The translations under genes were made by a program, and so were the position numbers. From the NCBI GenBank assembly GCA_016125225.1, contig WGME01000006.1, positions 1 to 64,000 of the forward strand: a DNA stretch of 64,000 nucleotides. Direction: 5' to 3'. Shown one piece after another: positions 1-64,000 of the stretch. The notes under the pieces were generated by a model that saw nothing but the letters and a program-made list of their open reading frames with translations, was not told where the DNA came from and did not search any database. Position 1 is the stretch's first letter; every line of letters begins with the position of its first letter. Source of the stretch: a bacterium (GTDB lineage: Bacteria > Planctomycetota > Planctomycetia > Planctomycetales > Planctomycetaceae).

Positions 1-133
1 CATCAGTTGGCTCGGCCACTGTCGAAGACTGCTGGTCCGACACGAACACTACGACCACCTCTACTACGGCTTCACCCAACTCGCCTGCATCCGACTGCTG
101 CTCAAACGCCTGATGGCCTTATGAAATGCTCTC
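1..133 (+). mobile_element. 3' end of an IS5-family insertion sequence
   Basis: The window opens inside an insertion sequence. It holds the last 40 codons of an IS5-type transposase, then about nine bases ending in ATGCTCTC, which I take as the element's terminal inverted repeat. The dinucleotide TA at 134-135 would be target sequence. The other end lies outside the window, so the repeat and target duplication cannot be confirmed. The element points into the 3' end of the convergent cytochrome gene. Confidence 0.6.
2..124 (+). CDS. IS5-family transposase, C-terminal fragment (5' end outside window)
   Basis: Reading frame 2 gives a 40-residue tail with RRLLVRHEHYDHLYYGF followed by a Leu/Arg-rich helix and a TGA stop. 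That arrangement (arginines, then a Tyr/His-rich E-H-Y motif, then a hydrophobic helix) is typical of the C-terminus of DDE transposases of the IS5/IS427 type. The catalytic residues would lie upstream of the window, so activity cannot be judged. The longer frame-1 reading of the same stretch has Pro/Thr-rich composition and is not the gene. Assignment rests on pattern recognition of the tail only. Confidence 0.65.
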   Translation: MSWLGHCRRLLVRHEHYDHLYYGFTQLACIRLLLKRLMAL

Positions 134-3100
134 TAGGAGAACAGATCTCGCAGTTGTTGAGGCGACAACTGGCGATAGAGATTGTCCGGCATCAGCGAGA
201 CGGGCGATTCATGCAGTTCATCAATCTCTGCGGTCGGGATGACTTGCGTCTCACCTTTGGAGTCGACCAGGGTCACCAGGGTGTCAGTGCGAGCGATGGG
301 CAGCCCCGAGAGGACGCGTCCACCGGTCGTCTGAATCACCACACTCACATACTCTTTACGAATGACGCTGCTAGGGTCAACGAGACTGATCAGCAGGAAA
401 TCCTTATCATGTCGATTGGCGGTCGTCAGATCCGGCCCGACCTTGGCCCCTTCCCCGAACAGTTGGTGACAGGCGGCACAGTTCTTCTTGAACAGAGCTT
501 GCCCGGACGTGATATCGCCGGGGGCTGCCCGCAGATCATTGTTCAACCGCCGCACTTCTGCGAGTTTCTCCTCGACGGTAGTGCCTTGCAGCTTTCCCCA
601 GTATTTCGTGACGAGTGCATCGAGCGCGGCATCGCCGAACAGCGAGACACGACGAATCTGGTCTTGAGGTGTGATCCGCGCAGCAATCTCTCCATGATCG
701 ACAGCCATCAGCCACGTTTTGGCCGATGCGGGACGGCTCAGCACGACATCGCGAATGGCAGGGTTCAATGGTGAATCCGGATATTCGCGGTGCAGCCGAA
801 TCAGCTCGCTCGTGATCTGGTCATTTTCGAATCCTGCGAGAACGCGAAGAGCAGCCGCGCGGACCAATTCTGGTTCCGCCGATTCCAGCAGAGCGAGTGA
901 TGGTTCAATTTGCGTTGGCTTAGCTACGGTGCTCAGAATTCCGAGCAAAGCCACGCGGCGGGCGCTGTCCGTCTTGGAATCGAACGCTACCTGAGCGGCG
1001 GCATGGAACGGGTCTTCGTGGCCGATAGAAATCGCCAATTGGAGCAGAGTGAGGTCGTGAGGTGCCTGCTGCCAATCGACAAGCAGGCGATCGGACAATT
1101 CATGGTGCCGGACCTGGATCTTCCAATCATCGTTGAGTTGATCTCTGGGGATCTGTTGCCAACCCTGCAGGACCTGTGGCCACAACGCGCGACGAGCGGC
1201 TTCATCCGGAGCCGCATTCAGCAGTCGAACAACACAGTCGATTCCGTCGGTCGTGGCCTCGGCAGTATAGCGACGGACCAGCCGAGTCAGCAGAACATCT
1301 CGTCCCAGGTGAGACTTCCAGAGTGTCGGGCGGATGAATCGTTTCATGACCTCTTCATGGCCCGTCACGCTGTGCTTCTCGACGGCCCACCACCAGAGAA
1401 GTGGCAGGTAAGGGTCGTCGGCATCGAGGTCCCGGTTGATGTTGGCATTGATCAGCGGCAGGGCGAATTGTGCAGGCAGGCGTGCCGCTGTGCAGGCGAT
1501 TTGCTGGCGGACATCGACAGAGGGTTCCTGCTCCGCGAATTTATCCAGACAGTGTGCCATCTCGGTTGAGACCGTTTTTCGGTCCCCCAGCAGACGAACC
1601 GTCCACGATCGCACGCCCGGATATGGACTACTTAGCGCCTGCCGTGCGAGGGCTTCGTCGAATCCTCCTAACTGGGCTAACGTCCAAAGCGATTCCAGAG
1701 CGGCAATTTCGCTCGATGGTTGCAGGAGGGGACTCCGAAGATCCGACAGAAGTTTATCACGATCGGCTTGACCCATCTCCAGATTGCGGCGGACCAGTTC
1801 CTGCCGCGCGTGACGGACATACCACTGACTGCGATGACTGTGGAGTTGTAGCAGTTCATCTAATGTGAGCTGGGCGAAATCCATGGGTTTTGATATGGGC
1901 GTTCCCTCGGCAGCCAGACGGAAGATGCGGCCATTGGAACGATCCCAATCGGCATCCGGGTCGGGATGTGCCGTCCGGGCATCGCACCAGTCGGTGAAGT
2001 AGACCGCCCCATCCGGTCCCATCGTGACATCCGTGGGAGCGAACCAGGTATCGCTGGTGGCGACCAGTTCGCCCCCATGAGTCGTCTGAATTGTCGAACC
2101 ACTCGCATCAATGGCATGCCAGTAAACACCATGCCCCAGCAGATCGCCCGCGATGTAACGGCCTCGGAACGATTCCGGAAATGAATCACCCTGATAGACA
2201 ATGCCCCCCACGGTGACGTGCCCCCCGCGAAAGTTCCGATGAGGGGCATGCTCGAAGTATCCATACGTGAAGGGATTATGCAGGGCTCCGTGCTTGCCAA
2301 ACGATTTAACGTAGTACGCCCCCTGAACTCCGTGGACCAGAATGTACTGCCCGTAATTGGTGCTGTAGAGAAGTCGACCGGTGGCGTCGAAATCGAGCCC
2401 CCAGGCATTGCCCCCGCCCTCGCAGAAGAGTTCGAATGCCTTCGTGAGGGGATGGTAACGCCAGACTCCCTGCTGAAACTCGATTCCGCGAATGTTGGCG
2501 GTCACCGTGCTGCCCTGGCAGCCGTACAACCAACCATCGGGCCCCCAAGTCAGCGAGTTGGCGACACTGTGAGCGTCTTCCATCCCAAACCCGGTCAGCA
2601 GAACTTCTGGATCGCTGTCCGGAATGTCGTCTCGATTGCGATCCGGGTAGAACAGCAGATAAGGGACCTGAAGGACATAGACCCCACCATGTCCGAAGGC
2701 GAGACCCGTGGCCAGATTGAGACCGCTGACAAAGTCGTGTCCTCGATCGATCTCACCATTACCATCCGTGTCTTCAAGAATGGTGATGCGATCAGCGCCG
2801 CGCGGACCAAGAGGCGGAGGTTCGGGAACACGGTCGTATTTTGTGCGGGAGAACCGGTCGACCTGGACTCGCTTCAACCCTTCCGGATTGGGGTATTGCA
2901 GATATTGAATCACCCACAAGCGGCCACGCTCATCAAACTCAATCGCGACAGGCTGGCGAACCAACGGTTCCGCAGCCACGAGACTCACTTGGAATCCCGT
3001 CGGGGTCTGCATCCTGGCTACGGACTCTGCGGGTGAAAGCCCTTGGGCGTCAACGCTCGAAATCCCGGCGAGCGTCACAAGGAGCGCCCACAAACCCAGA

Positions 3101-3147
3101 CACAACGTGCTCGTGTTGACCCCAGCGGGTCGACTTTGATGGTCCAC
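133..3147 (-). CDS. PVC-type haem-binding, membrane-bound dehydrogenase-like protein
   Basis: A 1004-residue exported protein of the planctomycete Piru_Ver type. After a hydrophobic signal (about residues 17-35) comes an NHL/beta-propeller-like dehydrogenase domain (about 45-420), a HEAT-repeat-like helical region (about 430-860), and a C-terminal c-type cytochrome domain with a single CAACH haem motif at about 890-894. Such proteins are thought to act in periplasmic oxidation of sugars or other substrates, but the substrate is unknown. I chose the GTG at 3147 because AAGGAGG sits six bases upstream; the longer TTG reading lacks this. The protein stops at LRDLFS, where relatives usually continue with a YL-containing helix end. 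The stop codon lies exactly at the IS junction, so the last residues may have been lost. Monocistronic as far as visible. Confidence 0.85.
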   Translation of the reverse strand: MDHQSRPAGVNTSTLCLGLWALLVTLAGISSVDAQGLSPAESVARMQTPTGFQVSLVAAEPLVRQPVAIEFDERGRLWVIQYLQYPNPEGLKRVQVDRFSRTKYDRVPEPPPLGPRGADRITILEDTDGNGEIDRGHDFVSGLNLATGLAFGHGGVYVLQVPYLLFYPDRNRDDIPDSDPEVLLTGFGMEDAHSVANSLTWGPDGWLYGCQGSTVTANIRGIEFQQGVWRYHPLTKAFELFCEGGGNAWGLDFDATGRLLYSTNYGQYILVHGVQGAYYVKSFGKHGALHNPFTYGYFEHAPHRNFRGGHVTVGGIVYQGDSFPESFRGRYIAGDLLGHGVYWHAIDASGSTIQTTHGGELVATSDTWFAPTDVTMGPDGAVYFTDWCDARTAHPDPDADWDRSNGRIFRLAAEGTPISKPMDFAQLTLDELLQLHSHRSQWYVRHARQELVRRNLEMGQADRDKLLSDLRSPLLQPSSEIAALESLWTLAQLGGFDEALARQALSSPYPGVRSWTVRLLGDRKTVSTEMAHCLDKFAEQEPSVDVRQQIACTAARLPAQFALPLINANINRDLDADDPYLPLLWWWAVEKHSVTGHEEVMKRFIRPTLWKSHLGRDVLLTRLVRRYTAEATTDGIDCVVRLLNAAPDEAARRALWPQVLQGWQQIPRDQLNDDWKIQVRHHELSDRLLVDWQQAPHDLTLLQLAISIGHEDPFHAAAQVAFDSKTDSARRVALLGILSTVAKPTQIEPSLALLESAEPELVRAAALRVLAGFENDQITSELIRLHREYPDSPLNPAIRDVVLSRPASAKTWLMAVDHGEIAARITPQDQIRRVSLFGDAALDALVTKYWGKLQGTTVEEKLAEVRRLNNDLRAAPGDITSGQALFKKNCAACHQLFGEGAKVGPDLTTANRHDKDFLLISLVDPSSVIRKEYVSVVIQTTGGRVLSGLPIARTDTLVTLVDSKGETQVIPTAEIDELHESPVSLMPDNLYRQLSPQQLRDLFS

Positions 3148-3575
3148 AACGGCCTCCTTGGACTCTACGAGCACGAACAACGTTCTACTATTGGTTTCAA
3201 CTCATGACAAGCGTCGCTCGGTACGAATCTCCTGCTCGCATTAGATGTGGCAGATGTTTGGCCGCGAACAGCATGAGAGTCGCTTCGCGGATGTGTGGCG
3301 AGAATTCCGGACAACGCTTGATGAATATGGTAAGTTGTGCGTCGTTGTGATGGATGCTAGCAGTCGCTGACGAGCCTTGTCGATCATTCAGACGACCCGA
3401 ATTACGTCCAGCTTTTGGCGTCGTGTCTCGAGTCGTTGTCGCCATTAATCACTGGCGAATTCGCCCCACTATCTAAGCAACGGAAGACTGTTCACCGTAT
3501 CGCGATTACCGTTCGTAGTGACTTGGCGGAAAACCATCAAAGGGCGGTCTAAGCGATGGCAGGGCGCAGATCAGA
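3148..3575. other. 428-bp intergenic region, no convincing gene
   Basis: The minus strand carries an 82-codon open frame (3197-3445) with no domain I recognise. The plus strand carries a 41-codon frame (3245-3370, starting MWQMFGREQH) whose composition looks more protein-like, but it has no ribosome binding site and a stop directly upstream. Either could be a decayed gene remnant. The region should contain the promoter of the cytochrome gene. Confidence 0.4.
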
Positions 3576-5957
3576 TCACTTACTGAACATGAGCGGTCTG
3601 CCGTTCACGGTAAAGACCAGCTTCTCAGCCACAGGAGCGATCGGTTTGCTGACCAGGGTTTTCCCGCGGCAGATGATCGCCACACTTTTCGGCTGACTCG
3701 ATTCGGGGATGTTAACGTGGAACTTGTTCATGACTTTGGAACTGAGTCGATGACTGGCGAGTCGGAAACGCAATGTGCCTTCACGAGTTTCCACCAGGAG
3801 GTAACAGTCCTGTTCGCTCGACTGACTGCGATCGTCATCGTAGACAAAGCCGTAGGCACCATGCAGCGCTGGATAGATGGAGCTCTTGAGTTCACCGTCC
3901 GGGTCGTAGTAACCAACCAGCGTTGTCACCGGGACTCCGAAGGCCCGAGGCTTGCGTTCCACCGTCAGGTCTGCCCCGGCTCCATCCTTCCAACGTTTGC
4001 CATCAGAGACGTAGCTCTTTTTGAAGCCACGGGGGACTGCAACCTGAACACCATTCAAGAACAAGGTGCTACCATAAGCGGCGCCATGATTGATGGCCAC
4101 GACCCGTCCACGATTGGCCGGTGAGGCGGCTGGAACACGGATCTCCTTAGTCCAGTTGCCATCGCCCATGGCCACATTCACGCGATCATGTTCGGCGAGC
4201 AGCGCGGCCAGCTTTTCTTCGCCGAGGTCGCTCACTGGAGCAGTAATCTGCGAGCCAAATTCAACCTTGTGGCTGTACGGCACCATCCGTCCTTTGTCGT
4301 TGTTCCATTGGCTAAATCCGGTCGGAGAATGGGCATCGAACACCGCCTTGCTTTCCAGAAAGCGCTGAATGATGGCTGCCGTGTTGGGGCTGTATAAGGT
4401 GAAGCGGTTAAAGCTCGAAAGTGGCGCTCCCCCCGCCATCGCGTCCAGACCATAGGAACGGCCATCGAATGGGGGTTGGCACTGGTCCTGCAGGCAGGTC
4501 TCCTTGCCACTGCGAACTGGTGCGAAATTCGGGATGAAGCGGTACTTGTCTGCGTCCCAACCCCAGGTTGAGTTGATCTGGTCGGCACTGCGGTGCACCG
4601 AGCCCTCAAAACCATCCACATAATGGCCGAGACCGTAGTTGTGCCCCACTTCATGACTGAACTCGTTGTGCAGCGAGTCATCGAGGGTCACGATGCCGCC
4701 GCCCCCCGAACCACCATGTACCACAATGCCGTCCGCATATTTGCCGACACTGTTATGGGCCGCCAGTTGGGCGACCACGTAGGGGTGGCTGGCTTCCCCT
4801 TCGCCAGCGGTGCAGTTGATGCCATAGTTCGCATTGTCGATGCCCAGGGAGATCAGTTCCTTACCGATGCTCTGACGCATGGTGCCATTGTGCCAGCCGC
4901 CCTTACTCGGATCGTGGTCGGTCAGCAAGGTTCCATTAGGTAGCATCACCTCAGGAAGGAACAGCGGCGCGTACTGGCTCACGATCAAGCGGCTGGTGGG
5001 CACCGTCTGAAAATATTCCCGATGCGCCAAAGGATCTTCGGCAAAGTGGAACTGGTCGCGAGGCGGAGTCAGCATGCCGATATCAATCGTATGAATCAGC
5101 AATTCGGTGGTAGCCCCGACCTTCAAATCGGTGAGTGTGCCGGACTGGCTGCCCTGCCGAAACTGCAGGTTCAAGCCGGGCAAAATCCAGTCGGCTGGCA
5201 GCACACCGCTCCAGGTGTCTGGGGCATATGTAATTCCCTGATTCTCCAGGTCACTTTCCAGAATCCAACGTCCCCCGGCAGACTTGAAAAGCAGATTCTG
5301 GCCACGCCCGATTGTGACGGTACGACCGCTGTTATGGATGGTCGATGGATAGCCGGCATTCGAGCGAATACGCAGAAACTTGCCGTCAAACCTGGACCCA
5401 CTCGGGACATAAATGTCGCCGACCCATAGGCCATCAGCGGTGTTGATCTCCACCAACGAGTGCTGCAGCAATTGCTGGTGAAGGAAGGTTTCCTCCGGGT
5501 CACTCAGCTTTTCCAGTTCGCGCCGGCTGTTGATGACGCTGCCTGCAGTGGCTGGTGCTGTGAAATCAATCGTCTGGTCAGTCAGGCCCTCCAGGTCATA
5601 CGCCGTCTTCGGCAGCTTCGCAGGCGGATCGAGAGTCAACGAGCCAAGCACCTTCCCCCGTGAATCACGAGCTGTGACCTGCACAGGGGATGTGGCATCA
5701 GGTTTCAGTGGCTGCACCAGCAACAGACATTGGCGCTGGCTGATTAAATGCGGCTGATTGTCACCTTTCACAGGATGCGCTGGCAGTATCTGGCTTTGAG
5801 CGAAGCGGACACGTGCCTCCAGAGTTCCCTGCAAATCGTTAGTCGGCACGGTGGTGTCAAAGACCAGCGGCTTAGCTGCTGGCTCTGCGGCGAACACGGA
5901 ACCGCAGGTCAATACTGCCGTTATCACTCCCCAAACTGATCTGGCGAAAAAGCTCAT
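3576..5957 (-). CDS. Secreted StcE-like metalloprotease (peptidase family M66)
   Basis: A 793-residue exported protein with a signal peptide of about 23 residues ending near VFAAEP. At residues 435-446 it carries HEVGHNYGLGHY, the extended HExxHxxGxxH zinc site of metzincins, in the form seen in StcE/TagA (M66), enzymes known to cleave mucin-type O-glycoproteins. The upstream half (about 130-430) resembles the insertion and beta domains of the family, and the roughly 345 residues after the motif would include the rest of the catalytic fold plus a C-terminal beta domain. The start ATG at 5957 was preferred to an upstream codon because it begins directly before a good signal peptide. It stands alone between two unrelated genes with no visible secretion partners. 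Family call is confident; substrate is inferred only from relatives. Confidence 0.8.
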   Translation of the reverse strand: MSFFARSVWGVITAVLTCGSVFAAEPAAKPLVFDTTVPTNDLQGTLEARVRFAQSQILPAHPVKGDNQPHLISQRQCLLLVQPLKPDATSPVQVTARDSRGKVLGSLTLDPPAKLPKTAYDLEGLTDQTIDFTAPATAGSVINSRRELEKLSDPEETFLHQQLLQHSLVEINTADGLWVGDIYVPSGSRFDGKFLRIRSNAGYPSTIHNSGRTVTIGRGQNLLFKSAGGRWILESDLENQGITYAPDTWSGVLPADWILPGLNLQFRQGSQSGTLTDLKVGATTELLIHTIDIGMLTPPRDQFHFAEDPLAHREYFQTVPTSRLIVSQYAPLFLPEVMLPNGTLLTDHDPSKGGWHNGTMRQSIGKELISLGIDNANYGINCTAGEGEASHPYVVAQLAAHNSVGKYADGIVVHGGSGGGGIVTLDDSLHNEFSHEVGHNYGLGHYVDGFEGSVHRSADQINSTWGWDADKYRFIPNFAPVRSGKETCLQDQCQPPFDGRSYGLDAMAGGAPLSSFNRFTLYSPNTAAIIQRFLESKAVFDAHSPTGFSQWNNDKGRMVPYSHKVEFGSQITAPVSDLGEEKLAALLAEHDRVNVAMGDGNWTKEIRVPAASPANRGRVVAINHGAAYGSTLFLNGVQVAVPRGFKKSYVSDGKRWKDGAGADLTVERKPRAFGVPVTTLVGYYDPDGELKSSIYPALHGAYGFVYDDDRSQSSEQDCYLLVETREGTLRFRLASHRLSSKVMNKFHVNIPESSQPKSVAIICRGKTLVSKPIAPVAEKLVFTVNGRPLMFSK

Positions 5958-6475
5958 ATTGATACTGACTCTCGCTACGAAGACTTGTGACAGCTCGATG
6001 CGGATTCCAAATTTTGGACCATGCCGACTGACCAAACTCTCGTTTTGGTTTGGCAATCGAGCAGAAGATGGAAACCTGATTTCCGCAGAATCCCGACGAA
6101 ATTCACCCCATGGCTAACCGTAGCACAACAAGACACATTCTGCATCCGCTCATCTGTGAGCTGGAGTTGGTCACCTGACAGGAACTTGTCTATGTACCAC
6201 ATCTCCTGCCCCAGACTTCCTGTTGCTCGACGAGTACAAAGCCGGATCGAAGGGACAGGAATATCTCGACGCCTGTTACAGTAAGTTCGATAACAGCAGC
6301 GACGTGCGACAAAATCGGACATACATTTGGTGAACACGATAAGATTGCAGGATTGATCGTGATCGCAACCGTCAATTAAAGTGGCTTGACGTAGTTGGTG
6401 CTCAATGTGAAATCTCGTGCATCGTTGGTGAACGGTTTGCACCTGCCTGTTTCTATTCGCGGTGGGGAGATAGTC
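5958..6475. other. 518-bp divergent intergenic region
   Basis: This separates the M66 protease from the EutB-EutC gene and must hold both promoters. I looked for a cobalamin riboswitch because EutBC needs adenosylcobalamin, but saw no B12 box or recognisable core. A short plus-strand frame ending near 6340 (FLLLDEYKAGSKGQEYLDAC) looks protein-like but is open for only about 50 codons and has no start; it may be a gene scrap. The long minus-strand frame crossing here runs antisense into the lyase gene and is a shadow. Confidence 0.4.
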
Positions 6476-8767
6476 ATGTGGTATCGCCGGCGCTTCCTCC
6501 AGAACTGCTTGGGCAGTGCGGCCGCACTGATGTTCCCTCGGAGTGGTTCGCACGGAACCGCTTTCGCGAGAGACGAACTGCTGTCCGACGTCCGCCCTCA
6601 GGAAGACGTGTTCACATACCTTCAGCGGCAGGGCTCTGGATTCACAGCCCACGCCTATAAGCGGGTGCTCGGTGCGGCCAACGAATTTAAGGAAGGAGAT
6701 CAGATCGTTGGTGTTGCCGCGCCGAATGAAGTCGCCCGCCGCAACGCTCGTGAATTGCTCAGCCGCACACGACTCGAGGACATCGATCGACATCCCTTGC
6801 TCGAAGACAAGCTGCATGCGTTCGCGACACAGTGTCTGGACTCCAACGCGACCACGAACACGGCAGGATGGACGCTTGGAGAGTTGAAGCACTTTCTGCT
6901 GACGGCATCGGAAGACGCGATCAAGGAAACAATGCCCGGCTTGTCGAGCGACGTCATCGGCTGTGTGGTCAAGCTGATGTCGAACGAGGAACTGACTGCC
7001 GTGGGAGCCACCATCTTCAATCCACTGCCAGGTAGCCAGATCGGAGCACGGGGTTATCTGGGGGCTCGCATTCAACCCAACTCACCCACCGATAATGTCG
7101 ACGATATTCGCTGGCAGGTGCTCGATGCATTCGCGTATGCCGTCGGCGACGTTCTGCTCGGTACGAATCCTGTCTCAAGTGATCCGAAGTCGGTCGCTGC
7201 AGTCGAACGCACGCTGCAGGACATTCTGGTGACGTTCGGCATCGACCATTTGCTGCCTCACTGCGTCCTGGCCCATATCGACGTGCAGGCGGAGGTGGAG
7301 CAGCAACAACCGGGCTCGACCGAATTCTGGTTTCAAAGCATTGCCGGAAGTGAAGCGGCTAATGCGACGTTTGATACTTCCGTCGAACGCATGCGGAAGC
7401 ACGCTGCGCAGCGCACGGGTCGATTTGGATTGTATTTTGAAACCGGACAGGGAGCCGACTTCACGAACGGACACAGTCATGGGTTTGACATGGTCCTGCA
7501 TGAGTCGCGGAAGTACGGATTTGCACGGGCTCTGACGCAGGATGTCGCGGCGGCTCAGCGAGCATCGGGGCAAACTGCGCGACCCTGGGTCCATCTCAAC
7601 GATGTCGCGGGGTTCATTGGCCCCGAAGTGTTTCGCACGCGCGAGCAACTGGTGCGCTGCTGCCTGGAAGACATCGTGATGGGGAAGTTGCACGGTCTGA
7701 CGCTGGGTCTGGACGTCTGCTCGACGCTGCACATGAGCGTCACGCTGGATGATCTCGACTGGTGCCTGGACCAGATCGTTCCCGCATGCCCCGCGTATCT
7801 GATGGCGTTGCCGACGAAGATCGATCCGATGCTCGGCTATCTGACGACCGGTTTTCAGGATCATGTTCGCCTGCGAACCAGATTCGGTCGCAAAGTGAAC
7901 GACGCAATGTGGCGGTTCTTTCAGTCTTTGCAAGTGATTGATGAGACGGGCCACCCCACGGAACATTTCGGCGATCCGCTCTGGGTCTGGATGCAGTACC
8001 GCCGTCGTAAGAACGATCCCCGCAGTGACGAGGCGATTCTGGCAGAAGGTCGTCAGCAACTGGAACAGATCCAACGCCGCGGAGTTTTCATCGCGAGAGG
8101 ACACGGAGCCGACGTCTGGGACTTGGAACCGCAACTCAGAAGTGCGATTAATCGCATCGATGCCGATGCGCGACAGAGCATCTGGACCGAAATGGATTCC
8201 CAATTCATCGCCGCGATTCCGCATGCACAGCCCCTGGTCACTCGATCAAAAGACCGGTTGGATTACATCCTCCATCCCGAATCTGGTGAGCATTTCGGTG
8301 CAGCCTCTATGAGAGTGCTACAGCAACTACGACAGCAACATGCCGGGCAATACGACCTGCAAATCGTGGTGTCTGATGGGCTCAATGCACACGCCATCAT
8401 GGACGAGGGACACTTACAACCGTTTTTCGATCGGCTGGGACCATTATTGATCGATAACGGCTATCAACCCGCTCCCGAACTTCTGGTCGTGACGTCCGGT
8501 CGAGTAAGGGCGGGATACCGTATTGGCGAAATTCTGTTCGGTGGCCTGACTGGAAAACGGCGGATTGTTCATGTCATCGGTGAGCGTCCGGGTTCCGGAC
8601 ATCACACGTTCTCTGTTTACATGACGTCAGCCGACGGGGCTGACTGGATTCGACCCAACAAGGTCGATCACAACATCACGAAAGTGATTTCCGGCATCGC
8701 CCTGACAGCGCTGACACCGCGTGAAGGCGCAGAAAACTCTGTGCGAATTCTCAAAACTCTCGGGTGA
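6476..8767 (+). CDS. eutBC: Ethanolamine ammonia-lyase, EutB-EutC fusion with Tat-like leader
   Basis: A 763-residue protein combining both subunits of adenosylcobalamin-dependent ethanolamine ammonia-lyase (ethanolamine to acetaldehyde plus ammonia). Residues about 30-470 match the EutB TIM barrel, with VFTYLQRQGSGFTAHAYK near the N-terminus and LYFETGQGADF, VGDVLLGTNPV and MGKLHGLTLGLDVC further on. Residues about 590-763 match EutC, with IVVSDGLNAHAI, RVRAGYRIGEILFG, VIGERPGSGHHTFSVY and a DHNITKVISGIA end. The first 30 residues (MWYRRRFLQNCLGSAAALMF) look like a twin-arginine leader, which is unexpected for a cofactor-dependent enzyme normally in cytosol or a microcompartment. ATG 6476 follows GGGGAG. 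No eutA reactivase, eutD/E/G or shell genes are nearby. A longer start at 6395 is possible but would bury the leader. Confidence 0.88.
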   Translation: MWYRRRFLQNCLGSAAALMFPRSGSHGTAFARDELLSDVRPQEDVFTYLQRQGSGFTAHAYKRVLGAANEFKEGDQIVGVAAPNEVARRNARELLSRTRLEDIDRHPLLEDKLHAFATQCLDSNATTNTAGWTLGELKHFLLTASEDAIKETMPGLSSDVIGCVVKLMSNEELTAVGATIFNPLPGSQIGARGYLGARIQPNSPTDNVDDIRWQVLDAFAYAVGDVLLGTNPVSSDPKSVAAVERTLQDILVTFGIDHLLPHCVLAHIDVQAEVEQQQPGSTEFWFQSIAGSEAANATFDTSVERMRKHAAQRTGRFGLYFETGQGADFTNGHSHGFDMVLHESRKYGFARALTQDVAAAQRASGQTARPWVHLNDVAGFIGPEVFRTREQLVRCCLEDIVMGKLHGLTLGLDVCSTLHMSVTLDDLDWCLDQIVPACPAYLMALPTKIDPMLGYLTTGFQDHVRLRTRFGRKVNDAMWRFFQSLQVIDETGHPTEHFGDPLWVWMQYRRRKNDPRSDEAILAEGRQQLEQIQRRGVFIARGHGADVWDLEPQLRSAINRIDADARQSIWTEMDSQFIAAIPHAQPLVTRSKDRLDYILHPESGEHFGAASMRVLQQLRQQHAGQYDLQIVVSDGLNAHAIMDEGHLQPFFDRLGPLLIDNGYQPAPELLVVTSGRVRAGYRIGEILFGGLTGKRRIVHVIGERPGSGHHTFSVYMTSADGADWIRPNKVDHNITKVISGIALTALTPREGAENSVRILKTLG

Positions 8768-8884
8768 GATGACGTTCCGCTCGATGCGACAGCCATTCCT
8801 TTGCATCGGGGTGTTCTGCTCGGTGGAATTCCACCCATTGGTCGGCGATTTAGTTGAGAAGCGGCAGGCCAATGAGAATAGAGT

Positions 8885-8907
8885 ACCAAAGCCTGCAGGG
8901 CTTTGGT
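8885..8907 (+). terminator. Putative terminator hairpin after eutBC
   Basis: A perfect nine-base stem (ACCAAAGCC / GGCTTTGGT) with a five-base loop, followed by TCATTCTTCCT. It lies 118 bases past the eutBC stop. The T-run is interrupted, so efficiency is uncertain. Confidence 0.45.
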
Positions 8908-8990
8908 TCATTCTTCCTGAAACATCAATACTAATCTCGCCCGCGCGGTTCAACGAATGTTCCGTGGCTGCCCATTTCGGCCGAGGTCGC

Positions 8991-9152
8991 TCAAGCCGCG
9001 CGTCGCTCAAACGACTTCACCAGCCCGTCGATATACGACCGCACCACCACCTGATCACGATCCATCTGAATCACTTCCTCCGGCTTCTCGCGCACCGGCG
9101 GTAAATGTTCGCGAACCATATGCGATCGTCGCGTGTTGTAATACTCCAGGGA
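8991..9152 (-). pseudogene. Integrase-core (rve) transposase, C-terminal remnant
   Basis: The minus-strand frame ends in a tail with EYYNTRRSHMVREHLPPV, then PEEV, then VVVRSYIDGLVKSFERRAA and a stop. This is the C-terminus of the rve-type DDE transposases common in planctomycetes (the YYNTxRSH segment sits just past the catalytic Glu). Only about 54 residues keep this character; further upstream in the same frame the protein loses all similarity, because the DNA there encodes a different recombinase on the other strand. The catalytic DDE residues are gone, so this is a truncated relic. Confidence 0.6.
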
Positions 9153-9338
9153 GCGACCGAAGTAGAGATCAAGGACTGGGTGGGCCACCGGAGTTCGGAG
9201 ATGGTCCACCACTACCGGCCTCTGCGACCTGACGACAGTCAGCGGCGGATGCAGTCCATCAACTTCATTTCGGACGACACCGTGTCGCCCGGCAATCAAC
9301 CTGAACCGGAGGTGCCGCGAGAAAGCCAGGAGGGATGA
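9153..9338 (+). pseudogene. Tyrosine recombinase (phage-type integrase), C-terminal remnant
   Basis: The plus-strand frame from 9153 reads ATEVEIKDWVGHRSSEMVHHYRPL and ends in an acidic tail at 9338. The LGHxSxxxxxxYxH-like segment, here VGHRSSEMVHHYR, carries the last catalytic His and the nucleophilic Tyr of tyrosine recombinases. The N-terminal arm, Arg and first His box are missing; sequence upstream of about 9153 belongs to the opposite-strand transposase remnant. The fragment lies about 140 bases from the 3' end of a tRNA-Ser gene, a favoured integration site, which suggests it is the last piece of an integrated element. Confidence 0.55.
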
Positions 9339-9376
9339 CGGCAGAGACCCTGTCACAGAGATGAGGATGCTGGAGA

Positions 9377-9411
9377 TTTGTCTCAGTTTCTGTCCCAGTG
9401 ACTGAGACAAA
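9377..9411. repeat. Perfect 11-bp inverted repeat
   Basis: TTTGTCTCAGT at 9377-9387 and ACTGAGACAAA at 9401-9411 form a perfect stem with a 13-base loop. It lies between the recombinase remnant and the tRNA. It may be a terminator or part of an element end; no clear T-tract follows on either strand. Confidence 0.5.
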
Positions 9412-9412
9412 A

Positions 9413-9469
9413 ACAAGCCGCCTTCCGCAACTGCCTGATAATCAAGGGGTTGCGGAAGGCGGAGCTTGT
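9413..9469 (-). terminator. Long hairpin just downstream of tRNA-Ser
   Basis: ACAAGC plus CGCCTTCCGCAA (9413-9430) pair with TTGCGGAAGGCG plus GCTTGT (9450-9469), giving a 12-bp and a 6-bp stem separated by a two-base bulge. It begins six bases past the tRNA 3' end in its direction of transcription, so it may act in termination or 3' processing of the tRNA transcript. It could also be the scar of an integrated element. Confidence 0.5.
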
Positions 9470-9473
9470 TCAA

Positions 9474-9563
<90 letters not shown>

Positions 9564-9654
9564 GGCGAGGGCATCATATCGATGAACCGCGGTCTCGCCA
9601 AGTCCGGGAACCTGCTGAATTGTGTCCCGTGCGCCGACTCTGAAATCAGCAGAC

Positions 9655-11446
<1,792 letters not shown>

Positions 11447-14400
11447 ATGATTTGCACCTCTAGCCGCTCCGATGCGTCACTCCGGTCGCGGTGCGTATGG
11501 TGCATGGCGGTCCTGCTGCTCGCAGTGATGACCTCTCCCGCAGTGGCACAAAACACCACCGGTGCAGGCTTCAGTCGCCCCGCTGGCGTGGCATCGACGA
11601 AACCACGCCCGGCCACGGTGTGTGATATCCAGGTCCGCGGGATCGATTCCGAGACCGCTCAGCAAGTTGCCCAGGCTTTACAGACACGCATCGGCCAAGT
11701 TCCCTCACGGCAGGCTTTGGCTCACGATGTCGAGGCCCTCCTCGCTACGGGATTGTTCGCGACGGTTCAACCGGAATGGTCACAGCGACCGGACGGCTGG
11801 GTCTTGACTCTGGTGGTGGCGGCTCGGGCGCCGGAAATGATCGTTCGAGGACAGTCGGACGATGAAGATCCGCCGTTCGGAGGTCATTCGTCAGCTCCCC
11901 GTTCGAGTTTCCCTCCCTCACGTCCTGAAGATGTTGAAGATCTCGAGGCAAGCAACGCGGTATCGAGTGCTCCGTCTCTGGATCAACCGCTGGCAGACGT
12001 GCGTGTTGAGGGCAACGTCACCATTCCCGTTTCGGAAATCCAGAAGCACATCAAAACTCGGCCGGGACGTACCGCCACTCAGGCCATGCTGAAAGATGAT
12101 GTCGATGCGTTAACCCGCACCCGCTGGTTCGTGTCGGTCCGGCCGGTCATCAGCCGGAACGATAACGGCCTGGTCCTCACGTTTCAGGTGCTAGAACGCC
12201 CGATCGTCCGCAATGTGGAATTCCAGGGCGCGACCGAGAAGCATCGCAAGAAGCTGGAAGCCTTGACCAATCTCAAGGTCGGCAGTGCTTTCGATGTCAG
12301 TGCCAATATCGAATGTGCCAACCGCATCGAAGAGTACTACCACGAAAAAGGCCATGCTTTTGCGACAGTTGAGCTGGAAAAGGGCCGTGATCCGGATGAC
12401 CGCGAAGTGGTGTTCGTCATCCATGAAGGTCCGAAGGTTCAAGTTAGTGCCGTTGAGTTTGAGGGGAACGAGTTCTTTTCCGACTCGCTGCTCAATCTGA
12501 AGCTGCAGACGAAAAAGCGGATTCTCTGGTCTCCCTGGGGCGGCAAATACGACCCCGCCACAATTCCCAACGATAAAGCCAGCATCACCAAGTACTATCG
12601 AAGTCTTGGCTACTTCGATATGACGATTGAGCATGAACTCAAGTTCAATGCAGATCAATCTCTGGCCACCATCGTCTACAACATTGACGAGGGTTCACGC
12701 TTCCAGATCCGCAACATTCAGATTGTTGGTAACGACGTGATTCCCGAAACGGAACTGCGTCGCGATCTCACGATTGCTCCCGGCGAGTACTATGTGGAAC
12801 GCAAATTGGCTGCGGATGTCGACAAGATGCGGGAAAAGTACGGCAGCCTGGGCCGGATGTTTGCCAAGGTCGATGCCGTCCCCATTTACTCCGAAGAACC
12901 TGGCGTGCTCGATCTGAAGTATCTGATCGATGAAGACAAGGTTTACCGCGTCCGCGAATTCAACGTGCATATCGCCGGTGACCATCCCCATACCCGTACC
13001 AACCTGGTCCGCAACATCTCTTATATCCAACCCGGCGATCTGGCCGATCCGAAAGCGATTCAACGGACGCGCACACGGCTGGGTGGTTCTGGCTACTTCG
13101 AGAATACGGCCGATCTGGCCCCGCGTATTGAAGTCAGCCGCGTGGAGGATTCGGGCTGGTTGCAAATCCCTGAGCAAGAGGTCGCCCGTGGTCAAGGTGA
13201 GGGAGGCTTTACGACGCCGGGACCTTACTTCCGCGAAGCGGTCGACATCGTAGCTCCCACTCCCGCGGTCCGTTCCAACCCCGTGCAGAGAGCCGTCACA
13301 GCCAAACCCGAACTTCAGAAGACCACCATTCGCGAAGCTCCCGAAGAAGTTGACATCGCGCCACTGGTGCCGTTCTACAACCACTACGGCAATGATCGAA
13401 AACTGTCGTCACCGCTCGAAGAAGATACGTCTGACGAGCCGGTGATTCGTGGTCAGGACGTGCTGCTGGCTCAAGGCCGTGGTCCCGATCCGGAACCGCA
13501 ACGTTACATTTACGACATCAGCCCTCAAGGCGACCCGCTACGTCCGGGGATCAATGATCCCGGCCCGTTATGGGACCCACGCATTCCCCCGCCCGAGTTT
13601 ATCGATATCGATGCGTATCTCGCTGAAGCGCGAACGGGTCGCCTGATGTTCGGTGCCGGGGTCAACAGTAACTCGGGTGTGGTAGGTAACATCGTCCTGA
13701 GCGAAAACAACTTCGACATTCTGCGGCCGCCCACAAGCTGGGACGACATCTGGAATGGTACCGCCTGGCGCGGTGCCGGTCAGAAATTCCGCATTGAAGC
13801 CTTGCCAGGTTCGCAGGTCAGCCGTTACCTGGTCGACTGGCAGAATCCGTACTTCATGGACACCAACGTCAATCTGGGTGTCAGCGGCTTCTACTTCACG
13901 CGGTTCTATCGCAACTGGAACGAACAACGGATCGGTGGTCGTGTTCGCCTTGGTCGGCAGTTCTCGCAAACATGGTCAGGCTCGATGGCCTTGCGACTGG
14001 AGCAGGTGCATATCTCGAACATTCCCGCAGATCCGCCCGACTCGCTGCTCGAAGCCTTGGGGGATAGCCTGCTCTCCACGGCTCAGTTCACGTTGGCTCA
14101 TGATACGCGTGACGCCGCCTTCCTGCCGACCGCAGGTCACTATGTGGAGTTCATGGTGGAGCAGGCCTTCGCCGAGTTCAATTACACCCGGTTTGAAATT
14201 GATGGTCGCCAGTATTTCACCACCTACCAACGGCCTGATGGTGGTGGGAAGCACGTGTTGAATCTGCACGGCAACTTCGGTTGGACCAGCAGCGACACAC
14301 CGATCTTTGAAAAGTTCTATGCCGGGGGCTTCCAGTCCTTCCGTGGCTTCGCCTTCCGTGGCGTGACACCGGTTGAAAAGGGTGTCGAAGTCGGTGGACA

Positions 14401-14662
14401 GTTCCTGTTGCTCGGCAGCGTGGAATACCAAGTGCCAGTGATGGCCAACGAAATGGTCAAGGTGGTGGGCTTCACCGACTTCGGTACCGTGGAAGAAGAC
14501 GTCCAATTCGATAACTTCCGCGTGGCAGTGGGGGGTGGCTTACGCATCCAGGTGCCTGGCATGGGCCCCGTGCCGATTGCTCTCGACTGGGCCGTTCCCG
14601 TCGTGAAGAGCAGCTTCGATCGCACGCAACTCTTCAGTTTCTACATCGGCATCAACCGCTGA
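11447..14662 (+). CDS. bamA: Outer membrane protein assembly factor (BamA / Omp85 family)
   Basis: A 1071-residue exported protein with a signal peptide ending near AVAQ. It has a chain of POTRA domains, each opening with an x-V-x-G motif (CDIQVRGID, VRVEGNVTI, RNVEFQGATE, VSAVEFEGNEF, RNIQIVGNDVI, REFNVHIAGD), so about six instead of the five of E. coli. A low-complexity Pro/acidic linker of about 150 residues (roughly 565-725) follows, then a 16-strand-type barrel with the GGFQSFRGFAFRG lid-lock motif near the end. It folds and inserts beta-barrel proteins into the outer membrane, which supports a true outer membrane in this organism. ATG 11447 has AGGGAAG eight bases upstream; the ATG at 11414 would add eleven residues. 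The long linker is unusual compared with proteobacterial BamA. Confidence 0.92.
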   Translation: MICTSSRSDASLRSRCVWCMAVLLLAVMTSPAVAQNTTGAGFSRPAGVASTKPRPATVCDIQVRGIDSETAQQVAQALQTRIGQVPSRQALAHDVEALLATGLFATVQPEWSQRPDGWVLTLVVAARAPEMIVRGQSDDEDPPFGGHSSAPRSSFPPSRPEDVEDLEASNAVSSAPSLDQPLADVRVEGNVTIPVSEIQKHIKTRPGRTATQAMLKDDVDALTRTRWFVSVRPVISRNDNGLVLTFQVLERPIVRNVEFQGATEKHRKKLEALTNLKVGSAFDVSANIECANRIEEYYHEKGHAFATVELEKGRDPDDREVVFVIHEGPKVQVSAVEFEGNEFFSDSLLNLKLQTKKRILWSPWGGKYDPATIPNDKASITKYYRSLGYFDMTIEHELKFNADQSLATIVYNIDEGSRFQIRNIQIVGNDVIPETELRRDLTIAPGEYYVERKLAADVDKMREKYGSLGRMFAKVDAVPIYSEEPGVLDLKYLIDEDKVYRVREFNVHIAGDHPHTRTNLVRNISYIQPGDLADPKAIQRTRTRLGGSGYFENTADLAPRIEVSRVEDSGWLQIPEQEVARGQGEGGFTTPGPYFREAVDIVAPTPAVRSNPVQRAVTAKPELQKTTIREAPEEVDIAPLVPFYNHYGNDRKLSSPLEEDTSDEPVIRGQDVLLAQGRGPDPEPQRYIYDISPQGDPLRPGINDPGPLWDPRIPPPEFIDIDAYLAEARTGRLMFGAGVNSNSGVVGNIVLSENNFDILRPPTSWDDIWNGTAWRGAGQKFRIEALPGSQVSRYLVDWQNPYFMDTNVNLGVSGFYFTRFYRNWNEQRIGGRVRLGRQFSQTWSGSMALRLEQVHISNIPADPPDSLLEALGDSLLSTAQFTLAHDTRDAAFLPTAGHYVEFMVEQAFAEFNYTRFEIDGRQYFTTYQRPDGGGKHVLNLHGNFGWTSSDTPIFEKFYAGGFQSFRGFAFRGVTPVEKGVEVGGQFLLLGSVEYQVPVMANEMVKVVGFTDFGTVEEDVQFDNFRVAVGGGLRIQVPGMGPVPIALDWAVPVVKSSFDRTQLFSFYIGINR

Positions 14663-14767
14663 CAGCGGCTGGCTGTCGTGCAATTGGCTCCCTGGCCCGA
14701 TATCCTTTGAAGAGATCGGGTCGCTTCTTTGGTCGTCACGACCTCTTGCCCTCAGGGAGAGCCAACC

Positions 14768-15403
14768 ATGTCGGATGTTACCGAACTCAATCGTCGCATC
14801 GATGCCGAATTCACAGCGGCCGATGACCGCATCAAGGCCTTTCAGACGGAGCAAGTTCAAGCCTACGAAGGACGTCAGGAACGGATGGAACGCCTGCATG
14901 ACGTCTTTCATCACTTGCGTGGAGTCTGGCGACCGCGGCTGGAAGCCCTCGTCAAGAAGTTCGGCGACAAGGTGCAGGTGACACCCGTCTTGCGACCTTC
15001 CATGCGGGAAGCCACGTTTGAATTCCAGTCGAGCCTTGCGCAAATCGATTTACGCTTCGCCGCCAAAACCGATCCCGATGTGCGCACAGTGATCCTGAGT
15101 TACGATCTCGACATTCTGCCAATTCTGATGAAGTTCGATGCCCATGAGGAAACGGAGTTCCCCTTGGATGCCGTTGACTACGACGCCGCAGGCCAATGGA
15201 TCGACGACCGCATCATCGACTTCGTGAAAACCTATCTCGCCCTGCATGAGAACACGTACTACCAGAAAAGTGCGATGGTCGAAGATCCCATCGCCGGAGT
15301 CCGGTTTCCGAAGTTTGCGGCGGCCTGCAAACTCGAACGCGACGGCAAGACTTACTACTTCATCGGCGAGGAAACTCGTCAGGCCTTCGAACAGCAGAAG
15401 TAA
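14768..15403 (+). CDS. Conserved protein of unknown function, upstream of PPK2
   Basis: A soluble 211-residue protein with no signal peptide or membrane segment. The N-terminal 60 residues are strongly charged and helical (DRIKAFQTEQVQAYEGRQER), likely a coiled coil; the rest mixes beta segments (FEFQSSLAQIDLRF, RTVILSYDLDILPILMKFD) and ends with DGKTYYFIGEETRQAFEQ. I recognise no domain. ATG 14768 is preceded by AGGGAGAGCC. It sits 87 bases ahead of the PPK2 gene on the same strand, which may mean co-transcription. Its function is unknown; a role connected to polyphosphate is only a guess from position. Confidence 0.75.
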   Translation: MSDVTELNRRIDAEFTAADDRIKAFQTEQVQAYEGRQERMERLHDVFHHLRGVWRPRLEALVKKFGDKVQVTPVLRPSMREATFEFQSSLAQIDLRFAAKTDPDVRTVILSYDLDILPILMKFDAHEETEFPLDAVDYDAAGQWIDDRIIDFVKTYLALHENTYYQKSAMVEDPIAGVRFPKFAAACKLERDGKTYYFIGEETRQAFEQQK

Positions 15404-15490
15404 CTGAGACGTGACGGGCATTGCGGCCTGTCGATTGAGACTTCTTCCGGTCCGCTCTGGGTTTCCTTCATTGCCAACCGAGTCAACATC

Positions 15491-16393
15491 ATGATTCGTG
15501 ATGAGATTCTCGAACGGTTTCGTGTCCGACCGGGCAAGAAGCTTAAACTGAAAGACCACGACACGGGTTGGGCACAAACGCCCGAACTCGAAGAGTTAGG
15601 AAAGGACGAAGTCAAAGAGCGTGCCCGTGAAATTCTGGATCTCAACCTCAAAGAACTCGCCGATGCTCAGGAACTGCTTTATGCCGATAACCGCTATGCC
15701 ATTCTGATCGTCTTTCAGGCACTCGACGCCGCAGGCAAAGATGGCACGATCAAGCATGTGATGTCGGGTGTGAATCCCCAGGGTTGCCAGGTCTTCAGCT
15801 TCAAACAACCCTCCGCCGAGGAACTCGACCACACATTCTTATGGCGGCACATGAAAGCGCTTCCGGAACGCGGCCGCATCGGCATCTTCAATCGGTCTTA
15901 CTACGAAGATGTGCTGGTCACCAAGGTTCATCCGGAACTACTGGCCCATGCGCGACTGCCGCCCGGCAAGCGAGGCAAGGGCTTCTGGCGAGCACGCTAT
16001 GAAGACATCAATGCCTTTGAACACCATCTGGTGCGCAATGGCACGGTGATCCTCAAGTTCTTTCTGAATGTCTCCCGCGACGCCCAGAAGAAACGGTTCA
16101 TGGAGCGGTTGGAAGACCCCGACAAACACTGGAAATTCTCACCCGCAGATCTGACCGAGCGGGGCTTCTGGGATGATTATCAGAAGGCCTACGAGCAAGC
16201 CCTCACGGCAACCAGTACCGATCATGCTCCGTGGTATGTCATCCCTGCTGATCAGAAATGGGTCACACGGGCGGTCGTGGCCGATATCATCTCGACCACC
16301 ATTCGCCGGCTCGACCTGCGTTATCCCGAAGTCACAGAAGCCCAGCATCAGGCCTTCGAACTGGCCCGACAACAACTGAGCGACGAAGTTTAA
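15491..16393 (+). CDS. ppk2: Polyphosphate kinase 2 family protein
   Basis: A 300-residue single-domain PPK2, which moves phosphate between polyphosphate and nucleotides. The Walker A-like loop ALDAAGKDG is at residues 77-85, and the Walker B/Arg segment FNRSYYEDV at 133-141, with KKRFMERLEDPDKHWKFS forming the lid region and a Trp-rich end (DHAPWYVIPADQKWVTR). Length and the N-terminal extension of about 60 residues fit the class I/III type that acts on AMP, ADP or GDP; I cannot assign the preferred nucleotide. The ribosome binding site is weak. It follows the unknown gene at 14768 and precedes a membrane protease. Confidence 0.92.
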   Translation: MIRDEILERFRVRPGKKLKLKDHDTGWAQTPELEELGKDEVKERAREILDLNLKELADAQELLYADNRYAILIVFQALDAAGKDGTIKHVMSGVNPQGCQVFSFKQPSAEELDHTFLWRHMKALPERGRIGIFNRSYYEDVLVTKVHPELLAHARLPPGKRGKGFWRARYEDINAFEHHLVRNGTVILKFFLNVSRDAQKKRFMERLEDPDKHWKFSPADLTERGFWDDYQKAYEQALTATSTDHAPWYVIPADQKWVTRAVVADIISTTIRRLDLRYPEVTEAQHQAFELARQQLSDEV

Positions 16394-16456
16394 TGTTTGT
16401 GTTTTTTCATCAAATATCAGACGCCCGCGCCAGCGTCTCTTTAGAGACCGGGTACG

Positions 16457-17908
16457 ATGACCGTCACCACACTCTGTAAATCCTGTCAGCGCACCCTGAA
16501 GTTCCGCCGAGAGCATGTGGGCAAGCGTGCCAAATGTCCGGGGTGCGGGGCCGTCACGACGATTGCCATCGAGGACGAAGACACAGCGCTCATCAATGCC
16601 GACTTGTCGACTGAAGCGGCAGAGGAAGAAGTGCTGCAGGAACTCCCCGGACGTGGTGCCCCACGCAGTAATCCCGCCACTTTGATGAAACAAGTGCTGG
16701 GAGCTTTCAACGGCACATTCAAACGGCCGCGGGTGTCCATTCCGTATCTGTTTGCCATGTTGTTTGTAGCCGGGACATCGGCGGCATTAGTCGTCAGCTA
16801 TCTCGCTTTGGTGGCAGCCACCGGGTATGCAGTTTATTGGCATTCCACGGCTCATACGTCATGGTTGACACTTCCCCCGGGAACTCCCAGCCGGGCCCGA
16901 GCCATGGTCGTCGTCTTTTATGCACTGCTCACACTCTTCGGCTGCGTTATGGTGCTGTTCATGCTCAAGCCGCTGGTAGCACGAACCTCGCGAGCCAAAC
17001 TCGGCCGCAAACTCGAACTTTCCGATGAACCGATTCTTTATTCTTTCATTGCAAAACTGGCGGAAGTCGTCGGGGCGCCGGAGCCGGTCGAAATTCGCGT
17101 CAATTCCTCCGTCAATGCAGCGGCCCATATGGGCAGTGGACTGTGGAATCTGTTTTCACGACGCCTGGTGCTGATCATCGGCACGCCATTAGTCGCAGGG
17201 CTTACTGCGAATCAGTTTGCAGGGGTCATGGCTCACGAATTGGGGCACTTCAGCCAGGGAGCAGGTAGCCGAGTCGTGAACTTTATCAGAGCGATCCAGA
17301 ACTGGTTCATTCAGGGGGCCACCGGTGGAGATGAATGGGATGAATGGTTCTCGGAACTCACCGACGAAGAATTCGCACTCTTCGTCTGGATTGGTTTTAC
17401 CTGCCAGATTGCCGCTTATCTCGTACGAGTGATTTTCTTTTGTCTGTTGATTCTCAGCGTGCTGGCGTCGTTCCTGTTGCTCCGACAAATGGAATACGAC
17501 GCCGATCGGTATGAAGCGTTGGTCGTCGGCACCGAGACATTCACCAAGACTACCAGAAAATTGATGCCGTTAATGCTCGCGGAATCGTTCGCCCGCACCA
17601 TGCTGCGACACCGCGATGCCCCGGAACCCGAAGAAGGGCACTTTGCCGGACTGGTCATCTTTCTGACAAAACAGATGCCCAAATCCATGAAGCAGGAATT
17701 GCAGAAGCACGCCGAGAAAAGTCGCACATCGTGGTTTTCAACCCATCCATGTGATGCCGACCGCATCCGTAATGTGGAAAGGTTGCAGGCACCGGGAATC
17801 TTTCATCTCGACATGCCGGCCCGGCAGCTTTTTCTGAATTTTGATCGCGTAGCGAAAGACTCTTCCCCCAAGGCTTTCAAACGAATGTTCCGGGACAGCG
17901 AGACTTGA
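16457..17908 (+). CDS. M48-family membrane metalloprotease with N-terminal zinc ribbon
   Basis: A 483-residue membrane protein. Cysteines 7, 10, 27 and 30 form a zinc ribbon typical of planctomycete membrane proteins. Transmembrane segments lie at about 98-127 and 148-170, with further hydrophobic helices at about 311-341. The M48 zinc site HELGH is at residues 260-264, with the third ligand in MEYDADRYEAL about 90 residues later. This is the HtpX/Ste24 plan, acting on membrane or misfolded proteins at the cytoplasmic face. The zinc ribbon fused to the protease is a lineage feature rather than standard HtpX. It is 63 bases after ppk2 and 60 before the DUF447 gene, so the three may form one transcript. 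Confidence 0.88.
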   Translation: MTVTTLCKSCQRTLKFRREHVGKRAKCPGCGAVTTIAIEDEDTALINADLSTEAAEEEVLQELPGRGAPRSNPATLMKQVLGAFNGTFKRPRVSIPYLFAMLFVAGTSAALVVSYLALVAATGYAVYWHSTAHTSWLTLPPGTPSRARAMVVVFYALLTLFGCVMVLFMLKPLVARTSRAKLGRKLELSDEPILYSFIAKLAEVVGAPEPVEIRVNSSVNAAAHMGSGLWNLFSRRLVLIIGTPLVAGLTANQFAGVMAHELGHFSQGAGSRVVNFIRAIQNWFIQGATGGDEWDEWFSELTDEEFALFVWIGFTCQIAAYLVRVIFFCLLILSVLASFLLLRQMEYDADRYEALVVGTETFTKTTRKLMPLMLAESFARTMLRHRDAPEPEEGHFAGLVIFLTKQMPKSMKQELQKHAEKSRTSWFSTHPCDADRIRNVERLQAPGIFHLDMPARQLFLNFDRVAKDSSPKAFKRMFRDSET

Positions 17909-17968
17909 AGCTGCCCAGCGAATTTGTCACGCCTTGGCACTGCAACCTCGGCGGTTTACACTACCTGC

Positions 17969-18556
17969 ATGATCTTGGAAGGACTGGTTACGACCTTATC
18001 ACCGCAGGGCGAGGTGAACCTCGCCCCGATGGGAGCCGTTGTCGATAGTGCCTTGGATGCTTTTGTCCTGCGGCCTTTTCGTACGGCTAATACGTACCAG
18101 AATCTCAGGCACCATCCGCAAGCCGTCTTTCATGTCACGGATGATGTCGAGTTAATCGCCCGGGCAGCACTCAACCAACTATCCGAACTTCCCCCTCTGC
18201 GACCTGCAGAGCAAGTCGCTGGCGAGATTCTGAAAAACTGTTGCCGCTGGTTCGAATTGACCGCCACCGATTGGGACGATTCGGAAGACCGGGCCCGCGT
18301 GATGATGCGGGTGGTGCATACCGGCCATGTGCGGGACTTCTTTGGATTGAACCGGGCCAAGCATGCGGTGCTGGAAGCCACGATTCTGGCGACACGGTTG
18401 CATCTGCTGTCGTCCGAATTCGTCACCGCGGAAATCAACCGCTGGCAGCCTCTCATCGACAAAACAGCGGGACCGCAGGAACTGGCAGCCTGGCAGTTTG
18501 TCTGCGATTTCATACGCAATCAGACGAAGTCCGACAGCTCGATCTCGCCGCTTTGA
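17969..18556 (+). CDS. DUF447 family protein
   Basis: A 195-residue cytosolic protein matching DUF447: it begins ILEGLVTTLSPQGEVNLAPMG and has LRPFRTANTYQNLRHHP and VFHVTDDVELIARAAL. The fold is of the split-barrel flavin-binding type. The family is best known from methanogens and from planctomycetes carrying tetrahydromethanopterin C1 genes, though no such genes are in the window. ATG 17969 opens directly at the conserved start. There is almost no ribosome binding site, and TTTACACT lies a few bases upstream of the ATG, so a leaderless message is possible. Biochemical role unknown. Confidence 0.8.
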   Translation: MILEGLVTTLSPQGEVNLAPMGAVVDSALDAFVLRPFRTANTYQNLRHHPQAVFHVTDDVELIARAALNQLSELPPLRPAEQVAGEILKNCCRWFELTATDWDDSEDRARVMMRVVHTGHVRDFFGLNRAKHAVLEATILATRLHLLSSEFVTAEINRWQPLIDKTAGPQELAAWQFVCDFIRNQTKSDSSISPL

Positions 18557-18730
18557 TATCCGTCCCGGCGATTCCTGCCGAATAAATACCGATCTCAATA
18601 CCCATCGAACAGCGGGCCAATGCCGTCAGATTCCGCTTGCCACATCCCCCTAACATCCGCTACACCACGCGTTCTCCCCCATCCAAACATCACTTGAATT
18701 GCTCGCGCGGGCCAGAGCGGAGCCGTATCA

Positions 18731-19180
18731 ATGGCAGAAGATTCGCAATGGTCTCGGCGTGCGCTGCTGCAACTGGCCGCGACCGCGTTCGCCACTGGTT
18801 CATTGACCGGCTGTGGTACGATTCTCTATCCGGAACGCCGTGGTCAGCCGGCCGGTGATTTCGACTGGAAGATCGTGGCTCTGGATGCCATCGGTCTGAT
18901 TTTCTTCTTCGTGCCCGGCGTGGTGGCCTTCGCGATCGATTTCAACAATGGCACGATCTACCTTCCCCCGGAAGAATGTGCCCGTTCACTGGAACCGTCC
19001 ACCGAAGAATTCACCACGATCCAACTTCCCCGGGAAGAACTGAACGTCACTGCGGTGGAAGAGGCCGTTTCCTCGCAGACCCAAAAAGAAGTGCGTCTGG
19101 AACCGGGTGGGTACCAGACGCACAAGCTTACGAATCTCACTCACTTCTGGCAGCTCAGGCGAAACTGCCAGGTGAGTTGA
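18731..19180 (+). CDS. Putative lipoprotein, YidQ/YceK-like
   Basis: A 149-residue exported protein. SRRALLQLAA resembles a twin-arginine leader and is followed by the lipobox LTGC, giving Cys28 as the lipidated residue. After it, GTILYPERRG...DWKIVALDAIGLIFFFVPGVVAFAIDF contains a hydrophobic helix (about 47-72) and a FNNGTIYLPP motif, which recall small YidQ/YceK-type lipoproteins of unknown role. The C-terminal 60 residues are charged and look disordered. GGAG precedes the ATG. The gene is convergent with the TadG-like gene, with only five bases between stops. Confidence 0.7.
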   Translation: MAEDSQWSRRALLQLAATAFATGSLTGCGTILYPERRGQPAGDFDWKIVALDAIGLIFFFVPGVVAFAIDFNNGTIYLPPEECARSLEPSTEEFTTIQLPREELNVTAVEEAVSSQTQKEVRLEPGGYQTHKLTNLTHFWQLRRNCQVS

Positions 19181-19185
19181 AAACG

Positions 19186-21087
19186 CTATTCATCGGTCTT
19201 CACCAATCGGGCCGGTGGAACCGCGGAAGCGATCTTAATGAAGGCGTCTTCCAGTTTGTCTTCCACATTACTGGCCGACATGCCGCCGGGGACATCGACC
19301 CAATAACCGTTCCCCAACCAGGCCACGGCTTGCAGCAGATTGCGGTCGGCATCGTTCCCCACGCTGATGGCATGAACGGTGTACCCCTTGTCCACTGCGT
19401 CTTTCACATACTTCAGCACCGCTTTGGACTGGGTGTTACTGGTGGTGTAGTCAGCCGACCCATTCCCGTCATAGTCGAACAAGGTATTCCAGCTCCAACC
19501 ACTCGGCAGACTGCCTGACTCACCACGGTCGAGCGTGTTCGAATTTCCGTCGGTCATCAGAATGATCGCCGGTCGAGAGCCCGAACGTTTGTGATTGTCG
19601 ATCAGACTGATGGCATCTTTCAGACCACCACTCATATTGGTAGCGTATGAGTAGTGGGCGGCCTGCTTGTACTTCATCAGCTTATTCACCGCGTCATAAT
19701 CGTTCGTCAATGGGGATGACGAGATGTTGACATTCGGGAAGGCCGAATTCGTGCCGCTGCTCAATGTCGTCTCGATGCGGTGATCCGTGTCATAGCTCAC
19801 CATGCCGAGGTAGTCATCAAAACCGAGTTCCCCCAGGAAGTCGCACAGCATCTGGTGACCTTCCTTGATGGCATGGAACGGGTAGTGGCGTGTCTTCCAC
19901 AAATCTTCGGTGTCGGCATACGAGGGACGCATCCGCATCAGGTAGCACATGAAGGTCTGGCCGCCAAACTTGTCCATCACTCCGTAGTTGTTGAGAACGC
20001 TGGTCTCAGTCACATAGTCGAAGAACTCCGACCAGCCTCCGCCATCATACGGATAGTTGCCGAGGCTAAAGCACTCGACCATCGATTGCCAGTCGTACTG
20101 ATGTGAGGGCAAAGCGACCTGTTGCGAACTGCTTCCATACTTGTAAACGGTGATGTTCGCCTGGCGAATCCGCTTGCCGGAATACGATCCGGTTCCGGCC
20201 CAGTTTCCTGAGGTCGTAGTATTGTTGCTGATGGTAAAGGTCTGCTGGCTGCCGTTAGTGTAAGTGAGCTGTACCTTTTTGATCTTTGTATTGGTCGTGA
20301 CCGAGATGCTGGTCCCCTTGTGCGTGACGGTGGCCTTCGCACCGTCACTGCTTGAGCGCGAAGTTGTGATATACGACGGCAGATAGGTCATTGTCCCCAG
20401 ATACGTCGGAGCCAGATCGTTGTAGGCCGTCTGCAGATTCTGTTCGAGTGTCGCTTGGGGCAGGGGGGTGGAGACTTCATCCGAGAAATAGCTATCGAAG
20501 TTCATCGACCGGGAAAAGTCGTGGACCACCACAATGTCTCGGGGTTCGATGTAGGCAATCGATTCCGCCGTAACAGCCGTCCCGTTTTCGCGAAACATGC
20601 CGGTGAACAAGCCCGGGATCTTGCCATCCGGAGCCGATTCATCTTCATTGTCGCGGCGGGCAACGACTTTCACACAGTTGACCTGATAGCCGGCCGGGTT
20701 CCAGTCAAACGAGTAGTTGCCCTGATTATCTTGAGACCGGCGACCAAACACGACATCTTCGCCACTGTTGATGTAGATGTCGTTCAGTTCCGCGACTTCC
20801 GCGGCTTTATCGCGTGCCTGATTCTGAGCATAGGTGAAGACGTCGTTGACATTGTCCCCGGCGTTGGAAATCGCATAGGTGATCTCCATCGCAGCGGCCA
20901 AAGCGGCGGCATCGGTCGCGTTCTGCATTTTCGTTTTGGTCAGCGAGATCATCCCGCTGTCGACCGAGAAAGCGACCAAGGTCATGATGGCGGCCAGACA
21001 GACCGCCGCCACGACCAGAAACACCCCCCGGCGTGACGCCGCTGGTGTCTGAAGTCGGCGCGCCAGAAACCAACTCTGAGTCATCAT
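19186..21087 (-). CDS. TadG-like protein with von Willebrand factor A domain
   Basis: A 633-residue protein anchored by an N-terminal helix (RRGVFLVVAAVCLAAIMTLVAFSVDSG), the TadE/TadG-like leader followed by MQNATDAAALAAA. The VWA domain begins with IVVVHDFSRSM (MIDAS DxSxS) and later has ILMTDGNSNTLDRG and AISVGNDADRNLLQAVA. Between the MIDAS and the rest, about residues 225-330, sits an inserted Thr/Ser-rich beta region (QLTYTNGSQQTFTIS...), so the fold is split. The C-terminus is short. It is the third gene of a minus-strand group after two TadE-like genes (109 bases downstream of the second), consistent with a Tad-type surface structure, though no ATPase or secretin is in the window. Confidence 0.85.
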   Translation of the reverse strand: MMTQSWFLARRLQTPAASRRGVFLVVAAVCLAAIMTLVAFSVDSGMISLTKTKMQNATDAAALAAAMEITYAISNAGDNVNDVFTYAQNQARDKAAEVAELNDIYINSGEDVVFGRRSQDNQGNYSFDWNPAGYQVNCVKVVARRDNEDESAPDGKIPGLFTGMFRENGTAVTAESIAYIEPRDIVVVHDFSRSMNFDSYFSDEVSTPLPQATLEQNLQTAYNDLAPTYLGTMTYLPSYITTSRSSSDGAKATVTHKGTSISVTTNTKIKKVQLTYTNGSQQTFTISNNTTTSGNWAGTGSYSGKRIRQANITVYKYGSSSQQVALPSHQYDWQSMVECFSLGNYPYDGGGWSEFFDYVTETSVLNNYGVMDKFGGQTFMCYLMRMRPSYADTEDLWKTRHYPFHAIKEGHQMLCDFLGELGFDDYLGMVSYDTDHRIETTLSSGTNSAFPNVNISSSPLTNDYDAVNKLMKYKQAAHYSYATNMSGGLKDAISLIDNHKRSGSRPAIILMTDGNSNTLDRGESGSLPSGWSWNTLFDYDGNGSADYTTSNTQSKAVLKYVKDAVDKGYTVHAISVGNDADRNLLQAVAWLGNGYWVDVPGGMSASNVEDKLEDAFIKIASAVPPARLVKTDE

Positions 21088-21195
21088 GATTCGTTCTTTC
21101 GTTACGCAAAGGCCCGTTTGTGTTGGAATGTTTCGATGGTATATGGTCGTTGTCTGCGGTTCGGCGACAGCCGGTTATGACCAGTCGTTCTACCT

Positions 21196-21675
21196 TTAGT
21201 TCACCAGCATCGTGCGTCCTTTACGGAACACGATCGAGGCTTGCATCTTTTCGAAGCTAGGACTGAAAGTGCCGACCGCATCGACGGCTGTGTAAGGAAC
21301 CTCGATACTGATCCGGAACAATTCGAGATCATTATCGGAATCAGAGAGATCAAACGGGGAAGACCCATCCGGCGTGGTGATCTTGATGGTCATCTGATCG
21401 CCCGGCAGTCCTTCCGCCTTAAGTTGATTGCGGATGTCGGTGATCACCTTCTGATTGACATCCTGGCCAGCCTGCAACCGCTCGCTGGTATCCATGGAGG
21501 CAATGCGGCCTGCCTGCCGAATGGCGGCATACAGCGTATGCGTGGTATCAACATTAAAAGATGTCTGAGCGGCCGTCAGTACGAGGACCACAAAGACGGG
21601 TGCCATCACGGCAAACTCCACCGCGGCGGAACCGCGGCGGGACGAAGTTACTGGTAAAGCCCGTTGATGAATCAT
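21196..21675 (-). CDS. TadE-like minor pilin protein (second)
   Basis: A 159-residue protein with the TadE signature: a basic start, then RRGSAAVEFAVMAPVFVVLVLTAAQTS, where the Glu follows Ala-Val before a hydrophobic helix. The rest is a periplasmic domain with RQAGRIASMDTSERLQAGQDV and a strand-rich end. Members are pseudopilins of Tad/Flp systems or secreted shell proteins. It is 46 bases downstream of another TadE-like gene and upstream of the TadG-like VWA gene. Confidence 0.85.
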   Translation of the reverse strand: MIHQRALPVTSSRRGSAAVEFAVMAPVFVVLVLTAAQTSFNVDTTHTLYAAIRQAGRIASMDTSERLQAGQDVNQKVITDIRNQLKAEGLPGDQMTIKITTPDGSSPFDLSDSDNDLELFRISIEVPYTAVDAVGTFSPSFEKMQASIVFRKGRTMLVN

Positions 21676-21721
21676 TTCAGGAAACTTTCGCTGGCCTGCC
21701 CCTCGGGGACAGTCTGTTCGA

Positions 21722-22204
21722 TCATTCGTGTCTCATGGCCGCCTGCGTAGCGATGGTTTTGCCTTTGATCCAGAAGGGGGGCAAAATCGCGACGTTGTCA
21801 TACGGAACTTCCACACGCACGATGAAGCAATCGCCCGTATCGGCGTCGGACAAATCGACTGTGGGCAAGGAACTCACATTCAACGTGGTGGCATTGAAAT
21901 TCGCGGTATCGAAGACGCTGGCATCACGAATCTGAATCGTCAGCAGGTTCGGATCGATGACCGACCCCGCGATCTCACGAATTTTGGCTTCCACCTGGGT
22001 ATTGGTCGTGCTCTCGAAGCTGCCGAGATGGGCCCCGCGTCGGGCAGCGGCCTGCATCATGTGGCGTACGAGACAGAAGTGCCCGAACTCCAGCAAGGCC
22101 GCCAGAAACAGCACAAAGATGGGCATGATCAGGGCCACTTCAACAGTGAGCGCCCCATGCCTTCGCACTGGTGCATTGCTTGGTGATGTTCGCGGGCTGA
22201 GCAT
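21722..22204 (-). CDS. TadE-like minor pilin protein (first)
   Basis: A 160-residue paralogue of the next gene. Its leader is RRHGALTVEVALIMPIFVLFLAALLEFGHF, with the conserved Glu in TVEVAL. The mature part contains MQAAARRGAHLGSFESTTN, then VEAKIREIAGSVIDPNLLTIQ, and ends in VEVPYDNVAILPPFWIKGKTI, closely matching the layout of the second copy (VEVPYTAVDAVGTFSPSF). The pair probably arose by duplication. It is the first gene of the three-gene group, with AGGGACGG upstream. Confidence 0.85.
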   Translation of the reverse strand: MLSPRTSPSNAPVRRHGALTVEVALIMPIFVLFLAALLEFGHFCLVRHMMQAAARRGAHLGSFESTTNTQVEAKIREIAGSVIDPNLLTIQIRDASVFDTANFNATTLNVSSLPTVDLSDADTGDCFIVRVEVPYDNVAILPPFWIKGKTIATQAAMRHE

Positions 22205-22386
22205 ACAAACCGTCCCTGGTCAGCCACGGCGAGGGGAGATTCCGCCTGACTTATAGAAACGCTAGGTCACAGCTAGCAAGATGCCGGTACAGTCAAATCG
22301 ATCGGCATAATTTTGCAGAATGCCAAACTAACGAATTCCGCCTGTAGCGATCGTAGGGGTTACGCGATTGACCGTTTGGCAGCCAC

Positions 22387-25320
22387 CTATCGGGGCATCT
22401 CGATCGGTTCGCGACCTTCAACGATGACATACTCGCGATCGCCGAGCAGTTCATCCCAGTGTTGCGTCTCGCCATTCGGCCAAGTCACGTTTACTTGCTT
22501 TGCTCGATCGGAATCGCCCAGCCCCAGCACCAGCTTGCGTTCATTCGACGACTGGTAGCCGTCCCCGGCGACCAGTTGGGAGACCACGATGCGTCCATGA
22601 GCGGTGAATTTCACTCGCGTGCCGATGGCATCTCGATTGGACGAGGTTCCCCGCAAATGCAGACAGAGAAAATGGCCAGTCGTTTGCGACCGATTTGTCA
22701 CCAGAGCGACGGGTGTATCCAGATGCGAGACCGCGACGTCATCCCGACCGTCACGGTTCCAATCGAGCCGGGCCATCGACCGCCCCAGTTGCGGTTGAGT
22801 GAACCAGTCCCCCACGTCGGGGGCGGGAAGTTCCGTAAACTTCTGCCCCTGCTCATTTCTCAGGAATTGCGGCGGCATGCGGTAAGGAGACCCGAGATGG
22901 GTAAAGTCATCGACATGGCCATTCACCAGCATTAAGTCGGGCCATGTATCCAGATCGGCATCGAGAAATTGCGTGCCGAAGCCCAGCATCAAATAACTCG
23001 AATCGCGCAATTGGTAAGCCGCGGTGCGATCATTGAAGAGCAGGGGACTGTCCTGCAGGTACAACGTGTTCGATTCGCGGAAGTAATTCGTCACAAAGAG
23101 ATCGAGTTGGCCGTTGCCATCCACATCGGCACTGGCTACACCCATGCAGGCTTGGGCTTTGCCATCACGATCGAAAGCCAGGCCCGCTGTCACGCCGCGA
23201 TTCTCATAGCGTAACGACGGTGAAGTCGTCTCAGGGACCAGGAAAAAGTTCGGTACGGCGTCGTTGGCGATGAAGAGTTCCATCTGTTGCTGCTGACCGA
23301 AATCCGCCGCGAGAATTCCCAGCCCATTACCGAGCGGGACTTGTAACCCGGCATCCGTCGAAATGTCGGCAAATGTGTCGGTCGCTTGATTCAACCACAA
23401 CGCATCGGGTTCGCCATCAAAAAGTGTCGGAAGACAGGCACGCGGCAGTCCCCCGCTTTGACAGATCTGCGTGAACACCCCTTCACCGCTGAGATAGTTG
23501 ACATCGTAAAGGTCGGGCCAGCCATCGGCGTTCAAATCGACCATCGCCACACTGGTTGTCCAAGCGGTCCCTGAGATGCCAGCCGCTGCGGTGTGATCCT
23601 GAAAGGTGCCATCTCCCAGATTCAGAAACAGCCGATTGGTGCCAATATTCGCCACATATAAATCGGGGAAGCCATCTCCGTTGTAATCTCCCACGGCCAC
23701 GCCCTGGCTGTAGTTCGGTTCAATGATGCGGGCCATGTCCGTCACATTTTGCCAAGTCTGTCCATGGCGATTTCGATAGAGTTGGTCGTGATGTGTCTCG
23801 CTATCAGGCCGTACGGGAAAGACGCTCCCCTGCGTGAAATGCAGATCAGGCCAACCATCGAGATCGAAATCGAGAACACCGACACCGCCGCCGGTGAATT
23901 CGAGCATGCGCATGCCCTCGGTCTGCGGATCGGCGTCGTTATAGAACTGAAAATCGAGACCAGTCTCCGTGGCAACATCTTCAAAGCGAATCACGGTGGC
24001 GGCTGTCCCCTGCAGTGGGGCTTTCGATGATGGCGAAACTTTCGACCAGGTAGGTAACGGCCGCTGAGACCAATCCAAGTCCTTGATCGCTGGTGGTAAC
24101 AACACTGTCCGCCGATGAGGTGTGGCCGAGGGATTCGCGACCATTTGCTCGGCACGAGCGATCGAATCATTCGCCCAAGGCAAGTCCGGCTGGCTGCTGC
24201 GAGCCAATTGCGACCAGCCTGCGGCTTCCCAGGCTCGTCCCAGATCCAGCAGGATTGTCACCACTGCCCGTTGATGAGGGGCATCCTGAGAATTCTCATA
24301 GAGACGCTCCAGTTCCTCATCCAACTGCTGGAGTAACTGAGCACGCTGCAGAATGAGCGGAAGTACCGGATGTTGTGGTTCGCTCTCTCGCAAGACCTGC
24401 CCCAGATGATACATCGCCAACCGATGATCGGGATCTCGTGCCACGGCTTCACCAAAGCATCGGGCCGCCGGTGAGAGTTGCCCGGTTTCACGAGCCGCCA
24501 GTCCCTGCAGCACCCAGTAGTCGGGATGCTGCTGCGTCTCGGTTGGTAATCCCGAAAGCCAACTCGTCAGGCCTGTGACGTCGCCGGTGTACCATAACCA
24601 CCAGCCCTGCTGGATCTGCGCTTCGGCCAGATGAGAGCCATCTTTCAACGCCCGCTGTAGCGCGGGTTCCGCATCAGCATATTCGTGGGCTTCCAGATTG
24701 TTTCGAGCCAGCCCCAACCAGGGCAGGGGATCTTCCGGCGAGACCTCGCAGGCCTTTTTGATGTAGTCGTCATGATGGGAGAGCCGCTCGGTATTTCCCA
24801 GCAGCAGCAATTCCAGGGGATGAAATTGCCCGGCTTGTAACAGTTGCAGTAAGTAGGGGGTCGCTTCCCAACGGCGACCCGCCAGATTCAGCAGATAGCT
24901 CAGCCGTTGTATCGCCGGAATTTCCTGGGGAGAGCGGGCCAGCACTTCGCGAAAGAAATGTTCGGCCAAGCTCATGTGACCCAGATGGCGATGCAGATCT
25001 CCCGCAGTCAGCAGCGCACGTCGGTACGTCGCACTGCCATCATCGCGCATACGGCTGTAGTACTCCAACGCCCGGTCATACTCTTCCAGTCGCGTAGCCG
25101 CATCGGCTGCCAGCAACAGCACATCGAGCTTGCCGGGTGATTTTTCCAGAATCTGATCGGCGAGTTCCAAGCCTCGTGCGAATTTTTGATCCTGCATGGC
25201 GATCTGTGCCTGCCGCAACTGCTCCGTGGCGGTCATGGGTGGCGGTGGAGAACCACAACCGAGGACCAACCCCGCCAGAAAGAGTGCACAAATCAACACA
25301 GGGCCCGAACGAAATGGCAT
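22387..25320 (-). CDS. CRTAC1-family lipoprotein with TPR and FG-GAP/VCBS repeats
   Basis: A 977-residue lipoprotein. The leader ends in LVLGC (lipobox), preferred over an upstream start that would add 30 residues and a different helix. The first half (about 30-430) is tetratricopeptide repeats (LADQILEKSPGKLDVLLLAADAATRLEEYDRALEYYSRM and so on). The second half is an FG-GAP/VCBS propeller with repeated calcium-loop motifs (DFDLDGWPDLHFTQG, DYNGDGFPDLYVANIG, DLNADGWPDLYDVNY, DVDGNGQLDLFVTNY, DADLDTWPDLMLVNG) and an ASPIC/UnbV-like C-terminus (TSSNRDAIGTRVKF, WPNGETQHWDELL). Such proteins are abundant in planctomycetes; the role is thought to be extracytoplasmic binding. It lies 182 bases downstream of the Tad group with no evident operon link. 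Confidence 0.88.
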   Translation of the reverse strand: MPFRSGPVLICALFLAGLVLGCGSPPPPMTATEQLRQAQIAMQDQKFARGLELADQILEKSPGKLDVLLLAADAATRLEEYDRALEYYSRMRDDGSATYRRALLTAGDLHRHLGHMSLAEHFFREVLARSPQEIPAIQRLSYLLNLAGRRWEATPYLLQLLQAGQFHPLELLLLGNTERLSHHDDYIKKACEVSPEDPLPWLGLARNNLEAHEYADAEPALQRALKDGSHLAEAQIQQGWWLWYTGDVTGLTSWLSGLPTETQQHPDYWVLQGLAARETGQLSPAARCFGEAVARDPDHRLAMYHLGQVLRESEPQHPVLPLILQRAQLLQQLDEELERLYENSQDAPHQRAVVTILLDLGRAWEAAGWSQLARSSQPDLPWANDSIARAEQMVANPSATPHRRTVLLPPAIKDLDWSQRPLPTWSKVSPSSKAPLQGTAATVIRFEDVATETGLDFQFYNDADPQTEGMRMLEFTGGGVGVLDFDLDGWPDLHFTQGSVFPVRPDSETHHDQLYRNRHGQTWQNVTDMARIIEPNYSQGVAVGDYNGDGFPDLYVANIGTNRLFLNLGDGTFQDHTAAAGISGTAWTTSVAMVDLNADGWPDLYDVNYLSGEGVFTQICQSGGLPRACLPTLFDGEPDALWLNQATDTFADISTDAGLQVPLGNGLGILAADFGQQQQMELFIANDAVPNFFLVPETTSPSLRYENRGVTAGLAFDRDGKAQACMGVASADVDGNGQLDLFVTNYFRESNTLYLQDSPLLFNDRTAAYQLRDSSYLMLGFGTQFLDADLDTWPDLMLVNGHVDDFTHLGSPYRMPPQFLRNEQGQKFTELPAPDVGDWFTQPQLGRSMARLDWNRDGRDDVAVSHLDTPVALVTNRSQTTGHFLCLHLRGTSSNRDAIGTRVKFTAHGRIVVSQLVAGDGYQSSNERKLVLGLGDSDRAKQVNVTWPNGETQHWDELLGDREYVIVEGREPIEMPR

Positions 25321-25543
25321 AACCGAACTCGCGACACGGAGACGGGAATAAAGGAATAAGGCAGAGAGAATAGCGACCGTTATCATGGTCAATGCGGCCC
25401 CCATCAGCAAACCAGCCCGGCAGATCGCTGGGGAAGCCCCTGATTTGAATGCTGACCGACCTCAAATTTTCGGCCCCGGCTACAGCCACTCGGGCAACGT
25501 TGGTACACTTCGGGTTTTGACTTCAGTCCCGGAGAGGAGCGAC

Positions 25544-26557
25544 ATGGCCCGGCGGTTCGTGAATACCCTGAAAGATGGCGACCTGGTTGAGGAAGTCTAT
25601 TTCGTTGCAGATCGCCAACTTCGGGCCAATCGGAACGCGGCACTCTATCTCAGTGTCGACCTTCGCGACCGCACCGGCGTTATCAACGGCCGCCTCTGGA
25701 ACGTGACCGAAATGTCCTGCGAACCCATTCAAAGCGGGGGATTCGCTAAGGTCCGGGGAAAGGTGCAGGTCTATCAGGGGACGCTGCAGCTGATTCTCAC
25801 GCACATCATGCCCGCTGTCGCGGACGATCAGAACCCGGCCGACTTCGAAGAAGGCCCCAGCCAAAGCGTGGCCGCACTCCTTGACGAGTTGAAGACGACA
25901 CTGGGCACGATTCAGAACCCCGCCATTCGCACGGTCATCGAATGCTTTTTTGACGATGCTCCCCTCATTGACACCCTGTGCCAGATGCCCGCCGGTGTCA
26001 AAGCCCACCACGCTTACCGCGGCGGGTTGCTGGAACACATCGTCACCTTGAGCCGCCTGGCTTCCAAAGTCTGCGAGATTTATCCCAGCCTGGATCGCGA
26101 TCTGCTATTGGCCGGCGTGTTTCTGCACGACATCGGCAAACTGCGGGAACTCGCCTGCGAATCCGGGTTTGTCTACACCGATGAAGGCCAGCTCCTCGGC
26201 CATCTCGTCATCGGTGTCGAAATGCTGACTGAGAAACTCCCGCTGGCGGAGCAACGCCTCGGGCAGCCCTTTCCGGAAGAACTCAAACTCCGCTTGAAAC
26301 ATCTGATTCTGAGCCATCACGGGACGTATGAATTCGGCAGCCCACGGCTACCGATGACACCCACCGCGATTGCGCTGCACCTGATCGACAACCTGGACGC
26401 CAAGATTTACGAGTTCACCCAGGTGATCGCCGCCGACCCGAACAGCGGCTCGCATTGGACGCTGTTCCAGCCGCGCTTGGAGCGGAAATTATTCAAAGGA
26501 TTTGGAGAACCGAGTCAACCAGATTCCACTCCACAAAACGGTGCTCCATCGACCTGA
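25544..26557 (+). CDS. YhaM-like 3'-5' exoribonuclease (OB-fold plus HD domain)
   Basis: A 337-residue protein. The N-terminal 110 residues form an OB-fold (LYLSVDLRDRTGVINGRLWN), and the C-terminal half is an HD-type phosphohydrolase (VKAHHAYRGGLLEHIVTLSRLA, then LLAGVFLHDIGKLREL, then LSHHGTYEFGS). This is the YhaM/CvfC architecture, a Mn-dependent 3'-5' exoribonuclease with some DNA activity in Gram-positives. ATG 25544 follows GGAGAGGAG; the longer reading from 25385 adds residues with no similarity. The adjacent gene on the same strand is RNase R, so the pair looks like an RNA-decay unit. Confidence 0.85.
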   Translation: MARRFVNTLKDGDLVEEVYFVADRQLRANRNAALYLSVDLRDRTGVINGRLWNVTEMSCEPIQSGGFAKVRGKVQVYQGTLQLILTHIMPAVADDQNPADFEEGPSQSVAALLDELKTTLGTIQNPAIRTVIECFFDDAPLIDTLCQMPAGVKAHHAYRGGLLEHIVTLSRLASKVCEIYPSLDRDLLLAGVFLHDIGKLRELACESGFVYTDEGQLLGHLVIGVEMLTEKLPLAEQRLGQPFPEELKLRLKHLILSHHGTYEFGSPRLPMTPTAIALHLIDNLDAKIYEFTQVIAADPNSGSHWTLFQPRLERKLFKGFGEPSQPDSTPQNGAPST

Positions 26558-26607
26558 AATGCGTGACTGCAGGTAACAGGTTTCTCGCTGGCACGGAGAC
26601 GATCATT

Positions 26608-28836
26608 TTGGCCGACTATACTGCCTTGATTCTCCGGTACTATGCCGACCCGGACGCTCAGCCGCTGAATTCGAAAGAACTGGCGATCTGGCTGGGAGTG
26701 AAAAAATCGCAATGGTCACCCTTCAAGGCGGCGATTGAACAACTCATTGAAGCGGGCGCGATTCGAAAATCTTCCAGCGGAATCCTCTCGAAGGTCCGGC
26801 AAACGCCGAAACTGGTCGGCACCATCAAACGCACCACCAGCGGCACCGGGTACTTCCGTCCGAGCCGTGATCCCGAAGCCGAGAATGCCGATGAAGCCCC
26901 GCCCGAGACCGAGCCTGACGAGGTGATTTACATCGAACCCGGCGACCTGCAGGGGGCGATGACTGGCGATACCGTGGAAGTCGGTCTGTCGCGCCGACGT
27001 CGTGCCGGAGGCCAACGCATCGGCCGGGTCCTGCGGGTGATTGAACGGGCTCGCAGTGAATTTGTCGGTACCTATCACGAAAAAGCGGGGCGCGGTTACG
27101 TCACCGTCGATGCGGGTTTACTTGATCAACCCGTCTCGGTGGGAGACCCCGGGGCCAAGGGAGCTCGTCCGAATGATAAAGTTGTCGTTGAAATCTTGAA
27201 GTTCCCGACGGCGGATGAATCGGCCGAGGGGGTCCTGACGAAAGTGCTCGGGACACATGGTCAACCGGGCATCGATTGCCTTTCGATCATCCATGAATTC
27301 AACCTGCCGGACGAGTTTCCGGAACCGGTGCTCGAAGCGGCGCGTGATGTCGTCAGAAACTTCAATGAGTCCGACCTGACAGACCGGCTCGATCTGACGC
27401 AGGAAACGATCATCACGATCGACCCTGTCGATGCACGGGACTTCGATGATGCGATTTCCTTGACCGAAGACAAAGATGGACACTGGCGGTTGGGGGTGCA
27501 TATCGCCGATGTCAGTCATTTTGTGCAACCGGGGACGCCACTGGATCGCGAGGCCAAAGACCGCGGAACCAGTGTGTACCTGCCTGATCGTGTGCTGCCG
27601 ATGTTGCCCGAATTGATTTCGAATGGGCTGGCCAGCCTGCAGGAAGGGCATGTGCGGTACACCAAGTCGGTCTTCATCGACTTCAACCCGGAAGGCCTGC
27701 CGACCGGCACCGAGTTCGCGAACTCCGCCATCAAGGTCATGCGGCGGTTCGCGTATGAAGAGGTCATGCCGATTCTGGAAGATCCGGAAGCCCACCGCAC
27801 GCGGGTCTCGGCGAAAGTGCGGGCTTTGCTGGATCGGATGCACCGCCTGGCGATGACGTTACGCCGGCGGCGGTTCAGTCGCGGCGCACTCGATCTGCAA
27901 CTGCCGGAAGTCAAAATCGACTTTGACGAGAATGGCCGCGTGAGCGGGGCTCATCGGGTCAGCCACGATGAAAGTCATCAGATCATCGAAGAGTTCATGC
28001 TGGCCGCGAATATTGCGGTCGCGACAAAGTTATCGCAGGAAGGACTGCCGTACCTGCACCGCACCCATGCCGCCCCCGATGAAGGCAAACTCCGCACGCT
28101 GGGCAGCTTCGTCAAAGGTCTGGGATTCGATGTGAAACCGTGGGTCGGACGTCAAGAGATCCAGAAGTTGCTTGATCTCGTCCGCGGGCAACCGGCCGAA
28201 CAGGCGATCAGTTACGCCGTGCTGCGGAGTATGAAACAAGCCGAATACAGCCCTGCGGAGGTCGGCCACTTCGCGTTGGCGGAAGATTTTTACTGCCATT
28301 TCACCAGCCCCATTCGCCGGTATCCCGACTTGCTCGTCCATCGGCTGTTCGACGGCCTTGTGCGGCATGGCAAAAAGACCAAAGCCCCGTCGGTTCTACA
28401 ACTCGTCAAACTCGGCGAGCATTGTTCCGAAACCGAACGGCGGGCGGAATCGGCCGAACGCGAACTGATCAAGGTGAAACTGCTGGAATATCTCAAAGAC
28501 AAAATAGGTTGGCAGATGCAGGCCACCATCACCGGTGTCGAACGCTTTGGCCTGTTCTGCCTGGGGATTGAGCTGCCCGCCGAAGGCCTGGTGCATGTGC
28601 GAAACCTGCCGCAGGACCAATACGATTACGACGAAAAAGGCCACGTACTGGTCGGCCGCAAACGAGATCAGACCTACCGATTGGGAGATCGGGTCACGGT
28701 AGAAGTCGCACGGGTCGATACCCACAAACGGACACTCGATTACCGGTTAGTCCTTCCGGAAGAAATATCGCGCCGCCGGGGCTCGTTAAAAACACAGGAA
28801 AAACAGAAAAAAGTCCGCCGTAAACGGCGGGGATAG
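26608..28836 (+). CDS. rnr: Ribonuclease R (RNB-family exoribonuclease)
   Basis: A 742-residue RNase R. It has an N-terminal winged-helix region (about 1-70), cold-shock-like domains (VGTIKRTTSGTGYFRPS; VGTYHEKAGRGYVTVDA), the RNB catalytic core with ITIDPVDARDFDDAISL, LGVHIADVSHFV and DRVLPMLPE (the Asp residues that bind Mg), and a C-terminal S1 domain followed by a Lys/Arg tail (KTQEKQKKVRRKRRG). It degrades structured RNA 3' to 5'. I chose the TTG at 26608 because it has GGAGACG upstream and begins just before the winged helix; the longer reading would overlap the YhaM gene by 100 bases. GTG at 26563 is another candidate. It follows yhaM by 50 bases. Confidence 0.9.
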   Translation: MADYTALILRYYADPDAQPLNSKELAIWLGVKKSQWSPFKAAIEQLIEAGAIRKSSSGILSKVRQTPKLVGTIKRTTSGTGYFRPSRDPEAENADEAPPETEPDEVIYIEPGDLQGAMTGDTVEVGLSRRRRAGGQRIGRVLRVIERARSEFVGTYHEKAGRGYVTVDAGLLDQPVSVGDPGAKGARPNDKVVVEILKFPTADESAEGVLTKVLGTHGQPGIDCLSIIHEFNLPDEFPEPVLEAARDVVRNFNESDLTDRLDLTQETIITIDPVDARDFDDAISLTEDKDGHWRLGVHIADVSHFVQPGTPLDREAKDRGTSVYLPDRVLPMLPELISNGLASLQEGHVRYTKSVFIDFNPEGLPTGTEFANSAIKVMRRFAYEEVMPILEDPEAHRTRVSAKVRALLDRMHRLAMTLRRRRFSRGALDLQLPEVKIDFDENGRVSGAHRVSHDESHQIIEEFMLAANIAVATKLSQEGLPYLHRTHAAPDEGKLRTLGSFVKGLGFDVKPWVGRQEIQKLLDLVRGQPAEQAISYAVLRSMKQAEYSPAEVGHFALAEDFYCHFTSPIRRYPDLLVHRLFDGLVRHGKKTKAPSVLQLVKLGEHCSETERRAESAERELIKVKLLEYLKDKIGWQMQATITGVERFGLFCLGIELPAEGLVHVRNLPQDQYDYDEKGHVLVGRKRDQTYRLGDRVTVEVARVDTHKRTLDYRLVLPEEISRRRGSLKTQEKQKKVRRKRRG

Positions 28837-28854
28837 CAACCCGATGTCAGACAA

Positions 28855-28893
28855 ACGGGGCGAAACCTCTCGGAAATGAGAGAGTCGCCCCGT
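28855..28893 (+). terminator. Hairpin terminator after rnr
   Basis: ACGGGGCGA (28855-28863) pairs perfectly with TCGCCCCGT (28885-28893), and the loop itself holds an inner CCTCTC/GAGAG hairpin. It lies 19 bases after the rnr stop and just upstream of the sdh promoter. There is no long T-tract, so it may act with Rho or as an insulator. Confidence 0.55.
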
Positions 28894-28908
28894 AAACCCA
28901 CGTGTCGT

Positions 28909-28936
28909 TTGCACCACGTGAGTCAACCTCTATAAT
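28909..28936 (+). promoter_or_regulatory. Sigma70-type promoter for sdhCAB
   Basis: TTGCAC at 28909-28914 and TATAAT at 28931-28936 are spaced by 16 bases. The -10 matches consensus exactly and the -35 matches four of six (TTGACA). It lies about 80 bases upstream of the sdhC ATG and directly after the rnr hairpin, so it is the likely start of the sdhCAB-gcvT transcript. Confidence 0.65.
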
Positions 28937-28946
28937 CCTGAGACTT

Positions 28947-28969
28947 GCCCCACGGTGCTCATGTGGGGC
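28947..28969 (+). promoter_or_regulatory. Leader hairpin in the sdhC 5' untranslated region
   Basis: GCCCCAC (28947-28953) and GTGGGGC (28963-28969) form a perfect seven-base stem with a nine-base loop, starting about ten bases past the predicted -10 box. It would be near the 5' end of the sdh message and could stabilise it or bind a regulator. No riboswitch class is recognised. Confidence 0.4.
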
Positions 28970-29013
28970 TGCCAGATAGGCTTCACGAACACCGTCGGAA
29001 AGTGTGACCACGA

Positions 29014-29811
29014 ATGGCGACTGGGAGTGTCGAGAACAACTCATCCTGGCTGAAGAAACTCAATTTGACGTGGGTGACTCGGCTGTTCACTTCGTCGATC
29101 GGCCGCAAGATGGTGATGGGAGCCACAGGTTTAGGCCTGTGCGGTTTTCTGGTGGTCCACCTCGCGGGCAACCTGTTCCTCTACAAAGGCCGCGAAGCCT
29201 ACGATGGTTATGCTCATGCCCTGCATGAACAGGAATGGCTGCCGCTCGCCGAGGCCGGGCTGTTTGCGCTCTTCCTGCTACACATCTATCTGGCCTTTGT
29301 GACCACGTGGGAAAATCGCCGGGCACGGTCCAAATCTTATGTGATGCGGGAATCAAAACGGCAAGACCGCGTGATTGCGGCCCCCGTGGGTTCGCCCAGC
29401 AACTGGATGTTCGTTTCCGGAGCCGTGGTGCTCGGCTTCTTGATTCTGCACATCATCGATATGAAACTCCAGCTGCGGCCCGATGTGCAGCACTATGCCG
29501 AACATGAATCCTTCGCCAATGCCATCGCAGTCTTGTCGAACCCTGTCAGTCAGGTTGTCTATTGCCTCGGGACAGTCTTCCTCGGCTTTCATCTCTCCCA
29601 CGGGTTTTCCAGTGCCTTCCAATCCCTGGGGCTGAACCATCCGAAGTACACGCCGACCATCAAAGTGGTGGGGCTGATTTTTGCCGTGGTGGTGGCCGCC
29701 GGATTCTTCCTGCTGCCGATCATCGTGCCGATGTCCCCCGGACTAGTGGAACAAGCGAAACAGGTGGAAGTGAGCATAGACGAAGCGCCAGCCGCTACCG
29801 CTCATCCCTGA
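29014..29811 (+). CDS. sdhC: Succinate dehydrogenase / fumarate reductase cytochrome b subunit
   Basis: A 265-residue membrane subunit with five hydrophobic helices (about 37-54, 77-101, 134-153, 180-200, 218-243) and helix-embedded histidines (VHLAGN, LHIYLAF, LHIID, FHLSHGF) that would bind haem b. This is the diheme cytochrome b558 type that works with menaquinone, as in Bacillus and Bacteroides enzymes. It anchors SdhA and SdhB to the inner membrane. The order C-A-B and the downstream gap of 71 bases are typical of this type. ATG 29014 was used; a promoter lies upstream. Confidence 0.92.
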   Translation: MATGSVENNSSWLKKLNLTWVTRLFTSSIGRKMVMGATGLGLCGFLVVHLAGNLFLYKGREAYDGYAHALHEQEWLPLAEAGLFALFLLHIYLAFVTTWENRRARSKSYVMRESKRQDRVIAAPVGSPSNWMFVSGAVVLGFLILHIIDMKLQLRPDVQHYAEHESFANAIAVLSNPVSQVVYCLGTVFLGFHLSHGFSSAFQSLGLNHPKYTPTIKVVGLIFAVVVAAGFFLLPIIVPMSPGLVEQAKQVEVSIDEAPAATAHP

Positions 29812-29882
29812 GAAACCACCGTTGGCCTGCACGGTTCCCGTTCTTCCCTTGAAAACACTCTGTTACCGACTTGAGGTACTGT

Positions 29883-31820
29883 ATGTCGACCGTGGCGAGC
29901 GAGCCCGCGATTCTCGATGGGAAGTGTCCCACAGGCCCCATGGCCGAACGTTGGGAACAGCGCAAACGCGACCTGAAACTGGTGGCTCCGAACAACCGCC
30001 GGAAGTACACCGTCATCGTGGTCGGCACGGGCCTCGCTGGTGGTTCCGCAGCCGCCTCGCTGGCAGAACTCGGTTATAACGTTCTGTCGTTCTGCGTGCA
30101 GGATAGCCCCCGTCGAGCCCACAGCATCGCCGCTCAAGGGGGCATCAATGCGGCAAAGAATTACCAGAACGACGGCGATTCGGTCTGGCGACTCTTCTAT
30201 GACACGGTGAAGGGGGGCGACTTCCGCAGCCGGGAATCGAACGTCTACCGGCTGGCCGATTTGAGCCGCAACATCATCGATCAGTGTGTCTCCCAGGGCG
30301 TCCCTTTCGCGCGCGAATACGGCGGCACCTTGGCGAATCGTTCCTTCGGCGGTGCCCAGGTCTCGCGAACCTTCTATTGCAAAGGCCAGACGGGCCAGCA
30401 ACTGCTGTTGGGAGCCTATCAGGCCCAGATGCGGCAAGTCGCGGCGGGCAAAGTGAAGATGTTCTCCCGTCGGGAAATGCTTGACCTGGTTGTGATCAAC
30501 GGCGTCGCCCGGGGGATTGTCACGCGCGATCTCGTCACCGGTGCGATGGAAACCTACGCCGCCGATGCCGTCGTGCTCTGCACAGGGGGTTATGGCAACG
30601 TTTATTACCTCTCGACCAATGCCAAGAACTGCAACGTCACCGCGGCCTGGCGGTGCCATAAGAAGGGGGCATTGTTCGCCAATCCGTGTTACACGCAGAT
30701 CCATCCCACCTGCATTCCGGTGTCGGGCGATCATCAGTCCAAACTGACGCTGATGAGCGAAAGTTTGCGAAACGACGGCCGCGTGTGGGTGCCAAAAACC
30801 CAGGGCGAAACCCGTCCCGCCAGCCAGATTCCCGATGATCAGCGCGACTATTATCTCGAACGGCGGTATCCGTCATTCGGTAACCTCGCCCCGCGCGATA
30901 TCTCGTCCCGAGCCGCGAAAGAACGGTGCGACGCCGGTTACGGTGTTGGCATGGGGGGCATGTCGGTTTATCTCGATTTCGCTGATGCTATCCGCCGCGA
31001 TGGGGAAGCCACCATCCGGGCCAAGTATGGCAACCTGTTCGAAATGTACGAACAGATCACCGGCGAAAACCCCTATCAGGTTCCCATGCGGATCTACCCG
31101 GCGGTCCACTACACCATGGGGGGGCTGTGGGTCGATTACAACCTGCAAAGCAATCTCCCCGGTTTGTACGTGCTGGGTGAGGCTAACTTCTCGGACCACG
31201 GGGCCAACCGCCTCGGTGCCAGTGCGTTGATGCAGGGACTGGCGGACGGCTACTTCGTGATCCCTTACACCATTGCCGACCACCTCGCGACTTCGAAGCA
31301 CGAAAAGGTGACCACCGATCACCCGGCGTTCAAGGAAGCGCTCATCGAATCACGCAACATCACCGAACGGCTATTGAACACCAAAGGCCGCCGCAGTGTC
31401 GATTCGTTCCATCGCGCTCTCGGCAAGATCATGTGGGACAAAGTGGGCATGGCCCGTACCGCCGAGGGTCTGCAACAGGCCATCAGTCAGATCCGCGAGC
31501 TCCGTGACGAATTCTGGCGTGATGTCAAAGTGCTCGGCAGCGGCGACAACTTCAACCAGATGCTTGAACATGCCGGACGGGTGGCCGACTTCATGGAATT
31601 CGCGGAACTCCTGGCGATTGATGCTCTGGAGCGCGATGAATCATGCGGCGGCCATTTCCGTGAAGAACACCAGACTCCCGACGGCGAATGCCAACGCGAC
31701 GACGAGAACTACTGCCATGTTTCGGCTTGGGAGTTCCAGGGCGTTGGTAATCAGCCCGTGATGCATAAAGAACCGCTGAGCTTCGAGGAAGTGCATCTCG
31801 CGACCCGCAGCTACAAATAA
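29883..31820 (+). CDS. sdhA: Succinate dehydrogenase / fumarate reductase flavoprotein subunit
   Basis: A 645-residue flavoprotein. It has the dinucleotide motif [21 protein letters not shown], then [16 protein letters not shown], where His carries covalent FAD. The catalytic parts include THPTC-like [17 protein letters not shown] and [13 protein letters not shown]. It oxidises succinate to fumarate (or the reverse) with electrons passing to SdhB. ATG 29883 with GAGG upstream was preferred to a start 12 bases earlier. The C-terminus has an acidic [19 protein letters not shown] segment, normal for the long SdhA of this subtype. Confidence 0.95.
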
Positions 31821-31884
31821 CACTGTTCCAGCAACCCGTGAAATCGGGACTCATCACCGATCCCGACTTTCGGAGTGAATGACA

Positions 31885-32655
31885 ATGGCATCGGCACATA
31901 ACGGCATGCGACTGACTTTGAAAATCTGGCGGCAACCCAGCCCGCAAGCGGCCGGTCGCCTGCAAACCTACGAGATGCGCGACGTCTCGCCCGATGTCTC
32001 CTTCCTGGAAATGCTCGATCAGTTGAACGAACAACTGATCGCTCAGGGAGAAGAACCCGTGGCCTTCGATCATGACTGCCGCGAAGGCATCTGCGGGATG
32101 TGCGGCGTGATGATCAATGGTCAGGCCCACGGCCCGCAAAACCAGACGACCACCTGCCAGTTGCACATGCGGTCGTTCCATGACGGCGACGTGATTCTCA
32201 TCGAGCCCTTCCGTGCCGATGCCTTCCCGGTGATCAAAGACCTGGTGGTCAACCGCTCGGCCTTTGACCGCATCATTCAGTCGGGCGGCTTCGTCTCGGT
32301 TAACACCGGCAGTGCACCCGAAGGGAACGCGATTCCCGTGCCGCGGCACATGCAGGAAAAAGCGATGGACGCCGCGGCCTGTATCGGCTGCGGAGCCTGC
32401 GTCGCCAGTTGCAAGAACGCCTCAGCGATGCTGTTCACCTCGGCGAAGGTTTCGCAGATGGCTTACCTGCCACAGGGCAAGGCCGAACGCTCACAGCGCG
32501 TGCTGTCGATGGTCGCCAAGATGGACGAAGAAGGCTTCGGTGCCTGCACCAACACCGGCGAATGCGAGGCGGCCTGTCCGGCAGGTATTCAGCTTTCCAA
32601 CATCGCCGTGATGAACCGCGAATACATGCGGGCCCTGCTGACCTCGCACGAATAA
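31885..32655 (+). CDS. sdhB: Succinate dehydrogenase / fumarate reductase iron-sulfur subunit
   Basis: A 256-residue iron-sulfur protein. The plant-type [2Fe-2S] cysteines are in [13 protein letters not shown] plus a later Cys (TTTCQLH). The bacterial ferredoxin part carries [15 protein letters not shown] and [15 protein letters not shown], ligands for the [4Fe-4S] and [3Fe-4S] centres. It passes electrons from SdhA to the quinone site. ATG 31885 has GGAG at nine bases; an ATG six bases upstream has too little spacing. It follows sdhA by 64 bases and precedes gcvT by 31. Confidence 0.95.
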
Positions 32656-32686
32656 CGGGTCGCATTTTCAGAGAACGGAAGTCTGC

Positions 32687-33808
32687 ATGTCATCGCTGCT
32701 GCGCACGCCTTTGTACGACTGGCATGTGGCTCATCATGGCCGCATGGTCGAGTTCGGCGGGTGGGAGATGCCGGTGCAGTACACCAGCATCGTCGACGAA
32801 CACCACGCCGTCCGTAAAGCTGCCGGGTTGTTCGACATCAGCCATATGGGGCGGTTCAGTTGCCTGGCACCGGAAGCAGCCGAAGTCATTGAACGCCTGG
32901 TAACGTGTTCCGTTGCCACCATGAAACCGGGACAGATTCGTTATGGCCTCGTCTGCCGTGACGATGGCGGCATTCTCGATGACGTGCTCGTCTACAATAT
33001 CCCCAGTCCGCTACAGGGTAAAAGCGAATTTGGCTTGGTGGTCAACGCTGGCAATCGAACAAAAATCTGGGATTGGATTCAAACGCGTGCCCCGGGACCT
33101 TGGACGGATGTTTCGGCGAACAAGCCCATGATTGCGCTCCAAGGACCCAAAGCTGTGGAACTGGTCCGGCAATTACCGTTCAATTTCTATAGCGGACCTT
33201 GTCAACTTCCTGCCGAACTTGGCTATTATCGGAACGGCATCTGGTTTCGCGAGAAACGCTATGGTCATATCGTGAGTGTGAGCCGCACGGGTTATACCGG
33301 CGAAGATGGTTTCGAGTTCATCTGTGGTGAGGAGACGGTGAAGATCTTGTGGGATCATCTCATCGAACTCGGCGCACAACCCTGCGGCCTCGGAGCACGC
33401 GATACGCTTCGTCTCGAAGCCGCGATGCCGTTGTATGGCCATGAACTTTCCGAAACGATCGATCCCCTCACAGCGGGACTCGACTTCGCGGTGAAGCTCG
33501 ACAAGGCTGATTTCATCGGCAAACAGGCACTCGTGGAGATCGCGACGAAATCGGATCGCCGGGTGCGTGTCGGTCTGAAACTGGCCGGTCGCCGCATCGC
33601 CCGTGAAGGAAGCACGGTGCATCTGGCCGATCAACAGATTGGCGAAGTCACCTCGGGCACTTTTTCGCCAACGCTCGAACAAGCGATTTCGATGGCCTAT
33701 GTCGCTCCGGCAATGGCGGCTGTGGGAACAGCAGTCAAAGTCGACATCCGTGGCAAACGCGAAGCGGCCACGGTCGTCCCCTTGCCGTTCTATCAGCGTG
33801 CCAAATAG
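32687..33808 (+). CDS. gcvT: Glycine cleavage system T protein (aminomethyltransferase)
   Basis: A 373-residue GcvT of standard length. It transfers the one-carbon unit from aminomethyl-lipoyl H protein to tetrahydrofolate. Motifs are MVEFGGWEMPVQY, GLFDISHMGRF, RTGYTGEDGFEF (folate site), GLGARDTLRLEAAMPLYGHEL and GEVTSGTFSPTLEQAISMAYV. No gcvH or gcvP is in the window. It is 31 bases after sdhB, so it probably shares the sdh transcript. It ends with a terminator-like hairpin. Confidence 0.93.
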   Translation: MSSLLRTPLYDWHVAHHGRMVEFGGWEMPVQYTSIVDEHHAVRKAAGLFDISHMGRFSCLAPEAAEVIERLVTCSVATMKPGQIRYGLVCRDDGGILDDVLVYNIPSPLQGKSEFGLVVNAGNRTKIWDWIQTRAPGPWTDVSANKPMIALQGPKAVELVRQLPFNFYSGPCQLPAELGYYRNGIWFREKRYGHIVSVSRTGYTGEDGFEFICGEETVKILWDHLIELGAQPCGLGARDTLRLEAAMPLYGHELSETIDPLTAGLDFAVKLDKADFIGKQALVEIATKSDRRVRVGLKLAGRRIAREGSTVHLADQQIGEVTSGTFSPTLEQAISMAYVAPAMAAVGTAVKVDIRGKREAATVVPLPFYQRAK

Positions 33809-33830
33809 TCGGCAGAAAATCCCAAAGGCT

Positions 33831-33853
33831 CGCCACTCGGCGGTGGCGGCTTT
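33831..33853 (+). terminator. Terminator hairpin after gcvT
   Basis: CGCCAC (33831-33836) and GTGGCG (33843-33848) form a short GC-rich stem with a six-base loop, followed by GCTTTT. It lies 22 bases after the gcvT stop and before the next gene, consistent with a Rho-independent terminator for the sdhCAB-gcvT message. Confidence 0.5.
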
Positions 33854-33889
33854 TCAACCATCCACCTTAGACAATAGACCATCTCTTCC

Positions 33890-34207
33890 ATGGCCGACCG
33901 CGATTACTCCCGTTACCAACAGAAGGCGATCAAGCGGTACTACGACAACCGCGATCAGCTCGATGAGCAGCGGCTGAGCGAACTGGTGGCCAACCTGTAT
34001 CTCGCCGAGGGCAAGAAGAAGGCGAAGCTGTGGGAGACGGCAAAGGAACTGATGGGGCGGCTCAACGTCCCGCCGTCCCGCATCGAGCATGTCATCAAAA
34101 CCGCTGATCCGGCCATTCTGGCGGAAGTGGTTAAGGACATCGCCAAGGGATTGATCCGTCCCGCACCGAAGAAACCGACCGAGGGCAACCCGCCTCCCTC
34201 CGAATAA
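33890..34207 (+). CDS. Small conserved hypothetical protein
   Basis: A 105-residue highly charged, helical protein (MADRDYSRYQQKAIKRYYDN...). It has no signal peptide or membrane segment and ends in a Pro-rich tail (PAPKKPTEGNPPPSE). Residues 39-75 (KKKAKLWETAKELMGRLNVP) resemble a helical DNA- or protein-binding bundle, but I recognise no family. It looks like a genuine gene: coding-like composition, ATG in an open context, and a small intergenic gap after the gcvT hairpin. Function unknown. Confidence 0.7.
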   Translation: MADRDYSRYQQKAIKRYYDNRDQLDEQRLSELVANLYLAEGKKKAKLWETAKELMGRLNVPPSRIEHVIKTADPAILAEVVKDIAKGLIRPAPKKPTEGNPPPSE

Positions 34208-34230
34208 ACGGTTGGCCTATCGCATGATCA

Positions 34231-35454
34231 TCAGGCCACGGGCAACGTTTCACTGTCGCGATAACGGGCAGCTACTACGGCATAAATGGCCGCGACGGTG
34301 AACATCGTGCTGCTGGATGCCAGGAACATCGTCTGGAATCCATAACTGACGATGAGTTGCCCCAATGCGGGGGCAAACAGTACCGAGCCGAAGTCGATGA
34401 AGCCCAAAGTGATCGCGGTCCCGGAGCCACGGGCTTCGCGCGGGAAGGCACCGGCCCCCAGCGAGACCACGCCGGGGAAGAGCAGGGCGTGTCCGAATCC
34501 GCAGAGCACCGATGGCAGGATCATGTGCCAGGCTTCGGTACTGTAGGCCAGCAGGAAATGTCCGACGGCATGGCCGAGGACGCCGCGGACCAGCATCCAA
34601 TGTCGGCCAATGGTGCGGCCCCAGTTCTGAGCAGCGAGCCGGAAGGCAAACGCCGATATCGCATAGCCGGTGAAGAACGTGCCAATTCCGTCAATATGAC
34701 GGCTCGTCGCGAACCGGGTGAGGAACACGGTCGTCACGGTGATGCCCATGCCCATCACCAAGGCAACCAGCACCACCATCCCCGGCCAGTGTCGCACCAC
34801 CAGCCGAAATGCCGGCGGCGACAACGCAGCCACACTGTGCCGTTGCCCATGAGTCAGCGATAATACGATTCCGAAGTAGCATGTTCCGAGTAGGGCCGCC
34901 GTCCCGAACAGCACGAGAAACTGCGGGCGGCCATCGGGCACGATGCGCAGAATGACATCGCCAAGGTTCGAACCCAGCACCATACCGATGAAGCCGCTGC
35001 TCCCAAGATTGCCGATGATTTCCGTGCGGCGATGCGGCGGCACATGATTTTGGATATGGGTCATCGAACAGGCAAACATGCCCGTTAAGCCAACGACGAA
35101 GGCGATTCGCGCCAGGTACAACCACCACGACAGGTCGGTCGCCAACAGGAACAGCAGGCAGCCGGTGATATATAACAGCGAACAGAGCGTCCACATCCGC
35201 CGGGTGCCATAGTCGTCGATGACATGCGACGAACTCAACCGGACGACGACGGAAATCAGCAGCCCGGTGGCGACAATGTCACCGGCATTGCGTTCGCTGC
35301 CGCCGAGGTAATGCACCAACTCGGCGAAGCGGAACGTCAGCGCGTTCGCCAGCACGAGAATGGTGTTGGCCAGGTAAGCCAGCCAGAAGGTGCGGTCGTA
35401 AATCGACGGTTCAACTACGACGGCGGATTCTGGGGTTGTCGTCACGGTAGTCAT
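34231..35454 (-). CDS. Major facilitator superfamily transporter
   Basis: A 407-residue inner-membrane carrier with about 12 hydrophobic segments. The loop between helices 2 and 3 (SSHVIDDYGTRRMW) fits the MFS motif A pattern in weak form, and the middle has the long cytoplasmic loop (LSLTHGQRHSVAALS). A drug- or sugar-efflux subfamily is likely, but the substrate is not readable. It stands on the minus strand 84 bases downstream of the ABC permease, convergent with the small hypothetical gene. No ribosome binding site is obvious before the ATG. Confidence 0.85.
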   Translation of the reverse strand: MTTVTTTPESAVVVEPSIYDRTFWLAYLANTILVLANALTFRFAELVHYLGGSERNAGDIVATGLLISVVVRLSSSHVIDDYGTRRMWTLCSLLYITGCLLFLLATDLSWWLYLARIAFVVGLTGMFACSMTHIQNHVPPHRRTEIIGNLGSSGFIGMVLGSNLGDVILRIVPDGRPQFLVLFGTAALLGTCYFGIVLSLTHGQRHSVAALSPPAFRLVVRHWPGMVVLVALVMGMGITVTTVFLTRFATSRHIDGIGTFFTGYAISAFAFRLAAQNWGRTIGRHWMLVRGVLGHAVGHFLLAYSTEAWHMILPSVLCGFGHALLFPGVVSLGAGAFPREARGSGTAITLGFIDFGSVLFAPALGQLIVSYGFQTMFLASSSTMFTVAAIYAVVAARYRDSETLPVA

Positions 35455-35538
35455 CGGGGCGGGTTCGGCACACGGTTTCGGCCGAATTCTACAAGTTGGG
35501 CAGGGGGGTGAGCAGCGGGCGGAAAGATGATGCGGTGG

Positions 35539-36357
35539 TCAGCCTCCATAGGCACTATAACGTTGCAGCCCCCGTTCGAGCACCCAACGATTGAAACGCC
35601 ACAGCAACAGCACCCAAACGAGTTCCAGGCCCACTTCCTGCCACATCGCCGCCGGGGAGTAACGCCCCAGCAGAATCGCCGCAGGAACATAGGCCAGATA
35701 CTTGAATGGTAACCACAACACGGCACTGCTGATGGCGGGCGGCAACCAGTCGAGTGGCAACATATGTCCCGACAGGAAATAGTTCAGCAGCATATACACA
35801 AAGACTAGCGAACTGACTTCGAGATACCAGAAGGCACACAGCCCCATCAGCGATTCGATCAGAAAGCCCACCAGAAACGACAGGCCGAGTGATAGCACCA
35901 TCGCCAGCAACACATCCCATCGAGGCCAACCGTGGAAATAGTCGCGACACAACCAGAAGACGAGGGCAAAAGGACCCGCGGCGATGCCATAGTAGACCAG
36001 CTTGTGGGCCACACGGCTCCACAGCAGATAATCGAGCAGATCAATCGGCTGCGTTAGAAACTTCTTGATCGCCCCATCACGGACGTCGCGGGCAATCCCC
36101 GTGGTGAGACCGGGCATACTCGAAAAGGCCCGGCTGAGCATTACCAGCAGGTTATAGGCCACCATATCGCCGTAGCGATAACCATTCAGGCTGCGTTCAT
36201 CGTTGCCATCAAACGTGCCATAAATGGCCCCCCACAAGAAGACCTGCGTGATGATGGGCAGAAACCGCACTAATGTGGCGAACATGAAATCGGCACGATA
36301 GGCCAACCGTTCAGCCAGGCTGGTCTTCAGAATGTACCAGGAAATCCGCCAGGTCAT
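35539..36357 (-). CDS. ABC-2 type transporter permease (DUF990-like)
   Basis: A 272-residue membrane protein with six hydrophobic segments ([24 protein letters not shown] at the start, then helices from about 27 onward). The layout is that of the ABC-2 permease family found with NatA-type ATPases (ABC2_membrane_6/DUF990). ATG 36357 overlaps the ATPase stop by four bases (ATGA), so the two are translationally coupled. Usually two permeases of this kind accompany one ATPase; here only one is seen, so it would act as a homodimer. Substrate unknown. Confidence 0.8.
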
Positions 36358-37373
36358 TTCGCCCCCACCGTGTCTCGCGTGGGCAAATCCTCGGCACAAT
36401 CATCGCTGGTGAAGAATTCCGCAATCACCTCTTCCAACGGACGCTCCTGCACACCAACGTCTTCAATCGCGTAGCGTGATAAGAGTGCCGACAGGATTTC
36501 CGGGATCTGGGTTCGGGGCACTTCCAACTTCACGCGCGGCGGTTTGAGTTCGGTCACCTTCCCGAAGCGTTCGAGATCCTCGGGCATCGCCCCGTTGGCG
36601 AACTGCAGTTGAATCCATTTTTGAGAACTGAAGCGGTCGAGAATTTCTTCCAAGGGGCCATCGTGCCGAATCTGGCCGTGACTGATGATAATGGCCCGGC
36701 GACACAAGGCTTCCACATCTTTCATGTAATGGCTGGTAAGCAGGACGGTCATTTTCCGCTCTGCCTGGTAATACCGCAGAAACTCCTGAACCTTACGCTG
36801 GGAAACCACATCGAGGCCGATGGTGGGTTCGTCAAGGAACAGCACTTCCGGATCGTGCAGCAACGCCGCTATCAGTTCCATACGCATCCGTTCACCGAGC
36901 GAGAGTTCACGCACCGGTTGACGAATGAGCTTGGTCACTTCGAGCAGGCTGGTCAGTTCATCGAGACGCCGTTGATAGTGATCGGGTTCGATGCGATAGA
37001 TTTCGCGATGAAGCTGAAATGATTCGATGGCGGGCAAATCCCACCAGAGCTGGTTCTTCTGCCCCATGACGAGGGAAAACCGGCGGCGGTACGCGGTTTC
37101 CCGCAACCAGGGGACGTGCCCCAGCACCGTGGCGGTTCCGGCTGTCGGGTAGACCAACCCCGCGAGTAACTTCAGCGTGGTGGTTTTCCCCGCACCGTTC
37201 GGCCCCAGGAAGGCGACGATCTCCCCGGGTTCGATGCGGAAGCCCACGTTCCGCACCGCATGCACTGTCGTAAATTCGCGGTGGAAGAGACTTTGCAGAG
37301 TCCCCCGAAAACCCGAGGGCTTGCGGAACACCCGATACGATTTTTGCAGGTTCTCAACAATGATGGCAGCCAT
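36354..37373 (-). CDS. ABC transporter ATP-binding protein
   Basis: A 339-residue ATPase. It shows the Walker A loop [12 protein letters not shown], the signature [17 protein letters not shown], Walker [14 protein letters not shown], and the switch His in LLTSHYMKD. The C-terminal 90 residues ([17 protein letters not shown]...) form the extra domain typical of NatA-like exporters. It couples to the overlapping permease gene. Transcription runs from 37373 leftward through the permease and perhaps the MFS gene. Confidence 0.93.
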
Positions 37374-37651
37374 GGGCGAATCATAGACCGCCGTCTAGCG
37401 TGGGTCGAGGGACCGAGTTGCCCCGCGAATCAGCAAAATCGACCGATCAGGCTCGCCACTCAGACTCGCCGTTGACTCTCCCAATTTCCGCAGTTCATGC
37501 CACAGGCCGACTTCCTGTCATTTTTGAAGGGGGTGTTCGACACCAATGGAGCCAGAGCGCGTTGCCATCCGAAATGGAAATCAGCATGGGGCTGCCACCA
37601 TCATTGGCTCGAACATCCGCAGCCCGTCTCTTCTCGCAGCAGGGTGCAAGG

Positions 37652-37849
37652 ATGACCAACCTCTTTCAACAACTCAGCGACGACCAATTGGCGATCATCG
37701 GCTGCGTCGGGGCTTTACTCTGCTCGGGCCTTTTGATGCAGCTCTGTTACACCTTTGGCCCGCAAAAGCCGCACAACCGTCAAGATTCCGCTCCGGAAAT
37801 CTCCAAGCTGCCTCAACCGCTGCGGCACGCGGAAGACCGTGCGGCCTGA
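37652..37849 (+). CDS. Small single-pass membrane protein
   Basis: A 65-residue protein with one transmembrane helix (LAIIGCVGALLCSGLLMQLCY, about residues 13-33), an acidic start (MTNLFQQLSDD) and a basic/polar tail. I chose ATG 37652, which has AGGGTGCAAGG just upstream, over the 149-codon frame starting at 37400, whose first half has no protein-like character. No family recognised. It sits between the divergent ABC operon and the HPt gene. Confidence 0.55.
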   Translation: MTNLFQQLSDDQLAIIGCVGALLCSGLLMQLCYTFGPQKPHNRQDSAPEISKLPQPLRHAEDRAA

Positions 37850-38187
37850 TCCAAGCCACTGCATAGCTGGCGTGTCGCAATTTCGATTGCCACAAAGCAG
37901 GAGTGGTGCGATCCGATTGAGGCCCCCTCGCTCTCGTGCGTACCACAGCAAAGCTTGAGCCGAACTGCTGACAATCCGATTACCGGGATCATGCAGTATT
38001 CGACCGCATCCCTCTGGAAATCCTCAAAATCGGGGGGATGCCGTTTCTCGACAACCCGATCTGCCTCGGTTTGCATGCTAGATAAAGACTGAACAGCATG
38101 CACAGCGCGACGTAGCCTGTTTCCACAGAGAAATGGGGCTTTCACCGCACCGCTGTTCTTTCCAGGCAGATTTGGGAGATCCAGGGC
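37850..38187. other. 338-bp intergenic region
   Basis: No gene is supported on either strand; the open frames here are shadows. TGCATGC (38072-38078) and GCATGCA (38096-38102) form a short inverted repeat with a 17-base spacer that could be an operator for the HPt gene. GGGAG directly precedes the HPt ATG. Confidence 0.4.
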
Positions 38188-38511
38188 ATGGTGAGCGCGG
38201 CCGCTACATTCGAACCCGTCTATTCGATTTTCCAGGACGAAGAGGATTTTCGAGAACTCCTCTCGGACTTCTATGAGTCCGTTCAGGAACGCCGGGGCCT
38301 CTTGCGGGAATCCATGCAGGGTCGACAGATCGGCACGCTGCGTGTGCACGCACACCAATTGAAAGGTTCCGGGGGCGGTTACGGATTCGAAGACCTCACG
38401 GAATTGGCCGCTCGGCTGGAAGAAGCCTGCAAACAGTCTGAACCCGATTTGAACGAAATCGGATCGCTGGTTGATGACTTGGTCTCTTACATGAGCCGCA
38501 TTCGGATTTGA
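38188..38511 (+). CDS. Stand-alone histidine phosphotransfer (HPt) protein
   Basis: A 107-residue four-helix HPt protein. HAHQLKGSGGGYGF contains the phospho-accepting His (His56) in the HxLKG motif, followed by the usual glycine-rich turn. Such proteins pass phosphate between hybrid kinases and response regulators. No kinase or receiver gene is in the window, so it is an orphan that must work with partners elsewhere. ATG 38188 follows GGGAGATCC. The next gene starts 184 bases downstream on the same strand. Confidence 0.88.
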   Translation: MVSAAATFEPVYSIFQDEEDFRELLSDFYESVQERRGLLRESMQGRQIGTLRVHAHQLKGSGGGYGFEDLTELAARLEEACKQSEPDLNEIGSLVDDLVSYMSRIRI

Positions 38512-38695
38512 ACCGCGGCGGTAGACTCCGACGATACGGATTCTCTGGCTTACTTCGGGGGCAGGAATGGAGAATTGCTCGCGGACGATCTTGAATTTCG
38601 TCCCGAGGGGCGACAGGATGGCTGGACAAATTGTCCGCAGGATCTCCGCATCCTGCCTGCGATCATCGACCTGCGAACAGCCGGAGAACTGCATC

Positions 38696-39193
38696 GTGAA
38701 ACAGCGCATTGTGCAATGGGGTGTTCTGGGACTTGTGCTGGTCGCGGGCTATGTCTGGGGCCGCATCGACGCCACGACTGTTCCGCGTTTGTCGGCACAG
38801 GAAGGCACAGTGGGCCCCTCGGATGAAGCGCAACGCAAGATTCTGGCGGCCCATGAAGCCTTAAAAGTCGCCATGGAAGCGCTCAAGGCCGAATCTCTCT
38901 ACACGCCCGCTACCCGCGGCATGAATGTTTACGGCATCCTGACGGGTGGGCTGAATGCCATCGACGATCTGGAAGCCGGTCGCGGTGTCGATCCCGAAAC
39001 CTTTGCCGCCTTGTATTCCGATCTGGCCGATGACGAAGTGCAGCAGCACATTTCGAAAGATTCTGACGGTCGCTTGACCTACAAAAACAAGCTCATTCGC
39101 ATCTATCCGACCTCGCGACTGAAGCGGCTTTACCAGCAGCGCCAATTGCTGACGGGTGAAATTCAACGCACCAGCAGCGACGACGATCAGTAA
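38696..39193 (+). CDS. Membrane-anchored protein of unknown function
   Basis: A 165-residue protein with an N-terminal helix (QWGVLGLVLVAGYVWG) that serves as signal anchor. The rest is helical and charged (EAQRKILAAHEALKVAMEALKAE), ending in KRLYQQRQLLTGEIQRTSSDDDQ. I chose the GTG at 38696 because GGAG lies nine bases upstream and the helix then begins at residue 7; the ATG frame from 38567 would put 43 poorly coding residues in front. No domain recognised. Confidence 0.65.
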   Translation: MKQRIVQWGVLGLVLVAGYVWGRIDATTVPRLSAQEGTVGPSDEAQRKILAAHEALKVAMEALKAESLYTPATRGMNVYGILTGGLNAIDDLEAGRGVDPETFAALYSDLADDEVQQHISKDSDGRLTYKNKLIRIYPTSRLKRLYQQRQLLTGEIQRTSSDDDQ

Positions 39194-39209
39194 TCGCCGA
39201 AGCCCATCT

Positions 39210-40799
39210 CTATTCGATTTCGGTAGCTGTGGAACGACCGGTCAGCATCGTTTCGGTGGCTGATCGGCGTGGCAGGCAGACCTGTGTCACCTGCAGAATC
39301 GCAGCGGCTGATGGTGAGATCGCAACCCGCACCCGCTTCGCAGGCACAGGTTGCGGTGAATGATCGAGCTTTACATACAGTGTTGCCGTGCCACGAATCG
39401 GACGCGTCAGATCTTCTCCCGCGTGTAGCGTCAGCGTCTCCACACGAGTGACATGGCTTGGTGACTGTCCCGGTAGACCGGAACGCAGCATATCCAAGGT
39501 CCATTGCCGGTAAGTCTCGCTGAAATTTTGATCATACAATTCCTGCCACGGATCGATTTGCGCGGCCTGATAGCTATGAATGATCTCCGGCCAGGTTTGG
39601 CGACCGGCGGTCTGTAGCCACCAGTAGCAAAAGGTGGCCGACGCCCCTCGTTGTGCCGGGTTACGCCATAACCCGCGGGCTGCCGCATCGGTCACAACCA
39701 GCGGTGCCTGCTCTGTTTGTTCGGCAAAGGCCCGGAGTCTGTCGTCCAGATTCGATGTCGATTGGCCCCCTGCCAATGCGATTTCGGTGGCATGAGCCAA
39801 ACCCTCCGTGAGCCAGTCGGGCAGGGGCCATCGGTCGGTCCCGCAGAGTTCACGGCACCACGAGAACTCGGCTACATGGGTCAATTCGTGCTGCAAAACG
39901 GGCCGAAGTTCTTCCAGTGACTGGGCCGGTCGGATGTAAATCACATCCCACGGTTGGGTCCAGGGGGTGTCGCCCGTCGCGCGAAAGTCTTGCGGTTTGA
40001 CATAAGCTCGCACATCGGGCCCCATTCGGCCGACCCGTTCTGAAATCAGCAAGTTGACGACATTGTCGCGATCCACATCGGGCCACTCTCCCCAATATGC
40101 CCGAATTTCCGGCAGAATCGTTGCGGCGCAGAATTGTCCGAGTGCCTCCGCCCAGGTTTGACTCCGGGCATCGAAGGGTTCGTCGCTCATTCGCCAGACA
40201 CGACAGACTGCATTCGACCAAACCACTTCACAAGTCGCGGTATCGGTCGCATGCAAATCCCAAACGCCCTGATTGCGACCGGGATAGGTGACCTCTCGCG
40301 AGGCGGCAATGGAGTGCGTTACCGCCTCACTGCTCGACCCCGCTGCTCTGAGTCGCCGCAAACTCGAGGTTCCCGAATCAACGGATTCACTTTGGATAGA
40401 AACCACCGATGGGCGATCCGAAAAAACTGTCCAGGCTCTCGCAGAAGAAGTTACAGCCTCATGGGATAAGGCAGGGATGTCGTCGGTCGACACAATCTGG
40501 ACAGGAGTCGATTCCGTGGGTGCCCCAAAGGTGGTGATTACCAGGTACTGCTCGAAGGATTGCGAGGCATCCCGAGACGACTGGCTGACGGTTACTTCAG
40601 CCACCCCGTTTTGAACAATCACATCACGCCAGCCGGAACTCATTGCGTCGCGAGCAGGCAATGCCATACCCGCAGAGGGCACGGACAACAGGAAGGACTG
40701 CGGGTGCGAGATCGTGGGTCCGGCAATGTTCAGCCATACCAGACCGACACCCGAGGTGCACAGTCCCAGCACGGGCCACAGGCTCCGAAGAATCTTCAC
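39210..40799 (-). CDS. Secreted zinc metalloprotease-like protein (HExxH)
   Basis: A 529-residue protein with an N-terminal hydrophobic anchor (about 8-24). A gluzincin-like site reads LQHELTHVAEFSW with WLTEGLAHATE about 25 residues later, the pattern of M1/M30-type and peptidase-MA-like proteins. The region before it is Ser/Thr-rich and probably a spacer. The C-terminus ends in a beta-rich part (RGTATLYVKLDHSP). GTG 40799 has GAGGGGGAAG directly upstream, much stronger than the TTG/ATG alternatives. It is convergent with the gene at 38696 (16 bases). Substrate unknown. Confidence 0.78.
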   Translation of the reverse strand: MKILRSLWPVLGLCTSGVGLVWLNIAGPTISHPQSFLLSVPSAGMALPARDAMSSGWRDVIVQNGVAEVTVSQSSRDASQSFEQYLVITTFGAPTESTPVQIVSTDDIPALSHEAVTSSARAWTVFSDRPSVVSIQSESVDSGTSSLRRLRAAGSSSEAVTHSIAASREVTYPGRNQGVWDLHATDTATCEVVWSNAVCRVWRMSDEPFDARSQTWAEALGQFCAATILPEIRAYWGEWPDVDRDNVVNLLISERVGRMGPDVRAYVKPQDFRATGDTPWTQPWDVIYIRPAQSLEELRPVLQHELTHVAEFSWCRELCGTDRWPLPDWLTEGLAHATEIALAGGQSTSNLDDRLRAFAEQTEQAPLVVTDAAARGLWRNPAQRGASATFCYWWLQTAGRQTWPEIIHSYQAAQIDPWQELYDQNFSETYRQWTLDMLRSGLPGQSPSHVTRVETLTLHAGEDLTRPIRGTATLYVKLDHSPQPVPAKRVRVAISPSAAAILQVTQVCLPRRSATETMLTGRSTATEIE

Positions 40800-41414
40800 A
40801 ATCTTCCCCCTCGGACCAATCGTTACGATCCGTAATCTCCATCGGCGAGATTTGCGAGAGAATGCAGGAAACTTCTCTGTCGCGTGCAGTGGCGATACAG
40901 GAAGAGGCAGGAAACAAAGAACGTATCCTCTTATTCTTCTGTCAGTTACAATCTCACGGAAACAACGTCCGCGAATTGCTGGGGACACCTCGGCCGTGAT
41001 GCCTGGCAGGTTGATTTGGTTCGCCTGTACCAGCCACGCCTGTTGGACGCGTTACGCCGTCCCAAGGTTTTCCCGTCACTCCTGGCAGCCCAAGTCGCCG
41101 AAAACCATCGAAACAGCCGTCTCTGTTGAGAGACGACCCGACTTTTACTGCGCCTCGACTTCCAATCGGGGTGTGGTTGAAGGCAGACCACACGGAGCAA
41201 AGCGGTGTCGACCGCATCAACAGGGAGAATCGGTTCCGTCGATGAATCTGAGGGAATCCAGGGAGGGGCGTAAAATTTTGCTTCAAAGCCGTGTCTGTCA
41301 GCAGCTAGAATCGTAAGTGAATCCGCCTGTCCCGCGTCTGGAATCGCACGTTATCCGACGTATCGATCCGGCGCTTGTCGATGAAACCGAGAATGGCTCG
41401 GGGAGTATCCGCCG
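40800..41414. other. 615-bp divergent intergenic region
   Basis: It separates the protease-like gene from the VWA gene. Several open frames of 80-200 codons cross it but all lack domains and ribosome binding sites. GTCTC-TGTT-GAGAC (near 41115-41130) is a small inverted repeat. It must hold the promoters of both flanking genes; I could not identify either with confidence. Confidence 0.4.
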
Positions 41415-43898
41415 ATGATGCAGCACCTTGTCCGGCACGTGGGCTTGGTCGCCGTGTTCGCAGTCGCTGTCAGTTCCACTGCGGTGGCTGCCAGTATCGA
41501 AGCCCAGACCGCGACCGTCTGGCAACGGGTGAGTTCTGATGGGGAAGCCTATCAGGCCATCATTTTGAAGCCCCGGCAACTGTCCGATGCTGTCACGCCG
41601 CGCATTCATGCCGTCGTGGTTGACACCTCGGCCAGCCAGGTCGGTGAGCACCGTCGTCATGCCTTGGCGGTGGTGACCGAATTGGTGTCTCAACTGCCGG
41701 AAGATCACCTGGTGCGGATCTATGCTCTCGATGTGGAGACGCTGGATCTTTCCGGTGATTTCGCGTCGCCGCGTTCGGCGGAAACCTCAACGGCCTTGCA
41801 AGGTCTCAAGCGCCGGGCTCCGCTGGGTGCTTCTCACCTGCTGAGCGGCTTGACCCATGTTCTGAAAGATCTGCCCGCCAATGTGCCGGCTTCAGTCGTC
41901 TATCTCGGTGATGGCCAATCGACCGCAGAAACTCTGACTGCCGAAGCCGTGGCAAAGTTTGTCGGTCAGGCCCGGAATGCCCGAGTCTCGATTTCCAGCT
42001 ATGGCGTTGGACCGCAGCGAAATCTGCAGTTGCTGGGCACCTTGGCCACCCATACCGGCGGCAATGTGCTGTGCGATTCCTACAACGATGTTGAGACCTA
42101 TGTTTCGACTCAGGGCCACAAACTGGTAGCCGCGTTGACGGGAGCGATCAGCTATCCTTCGGCCTTGCACGTTTCCCCGGAGTCGGTGGCCTTGTTGCCG
42201 GGAACTCCGTTGCCTCTGCGGCTCGACCGTGAAACCGTTTATCTCTCGCATGGCACACTTCCGGCCGATGTCAGTCTGTCGGTCACGATGAACGATGGTC
42301 ATGGCATGACCTGGAAACTTGCCGACCCGGTGGAAGTCTCGGGAACCGCCTTCCTGCCAGCCTATGTTCAACGGGCCGAAGCCGATGCTGGTTTGAACAA
42401 CGGGATGGCCGGATTGAACTTTGCCGCCTGGGCTCAAGACGATTTCGTCGCCGTCCTTGGCCACATGATTGATGAAGGCCGCAACGCCCTGGCTCATCGT
42501 CAACCGCAACAGGCCGCTCAAATTGCTGAGCAAGTGCGACAACTCGACCAGGGTTTGGTTGAAGCCCGGCAGTTGGCTGTCGCCGCGGAACAATTGCAAA
42601 CCCGCATGGTCAGCCTGCAATCCGAACCGGAACCACCCGCTCCCGAAATCACTGACGACACTCCAGCAAATCCGAACCTGCTGTCTGACTACGAACAGCA
42701 ATCCATCGTCCGCTCTCAGAAGCTGCAGCTTACGGTCAGCAAGACCATTGAAGCTGTGCGTGCTTCAGACGAACCCGAATTGTCGATTGACGAATTGAAG
42801 CGCGTGCTGACATCGGTGCGTGCCGCGATCGACGTGAATCCCGAAGACCGGGCTCGCATGATCAAGCAACTCGAAGGCGAGTTGCTGGCGACTACGACCA
42901 GCCTCGAACAACTGCGCCAAAAGCGTGACCGCATGCAACAAAGCCTGGCTCAGCAGGAAGCACAAAAGCGTTTGGCCGAGCAGATGCTGCTGGATGAAGA
43001 ACGCCTCGAAAACCTGATCGACCGGGTACGAGCCCTGATGGAAGAAGGCCGTCACGGTGATGATGCCGCGTATGGCGAAGCTCAAGCCGTGGCGGATGTC
43101 GCTGTTGACTTGCGGCCCGGCGATGGAACGGCCACGGCAGCCCGCTTCGATTCGGAGGCGGCTGAACAACTCCTGCGGGCTTTCCGATTGCGTGCACGTC
43201 GTGCCGACCAGTTCCTGGAAGTTTTGCATCAGGTGGAACTCTCACACATTCCGTTCCCGGATGAACCCCCGATCCGGTTCCCGCCTGCCGCAGTGTGGAA
43301 TGCGTTGTCGCAACGCCGTAAGGCCCGCTACGCTTCAGTCGATCTGAAGAAAAACAGCCCGCAAGAACAACGCATCAGTTCCGAATTGAATTCGCGAACC
43401 GATCTGGCCTTTAACGATGTGGCCCTGAGCGAAGCCATTGACTTCCTGAAGGACTATCACCAGATCCCGATCATCATTGATACCACGGCCCTCGAAGACG
43501 ACGGCATCGATTCCAGCGAACCTGTCTCGATCGAGTTGTCGGGCATCAGCCTGCGAAGTGCCTTGCGGCTGCTCCTCGAACCCAAAGGTTTGACTTACGT
43601 AATCGAAGACGAAGTGATGAAAATCACGACCGAAACCAAGGCCAATGAAACCTTGTCGACACGAGTCTATCCAGTGGCCGACCTGGTGATTCCGATCACC
43701 ACAGCCAGTGGTGGTGGTGCTGGTGGTGGGCAGGGCATCTTCGGTAACCCGTTCGGCCAAGGCGGCGGCGGTGGCGGCGGCTTCGGCGGTGGTGGTGGCG
43801 GCCAAGGTGGTGGCGGCGGCGGCTTCGGCGGCGGCTTCCCGAGCGTGGCCCCGGAAGAAGTGCCGAACCACATCGGCCTCCCCTCAAAAAAAAACTGA
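41415..43898 (+). CDS. VWA-domain protein with coiled coil, STN-like domain and Gly-rich tail
   Basis: An 827-residue exported protein. A signal peptide ends near TAVAA. A von Willebrand A domain follows (HAVVVDTSASQVGEHRR with MIDAS DTSAS; VVYLGDGQST). Next comes a long coiled-coil region (about 350-560), then an STN/secretin-N-like fold (NDVALSEAIDFLKDYHQIPIIID, LSGISLRSALRLLLEPKGLTYV) at about 650-740, and a Gly-rich stretch (about 765-810). The frame closes at TGA 43896-43898 directly after an A9 tract. ATG 41415 has GGGAG nine bases upstream. The next frame (+1) is open for 463 codons from this point and carries coding-like sequence, so the stop may be bypassed or may be an assembly or mutational break. 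Confidence 0.85.
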   Translation: MMQHLVRHVGLVAVFAVAVSSTAVAASIEAQTATVWQRVSSDGEAYQAIILKPRQLSDAVTPRIHAVVVDTSASQVGEHRRHALAVVTELVSQLPEDHLVRIYALDVETLDLSGDFASPRSAETSTALQGLKRRAPLGASHLLSGLTHVLKDLPANVPASVVYLGDGQSTAETLTAEAVAKFVGQARNARVSISSYGVGPQRNLQLLGTLATHTGGNVLCDSYNDVETYVSTQGHKLVAALTGAISYPSALHVSPESVALLPGTPLPLRLDRETVYLSHGTLPADVSLSVTMNDGHGMTWKLADPVEVSGTAFLPAYVQRAEADAGLNNGMAGLNFAAWAQDDFVAVLGHMIDEGRNALAHRQPQQAAQIAEQVRQLDQGLVEARQLAVAAEQLQTRMVSLQSEPEPPAPEITDDTPANPNLLSDYEQQSIVRSQKLQLTVSKTIEAVRASDEPELSIDELKRVLTSVRAAIDVNPEDRARMIKQLEGELLATTTSLEQLRQKRDRMQQSLAQQEAQKRLAEQMLLDEERLENLIDRVRALMEEGRHGDDAAYGEAQAVADVAVDLRPGDGTATAARFDSEAAEQLLRAFRLRARRADQFLEVLHQVELSHIPFPDEPPIRFPPAAVWNALSQRRKARYASVDLKKNSPQEQRISSELNSRTDLAFNDVALSEAIDFLKDYHQIPIIIDTTALEDDGIDSSEPVSIELSGISLRSALRLLLEPKGLTYVIEDEVMKITTETKANETLSTRVYPVADLVIPITTASGGGAGGGQGIFGNPFGQGGGGGGGFGGGGGGQGGGGGGFGGGFPSVAPEEVPNHIGLPSKKN
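43710..43842 (+). repeat. Glycine-codon-rich low-complexity tract
   Basis: A 133-base stretch of GGT/GGC codons interrupted by Gln, Phe and Asn codons. It encodes the Gly-rich linker of the VWA protein between the STN-like domain and the A9 frame break. It is likely to be length-variable. Confidence 0.75.
43886..43894 (+). other. A9 homopolymer at reading-frame junction
   Basis: Nine consecutive A residues end the VWA frame (TCA AAA AAA AAC TGA). Removing one A joins the VWA frame to the downstream frame, giving one open frame to 45276 (about 1286 residues). A tract of nine As is long enough for transcriptional slippage, but also a classic sequencing or mutational error point. Confidence 0.6.
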
Positions 43899-43983
43899 AC
43901 TGACGCTGCCGAGCGATCGCATCGCTCACACGTCTCGCATTCACTCCACAAAACTTCAGATTCCCGCCAGGGAGCCTGAAGTT

Positions 43984-45276
43984 TTGTTGGTTTTAGCCCA
44001 GGCGGAAGCGAATCTGGCAGCCACCCGCTCAACAGTTTCCGATCCAGCCGAGCGCTGGGAGAAGTACTTCGAGTCGAACCAAGTCAGCCCGGCAACGATT
44101 CGGCAACTGGTGAATGACCTGAGTGCCGAGAAAAAAGCGGACGAGGTCATTGCACTGCTGGAGCAAGCGATCATCCGTGGGCAGGGGCAGCCTTGGATGT
44201 ACGAAGTGCTGGCACTCTCAATGGAAATTGCCGGCCGCCCCCGTCCAGAGATCGAACGTGTTTTGCTTTCATCACAGGATCTCACGCCTCCCGACGCCGA
44301 ATCGCTGTTGTTTGTCGCGGCGTATCTGGCGCGCTTCGAGCGATTTTCTCAGGCGATTGAATGCTGTCGCATGGCCATCGAACGCGATAACACCCATCCG
44401 GAACCATATGCCACAGCCTTAAGATATGCTCGCCGGATTCAAGATGACCCGGCTGTGGCTTGGGCAGCGATGGGAGTTTTACGAACGGCATGGCTCTCGC
44501 GAGATGATGCATTGCGGCACGAGGCCCTTCTGGCCATTGCCGATGTTCGAGAGCGATGGCGGAAAGCCGGACAGCTATGGAACCTCGCTGCGTTGGATAT
44601 GAGCCTGCCAGAGGTCCAGCGGATCGATCTTCAATTGCGATTGGAATGGTCTGGCGCTGGCGATCTTGATCTGGAAATCGAGGAGCCATCGGGAACTCTG
44701 TGCTCACGAACCAACCGTTATACACCTGGCGGCGGCATCTATCGGCACGATGGCTCTGGACCACAGGCGGCCCGCTGCTATGACGAATATCTTTGCCCCA
44801 TGGCATGGGCGGGCGAATATCGCATACGTGTGATACACAGTTGGGGCACCATTGTTGGTAAACGGGCCACACTAACCGTGACACGCGATGCGGGAACGCA
44901 GCAAGCCGTGAGTGATGTGATTCCGCTGTCCATCTCTGCCGAAGCGACGGAAGTGCGCGTGACATTGCCCCTCGGACGCAGAGACAAAGTGGCCGCACTC
45001 CCGAAACCTACCGCACCCCAAGCCGGTCGTCCCGTTCGCCGTCCGACAATTCTCCAACAGTTGCAAGTCGGTGGAACGCGCCCGTTCAATGTCGGATCGA
45101 CTCCGGCTATAGGACCTGGCGCCGTGGGGTATCAACCCATCATTCAATTCATCAACGAAGGCGTGACCATGTCCACGCAGGCGGTGATTTCGGGTGATCG
45201 GCGGTATGTCCGCATCACCACATCGCCGGTGTTCAGCAACATTACCGACGTTTTCACGTTCAGCTTCATTCAATGA
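43984..45276 (+). CDS. TPR / YfaP-like (DUF2135) domain protein, possible C-terminal half of the VWA protein
   Basis: A 430-residue frame. The first 180 residues are helical repeats (DEVIALLEQAIIRGQGQPWMYEVLALSMEIA, SQAIECCRMAIERD). The rest is a beta-rich YfaP/DUF2135-like domain (LRLEWSGAGDLDLEIEEPSG, GGGIYRHDG, WAGEYRIRVIHSWGTIVG). There is no ATG. I list TTG 43984 because AGGGAG lies nine bases before it, but the same frame stays open back to the A9 tract at 43885 and has no signal peptide of its own. As a separate product it would lack an export signal, so fusion to the VWA gene through the A9 site is the simpler reading. It ends 28 bases before the convergent tsaD stop. Confidence 0.65.
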   Translation: MLVLAQAEANLAATRSTVSDPAERWEKYFESNQVSPATIRQLVNDLSAEKKADEVIALLEQAIIRGQGQPWMYEVLALSMEIAGRPRPEIERVLLSSQDLTPPDAESLLFVAAYLARFERFSQAIECCRMAIERDNTHPEPYATALRYARRIQDDPAVAWAAMGVLRTAWLSRDDALRHEALLAIADVRERWRKAGQLWNLAALDMSLPEVQRIDLQLRLEWSGAGDLDLEIEEPSGTLCSRTNRYTPGGGIYRHDGSGPQAARCYDEYLCPMAWAGEYRIRVIHSWGTIVGKRATLTVTRDAGTQQAVSDVIPLSISAEATEVRVTLPLGRRDKVAALPKPTAPQAGRPVRRPTILQQLQVGGTRPFNVGSTPAIGPGAVGYQPIIQFINEGVTMSTQAVISGDRRYVRITTSPVFSNITDVFTFSFIQ

Positions 45277-45304
45277 AATACGAGAGGCTGTGCAACACAG
45301 CGGA

Positions 45305-46336
45305 TTATGATCGCATCAATCCCGGGATGACGTCGGTATCAAAGGCGGCCAGCAATCCGCGTTCGTAGTATTCCCAGCCTAAGGCCATCATCGCGGCGTT
45401 GTCGGTGCAGAATTCTCGCGGAGCAAGCACGAGTCGTACACCAAGTCGTGAAACCATTTCCTCTAACGCACTGCGGAATGCCCCATTGGCTGCGACTCCG
45501 CCACCAACGCACAGTGTTCGGCGTCCCGTCTGTTTGAGGGCCTGCTCGCATTTGCCGATCAGCACATCGATGGCTGCCGCTTGAAAGCTTGCCGCCAGGT
45601 CCTGAATTCGAGATGTCGTCAGTTCCGGCACCGGAGTCCGCGATCCCGGCGTGCCACGGGCCGCGTACAGCACCGCCGTTTTCAAACCACTGAAGCTGAA
45701 TCGCAAGGCCGGTTCGTGCAGGAATGTGCGGGCGAACGAAAACGCCGCCGAGTTGCCATCACGAGCCAATCGTTCGATCTGCGGACCACCGGGGTATTCG
45801 AGTCCCAGAATCTGGGCGACTTTATCGAAGGCTTCACCGGCCGCGTCATCAATGGTGCAGCCCAGCAAGTCCATTTCCACAGCCGAACGGCAGTCGAACA
45901 GGTGGGTATGGCCGCCGCTGACCACAAAGCCGATCGCAGGGAAAATGTCTGCACCAGCCGCCATGCGGCACGCATACAAATGCGCGGCGACATGATTGAC
46001 CGTGACCAACGGCACATCGAGCGCCAACGAAAGCGACTTCGCCGCCGTAAGGCCGACCAGCAGCGAGCCCACCAGACCCGGGTGCGTCGCGACGGCGACC
46101 ACACCTACACCAGTCAGAGATATGCCGGCCTGACGAACGGCTTCGTCAATCACAGGCAAAATGCGTTCGAGATGCGCCCGTGAGGCGATCTCAGGAACCA
46201 CACCGCCAAACCGTTCGTGCAACTCGAACTGTGTCGCGACGATGTTGGACAGCACATGTCGATCACGTCGAACAATAGCCGCAGACGTCTCGTCACACGA
46301 TGTCTCAATCGACAGCAGATATTCCGCGTCACCCAT
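45305..46336 (-). CDS. tsaD: tRNA N6-adenosine threonylcarbamoyltransferase
   Basis: A 343-residue TsaD (Kae1/YgjD), which transfers the threonylcarbamoyl group to A37 of ANN-reading tRNAs. Motifs are LLSIETSCDETSAAIV, VPEIASRAHLERILP, TVNHVAAHLYACRM (the HxxxH metal site), GFVVSGGHTHLF and GGGVAANGAFRSAL, and a final Asp in CTDNAAMMALG. Its ATG shares one base with the ctp stop (TGATG), so the two are coupled. Confidence 0.95.
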   Translation of the reverse strand: MGDAEYLLSIETSCDETSAAIVRRDRHVLSNIVATQFELHERFGGVVPEIASRAHLERILPVIDEAVRQAGISLTGVGVVAVATHPGLVGSLLVGLTAAKSLSLALDVPLVTVNHVAAHLYACRMAAGADIFPAIGFVVSGGHTHLFDCRSAVEMDLLGCTIDDAAGEAFDKVAQILGLEYPGGPQIERLARDGNSAAFSFARTFLHEPALRFSFSGLKTAVLYAARGTPGSRTPVPELTTSRIQDLAASFQAAAIDVLIGKCEQALKQTGRRTLCVGGGVAANGAFRSALEEMVSRLGVRLVLAPREFCTDNAAMMALGWEYYERGLLAAFDTDVIPGLMRS

Positions 46337-47796
46337 CAGGCGGCTTGTGCCCGCAAGAACGTCAACAAGGTGCGAATCGGCCAGACAATCGCCGCGGCCC
46401 CAGATGTTGAAGCGGCGGCTGATTTCTTTTCTTCGGCCTTCTCTTCCACGGGTTTCTTTTCGTCGGCCTTGGCTTCACCTTTTGGCTTGGCCATTTCGGC
46501 TTTCAGAAATTCGAGGGCCTTTTCCATCTGCGAGTCTTTGTAGTCGGTTTTCGGCGGGCCATCTTTCTGCCCCAACACATCACGCTCGGCTCGATAATCG
46601 CGATAGTGCTGCATGTCTTCGAAGGTCCACTTCACCTCATAACCTGAATCGGGCGAGACGCCCCATTCGTCGGTTTCCTTCGATTTGGGGAAGCGATGAA
46701 TGTTCTTACCGCTGGGGCGATGGTAGCTAGCGGTGGTCAACTTCAGAGCCGACTTGCCCCCTTCCATCTCGATCACATTCTGCACGCTCCCTTTGCCCCA
46801 GCTCCGTTCACCAACCACGATGGCCCGGTGATGATCCTGCAAGCAGGCGCTGACAATTTCACTCGCGGAAGCGCTATAGCGATTGATGAGCACGGCCATC
46901 GGGAAGCCGGTGAAGGTGCCCGGTTGTTTGGCCTTGATCACCTGTTCTTCGGTGTTACGGCCCTTGGTGCTGACGATCACGCCGTCATCGACGAACATAT
47001 CTGAAATCGCCGCGGCGGCCTGCAGTAAGCCGCCCGGGTTGTACCGGAGATCGAGCACCAACGCCTGCATGCCCTCTTTCTTCAGTTCATTCAGGGCATG
47101 TTCCATTTCGTCGGCACTGTTGCGGCTGAAATGCGTCAAACGGATGTAGCCAATCTTCTGATCGCCCGGCAGCATATATTCCCAGGTGCCATCTTCCTTG
47201 TAACGATCGCCGAGCACCGTGGGAGTTTTAATGATCGCCCGTGTGACATCGACCGTTTCCGGTTTCTCGGCACCGGCATGCAGAATGGTCAGCTTGACCG
47301 GGTCGCCGGGTTTGCCACGCATCATTTTGACGGCGGAGTCCATTTCGGCCCCTTCTTCGAATTCGGCGGTCGGCTTACCATCGATTTCGACGATCTTGTC
47401 GCCCGCGCGAATGCCCGCCGTGTAAGCCGGGGTGCCGGGCAGGGGGGTCATCACCATCAGTTCGCGGGTTTTCGGGTCGAGAGTCACCTGAATCCCGATG
47501 CCACCGAATTCCTGCTCGACGACGGTGTTGAATTCGTTCAGATCTTGCGGATCGATGTACGACGAATAGGGATCGAGTTTAGTGAGCATGCCCCGCAACG
47601 CCGCTTCCACCAATTCCCGGCGAGAGACCTCTTTGACATAGTTCCGATCGATCTGTTCGAAGGTATCAACGAACAGGTTCATCAGTTCGTAATACTCGTC
47701 GTCCTTGTCTTGCTCGGCAGCGGACAACGGCAGCGATAACGCAGTGATCGCCAGGAAACAGAATAGACGCGGCAGAATCCCTCGCCCCATGTGCAT
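46336..47796 (-). CDS. Carboxy-terminal processing protease (peptidase S41)
   Basis: A 486-residue exported protease with a signal peptide ending near LSAAEQ. A PDZ domain (FGGIGIQVTLDPK...GDKIVEIDGKP) is followed by the S41 catalytic domain with LRYNPGGLL, the Ser in RYSASASEIVSA and the Lys in SWGKGSVQNV. The C-terminal 50 residues are Lys/Glu/Ala-rich (KADEKKPVEEKAEEKK) and end in a hydrophobic stretch (IVWPIRTLLTFL). It trims C-termini of envelope proteins. I used ATG 47796 (GGGGG upstream); a second ATG lies six bases on. Confidence 0.93.
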   Translation of the reverse strand: MHMGRGILPRLFCFLAITALSLPLSAAEQDKDDEYYELMNLFVDTFEQIDRNYVKEVSRRELVEAALRGMLTKLDPYSSYIDPQDLNEFNTVVEQEFGGIGIQVTLDPKTRELMVMTPLPGTPAYTAGIRAGDKIVEIDGKPTAEFEEGAEMDSAVKMMRGKPGDPVKLTILHAGAEKPETVDVTRAIIKTPTVLGDRYKEDGTWEYMLPGDQKIGYIRLTHFSRNSADEMEHALNELKKEGMQALVLDLRYNPGGLLQAAAAISDMFVDDGVIVSTKGRNTEEQVIKAKQPGTFTGFPMAVLINRYSASASEIVSACLQDHHRAIVVGERSWGKGSVQNVIEMEGGKSALKLTTASYHRPSGKNIHRFPKSKETDEWGVSPDSGYEVKWTFEDMQHYRDYRAERDVLGQKDGPPKTDYKDSQMEKALEFLKAEMAKPKGEAKADEKKPVEEKAEEKKSAAASTSGAAAIVWPIRTLLTFLRAQAA

Positions 47797-47964
47797 ATCA
47801 GCCCCCGGATAAGTGGAACCCCGGTGAATCATCCCTACATAGATGACCGCAGAAACCCATCGATGAAGATTTCTGCATCATCATGACTCTAGGCATTTTA
47901 CGGACTTACGACAAGGGGCGTTGGTGAATTCGTCAGCTTTCACGGATGTCTCGCCCCCGCATCA

Positions 47965-49713
47965 TCACTCGGGAACCTTGGCTTTTTCCTCGGCTTTGCG
48001 GGCGGTCAGCATGTCGAGAATGACAGGGACAGCACTCGCCAAGGCAATCTTCCGGGCTTCGGCTTCCCAACGCCATTTGACCTCGATCATGCCTTCCTTG
48101 ATCCCCTTGCCACCGATGACGACTCGCAGCGGAATACCGATCAGGTCGGCATCCTTGAATTTAAAGCCGGGCCGTTGATCACGATCGTCCATCAATACAT
48201 CGACTCCCTGCGCCTGGAGTTGGTTGTAGATGGTATTGGTCACCGTCATGGTTTCCTCGTCGGTGACCTGCAATGGGCAGAGAATCACGGAATAGGGTGC
48301 GACAGCGAGAGGCCAAACCAAACCGTTGGCATCGAAACAGGTCTCCGCCAGTCCGGCCACAATGCGGTTCACGCCGATTCCATAGCAGCCCATGATGATC
48401 GGTTGGCGGGCATCTTTTTCGTCATCGAAGACGGCATCGAGCGCGACGGAATACTTGGTCCCCAGCTTGAAGACATGGCCGACTTCGATGCCATGGACCA
48501 GTTCCAACGTCCCCTCGCCACGGGGACTCGGGTCACCCGCCACGGCATTGCGGATGTCGTAGGTGGTTTCGAGTTGATAGTCGCGTCCGATGTTTACCCC
48601 AGTGAGGTGCATGTCTTCCGCATTCGCCCCGGTGATGGCATCTTTGACCAGGGGAACATCGTGATCGGCAACAACCGGGCACTTGATGCCCACGGGTCCG
48701 GCAAAGCCCACCGGAGCACCAGTGACTTTGAAAATGGTGCCGGTGTCGGCCAGTTCGATCCGGCTTGCATTCAGTGCACGACGCAGCTTGTTCTCGTTGA
48801 CTTCGTGATCGCCGCGCACCAGTACGGCGACGGGCTTTTCATCCGCGAGATAGATCAGCGTTTTGAGCATCTGCTGCGGCGTACACTTTAGCAGTTTACA
48901 GACAGCGTCGATGCTACCGACATTCGGCGTTTCGACCTTCTGCATCGCAGCGGGGCTATCCGTCGCGGTCAAAGCCGGCGTTTTGCGGCCGGTTTCTGCA
49001 CGCTCCAGGTTGGCGGCATAGCCCGTGGTCTTGCAATGCACGACGAAGTCTTCACCGTTGTCCGCGGGAATCATGAACTCGTGCGACGCATCGCCGCCGA
49101 TGGGACCGCTTTCGGCTTCCACCGGCAGATAGTTCAGCCCGCACCGGGCAAAGATGCGACAGTAGGCCCGATAGATCCGCTGGTAGGTGTCATTCAGCGA
49201 TTCCACGGAGGTATGGAAGCTGTAGGCATCCTTCATCAGGAATTCGCTGGTTCGCAGCACACCGAACCGTGGGCGTTCCTCGTTCCGGAACTTGGTCTGG
49301 ATTTGATACAGGGTGAGCGGCATCTGGCGGTAACTGCTGATGTGCTTCGACACCAGATCGGTCACCACTTCCTCATGAGTGGGGCCGAGGGCCATATGAA
49401 TGGAACGGTCGCCGCGCTTGACATGGAAATTGATCAGCACGTTACCGAAGGCGTCTTTACGTCCCGTCCGCTCGAACAGGTCGATCGGCTGCAAAGCGGG
49501 CATGAAGATTTCGATGCCACCGGCGGCATCCATTTCCTCGCGGACGATCTGTTCCGCTTTTTTGAGGGCCCGCAGCCCGAGCGGCAGGTACGTGTACGCC
49601 CCGGCCATCAACTGCCGGATCAACCCCGCCCGCAGCATCAATTGGTGGCTGGGGACTTCCGCATCCGCGGGGACTTCCTTCATCGTGGGGATCAGGGTCT
49701 GCGACCAGCGCAC
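47965..49713 (-). CDS. proS: Prolyl-tRNA synthetase
   Basis: A 582-residue bacterial-type ProRS. Class II motifs are [19 protein letters not shown] (near N-terminus), [26 protein letters not shown] (motif 2) and [16 protein letters not shown] (motif 3). Between them (about 220-370) lies the YbaK-like editing insertion ([13 protein letters not shown]...[15 protein letters not shown]). The anticodon-binding domain ends at [17 protein letters not shown] chose the GTG at 49713 because AAAGGAG is upstream and the protein then starts RWSQTLIPT as in the family. It precedes ctp by 168 bases on the same strand. Confidence 0.95.
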
Positions 49714-50186
49714 CGGACGACTCCTTTCGAGGGCGAGTTTCAATTCACGCCGAGATTGTAGCGGCAGTCGGTAAAGACCGGAATGGAGCCGAACCGGTTC
49801 GATTTTCTGGTCATTTGCTCGTCGGACTTTCAATTCCGGGGAGACGTTAGAAACGCGGAGAGCGCTGAGGGACAGGGAGAACTTGCTGTTCTCTCAGGTC
49901 TTAACCTCTGCGGTGCTCCGCGAACTCTGCCTTCATTCTTGCCTTTCCCTGACGAGAACGCTGTAAGAATTCCCCCATCATTTGGTACTCATCATCGACG
50001 TGGGAAGTCTGTCCACGGATTGTCGAAGCGTTGCCGGCTCGCCAATTCGACATTCGGATTTCGCCATTCGTCATTGGCCCAGCCCGCTACAATCCACCGG
50101 CTTCATTGCATCGACTATGTCTCTGGTTTTAGACTCATGGGAGAAATCCCGCCGTTGTTCTCCCTCCTGAATTGAAGGTGCCATCG
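49714..50186. other. 473-bp divergent intergenic region
   Basis: Between proS and the ALDH-like gene. Open frames here (49783-50175) have no recognisable features and low-complexity composition. No hairpin or promoter I can defend. Confidence 0.4.
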
Positions 50187-51623
50187 ATGTTCGACATCCC
50201 CATTCTCCGCTGGGGCCAGGTTTACGAGAGCATGGAAAAGCAGCCGGTGGTCCGGTTCGACAACGGCGAACCCGTGGCCCAACTGCATCAGGCCACGGGC
50301 ATCATGGCCAAAATGGACATGAAAAAGGCCCAGAAGGCCCGTGATGCCCTGCGGCAGATTCCCATCCCGCAGCTCCTCGAAATCTGCCAGAAGGCGGCCG
50401 ATCTGTACCTCAATGGCACGCTCACCTGCGGCAATGCCACGCTGACACCCGCCGAGTTCTGCCGGATGCAATCGGCGACCACCGGCCTGCCCGAGCACAT
50501 GTGTGCAGGCAACATGCGGAAAAACGCGTTCGTCCTCAGCCACATGGGGGACGTGCTCGATGCCCTGACCCGCGGCCTGCCATACGACATTCTCTCGCGC
50601 GGGTACGGCATGGAAGACCGTGGCGTGATGGTGAGCTACCAAGCCAACACTCCCGTGCTTGGAGCGGTGTTGCCCTCGAATTCGCCCGGTGTGCATACGT
50701 TGTGGCTCCCGGCGATTGCAATGCAGATCGGCCTGATCCTGAAGCCCGGCTCGCAGGAATTCTGGACGCCGTACCGCATTGCCGAAGCCTTCTTCCAGGC
50801 TGGTTTGCCCAAGGAAGCGATCGGCATTTACCCCGGTGGCCACGATGTCGGCGGGGCCTTGATGACCGATTGCCCGCGAGTGATGCTCTTCGGCGGCCAG
50901 CAGACCGTTGATCAGCATCATGGCAACCCGCGCGTTTCCGTCCACGGCCCGGGCTTCTCGAAGATCGTCTTCGGGGAAGACATGGTCGATCGTTGGGAAG
51001 ACTATATCGACCTGCTGGTTGACAGCGTCTTCGCCAACAGCGGCCGGAGTTGCATCAATGCCAGCAGCATCTGGGCACCACGCCATGGGGCTGCGATTGC
51101 CGATGCTATCGCACAACGCCTCGGCCCGGTCGAACCACTGCCGCCGACTGATCCGAAAGCCTCCCTCGCCGCCTTCACCACCAAGGGGGTCGCGGAAGCC
51201 ATGCACAACCAGATCGAGGAAGGGTTGAAAGCGCCCGGCGTGACGGAAGTGACCGCCAAGTACCGCAACGGCGACCGCTGGATTCCCCAGGAACGTTGCG
51301 ACTACCTGCGACCGACGATCGTGCATTGCACCGGTCCCGATGTGCCGCTGGCGAACACCGAGTATATGTTCCCGTTCGCATCGGTAGTCGATTGCCCGCA
51401 GAACAAAATGATTGCCGCGATGAAGCAGACGCTGGTCTGCACGGCGATCACCGAAGATCCCAAGTTCACGCAACAACTGCTCGATGCGGTCACCATCGAC
51501 CGGCTGAACGTGGGGGCCGTGAAGACGGTGCAACTCAACTGGCTGCAACCGCACGAAGGCAACATCGTCGACTTCCTGTTCCGGGCTCGGGCCTTCCAGA
51601 ACAGCCCGCCGCCGGCACACTAA
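50187..51623 (+). CDS. Aldehyde dehydrogenase-superfamily protein
   Basis: A 478-residue protein of the ALDH fold. The nucleophile is Cys289 in FANSGRSCINASS, and VLPSNSPGVHTLWLPAIAMQIGLILKPG matches the NAD-binding strand and Lys. The motif that normally holds the general-base Glu (ELGGK) is here SVHGPGFSK, with no Glu. That is the pattern of acyl-CoA or phosphate-linked reductases, so it is unlikely to be a standard hydrolytic ALDH. No cofactor or substrate genes are beside it. ATG 50187 has GAAGGTG upstream. A 523-codon frame on the opposite strand is only a shadow. Confidence 0.82.
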   Translation: MFDIPILRWGQVYESMEKQPVVRFDNGEPVAQLHQATGIMAKMDMKKAQKARDALRQIPIPQLLEICQKAADLYLNGTLTCGNATLTPAEFCRMQSATTGLPEHMCAGNMRKNAFVLSHMGDVLDALTRGLPYDILSRGYGMEDRGVMVSYQANTPVLGAVLPSNSPGVHTLWLPAIAMQIGLILKPGSQEFWTPYRIAEAFFQAGLPKEAIGIYPGGHDVGGALMTDCPRVMLFGGQQTVDQHHGNPRVSVHGPGFSKIVFGEDMVDRWEDYIDLLVDSVFANSGRSCINASSIWAPRHGAAIADAIAQRLGPVEPLPPTDPKASLAAFTTKGVAEAMHNQIEEGLKAPGVTEVTAKYRNGDRWIPQERCDYLRPTIVHCTGPDVPLANTEYMFPFASVVDCPQNKMIAAMKQTLVCTAITEDPKFTQQLLDAVTIDRLNVGAVKTVQLNWLQPHEGNIVDFLFRARAFQNSPPPAH

Positions 51624-51704
51624 AGGACAAATGGGACTGCGGAGCGTGGAAGGGGGAACGAGGAACAACAGTTCCATCTTCCGCACTCCATTTCCGACTT
51701 GGTG

Positions 51705-51917
51705 CTATTCCCGTTCCGCCCACACGCGGGGTTCGCCGTCGTCAAAGAATTCGACATGAATCACGTTCGGACAGCAGCAGACCGGGCAGTCTTCGACATA
51801 CGACTGGTCATCGCCCGCCGTCCGATCAAGCGGAATCACGATTTCCTCGCCGCACGAATCGCAGACATACTGGCCTTCGTCGGCAACTTCGCGGCGAGAA
51901 CGGCGACGGCGGCGCAT
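51705..51917 (-). CDS. Small CPXCG-motif cysteine-rich protein
   Basis: A 70-residue zinc-ribbon-like protein. Arg-rich start (MRRRRRSRREVADE), then CDSCGEEIVIPLDRT, and CPVCCCPNVIHVEF, matching the CPXCG small Cys-rich family. The four main cysteines would bind one metal. Function in the family is unknown. It is divergent from the MOSC gene with 49 bases between starts. Confidence 0.8.
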   Translation of the reverse strand: MRRRRRSRREVADEGQYVCDSCGEEIVIPLDRTAGDDQSYVEDCPVCCCPNVIHVEFFDDGEPRVWAERE

Positions 51918-51966
51918 GCACAGGGACTCCAGTTCAGCGAAACGGTCTGATGGAAGGATAACGGCT

Positions 51967-52740
51967 GTGGCTCGTGTCGTCGATCTGCGGGTTTATCCAG
52001 TGAAGTCGCTGCCGCCGACGGTGCTGACTTCCGCCCGCGTGTTGCCGAGCGGTGCGCTGCAGAACGACCGCCGCTGGGCCTTCGTGGATGACACTGGCAA
52101 ATTCTGGAATGCCAAGCGGACACCGAAATTGCACGACATCGGTTGCCGCTACGATGTCCCCAGCAGCACGCTGATGTTCCAAGATCCGGAATCCCGATCG
52201 CTAACCTGGGCCATCGGTTCCGAGACCACTGCGATCAATTCCTGGTTCAGCGAGCAAATGGGTGGACCGGCTCGATCGATCGAGAACACGGATGTGGGTT
52301 TTCCCGATGATCTGGAAAGTCCCGGCCCGACTGTCGTCAGCACGGCGACTCTCGAAACCATTACGAGCTGGTTTCCCGGTTTGACGACCGACAGCGTGCG
52401 GTTGCGATTGCGGGCGAACATCGAAATCGGTGATGTCCCCGCGTTCTGGGAAGACCGACTCTATCGAACCGAAGGACAAATGCAGCCTTTCCGCATCGGT
52501 CCGCTCACGTTTCTGGGGATCAATCCGTGCCAGCGGTGCGTGGTGCCGTCACGAGATCAATCGACCGGCGAGGCCATCCCGCAGTTCCAGAAGTTGTTCG
52601 CCGAGAAACGCCGTGAGACCCTGCCCGACTGGGCTCCCGCAGACCGCTTCAACCACTTCTACCGAGCAACGGTGAATACCCGGCTGCACAGCGGAGCAGG
52701 GGAGTTCCTCACCGTCGGCGACACGGTCGAAATCCTGTAG
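51967..52740 (+). CDS. MOSC domain-containing protein
   Basis: A 257-residue protein with MOSC_N (VVDLRVYPVKSLPPTVLTSARVLPSGALQNDRRWAFVDD) and the MOSC core (PFRIGPLTFLGINPCQRCVVPSRDQSTGE), where the Cys binds the molybdenum-cofactor sulfur. It is related to the mARC/YcbX group that reduces N-hydroxylated compounds. GTG 51967 has GGAAGGA upstream; the ATG at 51916 would add 17 residues overlapping the divergent gene. It is followed by bshB1 after 12 bases. Confidence 0.85.
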   Translation: MARVVDLRVYPVKSLPPTVLTSARVLPSGALQNDRRWAFVDDTGKFWNAKRTPKLHDIGCRYDVPSSTLMFQDPESRSLTWAIGSETTAINSWFSEQMGGPARSIENTDVGFPDDLESPGPTVVSTATLETITSWFPGLTTDSVRLRLRANIEIGDVPAFWEDRLYRTEGQMQPFRIGPLTFLGINPCQRCVVPSRDQSTGEAIPQFQKLFAEKRRETLPDWAPADRFNHFYRATVNTRLHSGAGEFLTVGDTVEIL

Positions 52741-52752
52741 AGTGCCAACATC

Positions 52753-53469
52753 ATGACACCGCCCAGTGCCCCGCTCGACATCCTCGTGGTCGCTCCGCAT
52801 CCGGATGACGCTGAAATCAGCGTCGGGGGAACGATTCTGGTTTCGCGGCAACAAGGCCTGCGGGTCGGTGTGGTCGAACTGACCAATGGGGAACCCACAC
52901 CGAATGGTTCGCCTGAACTACGAGCGCGCGAAACCGCCGCCGCCACGCAGACTCTCGATCTCACCTGGCGACACAATCTGCAACTGCCGAATCGCTTGCT
53001 CGAACCAACACTCGATGCCCGTCGACAACTGGCGAGCGTGTTCCGATTGACCCGGCCTCAAATTCTGCTGGTGCCGTATTGGGAAGATGCCCATCCCGAC
53101 CATGTCGCGGCAAGCAGTTTGTGTGATGCCGCCCGGTTCTGGGCGAAGCTGTCTCGGACCGATATGCCCGGCGAGCCGTATCATCCGCCGACGATCTTCT
53201 ATTACTGGAGCATCCACCTGCGGATTCACCCGCAACCCGCCATGGTGGTCGATATCAGCGACGTGATCGATCAGAAAATGGCAGCAATCCGTTGTTATGA
53301 AAGCCAGTTCCTCATTGGCAAGTCGCAGGAGTTTCCGACTGCACTCGATGATATTCACGACCGCGCCCGCTATTGGGGCTGGGCGATTCACAGGAAATTC
53401 GGCGAACCGCTCGGCAGCCGCGAAGCTCTGGGCACTTCATCGCTGCTGCCGTGGTTAAGTCCGCGTTAG
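52753..53469 (+). CDS. bshB1: BshB1-like LmbE/PIG-L deacetylase (bacillithiol biosynthesis)
   Basis: A 238-residue zinc deacetylase. [14 protein letters not shown] and [15 protein letters not shown] hold the metal-binding residues. Length and motifs ([19 protein letters not shown]) match BshB1, which removes acetyl from N-acetylglucosaminyl-malate in bacillithiol synthesis; a related sugar deacetylase remains possible. It is 12 bases after the MOSC gene, so probably co-transcribed, and convergent with the repeat protein gene. Confidence 0.85.
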
Positions 53470-53478
53470 GCCGTCTTG

Positions 53479-55059
53479 TTAACCAATCAGACCAGATAAC
53501 GACGAGATGATCGAAGCAGCGGGGCCCGAGGTTTCGGCTCCGGTCCACATGGTCATCATCCCTTCGACAATCAGCCAGGCATTCGTGCCCATGAGCACTC
53601 CCGCCACGATGACCATGAGCGCCGCGGGTGCCCCCCAACTTGGTTCGCGTGGCTTTAGCGATTTTGCCGCCGGGGTGAGATAGCTGTCCTCATCGTCTTC
53701 GGCGGCCGATTCCCCTTCAAATTCATCACTGAAGGCGGAATCTTCCGCGTCGATAATGTCCTCTTCCTGAGCGGTATCAAATTCTTCGTCGTCCGCATCG
53801 AGGACTTCGTCCAATTCATCAACGACTTCCAGGTCTTCAACGGCCTGACCGGCGTCGATGGCACCACTCAGGGTCCCAATGTAATCGCTGGTGGCATCAT
53901 CGTCGTCGACCATGAGTACCGCGGTCTGATTGGCGTCATCCTCATCGTCTGCAACGAAGGCAATTTCTTCCGCGAACTGTTCATCGACGGCGAGACGACG
54001 TGTCCCCCCGGAATCGCCACTTTCCGAGTCAAAATCGAGTTCATCCGCCAGGCTGTCGAGGCCCGGTTCCTGCATGCGTTGCGTGGTTTCCGCTTTCTGA
54101 ATCGTGACATCGGAATCCGAGACAAAGTCCAGTGTCAAACCAGAATCGCCGGTATCCAACGTGAGACCACTGTCTCCGGTATCGAGCGTCAGTCCGCTGT
54201 CGCCGGTGTCCAGAGTCAGACCACTGTCTTCCGTATCGAAGGCCATGCCTTCGTCGTCGGTGGTACCGACAGGCGAACCAACCATTTGCACATCGGAATC
54301 GCTGTCGGGAGAGGCCAGCGTCAGTCCACTGTCTTGGGTTTCAAAGCTGATGCCGCTTTCGCCTTCCGGAATGACTAACTCAGACTCGGTCATTATGGAA
54401 GCTTCACTGTCGTCGATGACCGCGTCGTCTTCTTCCATATCGAGATCAAAGCCGGTTGCATTTTCGGCCGGGGCTTCCAGCTCCAGATCATCCAGGCTGG
54501 AAAAATCGGTGGCGCTCAAGTCGGCCATGGTCACATCGCTGTGCGATGGGTCTTCCGCTTCTTCTGCCACCGGCACTTCGGCCGAACTGCCCGTCTGGAA
54601 GAAATCGCTTTCGCTGCCCGAGGTTTCCTCGGCATCGAACACTTCGACATCGCTGGAAGACGGGCCGTCCGTTGACTCAGACTCAACGGGTTCGGTATGA
54701 AACGACAGCTGCAGATGATCGAGTTCGGCCGGCGAGCCCGAGGAAATGATCGTCGCCTGATCCGCCAAAGCTTCTTCATCGAGTTCAATAAAATCGACCT
54801 GCTCCGACATCACCGCAGACTCGTCGGCAAAGCCGATCGTCTCGTCGAAGTCGATGTCGTCCACCACCGGCAGTTCTTTGGTGGGATGCAAACGTCCGCT
54901 CGTGATCAGGGCTTCGATATCTTCGCGGCGGTATTTCCAGGTGCCACGGTCGGCGAGGGCTTTCAAATCGCCATTGTCGACCAACTCCCGCACGGTGACA
55001 TCATCAATCCCGTAGAGATCGGTGATGTCGGCGGTGGTAAGGAATTTTTTCTGTGCCAC
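53479..55059 (-). CDS. HTH-containing acidic repeat protein with C-terminal membrane helix
   Basis: A 526-residue protein. Residues about 5-60 (FLTTADITDLYGIDDVTVRELVDNGDLKALADRGTWKYRREDIEALI) form an excisionase/MerR-like helix-turn-helix. The middle is Asp/Glu/Ser-rich and disordered, with four 9-residue repeats (DTGDSGLTL). The end holds one hydrophobic helix (GAPAALMVIVAGVLMGTNAWLIV). It therefore looks like a DNA-binding head tethered to the membrane by a long acidic chain. Start is GTG 55059. The role is unknown; similar layouts occur in planctomycetes. Confidence 0.75.
   Translation of the reverse strand: MAQKKFLTTADITDLYGIDDVTVRELVDNGDLKALADRGTWKYRREDIEALITSGRLHPTKELPVVDDIDFDETIGFADESAVMSEQVDFIELDEEALADQATIISSGSPAELDHLQLSFHTEPVESESTDGPSSSDVEVFDAEETSGSESDFFQTGSSAEVPVAEEAEDPSHSDVTMADLSATDFSSLDDLELEAPAENATGFDLDMEEDDAVIDDSEASIMTESELVIPEGESGISFETQDSGLTLASPDSDSDVQMVGSPVGTTDDEGMAFDTEDSGLTLDTGDSGLTLDTGDSGLTLDTGDSGLTLDFVSDSDVTIQKAETTQRMQEPGLDSLADELDFDSESGDSGGTRRLAVDEQFAEEIAFVADDEDDANQTAVLMVDDDDATSDYIGTLSGAIDAGQAVEDLEVVDELDEVLDADDEEFDTAQEEDIIDAEDSAFSDEFEGESAAEDDEDSYLTPAAKSLKPREPSWGAPAALMVIVAGVLMGTNAWLIVEGMMTMWTGAETSGPAASIISSLSGLIG
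54125..54232 (-). repeat. Four tandem 27-bp coding repeats
   Basis: Imperfect 27-base units (54125-54151, 54152-54178, 54179-54205, 54206-54232) encode repeats of DTGDSGLTL in the acidic protein. They differ mainly at synonymous positions, so they are under protein-level constraint or old enough to have drifted. Confidence 0.7.
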
Positions 55060-56364
<1,305 letters not shown>

Positions 56365-56403
56365 TCGTGTGAATCGAGCACAGCCCTCGGCGTTTCCGCG
56401 CGG

Positions 56404-56874
56404 CTAAGCGAGTTCGAGGAATTGCCATTCGGAAAACGTGGCGGCTTGTCCCACGCGTTGACCGGCAGCATCGACCAGGTTCCACACCGTTGCCCGATCA
56501 ATGCGGAAACGGCGGCCCGTTGAACTGATGCGGATGCCCTGATAGTCGTCCACATAACCATCCCGCGACGTTCGCTCGAGCAACTGCGCCCGCTCGTCGC
56601 GATGCATCGGTTCGGCCGTGTAGCGTGACGGGGTTTGCAACAAGGTGGGAATGTCCATTTCCCACAACGTCAAGGCCGTTTGATTCCCGTAGTTCAAGAT
56701 GGGATCGGCCTGGGTGCCATGCGAAACTACCACAAAAGGGGCGAGGAACAGCCGCGTGGCTTGCTCCGCCGGTGTGCCCGTGCGGTCAATCAGTTCGCTT
56801 CCCACCCAGCGGCGGTACGAATCGAGCAGGATCTGCGTGTGGGTGATCCATTCCGGACGCAGTTCAGCGGCCAT
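56404..56874 (-). CDS. MEKHLA-domain protein
   Basis: A 156-residue protein that is one MEKHLA domain, a PAS-related fold known from plant HD-ZIP III factors and some bacteria. Segments such as FVVVSHGTQADPILNYGNQTALTLWEMD and GYVDDYQGIRISSTGRRFRI match the family. It may bind a small ligand. Its ATG overlaps the hydrolase stop by one base (TGATG), so the pair is coupled; a GTG immediately upstream would add one residue. No kinase or DNA-binding part is attached. Confidence 0.8.
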   Translation of the reverse strand: MAAELRPEWITHTQILLDSYRRWVGSELIDRTGTPAEQATRLFLAPFVVVSHGTQADPILNYGNQTALTLWEMDIPTLLQTPSRYTAEPMHRDERAQLLERTSRDGYVDDYQGIRISSTGRRFRIDRATVWNLVDAAGQRVGQAATFSEWQFLELA

Positions 56875-57977
56875 CACTGTCCTTCTTTGGCAGTCGGCTT
56901 GAGCACCGAATCGATCAACTGGTAGGCCCGTTCCCGCATCTCAGGGGGAAAATCATGCTGGCAGTCCGGGTGTTCCACCTGTAGCCGCTCCGGATGCCCA
57001 TACAGTTCAAAGATGGGCTTCGCGGCGGCCGCAACGCGATCCACACTCGCCGCGCGGAAGTTGCTGTCATGCAAAGGGGCGACGATGAGTGTGCTACGCG
57101 GGGCCAATGCGGCGATCAGTTCATGAAAGTCGTAAGGGATCTCAGCAAGTCGGCCACGATATTCCGCCAGCTTCGGCAGATACCGGGTCTGCACCCAACC
57201 CCGTTCGGGGAACCAGTTGGCTTCAGCCCCATCGTAGTAATCGAGATAGGAATCGAGTCCACAACTCGAAACGATGACCTTGATGCGGTCGTCATGAATC
57301 GCGGTATAGACAGAGTTATGTCCGCCCAGCGAGTGACCAATGGCGGCGAAGGCGGTGGGATTGACATAGGGTTGCGTGCTCAGCCAGTCGAGCCCGCGGA
57401 TGTTGTCCCACACGGCTTTCAACGTGCCACTTTCCCAGCCAAGGGCCTTGATGTCGGGCTGATATTTGGCGAGCAGCGGATAGTTCGGAGCGAAACAGAC
57501 ATAACCCCGTTCGGCGAGTTCATTGGCATAGCTGCGGTTCTCACGCGGGCCAAGTCCCACGACCACCCCGAGTCCGACGTTGTTATCGGTGGGATGCAGG
57601 CACAACACCGCCGGGGCTTTGGCACCGGGAGTATTGAGCACGGCTTTGGGAATCAGCACATAGGCCGGGGTCCGGCAACCGGGCTCGGAAGCATAGGTGA
57701 TGAGCCGCCGTACATAGCTCCCGGCATCGAATTCCTCTTCAACCTGCACGTCGAACGGACAGCGTTTTTCATCACCGGGGAGTGAACCGGCGACAGAGGC
57801 AAAACCGGCGAGAATCTCTGCTTTACGGTGCTGCCAATCATCCAGCGTTTTCACCGGAACCACTTCGGTTCCCTGATGAAACAGCAGCAGTTGATCGCGG
57901 GGTAAACGCGGGACCGGATCGGCGGCAGTCAGGGGACCCGCCAGACAGAGACTCAGCAGACAGAACCAGCGACGCAT
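56874..57977 (-). CDS. Secreted alpha/beta-hydrolase (dienelactone hydrolase-like)
   Basis: A 367-residue exported hydrolase with a signal peptide (MRRWFCLLSLCLAGPLTAA). The nucleophile elbow is IGHSLGGHNS (Ser), with a C-terminal His in HPDCQHDFPPEMRE and an acid from LYGHPERLQVEHPD. The family (Abhydrolase_7-like) is large in planctomycetes and often labelled acetylxylan esterase-like. I used ATG 57977 (AGGAGA upstream); the frame from 58031 would bury the signal peptide. It is the first gene of a coupled pair with MEKHLA and is divergent from plsY. Confidence 0.85.
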   Translation of the reverse strand: MRRWFCLLSLCLAGPLTAADPVPRLPRDQLLLFHQGTEVVPVKTLDDWQHRKAEILAGFASVAGSLPGDEKRCPFDVQVEEEFDAGSYVRRLITYASEPGCRTPAYVLIPKAVLNTPGAKAPAVLCLHPTDNNVGLGVVVGLGPRENRSYANELAERGYVCFAPNYPLLAKYQPDIKALGWESGTLKAVWDNIRGLDWLSTQPYVNPTAFAAIGHSLGGHNSVYTAIHDDRIKVIVSSCGLDSYLDYYDGAEANWFPERGWVQTRYLPKLAEYRGRLAEIPYDFHELIAALAPRSTLIVAPLHDSNFRAASVDRVAAAAKPIFELYGHPERLQVEHPDCQHDFPPEMRERAYQLIDSVLKPTAKEGQ

Positions 57978-58149
57978 GACACTTCTCCTGCGGTGCCGAT
58001 CGATGCGCCGAACCCACCGCGATGGGTGCATGGTCGCGAGATTCGCGGTATGTGTCCAGTCTGGCGGACATGCAACTCGCGGAGAGATTGATTACGATTC
58101 GCCGCGCATTGTGCCTCGTCGTCTTGCCATCTGTAAAAAGCTGCTGCTC

Positions 58150-58788
58150 ATGCTGAACTATGGAATCCTCGCTGCGATTTCGTATCTGTTAGGAGCCACT
58201 CCGTTTGGCCTACTGATTGCCCGCTGGGTGAAGGGGATCGATCTACGCAAAGAGGGAAGCGGAAACATCGGGGCGACGAATGTCACCCGGGTCATCGGCA
58301 AGAAATGGGGTGCCGTAGCATTACTGCTCGATGCCCTGAAAGGAGCGATACCCGCGGGACTGTTTCCGTTGGTTCTTCCCTTTGCAGCCGACCAGTTGCT
58401 GCATGCCAGTGTGCTGGCCGGCGTCGCAGCCATTCTTGGCCACATGTTTTCGCCGTGGTTGCGATTCAAAGGAGGCAAGGGGGTGGCGACTGCGACGGGT
58501 GTTGTGCTGGTCCTTGCTCCCTGGGCCTTTCTCGTCGCTTTGGGCCTGTTCATCACCGTCTTTGCCGCCACGCGGATTGTCTCTTTGGGATCAATCTCAG
58601 CCGCCATCGGATTCGCGATCGCGCAGACATTCTGGCTTCCTGCAGATCCGTGGTCCTCTGCGAATTGGAGCCTCGCCGCCTTCAGCTACGGCATTCCCGC
58701 ATTAATCATCTGGCAGCACCGCAGCAACATCGGCCGCCTGCTCCGCGGCGAGGAGCATGCCTTCAAGAAAAAGACCGAGCCGACATAG
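58150..58788 (+). CDS. plsY: Glycerol-3-phosphate acyltransferase PlsY
   Basis: A 212-residue inner-membrane protein with about five helices. It moves acyl from acyl-phosphate to glycerol-3-phosphate to start phospholipid synthesis. Motif 1 is KEGSGNIGATNVTRVIG, motif 2 is RFKGGKGVATATG, and the C-terminus has IIWQHRSNIGRLLRGEE. I chose ATG 58150 at the first transmembrane helix; the frame is open for 58 codons upstream without similarity. Start signal is weak. It is divergent from the hydrolase gene. Confidence 0.92.
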   Translation: MLNYGILAAISYLLGATPFGLLIARWVKGIDLRKEGSGNIGATNVTRVIGKKWGAVALLLDALKGAIPAGLFPLVLPFAADQLLHASVLAGVAAILGHMFSPWLRFKGGKGVATATGVVLVLAPWAFLVALGLFITVFAATRIVSLGSISAAIGFAIAQTFWLPADPWSSANWSLAAFSYGIPALIIWQHRSNIGRLLRGEEHAFKKKTEPT

Positions 58789-58808
58789 GGGAAACTCGAA
58801 CTTCCCCA

Positions 58809-59111
58809 CTACGGATTGAACTCAATATAGCCTTCCTGATAGATCGTGCGGTCCGTTCGCGGGCCATTCCGAATCACATAGTTATTGATACGGTAGGCAC
58901 TACGGACTGAGAACCCCTGGGCTTCGCGGTAGTACGCCGGGCGATACGCCGACCGATGTTCAGGCAGCGGGTAGTCGGCGGGCAAACCGGCAACGGGTGT
59001 GTGGCTGTAATACGAACGGCGATACATCCAGTCATCCGCCGATCCAACCTGGGGCAGCAGGACCATCAACAGCAGAAATAATTGGCCCCGGTAACGAAAA
59101 CGGTCTTGCAT
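58809..59111 (-). CDS. Small secreted protein of unknown function
   Basis: A 100-residue exported protein. The signal peptide is QLFLLLMVLLPQVGSADD. The mature part is Tyr/Arg-rich (MYRRSYYSHTPVAGLPADYPLPEH, YRPAYYREAQGF). ATG 59111 has GGAGG upstream. No family recognised. It is convergent with plsY (20 bases). Confidence 0.65.
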   Translation of the reverse strand: MQDRFRYRGQLFLLLMVLLPQVGSADDWMYRRSYYSHTPVAGLPADYPLPEHRSAYRPAYYREAQGFSVRSAYRINNYVIRNGPRTDRTIYQEGYIEFNP

Positions 59112-59341
59112 CTTGGCCTCCGTGTGGCCCGCGTGGTCTTTTGACATCCACTCAGATGTGCTATGTTGCGGAAACTCAACAAAACAGCGACATCCCGGTG
59201 GTTAAAACCACTGAGACGCAGGTTCCGGGCCAAACTGAGTTGAAGTTTTATTGAGGCCGCGATACCACAGAGCAACCGCCAGCAAGCGGGTTTTGATGCA
59301 TCGCCAGTTTGCCGTTGCGCCCTGGAGCGAAGATCTTTCCC

Positions 59342-60388
59342 GTGGTTGAGTACCGCTGCTTTCGCAATGCCGACCCTCCAGACTTGTTGCGGCTCTGGCA
59401 CGTTTGCCAACTGGGTCGTGGTGCGGCCTCGGGAATTGATATCGACATCTTCGAAACGGTGGTGTTTTCACAGCCCTACTTCGATCCACAAGGGCTGATT
59501 CTCGCGACGGTCAATGGCGAAGTGGTGGGCTTTGTGCACGCAGGGTTTGGCCCGAACCACGAAGAAACCCACATCTCAACCCATCGGGGGGTGATCTGTG
59601 CGGTCATGGTGGCTCCGAAATTTCGGCGTCAGGGAATCGGCCGCGAGTTGATGCGTCGCGCGGAAGAATATCTGCGGCAGCGCGGTGCCCCCCACGTCTT
59701 CGCCGGCGCCGCAACGCCGTTCGACCCGTTTTATTTTGGGATTTACGGGGGTTGCCAACCGGCTGGCTTTCTGGAAAGCGACCCGGCGGCAGCCCCATTC
59801 GTCCATGCGATGGGCTATACCGAGCACCATCGGCGATTGGTGCTGCAACGGTCTTTGCAGGACAAAGGCAGCCCCGGCGGCCTCCGTCTGATGAGCATTC
59901 GCCGCGCATCCAAATTGTGCAGTCCGGAAGTGCCCGCGCATCCCACGTGGTGGTGGTCGACACGTCCCGGCCGCTTGGATACGTTAGAATTGGCCCTGAT
60001 GCCGAAATCCGGCGGCGAACCGTACGCAAGCATTACCGTTGTCGGCCTCGATTTTTACGTCCACAAATGGCAGCAACGCGGCATCGGCCTGATGGATTTG
60101 TCCGTGCCGGAGCGTTACCGTCGCAAAGGGTATGGTCAGGCCTTGCTGGTGGAAGTCTGTCGTCGCATCCGCGAAGAAATGATTTCCATAGCCGAAGCCC
60201 ATGTCGATGCCACGGATACTGCCGCGTTCGGTGTCTTCCAGGCGGCGGGATTTGCCCCGATTGATACCGGAGTCGTCTACCAGAAGACACTCGCCCCAAT
60301 GCTGATGTCGGCCGAAGCCACCGAAGTGGAACCAGTCACCCTGGGGGCTGCAGCCGCCGAGGAAGTTTCCTTCGAGGTGGTGGCCTGA
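59342..60388 (+). CDS. Tandem GNAT-domain acetyltransferase
   Basis: A 348-residue protein with two acetyltransferase-like halves. The first has VICAVMVAPKFRRQGIGRELMRRAEEYLRQ (acetyl-CoA binding motif A, RxxGxG), the second LMDLSVPERYRRKGYGQALLVEVCRRIREE. Tandem GNATs of this size modify amino sugars, antibiotics or thiols; the substrate is not evident. GTG 59342 is used; the TTG at 59309 is an alternative. The next gene on the strand is the amidinotransferase 54 bases later. Confidence 0.82.
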   Translation: MVEYRCFRNADPPDLLRLWHVCQLGRGAASGIDIDIFETVVFSQPYFDPQGLILATVNGEVVGFVHAGFGPNHEETHISTHRGVICAVMVAPKFRRQGIGRELMRRAEEYLRQRGAPHVFAGAATPFDPFYFGIYGGCQPAGFLESDPAAAPFVHAMGYTEHHRRLVLQRSLQDKGSPGGLRLMSIRRASKLCSPEVPAHPTWWWSTRPGRLDTLELALMPKSGGEPYASITVVGLDFYVHKWQQRGIGLMDLSVPERYRRKGYGQALLVEVCRRIREEMISIAEAHVDATDTAAFGVFQAAGFAPIDTGVVYQKTLAPMLMSAEATEVEPVTLGAAAAEEVSFEVVA

Positions 60389-60442
60389 ATCGAATCGTAG
60401 CGTTCATCATCCGCCGGGCATCGCATCACGGAAGGTGTCCCC

Positions 60443-61267
60443 ATGCCAGATTTCGAGCAACCCACGATTCTGATGTGTCCGCCCGATTTCTTCGGGATTG
60501 AATACGAAATCAATCCGTGGATGGACCGGACGAAGCCGAGCGATCATGCCACCGCGACGGCTCAATGGAATGCCTTGCGTGACATTTTGATCTCGATCGG
60601 GGCCGACGTGCGGTTGATGGAACCGGTGCCGGGATTGCCCGATCTCGTCTTCACCGCCAACGCCGGTCTGGTCTGGAAAGAAACGATTTATCTTTCCTCG
60701 TTCCGACATGCCGCCCGACAAGGCGAGACGCCCGTCGATGATGCCTGGTTCCAGGCGGCGGGATTTGCCACGAAATCGTTACCCGTCCCGCACAACTTCG
60801 AAGGGGCCGGGGACGCCCTCTTCTGTGGCGACACCTTGTATGCGGGCTACCTGATTCGCAGCGACGCCTCCGCGATGCATTGGCTGGCCGCTGACATGGG
60901 CTGCCGGGTGATTCCGCTGCAGCTGACCGATACGCGGTTCTACCATCTCGACACCTGCTTCTGTCCGCTCGATCCGACCTCCGCGATTTACTTTCCCGGC
61001 GCGTTCGACAGCTATGCCCAGCAGACGCTGAAGCAGATTCCGCGCTTGATTCCAGTGGTTGAAGCCGAAGCTGCCCGGTTCGCCTGTAATGCCGTGGTGG
61101 TTGGCCAGCATGTCGTGATGAACAGCGGCTGCCCGCAGTTGGAAGCCGATCTCGCATCACACGGATTCATTCCGCATGCCACGCCCTTGGATGAATTCCT
61201 CAAATCGGGCGGCAGCGCGAAATGTCTGACCTTACGGCTCGATGGCGAAGACGCCGCAGTGTGGTAG
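60443..61267 (+). CDS. Amidinotransferase-fold protein (DDAH/arginine deiminase-like)
   Basis: A 274-residue protein of the pentein fold. LPDLVFTANAGLV, NFEGAGDALF, and YHLDTCFCPLD (catalytic His) precede the nucleophile Cys261 in SGGSAKCLTLRL. The layout fits dimethylarginine dimethylaminohydrolase or related guanidine-modifying enzymes that act on arginine derivatives. The exact substrate is open. The gene probably shares a transcript with the GNAT gene. Confidence 0.88.
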   Translation: MPDFEQPTILMCPPDFFGIEYEINPWMDRTKPSDHATATAQWNALRDILISIGADVRLMEPVPGLPDLVFTANAGLVWKETIYLSSFRHAARQGETPVDDAWFQAAGFATKSLPVPHNFEGAGDALFCGDTLYAGYLIRSDASAMHWLAADMGCRVIPLQLTDTRFYHLDTCFCPLDPTSAIYFPGAFDSYAQQTLKQIPRLIPVVEAEAARFACNAVVVGQHVVMNSGCPQLEADLASHGFIPHATPLDEFLKSGGSAKCLTLRLDGEDAAVW

Positions 61268-61275
61268 TCCTGCGG

Positions 61276-61782
61276 TCAGTATTTCAGACCATTCTTACGA
61301 ATGTGCACCCAGGGACCGATTGAACCCAACTCCGGGCCGGCGAGGGCTCCGGTGAGTTCCACAGCATAGATCACATGGTCGCCCGTGGCCATCTGATTCA
61401 CCACCTGGCCTTCGAGACAGCCGAGAGCGTCCGTCAGCCATGGCACACCGGTCGCGCCGCGGGACACATTCTGTCCGACGAACGCCGGTTGATCGGGTTC
61501 AAACCCGGCTCCGAAGTGTTTCAGAAACTGCTTCTGATTCTCGCCGATCAGGCACAGCCCCACAAAAGGTGATTCCAACAGCCAGTCGTGCAGATACCGC
61601 TTGGCATTCACGGCGACCGTGACCATCGGCGGGCTGAACGAAGCCTGCTGCACCCAACTCGCGAGCAGACCGGTTTCGCGACCATCGGGCAAGCGGGCGG
61701 TCAAGATGACCAGCCCGCTCGGCAAACGGCCTAAAACAGCGGCTAGCTCTGTCGGGGCGGTGTCGGCGGGTCCGGTGCTCAT
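61276..61782 (-). CDS. Flavin reductase-like protein
   Basis: A 168-residue FMN-binding split barrel of the flavin reductase family. It has LGRLPSGLVILTAR at the start, SFSPPMVTVAVNAKRY in the middle, and ALGCLEGQVVNQMATGDHVIYAVEL at the end. It would supply reduced flavin to a partner oxygenase or act as an NAD(P)H:flavin reductase. The start ATG overlaps the upstream gene's stop (ATGA), which decides between three nearby starts. Convergent with the amidinotransferase gene. Confidence 0.85.
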   Translation of the reverse strand: MSTGPADTAPTELAAVLGRLPSGLVILTARLPDGRETGLLASWVQQASFSPPMVTVAVNAKRYLHDWLLESPFVGLCLIGENQKQFLKHFGAGFEPDQPAFVGQNVSRGATGVPWLTDALGCLEGQVVNQMATGDHVIYAVELTGALAGPELGSIGPWVHIRKNGLKY

Positions 61783-62084
61783 GTCGCCCATTCTGACCGA
61801 CAACCGCGGCAACGGAAACCCACCAGGGTCGCCGTTCCGGGAATCACCTGCCCCTTGCGGTTGCGAACACCGTCGGCCAGCTCAATCGGCTCCACCACGG
61901 GATAATGGCACGACGGACAACAGCGGTTGTCGTATAGCAGCCGGGCCCGTTCGATCACGTCGAACATGGGGCCATGACCTGCTATTTCACCCGCATCACC
62001 GAAGGGAATGACCGCCGGTTCTTCGAGCGCCACACCACCATCGGTGTCGACTTCATCGGGCCACAAGACACGCAGTCGGCTCAT
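61779..62084 (-). CDS. Small zinc-ribbon-like hypothetical protein
   Basis: A 101-residue protein with two Cys pairs, CCPSCHYP and CRGCRSEW, likely one metal-binding ribbon, and an acidic first half (LWPDEVDTDGGVALEEP). AGAGGAG precedes the ATG. It overlaps the flavin reductase gene by four bases, so the two are translated together. No known family. Confidence 0.7.
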   Translation of the reverse strand: MSRLRVLWPDEVDTDGGVALEEPAVIPFGDAGEIAGHGPMFDVIERARLLYDNRCCPSCHYPVVEPIELADGVRNRKGQVIPGTATLVGFRCRGCRSEWAT

Positions 62085-62241
62085 CCGTGAGCTCCTCTGT
62101 CATGGACAAATCACTACGCCGTTACCGCCCCACATCCTGCAGGCAGCCCTCGGCCTAATCGTCAAGATCGTTAAAGTCTTACCGTCGCTCGGCCGAACTT
62201 GCAAGCGCGATCCGGCAACAAGCGCACGCCCGTCCATGCGT

Positions 62242-62307
62242 TTAGCCGCGAGGCAACGCCGAGCGCTGGGTGGATGAATCCAGCGATCGGCGTTGCCTCG
62301 CGGCTAA
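62242..62307. repeat. Large palindromic intergenic repeat (copy 1)
   Basis: Arms of 28 bases (TTAGCCGCGAGGCAACGCCG plus AGCGCTGG, and its near-perfect complement, one mismatch) around a ten-base spacer. It ends four bases from the DUF1501 stop. A related palindrome is at 63771-63836. The element recalls REP/MITE-like intergenic repeats. Confidence 0.75.
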
Positions 62308-62311
62308 TGGG

Positions 62312-63763
62312 TTATATGAGAATCGGCTCGACGACATGCCCATGCACGTCGGTCAGCCGAAACTGGCGGCCTTGGAAGCGGAATGTCAGCCGTTCGTGAT
62401 CGATGCCCAGCAGATGCAGCACGGTCGCCTGAAAATCGTGAACATCGACGGGGTTTTCGACGGCGTTGTAACCAAATTCGTCGCTGGCTCCGTAGGCCAT
62501 GCCCGGCTTGATCCCGCCGCCGGCCATCCACAGCGTGAACGCATACGGATGATGATCGCGGCCCCAGGCTTTCACATCGGCCATGTTGCCCTGCAGGAAC
62601 GGCGTGCGGCCGAACTCGCCCCCCCAGATCACCAAGGTGTCTTCCAGTAACCCACGCTGCTTCAGATCTTTCACCAAGGCCGCCGAGGGTTGGTCGGTGT
62701 CTTTGCACTGGATGGCGAATTGCGTGGTGAGATTGCGGTGATGATCCCAACCAGCGTGCATCAGTTGGACGAAGTTCACGCCCCGTTCGATCAACCGGCG
62801 GGCCATCAGACAGTTGTAGGCATACGATCCCTGCCGATGCACATCGGGGCCATACATCTCCAGAATGTGGGCCGGTTCAGTCGAGAAATCGGTCAGGTCA
62901 GGCACACTGGCCTGCATCTGATAGGCCATTTCATACTGGGCGATGCGGGTCAGAATTTCCGGGTCGCCGAACTCCTGATGATGCTGTTCGTTGAGCACGG
63001 CGAGATCATCGAGCAAACCCCGGCGGAGTTCGCGGCTCAGGCCATCGGGGTTCGAGAGATAGAGCACCGGTTCGCCGCTGCCTCGGAATTTCACGCCCTG
63101 ATACTTGGAGGGCAGGAAACCGGAACCCCAATAGAAGTCGTAGAAAATCTGGCCGCACGAGGCTTCTTTATCACGCGAAGTCATCACCACAAAGCCGGGG
63201 AGTTCCGCCGCCGAGGTCCCCAAGCCATAGGTCATCCAGGCCCCCATGCTGGGTCGGCCAGGCATTTCGGAACCGGTGAGAAAGAACGTGATCGCCGGGG
63301 CATGATTCACCGCCGAACTGTGCATCGACTTCACAAAGCACAGGTCATCGACAATGCCCGCCGTATGCGGCAGATAATCACAGACCCAGGCCCCGCTGTT
63401 GCCGTGTTGTTTGAAGCCGGGCAGGGCAGGGAGCACGAGCTTCTTGGAGTTCTGCGTCATCGTCGAGAGGCGTTGCCCCTTGTGAATCGATTCGGGGATC
63501 TCCTCACCGCGATGCTTTTCCATCTCCGGCTTGTAATCGAAGGTGTCGATGTGCGGCGGGGCACCATTCATGAAGAGATAGATGACACGCTTGGCCTTCG
63601 GCGGATGATGCGGCAGCCCTGCCAGACCACCGGCCGCATGGCCATCACGGGTCAATAACGACGCCAATGCCGCACCACCGATTCCGGTCGCCGTGGTCGA
63701 AAAGAAATGCCGACGAGTGACGGCTGCAGCGGGGTTCATGAAGTCGAACATGTTGTGATCCAT
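62312..63763 (-). CDS. DUF1501 family protein (Tat-exported)
   Basis: A 483-residue protein with a twin-arginine signal (TRRHFFSTTATGIGGAALASLL). It carries the DUF1501 fold related to the alkaline phosphatase/sulfatase superfamily (LFMNGAPPHIDTFDYKPEM, MHSSAVNHAPAITFFLTG, MHAGWDHHRNL, WGGEFGRTPFLQG, VHDFQATVLHLLGID). In planctomycetes it nearly always sits next to DUF1549/1553 cytochromes, as here. Role unknown. ATG 63763 has GGCCGGA directly upstream; the longer TTG reading begins inside a palindromic repeat. Confidence 0.9.
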   Translation of the reverse strand: MDHNMFDFMNPAAAVTRRHFFSTTATGIGGAALASLLTRDGHAAGGLAGLPHHPPKAKRVIYLFMNGAPPHIDTFDYKPEMEKHRGEEIPESIHKGQRLSTMTQNSKKLVLPALPGFKQHGNSGAWVCDYLPHTAGIVDDLCFVKSMHSSAVNHAPAITFFLTGSEMPGRPSMGAWMTYGLGTSAAELPGFVVMTSRDKEASCGQIFYDFYWGSGFLPSKYQGVKFRGSGEPVLYLSNPDGLSRELRRGLLDDLAVLNEQHHQEFGDPEILTRIAQYEMAYQMQASVPDLTDFSTEPAHILEMYGPDVHRQGSYAYNCLMARRLIERGVNFVQLMHAGWDHHRNLTTQFAIQCKDTDQPSAALVKDLKQRGLLEDTLVIWGGEFGRTPFLQGNMADVKAWGRDHHPYAFTLWMAGGGIKPGMAYGASDEFGYNAVENPVDVHDFQATVLHLLGIDHERLTFRFQGRQFRLTDVHGHVVEPILI

Positions 63764-63770
63764 TCCGGCC

Positions 63771-63836
63771 AATTAGCCGCGAGACGCAGTCGAGCGTTGT
63801 AATGACGCAGCGCTCGGCGTTGCCTTGCGGCTAATT
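63771..63836. repeat. Large palindromic intergenic repeat (copy 2)
   Basis: AATTAGCC...GGCTAATT with inner arms TTAGCCGCGAGACGCAGTCG and the complement-like CGCTCGGCGTTGCCTTGCGG, several mismatches. It shares TTAGCCGC and the GCTCGGCGTTGCC core with copy 1. It fills the space between the DUF1553 stop (63840) and the DUF1501 start (63763). Confidence 0.7.
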
Positions 63837-63839
63837 GAG

Positions 63840-64000
63840 TCACTCTTTGCACAGGGTTTCATCGAGATTCAACAGCAGCGAACTGACCGCCGTCCAGGCG
63901 GAGAAGTCCACCGGGGGAAGATCGAGATCGGGCGGCGATTCTCCGACACGGATCAACGCATTCGCGGCATCAAGGTCAGCGGTGTATTTCGTTCGCAGTT
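63840..64000 (-). CDS. DUF1553/PSD1-type planctomycete cytochrome, C-terminal end (partial)
   Basis: The last 53 codons of a gene running out of the window. The translation ends VDFSAWTAVSSLLLNLDET then LCKE, the typical C-terminus (W-T-A-V-x-x-x-L-L-N-L-D-E) of planctomycete DUF1553 proteins. These pair with DUF1501 as here and carry an N-terminal cytochrome domain outside this window. Stop TGA is at 63840-63842. Confidence 0.85.
   Translation of the reverse strand, partial: LRTKYTADLDAANALIRVGESPPDLDLPPVDFSAWTAVSSLLLNLDETLCKE

Follow-up and report, generated by a model that had tools for sequence, protein, structure and literature searches.

Introduction

In Escherichia coli dnaX, ribosomes undergo −1 frameshifting on the slippery heptamer A_AAA_AAG, with a Shine-Dalgarno stimulator upstream. 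In Thermus thermophilus dnaX, by contrast, the available parts of PMC1088944 and PMC5009743 describe transcriptional slippage on nine As, which gives rise to tau and gamma, with stops near the run in the frames that do not lead to a product. Slippage on a homopolymer of A or T also joins two frames and extends the product in orfA/orfB of IS elements and in Shigella spa13/mxiE, as described in the available parts of PMC5009743 and PMC3711429, and the gene described here would resemble these in that respect.

The DNA analysed (the window) is a stretch of 64,000 nucleotides from a planctomycete (family Planctomycetaceae; contig WGME01000006.1, positions 1 to 64,000, forward strand). Comparison of its sequence with those of relatives makes it highly probable that one of its genes is subject to programmed transcriptional slippage on nine As, so that a single gene would yield two proteins, a short VWA-STN form and a long fused one.

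The Junction and the Protein Parts

The original prediction was that a VWA/STN frame ends at the TGA at 43896, directly behind nine As (43886–43894), and that a second coding frame, in +1 and lacking an export signal of its own, runs on to 45276. The reading of the ORFs bore this out (Table 1): both the run and the TGA are present, the +1 frame is open from stop to stop (43708–45276), no export signal was seen on ORF 2 in the window, and the deletion of one A places both parts in a single frame of about 1286 aa. The −1 frame is closed by the TGA at 43901–43903; thus, only transcripts of the window's gene with one A fewer or two As more would join the two parts. Of 40 genomes, counting that of the window, 38 had long matches to the ORF 2 region, and G018 and G022 had matches to the C-terminal stretch only.

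Table 1. Features of the VWA/STN–TPR gene, in window coordinates.
Feature	Position	Strand	Basis
ORF 1, predicted exported VWA/STN protein, 827 aa, ending ...SKKN	41415..43898	+	Pfam VWA_3, E 8.5e-13
von Willebrand A domain, residues 67-218	41613..42068	+	Pfam PF13768, 49.1 bits, cut-off 27
STN-like stretch, residues 698-732, under curated cut-off	43506..43610	+	Pfam PF07660, E 0.013, 15.7 bits, cut-off 28.4
A9 tract at the junction, putative slippage site	43886..43894	+	A9 at homologous place in 176/185 genomes
ORF 2 region (linker, TPR helices, beta-sandwich, C-terminal strands)	43895..45276	+	+1 frame, stop 45274-45276
TGA closing the unslipped (0) frame	43896..43898	+	ORF reading
TGA closing the −1 frame in the window's species	43901..43903	+	−1 frame reads KKKLN*
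Hairpin 1, core, downstream of A9	43911..43927	+	RNA fold
Hairpin 2, strong, T-rich tail, terminator-like to the eye, covers TTG 43984	43946..43990	+	RNA fold
TPR-like helical repeats, model residues 1-193, eleven helices	44041..44619	+	AlphaFold2, Foldseek, Pfam TPR_14
Predicted beta-sandwich, model residues 195-309	44623..44967	+	AlphaFold2 model

The N-terminus of ORF 1, MMQHLVRHVGLVAVFAVAVSSTAVAAS, resembles a signal peptide as judged by eye. The VWA half of the VWA/STN label stands, with a score above the cut-off of PF13768; the STN half stays below the curated cut-off, and NCBIfam NF042912 gave 17.4 bits with a cut-off of 750. The TPR label for ORF 2 holds at the level of fold: the AlphaFold2 model of the TPR/sandwich part has a mean pLDDT of 82.9, and Foldseek matched it to TPR structures (best E 5.4e-5, with low TM-scores). 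Sequence carries this label less far, as Pfam TPR_14 was found in 20 of 29 homologues (E<=1) and reached 21.8 bits in the window protein, under its cut-off of 23.5. The region after the helices is a predicted beta-sandwich, to which the name YfaP/DUF2135 had been given. That name is not supported: the DUF2135 profile matched neither the window protein at E<=10 nor any of 7 homologues at E<=0.1, and was missing among the 25 families listed for the 29 homologues at E<=1.

Conservation of the Run and of the Frames

From base composition, such an A run is predicted about 0.76 times per Mb and strand, and the genome of the window has 10 in 6.35 Mb (both strands); thus, a run of this kind is ordinary by chance. 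Its position is not: a comparison of homologues, as the original prediction had proposed, revealed A9 at the homologous junction in 176, A8 in 5 and A10 in 4 of 185 genomes from two families. In the family of the window (f1; 142 junctions, including the window) there are A9 in 134, A8G in 5 and A10 in 3, and the second half of the gene is read in −1 at 134 loci, in +1 at 6 and in frame at 2. In the second family (f2), 42 of 43 loci have A9, and all 40 assignable A9 loci are in the −1 frame. The six +1 loci are those of the window, three species of genus g4 and two others; in all six the −1 frame stops within 5–7 codons. The two congeners of the window are in −1. Locus L268, from Thalassoglobus neptunius, also has A9.

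The f1 census was taken without L008, L123, L138 and L142, which were fetched with too little upstream sequence, without the second place in G140, and without unfetched genomes and those with weak matches (13/169, E above 1e-22). The f2 set was without G392, which runs into the end of its contig, and G380, which gave no match. For L146, L148, L154 and L056, on short contigs, the frame was assigned by reading translations.

The Linker, the Hairpins, and Fused Relatives

Between the run and the TPR helices lies a linker, the second frame of which has no stop in 8661 codons, compared with 274 in 8628 and 444 in 8641 codons of the other frames (L004 and L113 being read from a later A8, not from their A9). 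In 24 close pairs, the linker differences at codon positions 1/2/3 number 138/107/224, and synonymous codon changes number 150 in the second frame versus 60 and 50 in the others. Judged from these pairs, substitution in the linker is codon-like in the second frame, except for the first six codons, where the differences are 19/5/12 by codon position with no peak at position 3. The GC3 of the linker (0.50–0.63) does not stand out, whereas that of the domain (0.655) does. The 0-frame tail was tested for selection on 22 substitutions, which fall 3/9/10 by position.

Two hairpins are folded 3′ of the run in the window (fold z −4.1). The idea that hairpin 2 is a terminator comes from its fold and T-rich tail, as the terminator scan did not list it. 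Given these strong hairpins, and a +1 frame as against the −1 frame of the congeners, read-through in the window's species could be weak or lost. An origin of the hairpins from a dispersed repeat was rejected, as, its inverted arm aside, the linker DNA matched nothing in the genome better than E 0.29.

Seventeen loci from other families carry the VWA/STN and TPR parts in one frame and contain no run of eight or more As. Among the matches listed outside f1, 65 of 72 rows have frames of 1199–1630 aa; of the short ones, G347 contains an N gap, and G324, G271, G190, G322 and G278 extend to the end of their contigs. The copy in G029 (L024/L172), cut by its contig, appears split with no run of eight As. 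L179 carries the label “fused” in the tree, but its contig stops short of the VWA part.

The Probable Level of the Proposed Frame Shift

The proposed sequence of events is as follows. RNA polymerase would slip on the A9 tract, thereby producing mRNAs with varying numbers of As. The unslipped mRNA would encode the exported VWA-STN protein, ending just past the run, whereas mRNA slipped into the right frame would encode, in addition, the linker, the TPR helices and the beta-sandwich, i.e., an exported fusion. In most relatives one added A would suffice (−1 frame); in the window's species the +1 frame would have to be supplied by loss or double gain. Of the readings in the original prediction (a programmed slippage switch, a phase-variation site, a recent indel, an assembly error or a separate protein starting at TTG 43984), the first is strongly supported by the conservation of the run. 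A homopolymer of about nine As stands at the frame transition (176 A9, 5 A8, 4 A10), it is kept beyond the need of the residues encoded, and the downstream frame reads as a translated continuation.

The same two proteins could arise if the ribosome, rather than the polymerase, slipped by −1 on A_AAA_AAA or A_AAA_AAG, as in E. coli dnaX. The −1 frame is indeed the usual one (134/142 f1 loci and the 40 f2 loci), each A9 contains A_AAA_AAA, and the A8 exceptions in f1 are all A8G, which retains A_AAA_AAG. Further, the downstream fold has z<-2 in 27/142 loci, compared with 9/142 and 10/139 in control stretches, and could stimulate shifting. However, −1 would then be the target frame in all homologues, and the six loci, including the window, need +1 and have −1 closed; seven As would be enough, yet nine are retained; and a Shine-Dalgarno-like motif was found upstream in 2/142 loci versus 13 in the control stretch. 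The codon phase of the run varies in f1 (120/17/5 of 142), and in the phase-0 loci nine or more As are kept in 115/120, where the Lys codon usage of these loci predicts 15.7; thus, the conservation of the run is not due to Lys-Lys-Lys. As phase and target frame both vary (134 −1, 6 +1; n=142), an indifference that suits slippage, and the Shine-Dalgarno-like motif is rare, we infer that the shift would take place at transcription, and frameshifting by the ribosome is improbable.

Slippage would be superfluous if the TPR part were a separate gene, starting at TTG 43984 (or 43987) behind AGGGAG. This TTG and the AGGGAG about 9 nt upstream of it do exist in the window, hairpin 2 resembles a terminator between two genes, and the window departs from the usual frame of its family. 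Nevertheless, the TTG lies within the 3′ arm of hairpin 2, ORF 2 has no visible export signal, and the sole stand-alone copy of the TPR part that was found (L049/L225) carries what looks like its own signal peptide. Among 140 family linkers (the two in-frame loci being omitted from the count), 116 have no ATG and 25 have none of ATG, GTG and TTG ahead of the domain, so the homologues are not always two genes with their own starts. The separate start thus fails as a rule for the family; it could hold for the window's species alone, and overall two separate genes are an improbable account, about as much so as shifting by the ribosome.

A phase-variable contingency locus, at which replication slippage alters the run and toggles the long form, would fit a homopolymer within the gene of an exported protein, and there are two genomes in frame by run length (L033 and L357, both A10), of which L357 shares its flanks with its congener L365, the two runs being one A apart in length. 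Such a locus would, however, be predicted to have many lengths, about a third of them in frame; in the comparison between genomes 176/185 have exactly nine As and 2/185 are in frame, with no mixture of on and off, so phase variation is very improbable. Equally hard to credit is an error of sequencing or assembly, or an indel that recently disabled the gene in the window's genome, for, error-prone as homopolymers are and different as the window's +1 is from its congeners' −1, the out-of-frame split occurs also in 134 f1 genomes (−1) and five others (+1), A9 has the same split in 21 single-contig f1 genomes and in f2, the dnaX of the same assembly stays in frame through an A9, and a one-base error in the run would change which slip is required and leave the conclusion as it is.

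Discussion

Programmed transcriptional slippage thus remains the preferred reading, and the two products would probably be alternative forms of a scaffold protein of the envelope or surface, with extra protein-binding repeats in the long form. If so, this A run would be a cellular recoding site with wide conservation, in two families of planctomycetes, and gene prediction one frame at a time would cut the VWA/STN–TPR gene in two in these genomes. One may then ask whether the planctomycete RNA polymerase slips on A9 strongly enough to set the ratio of the products, and whether dnaX and a polyketide synthase rely on the same device within those cells.

In 18/27 genomes, including that of the window, dnaX has A9 or A10 with stops soon after in both other frames, i.e., the Thermus-like layout, which serves as a precedent for transcriptional slippage within the clade. 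In the 4 close matches to a PfaA-like polyketide synthase, the reading frame breaks at an A9 or A10 tract, between the carrier-like and ketoreductase parts. The other A9 places in G003 (4) and G030 (3) revealed no clear additional recoding gene. Possibly, and we suggest this tentatively as somewhat doubtful, nine-A tracts in Planctomycetia are a recurring, splice-like code read by the polymerase in several unrelated genes (the VWA gene, the PfaA-like polyketide synthase, dnaX and perhaps a phage-like ATPase/acetyltransferase gene), where an A9 retained in different genera and families would fix the ratio of short to extended product. The extended frame would be free to change from −1 to +1 or back, since either is supplied by the polymerase, and the hairpins in the window may let only translated, slipped mRNAs finish.

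The mechanism is of an already known kind; the site itself is without earlier report in the literature searched. With E. coli dnaX it shares an A-rich slippery site and, in most relatives, the −1 direction; it differs in its lack of an upstream Shine-Dalgarno, in the +1 cases and in keeping nine As. In contrast to orfA/orfB and spa13/mxiE, it concerns a chromosomal gene for an exported protein in two families, rather than a mobile-element or secretion-system gene, and 6/142 genomes use the other frame. The fused VWA-STN-TPR-sandwich protein of other Planctomycetia families has the same parts in one uninterrupted frame. Thermus thermophilus dnaX is alike in having nine As in the coding strand, stops close by in frames without a product and, on the present reading, two products per gene (as described in the available parts of PMC1088944 and PMC5009743). 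However, the order is reversed: in Thermus dnaX the unslipped product is the long one and slipping truncates it, whereas in the VWA/STN gene the unslipped product is the short one and slipping would extend it.

The VWA/TPR locus in the window

The components of the original prediction, namely the A9 tract, the stop of the VWA/STN frame directly behind it and the open +1 frame that follows, are all present in the window (see table). In Pfam searches with the window protein, the first half matches VWA_3 (E 8.5e-13) and gives a sub-threshold STN match; the second half has weak TPR matches alone. The name YfaP/DUF2135, which had been proposed for the second half, is unconfirmed, because the DUF2135 profile has no match in the window (E<=10) or in seven homologues (E<=0.1). 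The AlphaFold2 model of the second half, built from an alignment of 29 sequences and with a mean pLDDT of 82.9, predicts eleven helices, followed by a beta-sandwich and a low-confidence tail with two strands; it resembles TPR proteins in Foldseek, with low TM-scores. Two hairpins lie downstream of the window's A run. The second of them, at 43946-43990 between the halves, is strong and has a T-rich tail, and is perhaps a terminator or attenuator.

Features of the VWA/TPR locus in the window and its convergent neighbours
Feature	Position	Strand	Basis or relation
A9 tract	43886-43894	+	sequence reading
TGA ending the 827-aa VWA/STN frame	43896-43898	+	sequence reading
+1 frame, second half	open up to 45276	+	ORF reading
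TsaD	45305-46336	-	convergent neighbour
S41 PDZ protease	46336-47832	-	convergent neighbour

Conservation of the A run

Planctomycete homologues carry A9 at the junction in 134 of 142 genomes of the window's own family (f1) and in 42 of the 43 genomes read of a second family of the same class (f2). The f1 family is the Planctomycetaceae, with Schlesneria, Gimesia, Thalassoglobus and Planctomicrobium, as seen in a scan of named genome contigs. The first search for relatives gave matches in 40 of 40 genomes (own included), 38 of them long; in G018 and G022 the match is a C-terminal stretch alone, which is also present in another long protein. The search across f1 gave matches in 169 of 170 genomes, 13 of the 169 being weak. 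All 142 genomes of the junction census, window included, have an A run at the junction; the variants are A8 followed by G in five (L045, L048, L146, L148, L153) and A10 in three (L007, L099 and L033, the last with its second half in frame). Most second halves, 134, lie in the -1 frame; six lie in +1 (the window; L116, L129 and L019, the three species of the f1 genus g4; L118; L086) and two are in frame. One of these two, L049/L225 (JAJXXL010000053), lacks the VWA half, and its TPR part stands alone with A9 in frame, starting behind what by eye appears to be its own signal peptide; this is the sole such relative found.

Within 658 kb of scanned loci, 121 A9 runs were scored as junctions and 12 as other, these 12 being junctions of loci without a detected VWA match; there were no T9 runs. 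The named-contig scan of 80 loci, whose split loci largely duplicate census genomes and were counted once only, gave 59 in -1, one in +1, one fused with A10, nine fused without a run, nine without a frame class (contig ends or no VWA match) and one misassigned automatically (L240, the counterpart of L056).

In f2, the -1 frame is found in all 40 genomes with an assignable first frame; the exception to A9 is L357, an in-frame genome with A10, and its congener L365 has A9 with identical flanks. In other families, the VWA and TPR parts match within one frame at 17 loci (6, 2 and 9 from three scans), with no run of at least eight As between the parts at any of the 17. By hand count, 65 of 72 rows outside f1, among the matches listed in the class search, represent frames that span 1199 to 1630 aa; these rows include none from f2 or from family f3. 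In a midpoint-rooted tree of 47 sequences, f1 groups (95/91), f2 groups (100/100) and the fused families lie between them, which suggests that the run either was gained twice or is old and was lost on two or more occasions.

Polymerase or ribosome

RNA polymerase slipping on A9 would yield both longer and shorter runs, as PMC1088944 describes for Thermus dnaX, and could therefore serve both frame classes, -1 and +1. Ribosomal frameshifting would also join the frames and has two points in its favour: all five A8 loci are A8G, and notable structure downstream (z<-2) occurs in 27 of 142 f1 loci, compared with 9 of 142 and 10 of 139 control stretches. It fits worse, however, as the codon phase of the run is not fixed (120/17/5 among 142 loci), Shine-Dalgarno-like motifs upstream are scarce (2/142 versus 13 in the control stretch), and six genomes need +1, the -1 frame closing within 5-7 codons in all six. 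Furthermore, although seven As would suffice for a ribosome, at least nine are maintained in 115 of 120 phase-0 loci, against 15.7 expected from the lysine codons of those same loci.

The window copy (+1) departs from its two congeners, both of which are -1 with A9, and its transcript must have A8 or A11 for the fusion frame. Slippage probably still supplies the frame in this species, as in g4, the alternative being that the halves are beginning to separate.

Translation of the linker

Across the linkers of the 142 loci, from run to TPR domain, not one of 8661 second-frame codons is a stop, versus 274 of 8628 and 444 of 8641 in the other frames; an open second frame is partly a precondition for locating the run within it, and therefore the substitution test weighs more than the stop count. 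Among 24 independent close pairs, linker differences at codon positions 1/2/3 number 138/107/224, and synonymous codon changes number 150 in the second frame versus 60 and 50 in the others. The first six linker codons, where the 0 frame is still running in most loci, have differences of 19/5/12, without the position-3 peak. Linker GC3 (0.50-0.63) is unremarkable. A separate start for the TPR part, the alternative raised with the original prediction, cannot, on the sequence evidence, be the general route across the family, because 116 of 140 linkers (two in-frame loci excluded) lack ATG and 25 lack ATG, GTG and TTG.

Other A runs and known systems

PubMed Central full-text searches on slippage or frameshifting in planctomycetes, outside which lie many subscription papers and supplementary tables, gave no report of the VWA/TPR A9 site. 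The genome set of PMC3711429 includes two planctomycetes, with no mention of von Willebrand in its main text; the portion of PMC5009743 covered does not mention planctomycetes.

A runs at least nine long occur ten times in the window's genome, the VWA/TPR junction being one of them. Another A9 splits a PfaA-like polyketide synthase (L163/L183, G000:C3:206053), separating a carrier-like part from the ketoreductase (KR) by a -1 shift; the split has A9, A9, A9 and A10 in four close matches, own included, among 28 rows (L163/L183, L184, L185 and, with A10, L186), one of which belongs to another family. At L164 (G000:C5:51123), an ABC-ATPase ORF meets a GNAT (acetyltransferase)-like ORF at A9 with a -1 shift, in what its neighbours suggest is perhaps a phage-like stretch. 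The dnaX gene of the same genome (L167/L327, G000:C26:35752) has an A run with nearby stops in both other frames. This layout, defined by a run in roughly the same position and by a stop no more than 28 codons away in each of the other two frames, is shared by 18 of the 27 Planctomycetia loci read (L327, L328-L353), 16 with A9 and two with A10; within f1 the share is 12 of 16. Planctomycete dnaX is, in having A9 or A10 with stops near in both other frames, like the dnaX of Thermus.
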